From: a virus | Strand: one strand, 5' to 3' | DNA: 37,139 nucleotides | IMG/VR virus record: IMGVR_UViG_3300007346_000083 | Span: 1-37,139 of that record | Shown: positions 1 through 37,139 of the stretch, piece after piece | Numbering within the stretch: the stretch's first letter is position 1 | Layout of the letters: every line of letters starts with the position of its first letter | Made by a program: the position numbers and the translations under genes | The notes under the pieces: model-generated | The model's database searches: none | What the model was told of the DNA's origin: nothing | What the model saw: only the letters and a program-made list of their open reading frames with translations

Positions 1-1307
1 GTTGATGCAAGTGCAACACCACCATGATTTGCTGTTGTATCTGTTGATGCATCATCTCCATTAGAATCAGTTCTAAATCCAAGAATAAGATCTGCATCAC
101 TGACTCTAAGAGTTTCTGTGAATAATGTTGCAGAAGTACCGCCGATTGTTATGCTTCCATCAACATATAAATCTCTACCTATGGTAACATCTCTACCAAC
201 AAATAAATCATTGCCATTAAAAGTTAAATTGGCAGAACCTGCTGGATTATTCGATCCATCTTTATATACAATCTGATCTGCAGATCCAGCTACTGGTCCA
301 GTAATACCTTGAACACCTTGAGTTCCTTGGATTCCTTGAACACCTTGGACACCTTGAACACCTTGAACACCTTGAACACCTTGGATTCCCTGGATACCTT
401 GCGTACCAGTAGTTCCCTGTCTACCTTGAGTACCTTGAGTTCCTTGGATTCCTTGAACACCTTGGACACCTTGAACACCTTGAACACCTTGAACACCTTG
501 GATTCCCTGGATACCTTGCGTACCAGTAGTTCCCTGTCTACCTTGAGTTCCTTGAACACCTTGGATACCCTGAATACCTTGGATACCCTGAGATCCAGTA
601 GTACCTTGAGTTCCTTGGATACCTTGAATTCCCTGAATACCCTGAGAACCTGTAGTTCCCTGTCTACCTTGAGTTCCTTGAGTTCCTTGGATACCTTGAA
701 TTCCCTGAATACCCTGAGAACCTGTAGTTCCCTGTCTACCTTGAGTTCCTTGAGTTCCTTGGATACCTTGGATGCCCTGAATACCTTGGATGCCTTGGAT
801 ACCTTGGACTCCCTGAGAACCTGTAGTTCCTTGTCTTCCTTGAGTTCCTTGAGTTCCTTGAACACCTTGGATGCCCTGAATACCTTGAGGTCCTACTTGT
901 TGATTAAAAGTAATGGTTGCAGTTGTGCCAGAACCAGTTGCAGTAACTCCATCCCCAACAAAATTGATGGTGTGATAATCTGTACCAATACCTACACCCT
1001 CTTCTTCTATTTCAACTCCAGTTAATGCGGTATTAATAATATTATCAATAGTTTCTATTGAATTTGCATTTGCCCAAGTTACACCCGCCCCAGTAGAAAC
1101 TAAAATTTGTCCCTGAGAACCTACTCTATTATCTCTATCATACAAACTTCCACGTAATCTTAGATCACCATCAACATCTAATTCGGCAGTTGCTGATGTG
1201 GTCCCAATACCAACCTTGCCAACAACTTCAACAGTTGTTTTATTCTCCGAATAAGAACTTATGCCGACTTTTAAATTCTTTTGGCGATTGCTAAGATACT
1301 TTGCCAT
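1..1307 (-). CDS. Collagen-like tail fiber protein, 3' end outside the window
   Basis: This frame opens with ATG at 1307 ([12 protein letters not shown]) and stays open for 435 codons to the left edge, so the C-terminus is missing. Residues 1-138 are a beta-rich head, with a [20 protein letters not shown] stretch like those in phage fiber proteins. Residues 139-339 are an uninterrupted Gly-X-Y collagen-like region with Gln in most Y positions. After it comes a module containing [18 protein letters not shown], which resembles one near the C-terminus of the 753-aa fiber in this window. Collagen-like stretches in phage fibers form trimeric rods, so this is probably a trimeric fiber or appendage reaching towards the host; that is inference. 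It starts 21 nt after the 109-aa gene and has no clear Shine-Dalgarno or late promoter, so it probably depends on upstream transcription. Confidence 0.85.
291..893 (-). repeat. Collagen-like Gly-X-Y coding repeat, 67 triplets, nested 9-bp units
   Basis: The stretch consists of 9-bp units, each coding one Gly-X-Y triplet, from GPQ at 885-893 to GPV at 291-299. Typical triplets are [15 protein letters not shown] and GTT. Higher-order duplications are visible. A 72-bp block of eight units is repeated back to back at about 617-760. A block starting at 327 recurs at 444, a 117-bp offset, and is identical for about 104 bp. Every offset is a multiple of 9, so the frame is kept. Confidence 0.95.
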
Positions 1308-1328
1308 TTTTAGTTAAAAACGTATTGA

Positions 1329-1658
1329 TTAATTTAATGATTCTAAAATGCTTGTAACAAATTTTAAATTTGAAGCATTGCTTCCCGATAATACTAATTT
1401 ATCTCCACTTTCAAGTACTAATTTTCCAGTCAATAAATTTGCAGTATCATTTCCTGAAATTGGAAAATTTTTTAATAATTCTGTATCAGTTGCACTTCTT
1501 CTATGTAATAATGTAATATCTTCAGTTGTCGATCCAATGTTTGCAACTTGTGCTAAAAGAACAACACCAGTATATCCAGTTGGAGCTGTATATACTTCTG
1601 TTGATGTTAAATCGACTACTGCCGTGATAGTTTGAAATACATTTAGTGCTAATGCCAT
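1329..1658 (-). CDS. Small beta-rich virion protein of the marine T4-like type
   Basis: A 109-aa protein that begins MALALNVFQTITAVVDLTS. It has alternating hydrophobic strands, the segment TAPTGYTGVVLLAQVANIG and the ending KFVTSILESLN. From memory this pattern recurs in small conserved structural proteins of marine T4-like phages, next to fiber genes; no biochemical function is known to me. It has no signal peptide, membrane segment or cysteine. The start is well supported: a strong Shine-Dalgarno (TAGGAGAA on the minus strand, about 1661-1670) sits in the last codons of the 621-aa gene, and only one base separates that gene's TAA from this ATG, so translation is probably coupled. A small fiber-associated or decoration protein is the likeliest role (inference). 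Confidence 0.8.
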   Translation of the reverse strand: MALALNVFQTITAVVDLTSTEVYTAPTGYTGVVLLAQVANIGSTTEDITLLHRRSATDTELLKNFPISGNDTANLLTGKLVLESGDKLVLSGSNASNLKFVTSILESLN

Positions 1659-1659
1659 A

Positions 1660-3525
1660 TTATTCTCCTAATGCTAGAATGAATGGGGTTAATGTGGAAA
1701 ACAAACTCTTAGAATAAAATCTTCCAGAAATAGTTCCGGTTTGCTGGTCAACTAAAACTCCATCACCAATTCTAAAATTACCTGCCTGATCTGTCGAAGT
1801 ATAAACAACAAGTCCTCCATTTCTAGAATCAGTTTCCTGTTTTTGAATTGGAATTCCTCCAGCTTGAGGGAAAGCGGAATCAATATCAGTTCCTGTACCT
1901 ATGTATTCCATTGAATGTCCTGATGCAAGAACTCTACTTTGTTTGAAGAAAACTGCAGTGGATCCAACTCCGACAGAATATGGAACGTTTTCTGTTACTG
2001 TAATGGTACAAATGCCAGAAACAACTGGCGTAGATTCTCTAATTGAATAATATGTTGGAGTTAAAACTGGAGTTCCAGTAGCTGTTGTTCCTGCTTCTTG
2101 AGGATCTGAAATAGTAACTGATGGAACACTAGTGTATCCTCTTCCATTAGAAACAATTTCAACACCAATCACTTGACCATTTTTAACTTCAGCAACAGCT
2201 GTTGCAGGAACTCCCCAAGAAGTCGATGGATCACTAATTGAAATCGATACATTGTCAGTGTATCCACTTCCACCATTAGTTATATTAATATTACCGATAG
2301 TATAGTATAAATTTTCAATATAAATTACTTGTCCATCAAAAGGTCTTACTGCATTTATTGCAACTGTTCCTCCAGATGTATATGTGTGGGGTAAAGTTGA
2401 TGCTCCAACATATACCTCAAATGATGTTGAACTTGGAATCGCATTTACTTCAAAAATATACCCACTGTTTCCTGATGGATATGTTACTGTAGTTACTCCT
2501 CCATCAGAAGTACAAGTAAATCCAAGACCAGAAATGGTCAGTCCCATACCAACATTAAAGTTGTGATTGGAATCGACAGTTATTGTTGTAAGACCAGTTA
2601 TATTATCGTATAGAGCATTTGTAACATTAAATGTTGGAACATTTAAATCTAAAACAAATGTATCAGAATTTGCTGCAGCAGGACTAGTAATAATTCCAGT
2701 ATATTTTTTTGGTCCTATGCCATCGGAAACTAATGCATAGTTACCAAAAGAAGAGTTTGAGTTGGTTAAATCGCAAGCACCACCACTACCACAATAAACT
2801 GAAATGTCATTACAAATAGTAAATAATGAAACTAACTGAGCATATCCTTCATTTGTAATAGAAACGCCAATACCACCTTGATTATATTGAGTAAAAGAGT
2901 CTGTAACCATACTCTTCAATTTACCGATACAATCGGTACCATCAATTTTTAATCCAATACTATTAGAAATAAAATTTGTACAGTTTCTGATGTATGGTGA
3001 TTGTGAAACAAATCCAACGGTATGTGGATCAAATCTAAAGCAAGCCTTTCCAGGATCCATTGATCCCTTAAAAGACATCTCTGTAACATAAATACCTTCT
3101 CTCACATAAAAGAGATCTTGATCAGAGTTTTGTGGAGTAATTGTAACTTCCCTTAAACTATCTCCAACTATAGAAACCTGCTTTGGAATAGTTAAAGGAT
3201 TATCTTCTACATAAGATCCAGCAGAAATTCTAATAATGGATCCTTCTTCTGCAATGGCAAGGGCTCCTTTGAGGGTTCCTTTGGCGTCTCCAAGTTTTTT
3301 TCCTGTGTTTGTATCGCTTCCGTCTTTTGTGACATATAAAACATTAGATACTGTTGCTCCAGCACCGACTCTTACAATATCGGTGCCAATTCCTGACCTT
3401 TCTCTCCTAACTAAGAGATCGGCATCATAGGTGTTGAGGGCTATCTCACCTAGAGATAATTGCCCTAACGTTGGTATTTTTCCGGGTACAGAAGACCTTT
3501 TAAGTTTAATATTTGGATCTGCCAT
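1660..3525 (-). CDS. Virion protein with parallel beta-helix (pectate-lyase-like) domain
   Basis: A 621-aa protein. Residues 1-50 (MADPNIKLKRSSVPGKIPTL, then LSLGEIALNTYDADL) match the N-terminal attachment segment common in phage fibers, where a K-R-S/G stretch precedes a 'GEIA' motif. Residues about 65-290 look like a right-handed beta-helix of the pectate-lyase type: a YVTKDGSDTNTGKKLGDAKG start, then GSIIRISAGSYVEDNPLTIP and rungs of IRNC and NSIGLKIDG type. I see no clear catalytic triad, so whether it is an enzyme or only a rod is open. Residues about 410-490 hold two GGSGYT-type repeats shared with gp14 and the giant proteins. The start has a good Shine-Dalgarno (GAGAGG, about 7 nt upstream) and its own late promoter with a 5' hairpin. 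Likely a tail fiber or spike component. Confidence 0.85.
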   Translation of the reverse strand: MADPNIKLKRSSVPGKIPTLGQLSLGEIALNTYDADLLVRRERSGIGTDIVRVGAGATVSNVLYVTKDGSDTNTGKKLGDAKGTLKGALAIAEEGSIIRISAGSYVEDNPLTIPKQVSIVGDSLREVTITPQNSDQDLFYVREGIYVTEMSFKGSMDPGKACFRFDPHTVGFVSQSPYIRNCTNFISNSIGLKIDGTDCIGKLKSMVTDSFTQYNQGGIGVSITNEGYAQLVSLFTICNDISVYCGSGGACDLTNSNSSFGNYALVSDGIGPKKYTGIITSPAAANSDTFVLDLNVPTFNVTNALYDNITGLTTITVDSNHNFNVGMGLTISGLGFTCTSDGGVTTVTYPSGNSGYIFEVNAIPSSTSFEVYVGASTLPHTYTSGGTVAINAVRPFDGQVIYIENLYYTIGNINITNGGSGYTDNVSISISDPSTSWGVPATAVAEVKNGQVIGVEIVSNGRGYTSVPSVTISDPQEAGTTATGTPVLTPTYYSIRESTPVVSGICTITVTENVPYSVGVGSTAVFFKQSRVLASGHSMEYIGTGTDIDSAFPQAGGIPIQKQETDSRNGGLVVYTSTDQAGNFRIGDGVLVDQQTGTISGRFYSKSLFSTLTPFILALGE

Positions 3526-3555
3526 TCAACCTCTCATAGTTGGTAGAAACCGTAT

Positions 3556-3575
3556 AGATTCTTATATAAGAATCT
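3556..3575. promoter_or_regulatory. Perfect 20-bp palindrome in the leader of the 621-aa gene
   Basis: The sequence from AGATTCTTAT to ATAAGAATCT reads the same on both strands. It lies just downstream of the late promoter at 3580-3587. By T4 late-promoter spacing the transcript would begin at about 3574-3575, so the RNA could fold into a hairpin at its very 5' end. The palindrome has no spacer, so an RNA hairpin would lose a few central bases to the loop; protein binding to duplex DNA is an alternative. Confidence 0.6.
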
Positions 3576-3579
3576 TTAT

Positions 3580-3587
3580 TATTTATA
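3580..3587 (-). promoter_or_regulatory. T4-type late promoter TATAAATA for the 621-aa gene
   Basis: A perfect TATAAATA on the minus strand, in the 80-bp gap upstream of the 621-aa gene and 54 nt before its ATG. In T4 this motif is read by RNA polymerase carrying gp55 and gp33. It sits in an intergenic gap, which supports function; the same octamer also occurs by chance inside genes in this AT-rich DNA. Confidence 0.7.
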
Positions 3588-3605
3588 GCATCAAACTAAT
3601 TCAGA

Positions 3606-3797
3606 TCATTTAAAATCTTCAGATTCAGTTTTAGGTATTCTTTTAGATTTTTTTAATTTTTCCAACTCATTTTGTAGAGATATGTTTTTCTGTGTTACAG
3701 TCTCTATCTGAGTTTCTAACACAATTGTTTTATTAAAAAGGTCAAATGCTTTTTGTTGATATTTTGCCACTATTGCTTTTAAATCTTCTTCAGACAT
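3606..3797 (-). CDS. Small coiled-coil protein, unknown function
   Basis: A 63-aa charged, helical protein beginning MSEEDLKAIVAKYQQKAFDL. Residues about 20-52 (VLETQIETVTQKNISLQNEL, then EKLKKSK) show heptad spacing typical of a coiled coil. There is no membrane segment or cysteine. Small proteins of this kind recur among marine T4-like phage fiber genes from memory, but I know no assigned role; a trimerisation aid or fiber-assembly factor is possible (inference). There is no Shine-Dalgarno: the ATG is preceded directly by eight T residues that also form the tail of a hairpin. A late-promoter-like AATAAATA lies 29 nt upstream. Confidence 0.75.
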   Translation of the reverse strand: MSEEDLKAIVAKYQQKAFDLFNKTIVLETQIETVTQKNISLQNELEKLKKSKRIPKTESEDFK

Positions 3798-3830
3798 AAA
3801 AAAAATACACCCAATAAACTGAGTGTATTT
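3798..3830 (-). terminator. Hairpin with T-tract, terminator-like, touching the next ATG
   Basis: On the minus strand AAATACAC (3830-3823) and GTGTATTT (3810-3803) form an 8-bp stem with a 12-nt loop, followed by further T residues up to 3798. This resembles a weak rho-independent terminator after the 753-aa fiber gene. The stem is AT-rich, so termination would be partial at best. The T-tract ends exactly at the ATG of the 63-aa gene. Confidence 0.5.
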
Positions 3831-3833
3831 ATT
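3826..3833 (-). promoter_or_regulatory. Late-promoter-like AATAAATA before the 63-aa gene
   Basis: AATAAATA on the minus strand differs from T4 TATAAATA only at the first base; NATAAATA is used as a consensus in marine T4-like phages. It overlaps the first arm of the terminator-like hairpin. The predicted transcript start, about 3820, is 23 nt before the 63-aa ATG. Confidence 0.5.
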
Positions 3834-3852
3834 GAAATTATTTAATTAATTA

Positions 3853-6114
3853 TCAGAATGATCCACCGTCAACTGTAATATTTTGAAGAACCAATTCAGA
3901 ACCAGAACAAGCAATTACTGACGATGATCCACCAGTGCAAGAATTATTAATCCAAAGCTCTGAAATCTCAAGTGGTGCGTATGCTGAAGGTGTAATCTGA
4001 GGAAGATCTGTAGTAACTCCAACAGATTCTGTCAGATCTGAAGCAAGTATAAATCTCGAACTTGATGCTTCCCAAATGATGGCAGAAGTTTTTCCAACTC
4101 CAGAGTCACCATAATTCATCAAAATTCCAAGATCCCAAGTGGTATCTGTTGGAAGTGCTCCATCAACAACACCAAGTTCAATGGTGCGATCTTCAACTGT
4201 GATTTCTGATGTATTTACTTGAGTTGTTGATCCATTAACAATCAAGTTTCCGCCAATCGTTAAATCTGAAGCAGTTTCAATAGTTCCAGAAGCATTAACT
4301 GTAATTGCATTAGATCCAGTCGTTGACTTAATAGATCCTGCTTGAATTACTCCAACACTAAATGTACCAGTTCCACTTGGATTGAGTGATGCAGCAGCAC
4401 TAACTCTTACAGTCTCACCTTGTTCTCCTGCAGAAGTATCTGCAAAGAGCATGTAATAAGTTGCATCAGTAGTATCGCCAGTAGTATCTACTGTAATTGA
4501 ACGAGTTGCTGTTGCGGCAGTACCACTGATAGAACCAATATTTGCAGTTCCCGTAACGTGGAGATTGCCAGTGATAGTTGTACCACCACCAACAGTGTAT
4601 TGTGATCCGCTATCAACAAGTTGACCATTCGCATCATCCCAAGCAGGCAGGTAATTATTAGTTAAGTTTGCTGCGCCTTTTAATGTAACTGCGTCAGATG
4701 TGATGGTAATTCCAGTTCCAACATTTACCGAAAGATCTACAGTTTGACCTTCGCCAACAGAAGAAGTTTTTGAAAGACCATCGCCAGCAGTTACGTCTTC
4801 AACATAGTTGCCAGTGGTATCTGTTCCCAGTTCAACAGAATCTGCTTGAATTGCTGCAACTCCATCAGATCCAATTAAAATATCACCACTAACTCTTCCA
4901 AAAGCATAATTGCTTACATCAAAAGCACTTGTTTTGCGACTTGCAGTAGCTGTAAGATCATAAACAACAAATTCATCGTCATCGGCAAGTGATGATTCTG
5001 AAGTTAATCCGGTAATATTAAGATTGGCATCTATTGTAATATTTTGAGTGCCATCGAATGATGTTGGACTACCAGTAACTTCTCCACTAATTGCAATTGT
5101 TCTTGCAGTAGCTAAAGATGTTGCAGTTCCTGCATTTCCATCAAATGTTGTTGCAGTAACAATACCAGTTCCAGCATTAATTCCGGAAGCACTGATTGTA
5201 ACACCAGCACCGACAGATAATGAAGTGGTAATTGCAACTACATTTGGCAGTCCAATGGTAAGTGTCTGACCAGATGCAGAAGTCTCAATCTCATTTGTGG
5301 TTCCTGCAATAGTGAGAGATTGACTATCAAGGTCAACGGCACCAGTTCCACCAATACCATCAGCAAAGTCTAAATCTTGTGCTGTAACTTGGTTATCAAC
5401 ATAAGTTTTAATTGCAAGTGCTGATGCCAAAGTCTCATGAGAACCAGCAACTGTGGATAAATCAGTGTCAATATCAGTTATTGGTGTAGAATTATTAATT
5501 GTTAAGTTTGTAACTGTTGCAGCAGTTCCAACTAAGTCAGTAAATGTACCTGCTGCACTTGTTCCAGATCCAATTACAGTGCCATCAATGTTACCACCAT
5601 TGATATCGGCGGTTGTAATTGTAGTAGTGCCGGAAACATTAACACCGCTACTAAAATCAGCAAAAACGTTTACATCTAGTAGTTGGTCACCACCATTCGG
5701 TCCTATTGTTGTGATTCCAAGAAGAGTTGTATTTGTAAGTTCTGGATTGGTAGTAACATCTGACCAACCCAGAGTACCATTTGAGTCAAGAACTTTAAGG
5801 TAATAACCAGAATTGATGGTATTAGTATCTGGAAAAGTGTAAGTTCCAATACCACTAAGACTTTCTGGAGACTTTAATTGAATGTAATTTATTCCATCCT
5901 GATCGACTAGATTAAGGCCTGCAGAGCGAGACCCATCTTCTCTAGTCCAATATCTATGCGATCCGAAAAACTTGTTTCCAGTTACAGAGGTATCAAAACC
6001 AATAAAAAAGTCAAAATTGTTTGTCGAAAACGCTGGTTCACCTGGGTGCAACGCTGGAACTGTTCCTGCAATTCCAGCAGCACCCCTTTTAAATTGAATT
6101 TTTGGTGATGCCAT
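3853..6114 (-). CDS. Large tail fiber-like virion protein
   Basis: A 753-aa Ser/Thr/Gly-rich, beta-rich protein. The N-terminus (KIQFKRGAAG, then PALHPGEPAFSTNNFDFFIG) is the phage fiber attachment type also seen in the 621-aa protein. The middle has repeated strands such as VTNLTINNSTPI and, near residues 325-365, an ATARTIAISGEVTG plus FDGTQNITI repeat of the kind found in many side tail fibers. Residues about 618-660 contain DLTIGGNLIVNGSTTQVNTS and then VEDRTIELG, a module resembling one in the collagen-like protein. It ends NITVDGGSF. It has no membrane segment or visible enzymatic motif. A late promoter plus a 9-bp inverted repeat lies just upstream, and its Shine-Dalgarno (GAAG) is weak. 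Probable role: fiber contacting the host surface (inference). Confidence 0.85.
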   Translation of the reverse strand: MASPKIQFKRGAAGIAGTVPALHPGEPAFSTNNFDFFIGFDTSVTGNKFFGSHRYWTREDGSRSAGLNLVDQDGINYIQLKSPESLSGIGTYTFPDTNTINSGYYLKVLDSNGTLGWSDVTTNPELTNTTLLGITTIGPNGGDQLLDVNVFADFSSGVNVSGTTTITTADINGGNIDGTVIGSGTSAAGTFTDLVGTAATVTNLTINNSTPITDIDTDLSTVAGSHETLASALAIKTYVDNQVTAQDLDFADGIGGTGAVDLDSQSLTIAGTTNEIETSASGQTLTIGLPNVVAITTSLSVGAGVTISASGINAGTGIVTATTFDGNAGTATSLATARTIAISGEVTGSPTSFDGTQNITIDANLNITGLTSESSLADDDEFVVYDLTATASRKTSAFDVSNYAFGRVSGDILIGSDGVAAIQADSVELGTDTTGNYVEDVTAGDGLSKTSSVGEGQTVDLSVNVGTGITITSDAVTLKGAANLTNNYLPAWDDANGQLVDSGSQYTVGGGTTITGNLHVTGTANIGSISGTAATATRSITVDTTGDTTDATYYMLFADTSAGEQGETVRVSAAASLNPSGTGTFSVGVIQAGSIKSTTGSNAITVNASGTIETASDLTIGGNLIVNGSTTQVNTSEITVEDRTIELGVVDGALPTDTTWDLGILMNYGDSGVGKTSAIIWEASSSRFILASDLTESVGVTTDLPQITPSAYAPLEISELWINNSCTGGSSSVIACSGSELVLQNITVDGGSF

Positions 6115-6132
6115 GTTATTCTTCGCTATGAA

Positions 6133-6158
6133 ATTTTACTATTATTATTTAGTAAAAT
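6133..6158. promoter_or_regulatory. 9-bp perfect inverted repeat in the fiber gene leader
   Basis: ATTTTACTA (6133-6141) and TAGTAAAAT (6150-6158) are exact inverted repeats around an 8-nt AT-only spacer. They sit between the late promoter at 6171-6178 and the ATG of the 753-aa gene, so the hairpin would form near the 5' end of the leader. No T-tract follows on the minus strand, so it is less like a terminator than a 5' leader structure. Confidence 0.6.
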
Positions 6159-6170
6159 AAAGAATTTTTA

Positions 6171-6178
6171 TATTTATA
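6171..6178 (-). promoter_or_regulatory. T4-type late promoter TATAAATA for the 753-aa fiber gene
   Basis: A perfect TATAAATA on the minus strand in the 65-bp gap between the 111-aa gene and the 753-aa fiber gene. It lies 56 nt before the fiber ATG, giving a predicted leader of about 50 nt. Confidence 0.7.
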
Positions 6179-6179
6179 C

Positions 6180-6515
6180 CTAAAAAAATCCGCCATCAAT
6201 ACTTGGATCTAGTTCTGACTTAATTTCATCAACAAATTCATCGGCATAAGATGGTCCAAATTGGTTTGGATTTACTAAACCCGGTTGTACAGGTTCTAAT
6301 GCTGCTGATTGGAGGACTTCATCTGGATTTTTTGCAATCCATTTTTGACTGCTAGCATCATACATCAGAACATATTGATCAATAACTCCATTACCACTAT
6401 TTCCATCATCAAAATCTATCAAATCCGAAAAACTTGCAGGCACTTGAACACCTCCAACACTTGAAACTACTTTAAATTTACTTGAGGACTTTAGTTTGAC
6501 ATTAAAACTAGACAT
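6180..6515 (-). CDS. Conserved-type small virion protein, unknown function
   Basis: A 111-aa protein starting MSSFNVKLKSSSKFKVVSS, with a central DQYVLMYDASSQKWIAKNPD segment and the ending DPSIDGGFF, which echoes the NITVDGGSF end of the neighbouring 753-aa fiber. The 'YDASSQKW' pattern also occurs in fiber-type proteins, so this may be a separate fiber head or adaptor; that is inference. Its ATG lies inside the last codons of the 117-aa gene (8-nt overlap, different frame), with a strong Shine-Dalgarno (GAGGAAA) about 9 nt upstream, so the two are probably translated together. Confidence 0.75.
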   Translation of the reverse strand: MSSFNVKLKSSSKFKVVSSVGGVQVPASFSDLIDFDDGNSGNGVIDQYVLMYDASSQKWIAKNPDEVLQSAALEPVQPGLVNPNQFGPSYADEFVDEIKSELDPSIDGGFF

Positions 6516-6861
6516 TGTTTGTAATTTCCTCAGAAACTATAATCGTACCCTCTACAATTCTACTGGTAAGAGAACCTGCAGATGGAGAAGAAATGATACT
6601 TACTTGAAAATAATTTCTGCCAGGTTTTAATTTTGCAGTTTCAGTTTTTGCCAAAGAAACTTTGATATCATTTGTTCCGGGATCAAAAACCGCCGCTTTT
6701 TCAAATCCAGTAGATGCTCCTGGATATTTTTTAAGAGAAAAAATGCCAGAGTATCCTTGTGTAAAGCTATTTGGTTCTAAATCTTCACCAAAAATATCAA
6801 AAGTAACCTCAAAATCAGTTCCTCTTTCAATAGTTATCGTATTAATTTGAGCAACAGACAT
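6508..6861 (-). CDS. Small beta-sandwich-like virion protein, unknown function
   Basis: A 117-aa protein beginning MSVAQINTITIERGTDFEVT. The alternating strands, the central GIFSLKKYPGAST segment and the closing RIVEGTIIVSEE suggest an immunoglobulin-like or baseplate upper-protein (BppU) N-terminal type beta sandwich; this is a fold guess only. It has no signal peptide, membrane segment or cysteine. It lies directly after gene 16 and overlaps the 111-aa gene by 8 nt. A late-promoter-like GATAAATA lies 18 nt upstream, at the end of gene 16. Shine-Dalgarno is weak. Confidence 0.75.
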   Translation of the reverse strand: MSVAQINTITIERGTDFEVTFDIFGEDLEPNSFTQGYSGIFSLKKYPGASTGFEKAAVFDPGTNDIKVSLAKTETAKLKPGRNYFQVSIISSPSAGSLTSRIVEGTIIVSEEITNNV

Positions 6862-6877
6862 TTTCTTACTTTTTTAA

Positions 6878-7327
6878 CTATTTATCTTCCTGAGTATCTT
6901 TTGATTGTTGTTTTAATAATTTTGACAACTCTGCAGTTGATCCGATGAACAGAGCATTATTTGTTACATTGGTTGGACCTTTCACCCTATCAGTTTCAAC
7001 TTCTTTAATATCTTTATGTAGATTCATTAGTTTATCTGCTGTATCAGAAACGCTTTTGATTATCTGTCCAGCAACTTCATATGCCCTAGCAGATTCGGTC
7101 TCTTGGGCAAGTTCTAAAGCACCATTTATCGCCTCTTGCCCCTTTTCCAAAAGAGAGTATATTGTACCTCTTGCATATTCATAATCTCTTTGAATATCTG
7201 TAGATCTTTTATTCTCTACTATTGGAGTTGGTTCAATTTCAGATTTTTCAATATCAACATCAACCGATTTGGGTACTATATCCCCAGAAACATTAAAAAC
7301 ATCATCCAACTTATCATAATCTTTCAT
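6878..7327 (-). CDS. gp16: Terminase small subunit, T4 gp16-like
   Basis: A 149-aa protein; T4 gp16 is 164 aa. The conserved core, residues about 50-110, contains YEYARGTIYSLLEKGQEAI, then ALELAQE and RAYEVAGQIIKSVSD, matching the paired-helix core of T4-like small terminases. The N-terminal 45 residues are acidic and low in structure, as usual. The small subunit binds DNA and regulates the gp17 motor during DNA packaging. It follows gene 15 by 8 nt. Gene 17, which follows 16 in T4, is not next here: fiber genes fill the space down to the left edge. Shine-Dalgarno is weak. Confidence 0.93.
   Translation of the reverse strand: MKDYDKLDDVFNVSGDIVPKSVDVDIEKSEIEPTPIVENKRSTDIQRDYEYARGTIYSLLEKGQEAINGALELAQETESARAYEVAGQIIKSVSDTADKLMNLHKDIKEVETDRVKGPTNVTNNALFIGSTAELSKLLKQQSKDTQEDK
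6879..6886 (-). promoter_or_regulatory. Late-promoter-like GATAAATA before the 117-aa gene
   Basis: GATAAATA on the minus strand fits NATAAATA. It overlaps the stop codon of gene 16 and lies 18 nt before the 117-aa ATG. It would start a new transcript at the boundary between the neck/terminase genes and the fiber island. Confidence 0.45.
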
Positions 7328-7335
7328 ATCTTTAC

Positions 7336-8355
7336 TTAGAATAGATCTCCATCAAATCCAAAATCATCTCCAGGTTGTATTAATGCATTATCTGCTTGAG
7401 TAATCAATTCAATTGAAGATCCACTCACATGAGTCGTAATAGTTGTTCCATATTGACCTCTAGAAACAACTAAAGTATCTTGACCTATTACATCAGTTCT
7501 ATCTATCTTATCAACTACTCTCATAGTTTCATTATCAATTGTAATATATGAATTTATTGGGACATTTGCAGCTTGCTGTACAGTAATTTCTGTAGTGGAT
7601 TCTGTCATATCAGAATTTAATGTTGTAATTACCAAATCACTATAACTCTTAGTTGCAACTGGAGTAACTGAGTATGTAAGATCTCTTGAAGTTGACTTGG
7701 AATCTCCTGAAACAAGAGAAACAGTTGCTTTTTTGATAATGTCTTTGTTTGCAGAAGAAGTAGGACCAAATAGATATGTCTTTGCACTAAATCTTAACGT
7801 GTAAACAAGTGCCCTTCTCGTAGTATAATCTCCCTCATAATTATCTTCCATATTAATGGAATCTAAAACAATTGACACATCTCTTTTTTCGCCAATAGAT
7901 TTGACCAGATCAATAGTTACATTATACGAAGGTTGAAAATATGGCAAAATTTGTTCAATTATTTGAAGCATATCATCATTTAACTTAGTCATAATACTAA
8001 GTTCAAATTGCATATTATATGGAACAGGCATATATGTTTTCTTCAAATCCGTAGAATCTGTTGAAGATTTTGATATAAATGTCTGCGTTGTCGTAAGTTT
8101 TCTTGTTGGATCATAAGAAAGACCAACAAATTCAAATGACATTCTTGGCAAAGTCATTTGAACTGGAGTATTTAAATCTGGTTGCTGCTCAATTCTTGCA
8201 AGAAACTTTTGAATTGGTCCATAAGAAAGAGGAACCTTGATGACAGAACTTACGTCACCAGAGTCATCAAAGTGCTTAATGTTTATTGCATTAAACAGAG
8301 TTCCAAATCCAATAATTGTCTTTCGGAATATTTCATTATAGTAATATTCGAACAT
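7336..8355 (-). CDS. gp15: Tail completion / sheath stabiliser protein, T4 gp15-like
   Basis: A 339-aa protein; T4 gp15 is 272 aa. The start MFEYYYNEIFRKTIIGFGTL and the segment QIIEQILPYFQPSYN (about residues 127-142) align with T4 gp15, whose equivalent is QIVEQILPYFQPHFN. gp15 caps the tail tube and sheath and connects the tail to the neck. Residues about 243-318 are an extra beta module (TTLNSDMTESTTEITV, then SYITIDNETMRV and TLVVSRGQYGT) that I do not recall in T4 gp15 but that resembles modules in the two giant proteins of this window. The tail after it is short and acidic. Shine-Dalgarno AAGAGG about 6 nt upstream. Confidence 0.94.
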   Translation of the reverse strand: MFEYYYNEIFRKTIIGFGTLFNAINIKHFDDSGDVSSVIKVPLSYGPIQKFLARIEQQPDLNTPVQMTLPRMSFEFVGLSYDPTRKLTTTQTFISKSSTDSTDLKKTYMPVPYNMQFELSIMTKLNDDMLQIIEQILPYFQPSYNVTIDLVKSIGEKRDVSIVLDSINMEDNYEGDYTTRRALVYTLRFSAKTYLFGPTSSANKDIIKKATVSLVSGDSKSTSRDLTYSVTPVATKSYSDLVITTLNSDMTESTTEITVQQAANVPINSYITIDNETMRVVDKIDRTDVIGQDTLVVSRGQYGTTITTHVSGSSIELITQADNALIQPGDDFGFDGDLF

Positions 8356-8369
8356 ATTAACCTCTTAAT

Positions 8370-9782
8370 TTATGGAGTTCCAAATGGATTTTTTTCGCTA
8401 AAATCTAAAATTAAATCTGCCTCAGTTTCAATTTCAAGATTATTTGCAAATTTATCGCCAGTATTTGAATTATTTAGAGACCCAGTATCTGAAAGGTTAT
8501 CTTCATTTATTTTTCTCAAAACATAAGATGCACTAGATTCTAAACCAGTAATTATTTCTCCAACTTTAAAGTTTCCTGTAATATTTGATACTTCTAAAAT
8601 ATTAGTAACAATATTCCAATACTTAACTCTTCCAGTTGTTCCAGAAATACTTCCCGTAATCACTTCATTGAACTTAAATGTTCCAGTTCCACCAGTAGAA
8701 TCGGGGTTGCCAATTGTAATGTCTGGTGCAGATGTATAACCAAGTCCAGCATTAATAATTTGAATACTACTTACAGATCCATTACTTAATACTGCAGTTG
8801 CTGCAGCAGAAACTGTAGATATTCCTGTAAAAATAATTGTAGGTTGGGTAAGATATCCAGATCCAGATTCTGTAACTGTTATTGGACCAATAACTCCATC
8901 ACCAATAGTTGCGGTTGCTTCTGCTCCAGATCCTTCCCCTCCAATAAAAGTAATTTGTGGAGCAGTTGTGTATCCAGATCCTGGATTAGTGATTAAAATC
9001 TTTTGGACCCTTAAGAGATTGGGATCAGATTCGCAAAAATCAACTATACCACTAATCATTTCAGCAACAGCTGTTGCTTTTGTTCCTCCCGATCGTGGAG
9101 AAGAAAACTTAACTTCTGGAGCACTTGTATAACCAGAACCTCTGTTGGTAATTGTTACAAATCTTACTCCACCATTTACGATTGTTGTAGTTGCTTCAGC
9201 AGTTACCCCAGCACCAATCATATTCAAAGTTTGAATATATCCATAATCTTGAATATTATCATCAATAATATCAATATCAGTATCAATAACTTCATCTTCA
9301 TATCTGAAGAGTTCGCAAGATAATTGATAAACGTAATTTTTCTGAAGCTGATAAAATGGTTTTTCATGCTCCACATACTTAATCTCAAATAATCTATCAC
9401 CAAGAGGAAAATAAATTAAATCCCCTTCCTTTGGTCTGGATGTCAATTTCGAATTTGGAATTTTTTTGATAAGATTTTGAATATAATTTTCATATCTTTC
9501 CTTTGAAATCGTAAGAGTTAAATCATCCAACTCTTGAATTCCAAATTTTGAAAGAATTGTTCCTTGTCCAGAATAACCATCATATGATTCTACATATGCT
9601 TCAATTGGAAATGCTGTATTAAATTCAGACTCAACAACTTCTTTTATTACTGTTTTCTCATTTACAAATTGTCTCGGTAAATAGAAAACGTCAATACCAT
9701 ACATTCTAAGAGACTCATTGATTAAGTCTTGGAGCATTCCCTGCTCACTTTTAGAACCGTTTAGTAGAAATGGATTAAGCAT
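8370..9782 (-). CDS. gp14: Neck protein, T4 gp14-like, with four inserted Gly-rich repeats
   Basis: A 470-aa protein; T4 gp14 is 256 aa. Residues 1-175 align with T4 gp14: YVESYDGYSGQGTILSKFG and PKEGDLIYFP followed by RLFEIKYVE. The end ENPFGTP resembles the T4 end around SSPFDND. Between them, residues about 184-361, are four copies of a GSGYTSAP-type repeat (at about 210, 271, 305 and 346), then a GRVKYWNIVTN...GEIITG module near 380-412. gp14 joins gp13 in the head-tail connector, so these extra modules should project from the neck (inference). It follows gene 13 by 4 nt. Shine-Dalgarno is weak. Confidence 0.94.
   Translation of the reverse strand: MLNPFLLNGSKSEQGMLQDLINESLRMYGIDVFYLPRQFVNEKTVIKEVVESEFNTAFPIEAYVESYDGYSGQGTILSKFGIQELDDLTLTISKERYENYIQNLIKKIPNSKLTSRPKEGDLIYFPLGDRLFEIKYVEHEKPFYQLQKNYVYQLSCELFRYEDEVIDTDIDIIDDNIQDYGYIQTLNMIGAGVTAEATTTIVNGGVRFVTITNRGSGYTSAPEVKFSSPRSGGTKATAVAEMISGIVDFCESDPNLLRVQKILITNPGSGYTTAPQITFIGGEGSGAEATATIGDGVIGPITVTESGSGYLTQPTIIFTGISTVSAAATAVLSNGSVSSIQIINAGLGYTSAPDITIGNPDSTGGTGTFKFNEVITGSISGTTGRVKYWNIVTNILEVSNITGNFKVGEIITGLESSASYVLRKINEDNLSDTGSLNNSNTGDKFANNLEIETEADLILDFSEKNPFGTP
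8700..9230 (-). repeat. Four GxGYTSAP-type repeats inside gene 14
   Basis: Each copy codes a pattern of hydrophobic strand, N-x-G-S-G-Y-T-x-x-P, strand, then G-G/S-x-A-x-A-T-A. Spacing varies from about 34 to 61 residues. Copies of the same pattern occur in gp8, the 621-aa protein and both giant proteins. The DNA copies are diverged, unlike the collagen-coding repeats. Confidence 0.85.
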
Positions 9783-9786
9783 AAGT

Positions 9787-10620
9787 TTAACCTATCATAT
9801 CTAAAGGTGGAAGTTCATAAGTCGAAGACATCTTTTCCATTAAAGAATCAATTTCTCTTTGAGCATCTTCAACAAGAGTTCTACCATCCAACTCAACTCC
9901 TCCTGGAAGTTTAAGACCTCTAAATTTATTGGAAATGTTATATCCCCACTGTCTCTTCATAAGTGCAGTCAAATATGGTTTTAGGAAAGAATCATTCCAA
10001 ACTTCACTATAACTAGTTGGGTCCATTATTTGATAACAATCGATAATGAGATAATCTCCAACATTAATAGAATTCCAATCAATATCAAGATACAATCTAT
10101 CTTGTCTCTTATTAAACCTAATTTGCTTATCCGTATTTAATAAAAACTCAATATCTTGAAGTTTTGTTTTTATCATTGAATATGTGAGAAGTTCTAAAGA
10201 ACCCCACTGATAAAAATCATTTAAAAATAATTGGTATTTTACACCAAAAAGATTTCCGGAGATAGTATTTTCACCTTCATATTTGAAAATTTTATTAACT
10301 CCAATTACATTTGTGGGTATTGGTAGATAATTACTATTTTCTTTATAATCAAACTGAGTTGTTATACCATTAATTGTATTATTAACTGAGGTCGTTGTAA
10401 TTCCAACTTTTCCTTTACCCCTATCAATATCTTCTTGAGTTACTTGATACTTTAAATAATTTTGAATGACTCCATCAAAATGCCTTTCATAGAAAAACTG
10501 AAGTGCATCATCAACAAGATCATCAATCTGTTCATCTGCAATGTTGATTTCCAGAACTGGATAACCCAATTTTCGTAGACAATAATCTATTAATTGTTGT
10601 CTTGTGGATGGTTTTGCCAT
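9787..10620 (-). CDS. gp13: Neck / head completion protein, T4 gp13-like
   Basis: A 277-aa protein; T4 gp13 is 309 aa. It begins MAKPSTRQQLIDYCLRKLG and has NIADEQIDDLVDDALQFFYE near residues 25-45, followed by RHFDG, a pattern I recall for gp13 in marine T4-like phages. Its position directly before gene 14, 4 nt apart, supports the call. gp13 and gp14 form the neck ring under the portal after packaging. There is no sign of the inserted modules seen in gp14 and gp15. It lies 6 nt after the 56-aa gene and has no clear Shine-Dalgarno. Confidence 0.9.
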   Translation of the reverse strand: MAKPSTRQQLIDYCLRKLGYPVLEINIADEQIDDLVDDALQFFYERHFDGVIQNYLKYQVTQEDIDRGKGKVGITTTSVNNTINGITTQFDYKENSNYLPIPTNVIGVNKIFKYEGENTISGNLFGVKYQLFLNDFYQWGSLELLTYSMIKTKLQDIEFLLNTDKQIRFNKRQDRLYLDIDWNSINVGDYLIIDCYQIMDPTSYSEVWNDSFLKPYLTALMKRQWGYNISNKFRGLKLPGGVELDGRTLVEDAQREIDSLMEKMSSTYELPPLDMIG

Positions 10621-10626
10621 TAGAAT

Positions 10627-10797
10627 CTATGTAAATTTAGATACGATTTCTTGTTGCTTGAAATATAATTTGACAAATGCTTTTGCAATATGCTTTGCTT
10701 CCTCAATATTTTCTATACTATCTATATCTCTAGCAAGTTTCTCATACTCAAACATTTTACTAAAGTTTTCAAGTTCAACCAAATCCAAATCAATCAT
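10627..10797 (-). CDS. 56-aa helical protein, unknown function
   Basis: A short gene read as ATG at 10797 to TAG at 10627-10629. The protein begins MIDLDLVELENFSKMFEYEK and ends FKQQEIVSKFT. It is charged and predicted helical throughout, with no membrane segment or cysteine. The start overlaps the stop of the 72-aa gene (ATGA), a typical translational coupling, and its stop is 6 nt before gene 13, so it fills the only gap here. I recall similar small proteins in marine T4-like phages but no function. A small chaperone or regulatory partner is possible; this is a guess. Confidence 0.75.
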   Translation of the reverse strand: MIDLDLVELENFSKMFEYEKLARDIDSIENIEEAKHIAKAFVKLYFKQQEIVSKFT

Positions 10798-11012
10798 TTT
10801 AGAGTACTCTTTAATAGACTTTTAATTTCATTAATATCATTTTTTAGAGAATTTAAATCATTTTCAATGTTCTCAATTCTTTTCACCTCACTTTGTTTTA
10901 TATTTCGCATTTTAATATAATTCTCATACTCATTAATGTTAGTATTAATGATTGATTTGGTTTTTTCGTCACGAATTAGATTTTCGTGACCTTCTATTTT
11001 ACTATAGTTCAT
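10794..11012 (-). CDS. 72-aa coiled-coil protein, unknown function
   Basis: Begins [20 protein letters not shown] and ends with a heptad-rich stretch (VKRIENIENDLNSLKNDINE, then IKSLLKSTLK, about residues 43-72) that should form a coiled coil. The N-terminal half (INTNINEYENYIKMRN) is also helical. It shares one base with the stop of the 2786-aa gene (TAATG) and its own stop overlaps the next ATG (ATGA), so three genes are coupled. It resembles, from memory, a conserved short protein of marine T4-like phages of unknown role. Confidence 0.8.
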   Translation of the reverse strand: MNYSKIEGHENLIRDEKTKSIINTNINEYENYIKMRNIKQSEVKRIENIENDLNSLKNDINEIKSLLKSTLK

Positions 11013-14000
11013 TATGCCAATGCAATTACTCTAAGGTCTCTTAATTTTGGTGGATATACTTGAATATTTGAAGAAACAGTTAGTTTAATGGTAAAATATC
11101 TGAATTCTGCCAGATTATCAACACTAAACTCATAATCTTTGAAGTAATTCTCAGTATTTCCATTTCCAAATAGTTCATTATTTGGAACAAATTTATCAGA
11201 TGTTCCATCACTATTGTTAATATCAATCACTTCTCCGGATAAAAGTTTATTTGAATATCCTGGGAATGGATAGTAGATTGGAGTTTCTGTTGGATCCTTC
11301 ATTAGTGCATAGAATGCTCTAATATCAGAATTTCTGTTAATATATGCAGCAATATAAGTTCTTAGTGAAGTTGCAGGAACTTCCAAAGAAATTGGTTTTG
11401 TTATATAGAAGAACGCTGTTGGATCTTTTTCTATAGTAGAAATTCTAGAATCATTTATATAATCTTCAATAGGTCTATTGATTCTATTTGAAACCAAAAT
11501 TGCTCCGACACGATCTAGATCAATTACTGGAGTTAATCTATCATTTTCAGTTGATAAGAATGTTCTAAGTTCTAAAGACTTGCCTGCTGGTTGATTTTGT
11601 AAATAAGTGGTTTCGTTTATTTTGGAGCAGATTAATCTACTTGTGCTCATGTTATTATCAACATTCAAATCAACTCTTTGATATCCTTGATCAACAAAGG
11701 AAGGTTCAACACCACCAATACTTGTAGCAGAAATAGTTCTCAAATCTGAAGCAATATTTGTTTCTGGTAGAATAAAAGTTTCAAGATTTGGTTTAATAAT
11801 TTCGAACTGAATATTACTTGATGCCTTAACAGATAATCCACCAGTAGACTTTGTATCTCTAAAGTATAATGGTTTAAGTGTAGTATCTGATCTTACAGTA
11901 TCGATGTAGATTGTGTAATAGTCTAATCCAATTGGATCAAGAACAGAAGCGTCTTGAAGATTGTGAGTTGTATTAATTCTGGTAAGTGAAACTCCATTCA
12001 ATTCATACTTATAAACATCTGATCCTTCAAAGTGTGAGGAAATAACTCTTAATGTTTCAGTATCACTACTAATAATATCACGAGTAATGCCAGTTATCTG
12101 ATTTCCAGAAATTCCAGTATATTTAATAATTTCTTTATCAATCAATATAAATCCAGGATTTGTTATTGAAACTGGAGCACCTTCAAAAGTTGCAAATATT
12201 GAAGTATCGGAAAGAGTAATTCCTGATAAACTAGTATCATTTGGTGAAATGTTTTCAATCAAAGTTACTGGAGAAATATCCGAAACAATATTGGACAATT
12301 CTACAAGATTAACTTCGGAGTGCATGCCATGATTTTGATGATTTACTTTAATGTGCAGACCATCCGTAATTTCTGTAAGTTCAGTAATATTGACTGGATT
12401 TGTTATTCCATTATTTATATTGACGTTAGTCAAAGATTCATTTGTATAAGTTAAAGTATAACCAATTCCAGTTAAGAAATTGCCTTGTACATTATCAATA
12501 ATAAGTTGATTAAAATCTGTTACATCATCTACAGTTAACAATAAGTTTCTACCTAAAGTTTGATCACCTAATTGACTTACTGATAATACATCACCTTTCT
12601 CATATCCAGTTCCAGTTGCCGAGATTGTGGCAGCAATTGCAACTCCATCATTAAAAGTTCCATCTGGAAGGATATTTCTTCCAATAGTAATATCTGCTGT
12701 TGCTAATCTTCCTTCAGAAGAAGAATTTTCTAATGGAACGTTAAAGTATGTGAAAGAAGTTCCATTGGATGGGGTATATCCAATTCCACTATTTGTAATT
12801 GAAACACTTGTAATAGATCCTGTAGCACCAACATAATTTCCTGTAGCACCAGTACCATTTTGAACTATTGTATTACCTAATTTAAATAATGGATCTGAAA
12901 GAGTTTCGGAAATATCAACTTTAATTTTTCTTGAGAAAATTTCTAGAGGATTATTTCTCAATGTTGAGAATTGTTTATTTTTCTTGGTCAAATCTGGATT
13001 GAAGAAACTTGCATTACCTTCAGTTTCAAATACCGCAGAATATAGGGTAAATTTCAGATCTTCAAATTGACTTGGGGTCCAAGTAGAAGCATTTTGGGAT
13101 TTGAATAGAGAACCAATTGTACTAATGTCTGGTTGACTTGCAACAATAGTTCTTCCAGATTCTGGTAAAGATGCTGTAGTTATATCAACTTCACCAAGTC
13201 TCGAAATCCAAACGTAATAATTTGTTGAATCTGATTTAATTACTACAGCGTGTTCAGATTCTCCTTTGAGATAAACTGGAGCATCAAATTGAATTCTTGT
13301 TGCTACAGAAGCATCTTCAGAAATTTCAATGTCTTCAGGATATACAATAACCTGAGAGAATGGATATATTTCCCCAGTTGGAAGACCTAAAGACATTGGT
13401 CTTAATTCAACAATAACTGGAAGAGAATCATCTTTGGATTGGAAGAATATGTCGATTGCTGTTACGAATCTTCCTTCTTTAGCACTAATTGTGAATGATT
13501 GTGCTAATGGATCCAATCCAATTGGTGGAATTAAATCAGTTGATGCGGTATCTTTTGATTCTTTCCACTTTAAAAGGAATGCGCCGGAAGAACCATCTGC
13601 GCCAGAACCATCATCGATTCCGCCGCCACCACCGCCACCGTAGGTGCCACCTCTTCCACCATCTTCCTCTCCACAATTTGGAACTTCTCCATCTGTTCCA
13701 CCAGAACCTGCAAATTTTATACCATTTCCGCCAGGTCCTCCAGTTCTAGATGAACAGTCTTTGTATTTTGGATGTCCACAGTTTCCTCCACCGACTCTAC
13801 CGGCACCTCCTCCATATCCACCTCTATCATCATCATCTCTATCATATCTTCCATCTTCACCTCTTCCTCCACCACCACTATTTTTTCCTCCAAATCCTTT
13901 AGAAGAACTTGATCCACCTACGCCACCTCTGGCAGATATATTTTTACCAAGAATAAAACTTGCCCCACCGTCCCTTGCTTTATTGTCAGAAGTTGCTCCT

Positions 14001-17000
14001 CTTCCACCAGATCCAACAACAACTGTTAGAGTCTCTCCAGGATTTACTGATATCTTTTTGGAACAAACTCCGCCGCCGCCTCCGCCGCCGCCTGGTTTAT
14101 TACTCTTACCATATCCGCCACCACCACCAGCACCAACTCCAGAAGCCTCAATAGAAGTTACTCCCTTTGGAACAGTAAATGTATATGTTCCTGGAACTGT
14201 ATATAACTTAAATTGTTCAATTTTCTTTGATACTGGTTTTGGACCAGGAGATGGTTTTGGACCAGGAGATGGTTTTGGACCAGGAGATGGTTTTGGTACA
14301 GGGGATGGTTTTGGTTCTGGTTTTGGACCAGGAGATGGTTTTGGACCAGGTTTTGGTTTTGGTTCTGGTTTTGGCTCTGGTTTTGGCTTTGGATATGGTT
14401 TTGGTTCTGGTTTTGGTGGGGGAGCAGGAACCTGAACTGCAACTGGTTTTGAAAAATCTGTTGTAGATATGGGCAATGTTTCCGTTAAAGTTCCAACTTC
14501 CTTTATAGTGTCTCTAATTGTTCCAAAAGATTCTTGAGTTGTCTTAATTGTACCTTTTGCAAAAAATGCTGCTTCGGACAAACTATTGAGAAGACCAGGA
14601 ACTGTCGAATTACTCTTAAGACTTGAAAGTCTTATAACCTTAGATCCCGTAGTAAATCTTGGATTTCTTCTAATACCTGGATCTGGAATATAAAGAGATG
14701 CAATTAATGTTCCAACGTTATCAGTAATAAGTCTTACTGGTTTTACTTTTGCAGTTGCACCACTAGATGATCCAATTAGAATCATTCCAGAAGAAACATA
14801 ACCAAAAGATTCTCCAATTGCCTCTTCTGATAAGAGGAAAGTATCAACATTTAAAAACTCAGATGCTTCAGAATAACTTGTTGGAACATTTTGAGTTCTA
14901 TCATATGGATTAAATGTATATGATGCGGTTGGAGAGTCATATCTTCCTTCTCTATGATCTGGTTGGCAAAGTCGGAATTTAATATTTGCACTTGAAAAAC
15001 CATCAAAAGCAGACTTTAAATTGGTAACAGTTTCGCCAACTTGGAAAATGCCAGATATCATTTCCACTTCCAAAAGTTTTGGAACCATAAATTCATCAAC
15101 ATTTTGTCCGTCAAAGAACGCATACATTTGTGTGTATGGTTTTAATTTCTTTGAAACAACTTCTATGTTTCTCGATCTGCAATATGTTGCAATATCAATA
15201 CTTACTACATTATCTCCATATGATACTGGAGTATCTGAGAATGTAATTCTTCTAGTATCACCAATTCTAGTTTTGGAACCTTCTTTGTCTACAGCATAAA
15301 CAACATCTTGATACCATTTTCCATTTTTTTCATATTTTGGACCTCTAGAAACTTCTCTAGGGGTAGATACTGTAGTCCATGAAGTTTCCCAAGCACCAAA
15401 TAAAACTGGAGCCCATCCTGAGTTTGGATCTGGAACCTCATCCAACTCAACATTAATAATTTGAGTTTCTCCACCTTCAACTCCCAAATTAATTGGATCC
15501 AAAACAATAGGATCTAACCAGATATCAGATGCTGGACTAAGACTTGAAACTCCTCCATAGAAAGTAACCAAATATGGAGTTACATTTTCAACTCTTGTTG
15601 CATACTGTTGAATAATTTCTTCAGTCTCCGAATAATCAAGGGTTAAAACCCCCTTTCCAACAGGTCCAACTGATTTTTTAACATTTTCACCAACAATAGA
15701 TTGATTTGACTTGTAATCAAAATCTAAATCATTAAAATTAATATCTCCTCTTGAATTTGTATGTCCAAGAATTAAATCTATGGAGGTGGTATATACAGAA
15801 GGTCTTAATTGAGAATTTTCAACATCAATTGAATTTTTGGCAATAAAGGTGGATTTTTGGGAAGTTAATGTTGTGAAATTATCAACAAAGAATCCTGATT
15901 TAAATCTATCCAACCCATTTGCATCTTTAATAGTAAAACTTGCAGTCTCTTTTTCCAGTAAAGATAGAGTTGTATAATACTCAAGATTTTTAATTCTATC
16001 TTCAAGTTTCTTGATATCTACCATTCGATATCTTTTGTGCTTAGCAAGATTAATTCCTACTTCATCATTGGTGCAGAAATATGCTGGGAGAGTAATTGTT
16101 GCAATATCAAGAGATTCTGAGAGATTTAATGGTGCCTGTGGATTTTCTGCAGGATCGCCAATCATTAATTCAAATTTACCGTCTTTAGATAAAACAATTT
16201 TATCAATTCTTGGCAAATAATATGAAAAATCTAATATGATATCTTCATCGGATGCTAAAATTGGCGTATTTTTATTATCATCATTTACAAAATTATTTGA
16301 TAATGACTCAAATGGAGATCTTTCGCCTTCAGAAACGTTATAAACAGAAACTCTAGGTCTTAAATCTAAAATGTTATAATTTCTTATTCCATCAAAAGAA
16401 GGGATATCGCAATAGTCAAACTGAGAATATGAATCAACTGAGAAGAAACTTCCTTCATCTGCAGAATCGATAGAAGTTGATTCAAAAACAATTTTTAACT
16501 TTTTAAGAGGTTCTCTAGAACTTTCTTTTCTAGTTATTCTACCATAATCATAGAAAGTATTCTTTTGTCCATTATTGAAAATAAAATTGTCAGTAATATC
16601 TCTACAATTTCCCCTATTCAATGCTGAAATTGAAGAGACTATGTTAGATTCTTTAAACTCAACACCTTCCCCATCATTAAAGGATGAAGAATTTAAACTA
16701 ATATAACTTACGGTATTATTGTTGATTCTTTCGACCAAAATGGCAACACAATTACTATCTTGTCCAACTATTTCTTCACCTAAAATTAAGTTTGAAGTAG
16801 TGAAATCAGTTATATTTAATGTAATTGACTGTAGTTGTGGAGTATCACTAGCACTAGATGTTTCAAATACTCCTAAAAGTTTTGTTACATCTGGATATCT
16901 TAAACAAATATCTTCATCTTGAACTCTAGTACCATAAGGATAGTTACCAAACTCTAGACCATCATTGAGAGTGGTTTGCCCTACACCAGAATAATTATAT

Positions 17001-19372
17001 TTTGACTTATCTACTATAATAGAATTAACTCTATTTCTATTTTTTACTTTTGCAGAAACATTAAGTTTCTTTATTGTGTAAGTTAAAGTTGCTGTTCCGC
17101 TAGTAGCAGTTAATCCATTTATTCTTAAACTTTGAGATCCTAACGTGAAGAAAAACTTATCTTCTCTCAGTGGTTCTACACTTCCATCAGAGTAAAAAAT
17201 AGAATATCTTTCTTCATCATATGGTAAGAATCTTTCATTTGCAGAAAGAACAATAGTCTCTGAAGTATTTGCTGAAATATTAATCGTTTTTTGTCTTCTT
17301 ATAATTAATTCAGAATCTTCCAAATCCAAAGAAGAAATCTTATCCTTAGGAAAAACTGTAAATAAAGTATTGTCAGTAGAATCTTGTAATCCAGATTTTA
17401 GAATTCTAAAATCGGAAACTGATAAGGTAGTAGAAGGAAGAATTGATACACAAACACCAGAAACAGCAGTAACTGATTCAATTTCCAACGTTTTTTCAGA
17501 AATTGAAGTAATTTTTGCATAAGTTGGTTCAACATTCCCTGGAGTTGAGTATGCAATAATATCATTTACCTTTGAAGCACCTCTAAAAACAAAATTAGAA
17601 CTTGTTACAGTGCTAATTCCACTAACTTCAGGAGAAATGGTTACAGACCCTACAAATGATTTTACTTTTTGTACTAAATCTGCACTAAAAGTTGCACCAG
17701 AACCAACCGGTGGTGCATAAACTGATTTAAAATCATTTACATCATACTCAGTAAATGATTGTATAATTCTATTATTTTGAATACTATCAAAACTAAGTTT
17801 TTCGCCTCTTAAGAATTTGCCATCAATATTATATGCAGTAACAATTCCGGAATTTGTAATTGATTCTCTCAAATATGCCGAAGCTCCACTGGAACTTCCT
17901 TTGATAAATGTTGGTACTTGTAATGTGACAGGATTATTTAAATTTAATTCAATGTATGGTTGAACATCAAATAAAGTAATATCCCACTCATTAGAATTTG
18001 GAAATATTGTATTATATGAACCAGATTCTAATGCAAAATCATATACTCTAGCAAGACCAATCTCCTTACCAGGTGCTACATTATCATCTACACCAAGTCT
18101 TTCTGATCTTAATGATACCGTATAATCCGTTGAAATTCCTAGAGATGGATTTCCATCAACTCTATTCAGAGTAAACGTTGAACCGGTTGTATAAACAATA
18201 CTTTGATTTTCTAAAGTTTTTTCAATTCTTGGTTTTGGAAAATCTATAAAAGTTGGATTAGGTAGTTCTACTTCAAATCCTCTAATATATGCCTTTCCTG
18301 GAGATACTTTATAAATTCCAAGAGATTCATCGGCAACATTATTGCCATATGTATTTTGTCCTGATTTAAATATTCCCTTATTTCCCTTTAAATTATCTAA
18401 TGATTCTCTAACATCAACTTTAAATGGCGTTACATAATAATCACCAGATTCATCATAAGTTCTTCTTGCAAACTCATTTGCAAGAAGATTATACTCAGCA
18501 TCTCTTTGTACTTTATCTGGGGATCCATCTACAACTTTAAATAATTCGATGTACCCTTCATCTTGAGACTCTGTAAATGAATATTTTGCCAAAGATGCTG
18601 TAATAGAAAGTCTATCAGCACCTGGAGCAGCAAAATTTGTAAATCCTTGCGAATTATCTACGAGAGATTCATCATCATCTGCAGTAACAATATCTTCAAT
18701 TACTTTCAATCCAATACTATAATTTACATTATTTGCAACAGGATCTAATATTAAAGTTTCCTGCTTAATATTTACAAAATAACCTCTAATAAAATACACA
18801 CCATCAGCAATAGTAACAGAAGATCCGACAATAGAAGAATTTTCAGTAGTAACTCTTCCTACTCCTTGGCCTGCCTGAATATTAGTAAATCCACCAGAAA
18901 CTATAGGAACATCTCCTTCGGAAAGTAAAACTTCTCCAGAATTAAACTGTCTAGTGTTTTGAGTGGAATTTGAATCTCTGTATGAAACATAAATTATGGT
19001 ATTTGATGTTGGAGATTCATTTGCTGGCAAAACAAATTCAACTCTCCCTTTTACCTGAGAGTCTTGTCCAATCAAATACTTGCCAATAAAATTATTCAAA
19101 TACAAATCTACAGAAATACCAAGATAACTTGATTCTACTTGAATTCCTTCATAATAATTATTGTATACAACGTTTCCGCCGAGAACTGGAGATCCTTCCT
19201 TAAAGATATGTGATCCAAATTTTTCAATTTGATTTTGAAGAATTGACTGTAAAGTTGTCAATTCTCTGGACTGAATGGGGTATCCTGGCTTAAAAAGAAC
19301 CTTATAAAAGTTCTTTTGATCATCAAAATCATCAAAATAAGGAGTTACATTCAAATTAGTTTCTTGTGGCAT
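11012..19372 (-). CDS. Giant baseplate/fiber virion protein: DUF4815-like start, KP linker, glycine-rich adhesin-like domain
   Basis: A 2786-aa protein. Residues 1-75 ([20 protein letters not shown], then [20 protein letters not shown] and [12 protein letters not shown]) match the DUF4815-type domain of phage structural proteins. Loop modules of GSSSGATA type recur at about 490, 860 and 1527. Residues about 1647-1717 are a Pro/Lys/Glu-rich linker and about 1731-1931 a glycine-rich domain with at least four cysteines. Residues about 1955-2070 ([15 protein letters not shown], then [11 protein letters not shown] and [10 protein letters not shown]) are a conserved carbohydrate-module-like beta domain. 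Near 2190-2400 lie GIGYTP and HGMHSEV repeats. The end, [13 protein letters not shown], is typical of this family. It fills the place of T4 genes 9-12 and wac. There is no clear Shine-Dalgarno. Probably a baseplate-attached fiber or receptor-binding scaffold (inference). Confidence 0.88.
13578..14180 (-). other. Glycine-rich adhesin-like domain inside the 2786-aa protein
   Basis: Residues about 1731-1931 of the giant protein. It opens with a [20 protein letters not shown] strand pair, continues with runs of Gly (for example residues coded near 14072-14100), then [14 protein letters not shown], and closes with SGAFLLKW. This matches the glycine-rich domain family found in phage adhesins and resembles the polyglycine loops of T-even gp38 receptor-binding tips. 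Cysteines occur in [18 protein letters not shown] and PNCGEE; an acidic DRDDDDRGG stretch lies between. Receptor contact by the Gly loops is inference. Confidence 0.8.
14235..14430 (-). repeat. 18-bp tandem repeats coding a Lys-Pro-rich linker
   Basis: The 18-bp unit GGTTTTGGACCAGGAGAT (plus strand) is exact at 14235-14252, 14253-14270 and 14271-14288, with a near-exact fourth copy at 14289-14306; degenerate 6-bp versions run to about 14430. On the coding strand it gives KPSPGP and KPEP units, about 70 residues in all. Such linkers form extended polyproline rods, as in TonB. Confidence 0.92.
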
Positions 19373-19384
19373 GACTGTTATTGA

Positions 19385-20902
19385 TTAGAATTGTAAAACG
19401 ACTTTAATATCCTCTTTTTGATTTAAAGATCTGCTAATTGAAGGTCTATTATCAATGTATATAATATCTCCTGTATATTTTTTTACCTCTGGATTAGCAA
19501 ATCCATTTTCAAAATTTTGACCAAGGTACACAGTACCATTATTTATTACCGTAGATATACCACTAAAATCATCATCAACTTCAATAATAATATTGTTTAC
19601 GTCAATATTATTTTCACTGGTAAATTGAATTTGGGAATATCCATTAACAGAATTTGTTGATATTCCCGATGTTGTATACCCATATAATGTTCTATCTTGC
19701 CAATATTTTATAACTCCAGTTTCACTATCATAAGAAACAACTCTTCCTACAGCAGTTCCAACACCAACAATATCTTGAGTGAATGTTGAGTTTGGTAAAA
19801 TTGTTGCAGAATTAGGTCTCAATTTTAATGCATATACAGAACTTGCCTTTTGTTTATTTAAAATTGATGTTGAATCGAATGCTTCTGGATTTTGAACAAT
19901 TCCAACTCTTGCAACTTTGTTGCCAACAATAAAGTCAGGATCTCCAATATCATTTTCAATTCTAGAATAAAGAAGAACATTTGTTGAACCAAGTTCTCTG
20001 TAAATATCTGCTCCATGACCTCCTTTTGGTGGAATAATAACAGAAAACTTTGGAGGATCTGTTAAAAATAATCCAGAACTTTCTAAATCAATTGTTCCAT
20101 AAGTATATCCACTTCCTCCATTAGATACGAAAACGCTATCAACAGTTCTGTCACTACCAATAATAATAGTTACTGTAGCACCTGATCCATCACCTTTAAT
20201 TGGAATATTTTGATAAAGTCCAGGTGCACCTAAATTTCTACCTCTATCTAATATAGTAACAATCTTCAATTGTCCGCTTGAAGATGCATTTTCAATTACT
20301 GCAGAATAATCTGAGTTAGTTTTCCAATCCCTAGGAACTGGAATAAAATTGGTGCTATCAAATTTAATAATTTCGCTAGGTCTTATTGTATAAAGATATT
20401 TCCAAATATAACCATCTCCACTTGTACCAGCAGCCCTTGGTTCCAAATCTGTAAAAGTTGGTTCATCTAATGATGGATTTCCACTAGAAGATTCTGGAGT
20501 CGTTCCATTTTGGAGGCAAATATAGACTCTATAATCTTGAGTTATAACATAATAATCGGAAGCATATAAAGAGGTGGAATCGGTTTGATTTGCACGTTTG
20601 TCTATACTTATATCATTACGATACATATCATAAGTTCTTCCAGACTCCCAATTTATTCTTCTTATAACAGGAGAAACATCACCAGGAGATATTTTTTTCA
20701 ACGAAAACATAGTATCCCACACTGTATTTTCTTCATTAAAATTATCTCTTGGAAAGGGTGGCAACTCTTCCCAAGTAGATAAGTATTCTGTTGAGTTTGA
20801 CAAACCCAAAAATACATAATATGCATTATCTGGAGAATTGACCTTTTCAATAAAACCAAGTGCATTAGATATCCTAAGTTGGTCAGTTATAATTGCCGAC
20901 AT
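19385..20902 (-). CDS. gp8: Baseplate wedge protein, T4 gp8-like, with inserted beta modules
   Basis: A 505-aa protein; T4 gp8 is 334 aa. The match to T4 gp8 is at both ends: GDGYIWKYLYTI near residues 157-170 (T4 GDGYVWEYLFEI) and the C-terminus GDIIYIDNRPSISRSLNQKE (T4 GEMIYMENRPPIIMAMDQTE). The N-terminal WEELPPFPRDN region and the WDTMFSLKKI segment also fit. gp8 is a dimer in each of the six baseplate wedges and binds gp10, gp7 and gp6 in T4. Residues about 207-467 are extra: a SNGGSGYTYG repeat and a GRVVSYDSETGVIKYWQDRT module shared with gp14. It follows the 4508-aa gene by 34 nt and has its own late promoter. Confidence 0.95.
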   Translation of the reverse strand: MSAIITDQLRISNALGFIEKVNSPDNAYYVFLGLSNSTEYLSTWEELPPFPRDNFNEENTVWDTMFSLKKISPGDVSPVIRRINWESGRTYDMYRNDISIDKRANQTDSTSLYASDYYVITQDYRVYICLQNGTTPESSSGNPSLDEPTFTDLEPRAAGTSGDGYIWKYLYTIRPSEIIKFDSTNFIPVPRDWKTNSDYSAVIENASSSGQLKIVTILDRGRNLGAPGLYQNIPIKGDGSGATVTIIIGSDRTVDSVFVSNGGSGYTYGTIDLESSGLFLTDPPKFSVIIPPKGGHGADIYRELGSTNVLLYSRIENDIGDPDFIVGNKVARVGIVQNPEAFDSTSILNKQKASSVYALKLRPNSATILPNSTFTQDIVGVGTAVGRVVSYDSETGVIKYWQDRTLYGYTTSGISTNSVNGYSQIQFTSENNIDVNNIIIEVDDDFSGISTVINNGTVYLGQNFENGFANPEVKKYTGDIIYIDNRPSISRSLNQKEDIKVVLQF

Positions 20903-20921
20903 TTTCTAACATTTTTTTGAT

Positions 20922-20929
20922 TATTTATA
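20922..20929 (-). promoter_or_regulatory. T4-type late promoter TATAAATA for gene 8
   Basis: A perfect TATAAATA on the minus strand in the 34-bp gap between the 4508-aa gene and gene 8, 20 nt before the gene 8 ATG. The predicted leader is about 14 nt, with no hairpin. It would allow gene 8 and the 2786-aa gene to be made independently of the 13.5-kb gene upstream. Confidence 0.7.
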
Positions 20930-20936
20930 ACCAATT

Positions 20937-23900
20937 TTATGGTTCATAATCATAATTTGAGAATTTCAATGGATTAACTCTTTGAACTATTGGATTATTA
21001 TCAATTAAGAAAGATTTTGGATCAATTCTCTTCGATAAATTAGAAATTTTGCCCCAACTAAATTGACCAATATCATTGATGTATGAAGCACCAAAGTCAT
21101 CATATAAAGTAGAAACAGCACATATAATCCTTCTGACCAAAATATTGCCATATTTGGGACTGAACTTATTAACAGTAACTGCTGGGAAAATAACTTGATA
21201 TATATTATTCAAATTTGTAGAAATTCCTATAACATTTCCTGCATTGTTATAAGTTGTGTTTGGGGAATTTGCAATATTTGCATTGCTTATAGAAAAGTAG
21301 TCTCCTAGATCCAACTGAGATACTGTAATTGCAGATCCAACAACAGTATTTCCTATGAATGCAGAATCTCTAAGAATAGAATCTTCTGGAATATATAAAT
21401 CAAATACCAAACCAGGTACAACAACAGGACCAATAGGAATACTTGCAATTGTAGTAACTCCAACAATTACTCCATAGTCTCCAAAGAAAGAAACATCTGG
21501 TATTACTTCAGTCTTAACTGTGGGTGGATCGATTGAAATTTGTGGAGTTTCAATTTGAGAAACTTCAAACTGTATTGGTCTTGATAAAGGATAATTTCTA
21601 AAAGTTTCACCAATTCCAGGATTATCAAATACATCAACTTCTAAAATATCACCAACAGAGTATCTAAATCCTTTATTCGTAATATTAATATTAGTCCTAT
21701 CAATTATGAAGTTTTGAGTAATTGGATCAACTAATAGGTTAACATCAGCAGATGCGTTTTGACCAATACCAGTCTTCGTTTTAAGTCTGGCAGAAGTAAA
21801 GGTACTGTTTGATGAATTTAAAGTTTCTGGAAAACCAAGACCTTCAGTTTTAACTCTTAAAGATTTTATTGGACCATAAGTATATCCTATTCCAGAATTT
21901 GTTACTGTTATAGAATTTACGGACCCAGAAGAAATAGTTGCTGTTGCTGTTGCAAACTCTGTAGAATCCAATGTTTCAATATCGGCAACAAATCCAGATT
22001 CGAACAGATTTATTTCTTCACCAACTTCAAATATATTCAAACTTGTTGGGATAACTTGAATAAAATTATCAGATGTAATTCCAGCAAGAACTCCAGAAGC
22101 ACGACTATTTCTACCAAGCAAAAATTCTCCAATAGTCGCTGTCGAAATTCCAGTTGTGGATATAGTACCAACTATATTATCAATATTGGTCAATCCAATT
22201 CCAATTGGAGATGGATTTGTAAAATATGGATATTGAATAGAAACATTTGGAGCAGTTGTATAACCTTCGCCACCATCAAGAACTAAAATGGAAGATACCT
22301 CACCATTAACAACCTGACATGTTCCAATTGCAGGTGATTTTTGTTCTTGATCAATTATTTTAATCAAATTTCTTTCTTTATCCTCAATAGTTTCTGCTGC
22401 ATTATCAAAGAATGGTTTCAATGTGTCAACATAAAATTCAGTTGAAGATGGAGTTATTTCTGATATTATTTTTGCGGAAGGATATATACTTGCCTCATTA
22501 TAAACTCTATCTTTTCCAATAAATTGCCCATCAATAACAAGATCTTCAGTTTGTTTTGATAGTAAAACAGGTCTTAACAAATTAAAGTCTTCGACAATAC
22601 CTTTGTCAGAGTAAATAAAAGTATTTGCAAAGTCGGATGCGACAATATCAGAAACAATTCTTTCATTCTCATTTAATTTTTTAACATCATTTGTAATAGT
22701 TAATGAATCTCCAATTTTAACATTTTCTAAAACATCAACATCAATTACATCAACATCACTATTTCCTCTATAGAATATTATAGTGACAGTGTCTCCAAAT
22801 TTTGGAGGTTCTGGGAACACTATAATACTTCCGCCATTAAATTCATATCCTTCACCAGGAACTTGGAGAATATCATTAAATAGAACTATTAAAGTTGCTT
22901 CGATATCAATTGCAGATCCTTTTTTAGCTCTAATGGACTTAATTTCTCCATTGATTTTGATTGGGAAAATCTTTCTTCTATTATCGAATAAATCGTCGAA
23001 TTTATCAATAACTTGAAGATCACCGATAGACCAAGAAGAAAACTTAGTGTCATATACATCATCTATGAATATTTGGAATTCACTAAATGGATATTGCGTA
23101 TTTGTGGGTATTCCAATCAATCCATCAGTTGGAATTGTTAATATCTCAAAAGGTCTATACCCATATCCATTATTTACAAATTTAAAGTCAATAACACTAC
23201 CATCTTCACCAACTAATATATTTAATTTTGCACCAGTTCCAATTCCTATAGAAGGAGAATCTGAACTATAAATTAATGGAATGTTATAATATCCTATAGG
23301 CGAATCAAATTCAATATTTGGTGGCGAAAATCTTCTGATAGTTACTACATCATTGGAAGTAATTGTTGATAGTGGACTGTCAAGTGTAATGAAAGTATTT
23401 CCAATTCCCGTAATTTTTACATTAAAATCTGAATTTACTGTAATATAATTATTAATATTATTAATATTTTTAATATTATTAACATAAAGAACAGTTGATC
23501 CAGCAGCAATTGATTCAGATGCTCTTGTGTCAAATACATCATAGAAAGAAGTAAATGCAATTCCAGGATCAACAAAATTTATTGAAGTTGAAATTGATCC
23601 TGAAATTACAGTTGTAAATCCAATATAATTTACGTCATAATCACCACTACTTTCCGTTCTAATTCCAATATCAACTATTTCTGTAGACAATTCTGTTAGT
23701 TTTACTGAAATTCTGGATCCTGCAGGAATATCTTCATCTAAAGCACTGGATAGTGTAATTGTAGAAGCAATTGGATCATATGCAGTAATTTCCACATCAT
23801 TATATACCGTACCTATTCCAGTACTACATAATGCTCTTGAAGAATATGGAAGTTTGTCAAATAAACTTTTTTCATCAACGACTTCTAAAGTAAATGTTCC

Positions 23901-26900
23901 AGAAACTGCAATAGAAGATGTAGAAACAAAAATTTCTTTACCATCAACTAATCTATATCCACTTCCAGTAGAACCAATAGTTATGTTTGAAATTGATCCA
24001 GTATCATCAATAGTGACTGTTGCGCCAGCAGTTTTTAATGGTTGATATCCAGAACCAAATGTAGAACCAGTGCTAACTATTATGCCACCAACGGGAAGGT
24101 TTGTTGAATTAATATCATCAAGATTTGAAACTTCATCCTGTTGCTTAAAGACTATTGTTGTTTCTCCTCCAAGGTTTCGACTTAGTGTAAACGAACCTTC
24201 TGGATTACTATCCTCATCAAAAGGAGTTTGAAGTATATTTTTAACCAGAACAAACAGGTTTGATGTTGAAATACCAGATACTGGTAAACCTTTCTCCTTC
24301 AAAATAAACTCACTTGTAATTCCAGTAAATTCTTCAGAAAGACCATCTAATAAAATATTGTCAGAGTATGTTGGATTTTCTCCATTAATTTCTCCACTTT
24401 TATTAAATATTCTTCCGGAGAAAGAAGAACCAGTAGAAATTCCAACAAAATCAACTTCATCTGGTTTTGGATTTTTTGGTGTTATTGGAAGTGGACCATA
24501 TGGAGGATCATAGAAATGGATTGTATTGTCAACAATATTATAATCTCCAACTAATTTTGTACAAGCAGTACCAACAGTATGGACTCCTGGTAATGATCCC
24601 AACCAGAATCTATTAACAAGTAGTGTATTCGTTGCACCAAATCCAACAACTTTAACTCTGAGAATTTCATTATCTACTTGGAAAACATCTCCACCAATAA
24701 ACACATTTGGATTTGTTACTTTAACTCTCACATCTTTCAGTCCTAAAGGTTCTGCCAAAGTTGTTTCGAACGAAGTTGAAACAATAGGTGCCTGAATCAT
24801 ATTATCAATAGTAATTAATGATCTAGAATTTCCTCTCTTACCTGTTAATGTATGATTTGTTCCTGTCCCATAACTCACCAAATCCAGATATTCAGGAACA
24901 GATCTTAATGCCTGAGATGCCGATGCAGAAACTCTTATATTAATATCGTTTTCTTTAATAATGTAAAGAGTTGATGGAAGTATATCTGTTACACCTATTC
25001 CCGGAATATCAGTTAATGCAATTCTAATCGGATCATCTCCATTTGGATCATATACAACTTCTTCTCCAGTACTAAAATAATGATTTGGTATTTTAATAGT
25101 GTCATCAAACAAATTAACTGAAACAAAACTAGAAGCATTGAAAACTCTTCTTAAAATGCGATTATTTTTATAGAATAGTTCAAATGATCTTCTAATTGCA
25201 TTCTGAGTTCCAATATAATCTGTAGTATATGAATTAATTTGAGACTCATTTAATGGTAATATAAGTTTATCTGGAGTTTCTGGTGCTTCCGTAATTGTCT
25301 TAACTCCCTGATAATAATATCTAATGCTAATATTTCTATCTGGCAGTGGAGTAAAGAATAATCTACATCTATTTCCTACAATTTCTGTTGTAATTGTTCC
25401 AAGTCCAACTAAAGAATCGTCACTAATAACAGAACCAAATTGAGTTTCATATACATCCAAATCATTATTTACAGTTGTAAGTTCTAGAGAATTGTATATA
25501 CCATTAGTCGTGTCTTCAATAGAGAGATAATAATATGCACCACCATATACTAAAGTATGCTGATGAACTTCAACTTTTGTGGGAGAAGGACTTAATGGAA
25601 TGTTTACAAATCCAGACTCTAATCTAGTATTACTTAATGCTAATAAACCTGATGTTGTTCTTGTAATATCTGCAACAGAAATATTTAAAACATTAACTTC
25701 TAGTGTTGATCCATATGCAACTGTAGGAGTTGCATTGACAATTAAATCTGATCCCAAGATTTCTGCACTATAAGTTGCAAATCCTATTGGGGGATTTACC
25801 GCTTCTGTATACAACTTTCCATATTCGGTTATGTAAACATCTGTTCCATTATGAGTGAGGTTTAGTTCTACAGATTCTCTAAATTGACCAGTTTGGTCAT
25901 TTAAAGTAACTAGAACCTTGGAGGATCTATTTGAAAGATGAACTGTTGATATTCCAATTGTATCAGTTGACCCGCTAGGAATAGTTGTTTTTTGGTTGTC
26001 TATAGTTACAATATTGCCCAATTCGTATGATTCAGTTGTAGTTGATCCTAGACCAACAAAAGTATCGAACAAACTATATGAAACCAACTCAATATCAAAA
26101 TCATTAAATTCAAAATCAAAAGGATTAAAAGTAATTTCTCCAAAATTTCCATTAATTGCAAATTCAAAATTACCAAGTTCCTCTAGAGTATCTAATCTTC
26201 CATATTGATTAACATATCCATTTAAATCATCATGTATTATGGAAAGTATTCCAAACTGCCTTTCATTAAAGAACAATTTATCTTTAACGTATGTAAAATA
26301 TTTTCTATACCTAGTTTGGAAGATTGGGAATCTATCTGCAACAACAAATTTTTCTTCCCTTGGAATGTTATTAAATTCGCCACTAAAATCATCTATTGTC
26401 AAAACTCTATTTCCAATAGACTCTGCAAAATCTTGAATTGGAATCGTATTGAATACAATTTGGTCAGATGCAATTCTTCCATCAAGCAAATATGCATTTT
26501 CCGAAACCATATCGAAATCCACATAAGAATTTAAATCAACTACCGAAATTAAATCGGAAACTGAGTTTAACTCTGAATATGAAATTGTGGTTTTATTTTC
26601 TTCCCCAGTAAAAGATTCAACCTCAAAAGTGGAGAATTTCTTAAATCCAGAAACATGATTGAGACTTGATACTGCATCTTCCCATTCAGAGAATTGTGTT
26701 TTGGATTTTAAGTCATATGAGAAGTATTGATAATAGAAACTATCCTGAATTCTTTGACTATTATCATTGAGGAATCCTATATTAGTGTCCCAACCTCTAG
26801 TAACTTCAGCTGAAGAACTTGTCTTATATTCAGATTCATAGAATTGTACTGTTCCAACAACTCCAGTTAAGTTTGAAGTCCTTCCTGTGATTTTATCACC

Positions 26901-29900
26901 AGTTACAAACTTATCATCGGATAGAATGCTAACAAATTCATTATCCCTATCCCAATACTCAACAATACCAGTAAATCCACTAGTACTAGTGACTTGTTCA
27001 CCAAGAATAAAATTATTTTTTTGGAGAGTTATATTGAAAGTTGGAAAATAACTTTGAGGAACAACATATCCAAAAGAATTGACTGGTCTATAATCTCCTG
27101 GAATTTCATCACCTTCCAAGTAGTCAGTCATATCAATTGAGAAACTTGCGCCACTGCCACCGATAGCTTTGTTTACATTTTCTACTGTAAATAAAGCATA
27201 TCCATAATTTTCGGAATTGATTCCTTTTACATTTTGATTTATAGTAACCTCATTTGTAATAGGATCAAAAATAATATCATTAACTCTAAAGTTTTCCAAT
27301 AAAACTTTATCTCCATCATCAAAAGGAAAATCTGCTTCACTGCTGAATGATGGATTTAGTATGAAAGTTAATACCTTCGAATCTACATTATATGATACAC
27401 TTCTAACGCTGATTCCGTTTGAATTATTGATTGGCACAATAATTGGAGTCTTATTAAAAAGACCAGAACTATTTTGAATAATTTCAACCTTATAATCTTC
27501 TGGAATAAACTTCAACTCTGATTGAGAATCAAACTCATTTGTCAATCCATCAAGAACTATTAAATTCGGTATAAGAGTATAATCTTTACCAATAGTTAGC
27601 ACTTCAATATCTTTAAATATGCTTAATGGCTCTACATTAATTAATTGGGGCAAATTGCCAGTTGGTCTCAAGCTATAATCTACACTATAATCAAATCCAA
27701 TATTTTGAACATCTACTTTTTTAACAAATCCAATTTTTCTACTGGAAGGAAATAATAATGCTCCGGTTCCAGTTTTTGAAGTAATTGATGTAATTCCTGG
27801 CAACACTCTGTACTTTCTATCTCTAGAAAGTACATCCACTTTAGAAATGGATCCAGTTGTTGAATATGAGGATGTATTATATGAAAGTGAGGAATTTGTT
27901 TTTAAGTAAGATGTTTTTTCTGGTCTAGTCGATATAAAATATTCAAAATAATTTGAACCGGTAGATTTAACTCTTTTTCTTCCAGAATATACACTATCCA
28001 AAACGAACAAAGTGCTGTCATTTTCAATATTCTCATTATCAACCCTATATTCAGTTTTAGAATCCGGAATGTTTAAATTTGTATTTGCTAAAGATAACTT
28101 ATAATAAAGTTTTTTTGGAGTATTTTCATTTATTTGCAGCCTTAATTTTGCAAAATTTTCAACTCCAATTTTACCAGATTTTGTTACAGTAAAAGAATCA
28201 TCTTTTTCAGATTTTATAAACTTATTTACAAAATTTTCATCAGAATATAAATCAAAATCAAAAGCAGGAACAGAATTTGCGTTATTTACAAATGATAAAG
28301 ATTTGTCAGTCAGGTCAAAGTTTATAATTTGGTTTTTATATAACTCTATTGATGGATTTACTTGAGAAATTTCTCCAAATGAAGTAATTGTAATATCAAT
28401 AACACTAGGATTTTTTGAGATAGAGTCCTGATAAGTTTCAGAAAGACTGAAACTATTATCATCTTTAACAACAATATAGAAAATTTTATTATTTTCTATT
28501 GAAGAAGTTAAATCATCTGTGGTGTGTATAACTTTTTCACCAGTAGAGTATCCATGATTTGAAATTGGAATTGTATTATCTATTGGATTTGTTTGAACAA
28601 ATTCTTTAGGTTCAAATACAAGTCTTCTATTTTCATCATTATATTTTACAATAAAAGTTTTTTCTGAAGTATCTTTTACTTTAATATCGACAGATTCATT
28701 GTAAAATAGAGATGGGTCTTGTAAAGTTCTTACTCTTGCAACATTTTTGGCAATCTTACCAACCAAAGTATCCGAATTATCTGTTCTAATACTGTGATAT
28801 TTTCTAGATCCAACGTTAGTATAATAAAATAAAGTTGCATTGGACACTGGATTCAGATATTCACCGGTTGTAGTTAACCCCACAATATCTGTGGAAATTC
28901 CAATATAATTTTGATCGAACACATATGCATACAAATCACTAGGATCAGTCAAAGGAAATTCATTTATTTTGTCTTCCGACACTAAAATTTGAGATCCTGT
29001 ATTATTACTGTATACAATTTTATCACCAGTTTTAAGTCCATGATTTGGCAAATATATTTGCCTTGTATTAATATTTCTAACAATCCATTTTTGAACGTAT
29101 GATGTTACTCCAGTCCCAACAATAGAATTTATTTGTGTTGTGGATAAATCGCTTACATTATAGTCTATTGTTATAGAACTAAATCCAACATTAAGAACTT
29201 CAACTTCTTCAATATTGTCAAATTCAGTGTTAGATGATCCTGTCAAATTTATAAAATCGCCAATTTTGAAGTTTGATGAATTTATGAAATTGTTAAACAC
29301 TAAACCAACTTTAGGTTCGGGATCTCCAGATACTAAAGTATCGGTAGAAATTCCAACTTGATAATTTAATGGATCAATTTCAAGTAAAATATTTGATATA
29401 CTTCTTTCGCCTGTACCAATACCAATAGAAACTGAAGGATCAAAATATATTTCTTTGTTTATTGGATAATTTTTATCCCCAAAAAATACTGGAGATGAAA
29501 CATCATCAACAGCAGAAACTTCAAAAAATCTTGGTTTTTCAACTAAAATTGATCCAGCTGGATGGGAAGCAATTCCAGCAAGAGTTCTTAAAATTCTTAT
29601 TTGGGAATTTTCCGGTATGACATTTAGAACTTTAAATTCCTCATCACCAATTTGATAAATGTCACTTGGTCTTATGGCAGATTCCTTTAAATTTCCATTT
29701 ACTGAGATTAGTTTTGGTATAAAATTATCTGAGATTCCTCCTACATCAATTTGTTCATTTAATATTAATTCGTTTGTAAATACAGTAATAGTTGAACTAA
29801 TATCTTTTTTTCTATTTGTAAGCAATTCATCCAATCCAATTATTGATATAAGGTCTCCATCATTTAGATTATGTGGATCAGATGATACGCCAATAACAGA

Positions 29901-32900
29901 ATTTGAAAAACTAGAAGATCCAAATTCAACATTTGGTATTTTTGTGGATATTAAAGATATTTCCTCAACTTCTTTTCCGGAAATTTCGGATACTTCAGCA
30001 AAAGATTCATTTCCAAATTCATCTTTAGCAAATTTAATTTTATCACCTACAGAATAATTTTCTCCTCCGGATATTATAGTAACTTCATCAATTATACCTC
30101 TTTCAGTTCTAGATACTTTGTTTAATTGATCTTCATAGTCAATAGGGTTGAATATAAAATCATACCCTGCAGTATCACTCAAAAGTTTATACTTATTTGT
30201 ATTTCTAACCAATCCCAAATCTTCAAAAGATGCCGAATTTTGACTACTATCAGTAGTACTATCAAAATTAAATTCAATAGGAGTAGATTTGTATTGATTT
30301 CCAATAAAATATGGGAAAATAGGTCTTAAGTATTTTTGGCTGAATTGAGTATCAACTTCTCCCAATGTTGAAAAATACGCATAAACTCCATTAGGATACT
30401 CCGGAGTTACACATAATCTTCCATTATATTCATCAAGATCACCACTATCAAAGTATGAATAATCTTCGACAAAAAATCCTATTGGGAAAAAAACAGTACT
30501 TGGTCTATTTGGTTTTAAAGAAATAGAATAACCAGACTGCATTTTTTTAACTAATCCACCTCCAACTGGATTAGTAAATCCAAATGGACCATAAATTGGA
30601 TTTCCATCGTATGCCCAACCTATAATTGGAGAGTGTGTAGTTGATTCAGAAGACTCATTTCCATTAAAATCTACTTCCAAATCTTTTTTATAAAAAATTT
30701 GATCAAGTTCTATTCTAGAAACTAAAAGATTTTCTCTTAATTTTCTTGGTGCATATGAATGTGTTAATTGAGTAATTCTTTCACCATCTTCATTTTTAGT
30801 ATCATAAAGAAAAATATCATTTGATGTAATCTCATTTTTAAAGATCGATCTTTCTACATTATTTACATTCCATCTTTGTATAGAAATATCAAATGCTGCT
30901 CCAGATCCAGAAGATACAACTCTAAGAGAAGTTCCATTGGAATCATAGTTTATTCCTTCCGATGTAACTACTACATCAATAATCCTACCATTGGAAATTT
31001 TTGGTATCAAATTAGCACCAGATCCAATACCATCAATTTCAATAGTAGGAGTGGAATTATAATTAGATCCACCATTAACAATCAATACTCTTTTAATTTG
31101 TCCGTTTACGATAATTGGACTTAACTCACATCCAGAACCATTTTTTACTTCAATTAATGGTTGTCTATTATAATTTAATATATTTTCCGATCCATAGTTA
31201 GATCCGCCATTTTCAATCGATGTTGAGAAAAGTTCACCAGAAAATGATGGTATAATTTTAGCACTAATATCATCTAAAGGTAGAGATCTATTTTTAAAAT
31301 CGCCAACTATTTCAACTTTAATTGGTTGATAATTTAGAATATAAGGACCTACACCAAAATCAGTAAAATTGACAAATATGTTTCTATTTAAATTAAATTC
31401 TTTTGGATCTGAAGGATTTGTATTAATTCCACATAGTCTAAACTCGTTATTATCAACAACGCTGACATAATATTCAGTATTTGTAGTTAATCCAGATATA
31501 GAAGTTCCTTCAGAGTTATATACAACTATTTCGCCAGTTTTATATCCATGGTCATCAATTTTTATAGAATTTCTATAAAGATCTACATTTGAGTTTTTAA
31601 ATGTAAGTTTTTTATTTGTATAATTTTTTCCAGATCGTATTACTCTAATAGATCCAATCTTTGATTTTTTATTAACACTTTTCAAATAATGTTTTCCGGG
31701 AGCAAGGGAAGTTAAAATTATTGGGTTTGTTTTATTGATAGAATCCAAGAATGTTCCATAAACTTTTAACGTAAAATCAGAATCTGGGGAGATAAAATAA
31801 TCGACATCTCTTTGCAAACCTTCAATTGGAACATCTGTATAATCATATCTAACCCTTTCACCCTCATAAAACTTGTGCTTTAAATTAAATGTGATAGTAT
31901 AATTTGACAAATTTACTTGATTACTCTCAGCAATAAATTCCACAAAATGATCAAATACAGTCATATTTGGAACTGCTATAGCATTTGCACCATTTCCACC
32001 CGATATTCTTATTTCGGGAATGCCATCATAATCAAATCCACCATCCAAAACTTCAATTTTATTCAGAGATCCTCTGATATGTGAAATTACCGATGCACCA
32101 GAACCTGATGAATCTATAATATTGAGAATTGGTGGATTTATAACATCATATCCACTTCCAAAAGATTTTGGTTCAACTTTATCAACAGATCCATAATATA
32201 TAAAATCATTTGACTTATAATTTTGAATTTCTACTCCATTGGCAAGAATGCCAATATTTCCAGAAGGAGTTAAACTTCTTTCATTTGGTTCTAATGGTTT
32301 TGCAATTTTTTTGAAAATATTTTTTGGAGATATTGATCTATTGAAATTAGATTGCTCATCATCAGTAGTATTCTGGAAGAAAATTAGTTCATTTGTAGAT
32401 CTAAAAAATTTATTTTGGGACCCCACCAATCGAGTTGTTGAGTTGGATAATCCAACATCGAGAAATATATTATTGTCAATATTATTTCTACTACTAGAAA
32501 GTTTTATTTGAGTCGAATTATTAAATGATCCAAGAACTTTTGCATAATAAATTCCTTGATCAATATTTAAAGAATTTCCATCAGGTCCAGATTGATAATA
32601 AAGAGCATCTCCAGTAACAAATGAATTTTTTCCAATATTTAAAATTTTATCAATTTTTTGAGAATCATTGGCATTAATTTCTTCAGTGATAAAAAAGTCT
32701 TCGCCAAGAGTTATAGTTTCATCACTTAATGCAATAGATTCTTTTCCATATTTTGGCAATGATTGGGAAGAAACATATAGCACATCATCTGTTCCTTTAT
32801 ATACATTTTGAACATCAGTAACATAGATATCATTAGATTCTGGAAAAGTTTGAGAGTTGTAAGTAAACTTAAACTTTCCAGATTTTCTTTCAATTTTATA

Positions 32901-34463
32901 TTTTTGAGAAGAATCAAAATTAAGAGGTAATGAAATATTTAAAGTGAAAATGTCTTTTACAGATTCAACAACCGCATCATAAGTCTTCAAAGGTCCAGTG
33001 ATTGATGTTAGTATTGCTTCATCTCCAGCATAAAATATATGATCATCATACAGAGAGAGTGTATATATGCTATTTTGCTGATTACTAATTGAAATGGATT
33101 TAATATTATAAGAAGGTGATATATTAAATTTCCAATCATTGTACTTTGATTCTTTGAGATCTTTTCCCAAAGTTCTCAAATTAACTCTATTTCCACTAAC
33201 AATATACCTAGAATTTGGATCAACTACTGCTTCGGATAAAACCCCTGTAATTCTAAACTTGATAGGATTTTCGTCATCACCAAAAGTCAATCCACCTTCA
33301 CAAGTATAATTCAAATAAATGTTTGTTTTCTTTGAAATGCTTCTTGTTACCAGACAACCTAAAAATTGATTTAAATTTTTTCTTTCATACGTAATTGTCT
33401 GGGTTGTATTGTCATCATAGTATACTATGAGAGATCCATTCTTTTCTGGAAATCCATATGTACTATCTACAGTTATTTGAGTTGATCCCGGAACAACATC
33501 TTCAACAATTATTGTTTTTGGACCAATTACAAATTCTCCATAGACTGATCCTCTCAAATTAATATCTTTATTAAAATCAAAATCAAGACCTAAGATATAA
33601 TAAGTCTGTTCTTCTCTATTGATTGTTTCAACTTTATTGACAGTTCCATAAGCAGAAGAAATAAATTCTTTGCCATCTACAATTAGAGTATTTTGAAATA
33701 TTGTAGTATTAACAAGATCTTTTGGATCACCATCGATTGCTTCAACAACTAATTGCTGATTTTTTCTATATTGAGCATCTGAAGGTCTAATCAGATAATC
33801 CCTTGGTTTAATTACCTGAACATCGTCACCAAATAACGCTTTAAATAATATTTTATACGAAGCATCTGTTCCCTTTGCAGTATAAAAATCCTTTAATTGC
33901 TTTATCAGTATATTTTTATTGATTTTTAAGGAAGAACCGCTAAAAAAGGATCTATCTTCAAAACCTGGAGCAAACTGAGATTTTATTTTTTTAAAAAATT
34001 CATTAATGAATAAAATATTCAAGTTTTTAACAGTAGAAGAACTTGAATGCTTTTCTGCACTTGTTGATTCAAATTCTAATCCATTTTCATAAGAAGTAAT
34101 GCCACTAAAACCTCTAATACAATCATTGAAGGATGAATAACTTTTTGACTTGTAAAAAATAATTTCACCATCAATTTGAATCAATCCATGTGTATCAGGA
34201 AATCCCAATGTATTTTTAACAAAAATGCTAGTGTCGGAAAAAGAAACATCCTTAGTTAAAGTTGTAGTTTCAATTAAATTAGTAAGATTGTCAAGTTTAA
34301 CATACTGGTCAATATTTTGAAGTATATCTAAAACCCCTCCCTTATACTCAAGTCCAGAATAATATTCTACAAATAGACTTTCAACTAGAGGATAATTTTC
34401 CCTAACGAAATTGGGAAGTTGGTTTTTTACAACATTACTAATTTTAATCCTTGATTTTTGCAT
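20937..34463 (-). CDS. Giant baseplate-region virion protein with YHYH domain, in the place of T4 gene 7
   Basis: A 4508-aa protein, 13.5 kb and the largest gene here. The N-terminal region, residues 1-260, includes LPNFVRENYPLVESLFVEYY and KDFYTAKGTDASYKILFKAL and resembles baseplate-associated proteins of marine T4-like phages. A YHYH-type domain (HSPIIGWAYDGNPIYGPFGF) lies near residues 1270-1385. The rest is mostly repeated beta modules: 'NHG-x-x-TGE' modules near 861, 971, 1808, 1969 and 3128; GSGY-type repeats near 770-835, 1088-1205, 3461-3510, 4054 and 4178; and TG-type modules near 2488 and 4111. I see no membrane segment or protease motif. T4 gp7 is 1032 aa and lies in the same slot between 6 and 8, but I cannot show homology. 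It starts 5 nt after gene 6, with a weak Shine-Dalgarno. Probably a wedge-to-fiber scaffold (inference). Confidence 0.85.
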   Translation of the reverse strand: MQKSRIKISNVVKNQLPNFVRENYPLVESLFVEYYSGLEYKGGVLDILQNIDQYVKLDNLTNLIETTTLTKDVSFSDTSIFVKNTLGFPDTHGLIQIDGEIIFYKSKSYSSFNDCIRGFSGITSYENGLEFESTSAEKHSSSSTVKNLNILFINEFFKKIKSQFAPGFEDRSFFSGSSLKINKNILIKQLKDFYTAKGTDASYKILFKALFGDDVQVIKPRDYLIRPSDAQYRKNQQLVVEAIDGDPKDLVNTTIFQNTLIVDGKEFISSAYGTVNKVETINREEQTYYILGLDFDFNKDINLRGSVYGEFVIGPKTIIVEDVVPGSTQITVDSTYGFPEKNGSLIVYYDDNTTQTITYERKNLNQFLGCLVTRSISKKTNIYLNYTCEGGLTFGDDENPIKFRITGVLSEAVVDPNSRYIVSGNRVNLRTLGKDLKESKYNDWKFNISPSYNIKSISISNQQNSIYTLSLYDDHIFYAGDEAILTSITGPLKTYDAVVESVKDIFTLNISLPLNFDSSQKYKIERKSGKFKFTYNSQTFPESNDIYVTDVQNVYKGTDDVLYVSSQSLPKYGKESIALSDETITLGEDFFITEEINANDSQKIDKILNIGKNSFVTGDALYYQSGPDGNSLNIDQGIYYAKVLGSFNNSTQIKLSSSRNNIDNNIFLDVGLSNSTTRLVGSQNKFFRSTNELIFFQNTTDDEQSNFNRSISPKNIFKKIAKPLEPNERSLTPSGNIGILANGVEIQNYKSNDFIYYGSVDKVEPKSFGSGYDVINPPILNIIDSSGSGASVISHIRGSLNKIEVLDGGFDYDGIPEIRISGGNGANAIAVPNMTVFDHFVEFIAESNQVNLSNYTITFNLKHKFYEGERVRYDYTDVPIEGLQRDVDYFISPDSDFTLKVYGTFLDSINKTNPIILTSLAPGKHYLKSVNKKSKIGSIRVIRSGKNYTNKKLTFKNSNVDLYRNSIKIDDHGYKTGEIVVYNSEGTSISGLTTNTEYYVSVVDNNEFRLCGINTNPSDPKEFNLNRNIFVNFTDFGVGPYILNYQPIKVEIVGDFKNRSLPLDDISAKIIPSFSGELFSTSIENGGSNYGSENILNYNRQPLIEVKNGSGCELSPIIVNGQIKRVLIVNGGSNYNSTPTIEIDGIGSGANLIPKISNGRIIDVVVTSEGINYDSNGTSLRVVSSGSGAAFDISIQRWNVNNVERSIFKNEITSNDIFLYDTKNEDGERITQLTHSYAPRKLRENLLVSRIELDQIFYKKDLEVDFNGNESSESTTHSPIIGWAYDGNPIYGPFGFTNPVGGGLVKKMQSGYSISLKPNRPSTVFFPIGFFVEDYSYFDSGDLDEYNGRLCVTPEYPNGVYAYFSTLGEVDTQFSQKYLRPIFPYFIGNQYKSTPIEFNFDSTTDSSQNSASFEDLGLVRNTNKYKLLSDTAGYDFIFNPIDYEDQLNKVSRTERGIIDEVTIISGGENYSVGDKIKFAKDEFGNESFAEVSEISGKEVEEISLISTKIPNVEFGSSSFSNSVIGVSSDPHNLNDGDLISIIGLDELLTNRKKDISSTITVFTNELILNEQIDVGGISDNFIPKLISVNGNLKESAIRPSDIYQIGDEEFKVLNVIPENSQIRILRTLAGIASHPAGSILVEKPRFFEVSAVDDVSSPVFFGDKNYPINKEIYFDPSVSIGIGTGERSISNILLEIDPLNYQVGISTDTLVSGDPEPKVGLVFNNFINSSNFKIGDFINLTGSSNTEFDNIEEVEVLNVGFSSITIDYNVSDLSTTQINSIVGTGVTSYVQKWIVRNINTRQIYLPNHGLKTGDKIVYSNNTGSQILVSEDKINEFPLTDPSDLYAYVFDQNYIGISTDIVGLTTTGEYLNPVSNATLFYYTNVGSRKYHSIRTDNSDTLVGKIAKNVARVRTLQDPSLFYNESVDIKVKDTSEKTFIVKYNDENRRLVFEPKEFVQTNPIDNTIPISNHGYSTGEKVIHTTDDLTSSIENNKIFYIVVKDDNSFSLSETYQDSISKNPSVIDITITSFGEISQVNPSIELYKNQIINFDLTDKSLSFVNNANSVPAFDFDLYSDENFVNKFIKSEKDDSFTVTKSGKIGVENFAKLRLQINENTPKKLYYKLSLANTNLNIPDSKTEYRVDNENIENDSTLFVLDSVYSGRKRVKSTGSNYFEYFISTRPEKTSYLKTNSSLSYNTSSYSTTGSISKVDVLSRDRKYRVLPGITSITSKTGTGALLFPSSRKIGFVKKVDVQNIGFDYSVDYSLRPTGNLPQLINVEPLSIFKDIEVLTIGKDYTLIPNLIVLDGLTNEFDSQSELKFIPEDYKVEIIQNSSGLFNKTPIIVPINNSNGISVRSVSYNVDSKVLTFILNPSFSSEADFPFDDGDKVLLENFRVNDIIFDPITNEVTINQNVKGINSENYGYALFTVENVNKAIGGSGASFSIDMTDYLEGDEIPGDYRPVNSFGYVVPQSYFPTFNITLQKNNFILGEQVTSTSGFTGIVEYWDRDNEFVSILSDDKFVTGDKITGRTSNLTGVVGTVQFYESEYKTSSSAEVTRGWDTNIGFLNDNSQRIQDSFYYQYFSYDLKSKTQFSEWEDAVSSLNHVSGFKKFSTFEVESFTGEENKTTISYSELNSVSDLISVVDLNSYVDFDMVSENAYLLDGRIASDQIVFNTIPIQDFAESIGNRVLTIDDFSGEFNNIPREEKFVVADRFPIFQTRYRKYFTYVKDKLFFNERQFGILSIIHDDLNGYVNQYGRLDTLEELGNFEFAINGNFGEITFNPFDFEFNDFDIELVSYSLFDTFVGLGSTTTESYELGNIVTIDNQKTTIPSGSTDTIGISTVHLSNRSSKVLVTLNDQTGQFRESVELNLTHNGTDVYITEYGKLYTEAVNPPIGFATYSAEILGSDLIVNATPTVAYGSTLEVNVLNISVADITRTTSGLLALSNTRLESGFVNIPLSPSPTKVEVHQHTLVYGGAYYYLSIEDTTNGIYNSLELTTVNNDLDVYETQFGSVISDDSLVGLGTITTEIVGNRCRLFFTPLPDRNISIRYYYQGVKTITEAPETPDKLILPLNESQINSYTTDYIGTQNAIRRSFELFYKNNRILRRVFNASSFVSVNLFDDTIKIPNHYFSTGEEVVYDPNGDDPIRIALTDIPGIGVTDILPSTLYIIKENDINIRVSASASQALRSVPEYLDLVSYGTGTNHTLTGKRGNSRSLITIDNMIQAPIVSTSFETTLAEPLGLKDVRVKVTNPNVFIGGDVFQVDNEILRVKVVGFGATNTLLVNRFWLGSLPGVHTVGTACTKLVGDYNIVDNTIHFYDPPYGPLPITPKNPKPDEVDFVGISTGSSFSGRIFNKSGEINGENPTYSDNILLDGLSEEFTGITSEFILKEKGLPVSGISTSNLFVLVKNILQTPFDEDSNPEGSFTLSRNLGGETTIVFKQQDEVSNLDDINSTNLPVGGIIVSTGSTFGSGYQPLKTAGATVTIDDTGSISNITIGSTGSGYRLVDGKEIFVSTSSIAVSGTFTLEVVDEKSLFDKLPYSSRALCSTGIGTVYNDVEITAYDPIASTITLSSALDEDIPAGSRISVKLTELSTEIVDIGIRTESSGDYDVNYIGFTTVISGSISTSINFVDPGIAFTSFYDVFDTRASESIAAGSTVLYVNNIKNINNINNYITVNSDFNVKITGIGNTFITLDSPLSTITSNDVVTIRRFSPPNIEFDSPIGYYNIPLIYSSDSPSIGIGTGAKLNILVGEDGSVIDFKFVNNGYGYRPFEILTIPTDGLIGIPTNTQYPFSEFQIFIDDVYDTKFSSWSIGDLQVIDKFDDLFDNRRKIFPIKINGEIKSIRAKKGSAIDIEATLIVLFNDILQVPGEGYEFNGGSIIVFPEPPKFGDTVTIIFYRGNSDVDVIDVDVLENVKIGDSLTITNDVKKLNENERIVSDIVASDFANTFIYSDKGIVEDFNLLRPVLLSKQTEDLVIDGQFIGKDRVYNEASIYPSAKIISEITPSSTEFYVDTLKPFFDNAAETIEDKERNLIKIIDQEQKSPAIGTCQVVNGEVSSILVLDGGEGYTTAPNVSIQYPYFTNPSPIGIGLTNIDNIVGTISTTGISTATIGEFLLGRNSRASGVLAGITSDNFIQVIPTSLNIFEVGEEINLFESGFVADIETLDSTEFATATATISSGSVNSITVTNSGIGYTYGPIKSLRVKTEGLGFPETLNSSNSTFTSARLKTKTGIGQNASADVNLLVDPITQNFIIDRTNINITNKGFRYSVGDILEVDVFDNPGIGETFRNYPLSRPIQFEVSQIETPQISIDPPTVKTEVIPDVSFFGDYGVIVGVTTIASIPIGPVVVPGLVFDLYIPEDSILRDSAFIGNTVVGSAITVSQLDLGDYFSISNANIANSPNTTYNNAGNVIGISTNLNNIYQVIFPAVTVNKFSPKYGNILVRRIICAVSTLYDDFGASYINDIGQFSWGKISNLSKRIDPKSFLIDNNPIVQRVNPLKFSNYDYEP
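30310..30660 (-). other. YHYH domain within the 4508-aa protein
   Basis: Residues about 1270-1385 code for HSPIIGWAYDGNPIYGPFGF, followed by a KKMQSGYS segment and later by RLCVTPEYPNGVYAYFST. The paired YDGxPIYGP and NGxYxYF elements identify the YHYH family, named for a conserved motif in bacterial secreted and phage proteins. The biochemical function of this family is not established to my knowledge. Confidence 0.8.
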
Positions 34464-34468
34464 TTCTA

Positions 34469-36382
34469 TTATTCTCTAATTAATTTTCCATTCGTATAAC
34501 TTGAGGTTGTAATATAGTTACTTCCGGAAATATCATTTCCGGAAGAAATATTGTCAGGAACAGAAGTGACTGTTAGTTTATTAGTATCAAGTTGTAAATA
34601 TAAATCTTGCAATCCAATGACGTCATTGGATTTTGGAGTCACTGAAATTTCAACAATGGATTCTCCACTATCTATAACAGTTGAAACTATGTTAATTGGA
34701 TTTAAAAGTACCTCACCTTTCACATAATCTACAGTTCCTACAGATTGTCTGACCTGTATTGGATTTTCGGATTCTGTTGATAATTTAAACAAAAATAGAT
34801 TTCCAGTTTTCTGGTCTGGATTTGGTTTATCTGCAATATAAACTACGCCAGTAATTCCAGAAACAGAAAAACCAGAAGTTTTTATGTTGTATCCACTTAA
34901 ACTATTGATATGAATTTGGTTACCAAAACAAATTTCATATTCTGCAAATTGATTAACTGATGCTCTAAAATCCCTTCTTAAAGAAACTTTTGTAATATTT
35001 GAAGTGATTGACTTGTCACTCTGATCAATTATATTCAAAACTTTACTATATTTAAATCTGATATCACTCTGATCAGACTCAAGAGATTTTGAATATTTTT
35101 CTAAATTGGAAATTACTTTATTTTTTGGAGTTTGACCATTATCAGTTAAGTTTTCATTATAATAAATTGTACTATCAAGTTCAATGTATAAGTATTTTAA
35201 ATCAATAACATCAACTACAATTCCAGCAACAGTATATTTTCTAAGCATATTCTTCAAATTCTGAGCTGCACTTGAAGATAAAAATGTTCCACTTTGAGGT
35301 TTGACCGCGACAAAAACTTTTCCATATCTTGGCGGATTTAAATCTTCTCCACCAAAAACGTTTACAGATTCTAATTCTGGAAAAATTCTTGGAACAATTG
35401 CCTTGAAGTCATTTGCTGTTACTGCTCTATTTTGTGAAGAGTAGTATTTTGGCGAATAATTTCTAATTGATTGAACAGATTCAATCTCATTACCACCATA
35501 AGATGTAGTATTTGTTTCAATTGTGGAGATTCCCCTAGTAACTAAACCAGTATTAGAGTTTAATTTTCCAGTAAAGGTAAACTGAGATAGATTATTTCCA
35601 AGTGGTCCATTAGAAACAACGTATGATGCTTTAATTAAATTATTATTTTCTAATTTATTTCCAAAAATTCCATCTCCAAAAATTAATTCATATTTTTGAT
35701 CGGCAATTTCTTGAATGAAAAATATCTTTGAATCTGATTCAACATCAATAATATCTTGTGCTAACTTATATCGAGTTGAAATCGTACTTAAAGAATTTTT
35801 AAATACAGACACTGATAAAGTGCTTATGTCAACATTTGCATTGTCAATAATATATCTTTGAGGTGGATTAGGTATTAATGAACTTACGAAAAACTCACTT
35901 GATAACAAAGTTCCTTCACAAATTTCAATATTATCAAAGAATGCAATTCCATTTACAACAGGAACTGTAATATCTTCTTTTATGACAAAAGTATAACTTT
36001 CCCCACTAAAATCAGATTCTGTAGTGCATACAATTCCTTTAGATAGAGTTACAATTCTTGGAATTGATGGATAATCAGATACATCAACGAAAAATGATAT
36101 ATTTGCTTTTGCTGCAGTTCTTGATCTTGGAACATAACCAATATTTCTTGCTAGTGAAACTACATTTTCTCTAAGAGTTGCACTATCAATAAAAACTTCA
36201 CCGCTAACCATGTTAGCATTGTATGAAGAGATGTATGTATTATAAGCAAGAATATCTATCAAGACCGACAAATTCGATCCTTCAAAATCATAATCCGTAA
36301 AATCTGAACTTGATCGAAGGTAATCTTTAATTGATGACCTTATTTGATCAAAGTCTAAGTCTGTAAAATTTATTATTGCCAT
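34469..36382 (-). CDS. gp6: Baseplate wedge protein, T4 gp6-like
   Basis: A 637-aa protein; T4 gp6 is 660 aa. It belongs to the baseplate J / gp6 family. The N-terminus FTDLDFDQIRSSIKDYLRSS and the VLIDILAYNTYISSYNANMV segment are typical, as is the central NYSPKYYSSQNRAVTANDFK region near residues 308-328, followed by PRYGKVFVAVKPQSG. gp6 dimers form the continuous ring of the T4 baseplate dome and link the wedges. No inserted repeats are seen, unlike gp8, gp14 and gp15. The ATG follows the gene 25 stop directly (TAAATG) with no Shine-Dalgarno, so translation probably re-initiates after gene 25. Confidence 0.95.
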   Translation of the reverse strand: MAIINFTDLDFDQIRSSIKDYLRSSSDFTDYDFEGSNLSVLIDILAYNTYISSYNANMVSGEVFIDSATLRENVVSLARNIGYVPRSRTAAKANISFFVDVSDYPSIPRIVTLSKGIVCTTESDFSGESYTFVIKEDITVPVVNGIAFFDNIEICEGTLLSSEFFVSSLIPNPPQRYIIDNANVDISTLSVSVFKNSLSTISTRYKLAQDIIDVESDSKIFFIQEIADQKYELIFGDGIFGNKLENNNLIKASYVVSNGPLGNNLSQFTFTGKLNSNTGLVTRGISTIETNTTSYGGNEIESVQSIRNYSPKYYSSQNRAVTANDFKAIVPRIFPELESVNVFGGEDLNPPRYGKVFVAVKPQSGTFLSSSAAQNLKNMLRKYTVAGIVVDVIDLKYLYIELDSTIYYNENLTDNGQTPKNKVISNLEKYSKSLESDQSDIRFKYSKVLNIIDQSDKSITSNITKVSLRRDFRASVNQFAEYEICFGNQIHINSLSGYNIKTSGFSVSGITGVVYIADKPNPDQKTGNLFLFKLSTESENPIQVRQSVGTVDYVKGEVLLNPINIVSTVIDSGESIVEISVTPKSNDVIGLQDLYLQLDTNKLTVTSVPDNISSGNDISGSNYITTSSYTNGKLIRE

Positions 36383-36784
36383 TTATCGGGTTGGCTGTAA
36401 TACAAAAACTAACTGTTGTGGTGGAACATCTATACCTATAATGTTATATCTAATAGTAACATTAAATTCATTGTTATCAAAATTAGGTTCAACCAAAACT
36501 TTCGTTAAAGAAACTCTTGGTTCATAAGATCTAATAGTACTTTCAATTTGAGATTTAATTGTACTTGCAGAAATTGCATCTATATTTTCAAACAGCGACT
36601 GGCTAATGTCAGATCCAACATCTGGATTAAAAAATCTTTCCCCTGGTAGGGTTAATACTAAATTACGAACTGACCTAGCAATCGCCGTTTCATTCTTAAG
36701 AGCCAAAACATCGAAAGTCAATGGACTGACCTGAAGAGATAAACTAATATCCTTGAATGATTTACTAATTCTCTCTAAAGGCAT
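36383..36784 (-). CDS. gp25: Baseplate wedge protein, T4 gp25-like
   Basis: A 133-aa protein, the usual length for the gp25 family (T4 gp25 is 132 aa). The core NETAIARSVRNLVLTLPGER, then FFNPDVGSDI and SLFENID (residues about 31-68), is diagnostic. The C-terminal strands NNEFNVTIRYNI and QQLVFVLQPTR complete the fold. gp25 is a sheath-like initiator in the baseplate inner wedge that helps start sheath assembly; members are named lysozyme-like but are structural. A late-promoter-like AATAAATA lies 25 nt upstream, overlapping the stop of the 86-aa gene. It abuts gene 6. Confidence 0.96.
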   Translation of the reverse strand: MPLERISKSFKDISLSLQVSPLTFDVLALKNETAIARSVRNLVLTLPGERFFNPDVGSDISQSLFENIDAISASTIKSQIESTIRSYEPRVSLTKVLVEPNFDNNEFNVTIRYNIIGIDVPPQQLVFVLQPTR

Positions 36785-36808
36785 TTATATAAAGATATAG
36801 TCTCAAAT

Positions 36809-36816
36809 TATTTATT
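36809..36816 (-). promoter_or_regulatory. Late-promoter-like AATAAATA for gene 25
   Basis: AATAAATA on the minus strand, one base from TATAAATA, in the 30-bp gap before gene 25 and 25 nt before its ATG. Just below it is a TTTATATAAA palindrome (36784-36793) touching the start codon. Confidence 0.5.
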
Positions 36817-37075
36817 AAGGATTTTGACCGTAAAATGGTTCAGTCCCATAAGACCAATCATCATAGTCATTATCATTGCGAATTTTCTCATGAATTTCAT
36901 TCTGGTGAGCAAAATCGTGCTTTTTTGGAGTAATATCGTCGTTATTAATCTCCCTGAGCATCTGTTTTTTAGAATCTGATGATGTTTTGCACCAATAATC
37001 AGTGATCAGACTCGTTGTTCCCCAAATTTCTTTCATATAATTTACGTCCCTATCTGGATTTGGTTGAATTGCCAT
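36815..37075 (-). CDS. Small charged protein upstream of gene 25, unknown function
   Basis: An 86-aa protein beginning MAIQPNPDRDVNYMKEIWGT and ending with an acidic, aromatic stretch (NDNDYDDWSYGTEPFYGQNP). A histidine-bearing KKHDFAHQNEIHEK segment lies at about residues 52-65. It has no membrane segment, and only one cysteine (WCK). From memory this resembles a short conserved protein near gene 25 in marine T4-like phages; I know no function. The start is supported by AAGGA about 10-12 nt upstream. Its stop overlaps the gene 25 promoter. Confidence 0.75.
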   Translation of the reverse strand: MAIQPNPDRDVNYMKEIWGTTSLITDYWCKTSSDSKKQMLREINNDDITPKKHDFAHQNEIHEKIRNDNDYDDWSYGTEPFYGQNP

Positions 37076-37139
37076 CTGTTTGTTCCTTTTTTGAGGGTTA
37101 AACAGAACTTTTTAAGGGGTTTCTATCCCTTTTGAGGTA
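37076..37139 (-). other. Leader of the 86-aa gene with a small hairpin; possible end of an upstream gene
   Basis: This 64-bp edge holds an AAGGG / CCCTT inverted repeat (5-bp stem, 8-nt loop, about 37107-37124) that could be the terminator of a gene beyond the edge, although only two T residues follow it on the minus strand. Minus-strand frames end at TAA or TAG here, so an upstream gene may end inside this segment; which frame is real cannot be decided. Confidence 0.3.

Follow-up and report, generated by a model that had tools for sequence, protein, structure and literature searches.

A covarying two-hairpin RNA leader 5′ of phage tail-fibre genes with a gp37-type N-terminal domain

Fibre genes and late promoters at the locus

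The window is the whole stretch of viral DNA that was analysed, 37,139 nucleotides in length. Genes for two fibre proteins, of 621 and 753 amino acids (aa), lie on its minus strand together with the following features.

1660–3525 (−): gene for the 621-aa tail-fibre protein (PHROG 17885, tail fibre), with a gp37-type N-terminal domain (MADPNIKLKRSSVPGKIPT..LGEIALNTYD)
3530–3535 (−): GAGAGG, likely Shine-Dalgarno sequence, judged from the sequence
3542–3551 (−): hairpin 2, GGT-TTCT-ACC (family form GGT-ANAT-ACC), supported by conservation and distant covariation
3556–3575 (−): hairpin 1, AGATTCTT-ATAT-AAGAATCT, with an ANAU tetraloop at 3564–3567, supported by compensatory change and a match to covariance model CM R1
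3580–3587 (−): TATAAATA, the T4-type late promoter that serves the 621-aa fibre gene, with its predicted +1 near 3574
3606–3797 (−): gene for a coiled-coil-like 63-aa protein, directly 5′ of the 621-aa gene
3853–6114 (−): gene for the 753-aa fibre protein, whose hairpin falls outside the element described here
6133–6158 (−): 9-bp inverted repeat before the 753-aa gene, its loop covering most of the CTAAATA at 6146–6152
6146–6152 (−): late-promoter-like box CTAAATA, kept 5′ of the closer 753-aa homologues, including that of S-B43
6171–6178 (−): the TATAAATA assigned to the 753-aa gene by a sequence-only reading of the window, missing from homologues except for two loci with the window sequence

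The sequence-only reading had described a promoter, hairpin and leader arrangement common to both fibre genes. The parts that it named are present: a perfect TATAAATA stands 5′ of each gene, at 3580–3587 (−) and 6171–6178 (−), the 20-nt palindrome AGATTCTTATATAAGAATCT occupies 3556–3575, the 9-bp arms before the 753-aa gene lie at 6133–6141 and 6150–6158, and the leaders, given as about 50 nt, measure 49 and 51 nt on the assumption that +1 lies 6 nt 3′ of the TATA box. T4 late promoters consist of a TATA box about one helical turn 5′ of the start (PMC2988020). An equal or better perfect arm turns up in about 2% of shuffled gaps for the palindrome before the 621-aa gene and in 3–4% for the inverted repeat before the 753-aa gene. 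Because each repeat alone is thus a 2–4% event, comparison with relatives had to decide.

At the 753-aa gene this comparison went against a shared arrangement. Some 8 nt separate the hairpin from the predicted +1, so that it is not 5′-terminal; it is not conserved, and it is folded round a second late-promoter-like box; closer homologues of the 753-aa protein keep CTAAATAAT, not TATAAATA. As a second example of the leader it is ruled out by loss of its 5′ arm in loci L092–L097, by the S-B43 homologue, which has no such hairpin, and by CM R1, which finds nothing at this gene beyond a 12-nt promoter-only match with an E-value of 9.8.

The further claim that hairpins are absent from the other late promoters holds within the window, where one of seven promoter-like sites scores. 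A genome-wide rule of 5′ hairpins at late promoters is ruled out by P-SSM2, in which some 5′-proximal hairpin occurs at 6 of 61 promoter-like sites against 3.1 expected, at least two of them with a terminator-like T-run. Several cyanophage leaders have CTAAATAAT as their late-promoter-like box (window copy at 6146–6152 (−)), and counts based on TATAAATA only will therefore miss promoters.

Several observations concern the neighbouring genes. The late promoter of the 63-aa gene overlaps the 5′ arm of a terminator-like hairpin (window 3798–3833, (−)), the T-run of which abuts the start codon (AATAAATACACTCAGTTTATTGGGTGTATTTTTTTT-ATG). The same arrangement is seen in S-B43 and in many of L003–L018, L030, L034, L038, L050 and L078, and the arms covary in relatives (GAGGGAG/CTCCCTC, GACCCA/TGGGTC, GGGGAAG/CTTCCCC). 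Such a hairpin could be a compact insulator, in that a new transcript, starting within it, would lose it and upstream transcripts could terminate at it. A C-terminal DGGxF motif is found in a 111-aa protein (window 6180–6515, ...IDGGFF) and in the 753-aa protein (...VDGGSF). It ends 61 of the 544 ORFs in the loci of the domain scan described below, often just 5′ of a fibre gene, and is possibly a C-terminal assembly signal. Two genes 3′ of the 621-aa gene, on the same strand, the window encodes a collagen-repeat protein (Pfam PF01391; 3–1307, (−)), and the two genes are probably carried on one transcript.

Covariation in the leader of the 621-aa gene

Leaders of relatives were taken as the regions 5′ of 621-aa homologues in IMG/VR and read directly. 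Nearly all of them contain [T/A/C]ATAAATA or CTAAATA, then a spacer of 4–8 nt and then a hairpin with a four-base loop. Across the family hairpin 1 has a stem of 7–8 bp, an ANAU loop and a mean stability of −6.2 kcal/mol, and it begins at about the predicted +1 of the late promoter. In 136 relatives the median distance from TAAATA to the first pair is 5 nt, which together with the spacing of T4 late promoters places it at +1. The arms differ widely yet pair (CTCTT, GCAGT, CCGAT, CCAAT, CTTCAAT, GGATT, CTGAT), and the loop is ANAT in 39 of 40 protein-derived leaders. The same leader precedes homologues in the isolates S-SRM01, P-SSM2, B23, S-PRM1 and S-CAM9, and CM R1 matches window 3542–3586 with 49.4 bits.

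In 40 distinct leaders, aligned on the loop and motif 2 and checked by slid and shuffled controls, 94.6% of hairpin 1 cells are paired and both-sided, compensatory changes occur at six of seven pairs; for both helices together 96.3% of cells are paired. The covariation score of the whole structure is 0.606 against 0.154 for shuffled alignments and was reached in 0 of 500 shuffles, counts that are not probabilities since the sequences are related by descent, and the score collapses once pairing partners are slid. These 40 leaders were chosen for carrying GGTNNNNACC, so that helix 2 could not vary among them. An alignment made by MAFFT only was discarded, as it misaligned the two main types of stem by two columns. 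The compensatory arm changes for which the sequence-only reading had asked are thus found at the 621-aa gene, and its proposal of selection for structure is strongly borne out for this leader and not supported for the 753-gene hairpin. The element does not have the form of an intrinsic terminator, a stem followed by a T-run: four or more T within 6 nt after the stem are seen in just 29 of 136 elements, and the window copy is without a T-run.

Between hairpin 1 and the ATG lies a second motif, GGTNNNNACC (window 3542–3551), which the sequence-only reading did not mention. It is kept by almost all 621-gene homologues at 1 to 17 nt, mostly 7–17 nt, 5′ of the start codon. In the 40 aligned leaders, where it was the selection criterion, GGT/ACC is invariant, and hairpin 2 shows no covariation in the cyanophage core because it is always GGU/ACC there. 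Distant relatives have CTGT-AAAT-ACAG, CGTT-ACAT-AACG, GGCT-ATAT-AGCC, GCT-AGAT-AGC or CCT-ATAT-AGG at the same place. With these included, covariation reaches 0.417 against 0.091 for shuffled data (0 of 500), the 35 variants in this count having been gathered by eye and being biased toward pairing. From this comparison of sequences we conclude that hairpin 2 is a real stem. With only 3 bp its stability is marginal (mean −0.3 kcal/mol), which suggests that it is conserved for recognition and not for stability; the predicted fold of the window leader shows hairpin 1 and replaces hairpin 2 by a different pairing. Motif 2 is unlikely to be a Shine-Dalgarno surrogate, as it is kept in groups with and without GAGAGG, among the latter the MATP group of leaders. 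Loop–loop kissing of the two hairpins was also considered and is not kept, the loops ACAU, AGAU and AAAU not being self-complementary.

The kind of mismatch tolerated in hairpin 1 bears on whether the selected molecule is RNA or duplex DNA. At stem position 6, G-U outnumbers A-C by 19 to 2, whereas just outside the stem (positions 8–9) the counts are 19 and 53 (Fisher p = 1.5e-7, p-values here being weakened by sequence kinship). In the protein-derived set, stem positions 1–6 hold 11 G-U and no A-C. Tolerance of G-U and not of A-C inside the stem points to sense-strand RNA.

Distribution of the leader and its linkage to the fibre N-terminal domain

The 621-aa protein is matched to no family in Pfam and PDB sequence searches, and its model is of low confidence (mean pLDDT 56), with partly beta-helix-like hints in the body. 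Its N-terminal domain, IKxKRSxxxGxxPTxxxLxxGELAxN, has a tblastn match to gp37 of JS98 with 61% identity over 41 residues; the query was consensus-like. The domain scan described below likewise had a self-composed, consensus-like alignment as its query, and identities to it are approximate.

Two scans of IMG/VR used the promoter and one stem type only, drawing on neither motif 2 nor the protein. They gave 161 promoter-and-hairpin sites in the analysed loci, with GGTNNNNACC at 152, and every one of these 152 precedes a gene with the domain M(A)xPxIxIKRSxVxGKxPTxxxLxLGELAxNTYD. Likewise, across the whole of the sequence analysed, all 138 elements with promoter, a hairpin of at least 5 pairs and motif 2 precede the domain, which is slightly divergent in two cases. 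At least four unrelated groups of fibre body are represented among the proteins encoded after the element, all with one common gp37-type N-terminal domain. Starting from the domain instead, an apex hairpin, defined as T-ANAT-A with at least three Watson-Crick pairs, including one or more G-C, within 75 nt 5′ of the start, was found before 59 of 64 domain genes and 1 of 229 other starts, and this lone exception also encodes the domain, which the pattern had failed to recognise. A second convincing copy of the leader was found in none of 20 records searched.

The association extends beyond T4-type late promoters. The Synechococcus siphovirus S-CBS2 has both apex hairpins, the second four nt from the ATG, and in bacterial genome contigs the hairpin occurs at 8 of 19 domain genes and at 0 of 131 other starts; neither S-CBS2 nor these contigs have a T4 late promoter at the hairpins. 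In L453, L454 and L456 hairpin 2 is retained alone.

The pairing of leader and domain is not obligatory, because the domain also occurs without the leader in several phages and contigs. The gp37 proteins of T4, JS98 and Yersinia phage TG1 have the domain and lack the leader, the annotated gap before T4 gene 37 being 8 nt; S-SKS1 and S-T4 retain the promoter and the domain but not the hairpin; and S-SCSM1 and several alphaproteobacterial contigs also have the domain without the leader. Co-occurrence is accordingly a weak guide to the identity of a binding partner. In S-B43, which was outside the training set, a different fibre body with domain and leader stands at the position of the 621-aa gene (covariance model match, E-value 3.3e-5), and the 621-type body is found elsewhere in the genome without domain or leader. 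The linkage could merely reflect fibre bodies recombining 3′ of both leader and domain.

At the leader, a search of Rfam 15 over window positions 1–12000 and eight loci returned no match at gathering score, only chance-level ones, and recovered PhotoRC-II as a positive control. This PhotoRC-II RNA lies near the fibre leader of a cyanophage contig (L236, 2114–2208, (−)). Literature searches, subscription papers excepted, found neither this leader nor any RNA control of a fibre gene.

A candidate operator and its known counterparts

The leader of the 621-aa fibre mRNA is almost certainly a real structured RNA, to judge from its pattern of pairing. Its covarying sense-strand stems stand 5′ of one gene family, as in structured cis-regulatory leaders, and, as in gp43-type operators, a hairpin with a conserved apical loop lies 5′ of the start. 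The apex is alike in both hairpins: the loop, usually ANAU, is closed by a U-A pair. By analogy with known operators we propose, with a probability of roughly 0.45, that the leader is a cis-acting operator bound by an RNA-binding protein that controls translation of the fibre mRNA. The leader would act in cis and post-transcriptionally, and the protein would read both apices and so set the translation, perhaps also the lifetime, of the message. Candidate partners are the N-terminal domain of the fibre itself, another phage protein or a common host protein, and a transcript beginning at hairpin 1 could also have a protected 5′ end. Autogenous control, a special case, seems unlikely: here the gp37-type domain would read the twin ANAU hairpins and limit its own translation, and the control unit would have moved with the domain among T4-like cyanophages, siphoviruses and phages or prophages of other bacteria, fibre bodies being swapped as the leader–domain unit spread.

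The sequence-only reading had preferred a 5′-terminal stabiliser, with hairpin 1 shielding the triphosphate end from pyrophosphohydrolase and RNase E. The geometry fits at hairpin 1, the stem of which begins at the predicted +1 as a 5′-terminal hairpin requires and has free letters with pairing kept. A stabiliser would need neither a fixed ANAU loop nor a hairpin near the start codon, however, and it leaves unexplained the restriction of the element to one gene type per genome, the promoterless members (S-CBS2 and the bacterial contigs), and L387, L392, L394 and L402, in which the stem lies about 18 nt 3′ of the nearest ATAAATA; we regard it as doubtful, and at best as one component of the explanation. 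Alternatively, the RNA might act on transcription, as a put-like antiterminator or promoter-proximal pause hairpin that would load a factor onto RNA polymerase, or as a weak terminator of upstream transcripts. Such a role would suit the two hairpins that immediately follow a promoter where a run of fibre genes begins, and also the T-run after hairpin 1 in S-CBS2 and L455, but the scarcity of T-runs elsewhere and a hairpin 2 that adjoins the start codon in all groups, even where it stands alone, make this quite unlikely. A DNA-level junction for fibre swapping, in which promoter and stem-loop mark a cassette boundary for homologous or site-specific recombination, would account for the unrelated bodies behind one leader and N-terminal domain and for the S-B43 swap at the same gene position. 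It is nevertheless improbable, as homology-driven exchange needs like sequence and the stems differ widely, being kept only as pairs, and as the G-U tolerance is strand-specific. A palindromic site for a regulator of double-stranded DNA, the alternative of the sequence-only reading, is highly improbable: many members do have palindromic TATATA and GGTATATACC, but the arms are not conserved (CTCTT, GCAGT, CCGAT, CCAAT, GGATT and others) and vary freely with pairing kept, G-U replaces A-C within the stem though A-C is commoner just outside, and loop centres such as AAAT and ACAT are non-palindromic.

No genes of tailed phages are exchanged more than the fibre genes, which set host range. That the leader has outlasted many swaps of fibre body and is found in more than one phage family suggests regulation of fibre dosage. 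The leader is clearly under selection and is probably a handle for controlling the amount of host-recognition fibre; its 45 nt offer a means of testing dosage control in cyanophages available in culture, among them P-SSM2 and S-SRM01, and in metagenomes it is a marker for fibre genes with the gp37-type anchor domain.

On comparative grounds the fibre leader is a new structured RNA of a known kind, the phage cis-regulatory leaders, and its coupling to a fibre anchor domain is unusual. The put RNA of HK022 consists of two stem-loops transcribed immediately 3′ of a phage promoter. It resembles the fibre leader in this placement and differs in its longer stems, its early promoters, its action on RNA polymerase and the lack of a tie to a start codon. 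The PeSL cassettes of T4 are reportedly mobile regulatory units of promoter and stem-loop at places of gene exchange, proposed to be recombination junctions; they have early promoters and many genes, whereas the fibre leader is confined to one gene type, and its promoter, where present, is a late one. At T4 e, soc, 49 and I-TevI, a hairpin and a late promoter likewise occur together before a late gene, but in those genes the 5′ arm contains the promoter, and late transcripts consequently lack the hairpin that sequesters the ribosome-binding site. The fibre leader has no late promoter inside a 5′ arm: its promoter is 5′ of hairpin 1, the predicted late transcript keeps the hairpin, and the start region is outside it. 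PhotoRC-II, wcaG and manA are candidate structured leader RNAs of T4-like cyanophages found by comparative genomics (PMC2864571); these Rfam RNAs belong to other genes and have other folds. In T4 and RB69, the operator bound by gp43 is a hairpin with a conserved tetraloop, about 40 nt 5′ of the gene 43 start (PMC3014915). Like the fibre leader, it is a leader hairpin of a T4-type mRNA that is accompanied by a further element close to the ribosome-binding site (PMC3014915). It has one hairpin with a UAAC loop, belongs to a DNA polymerase gene and has been shown to exert autogenous control, whereas the fibre leader has two ANAU-loop hairpins, belongs to a fibre gene and is, by analogy, a candidate operator.
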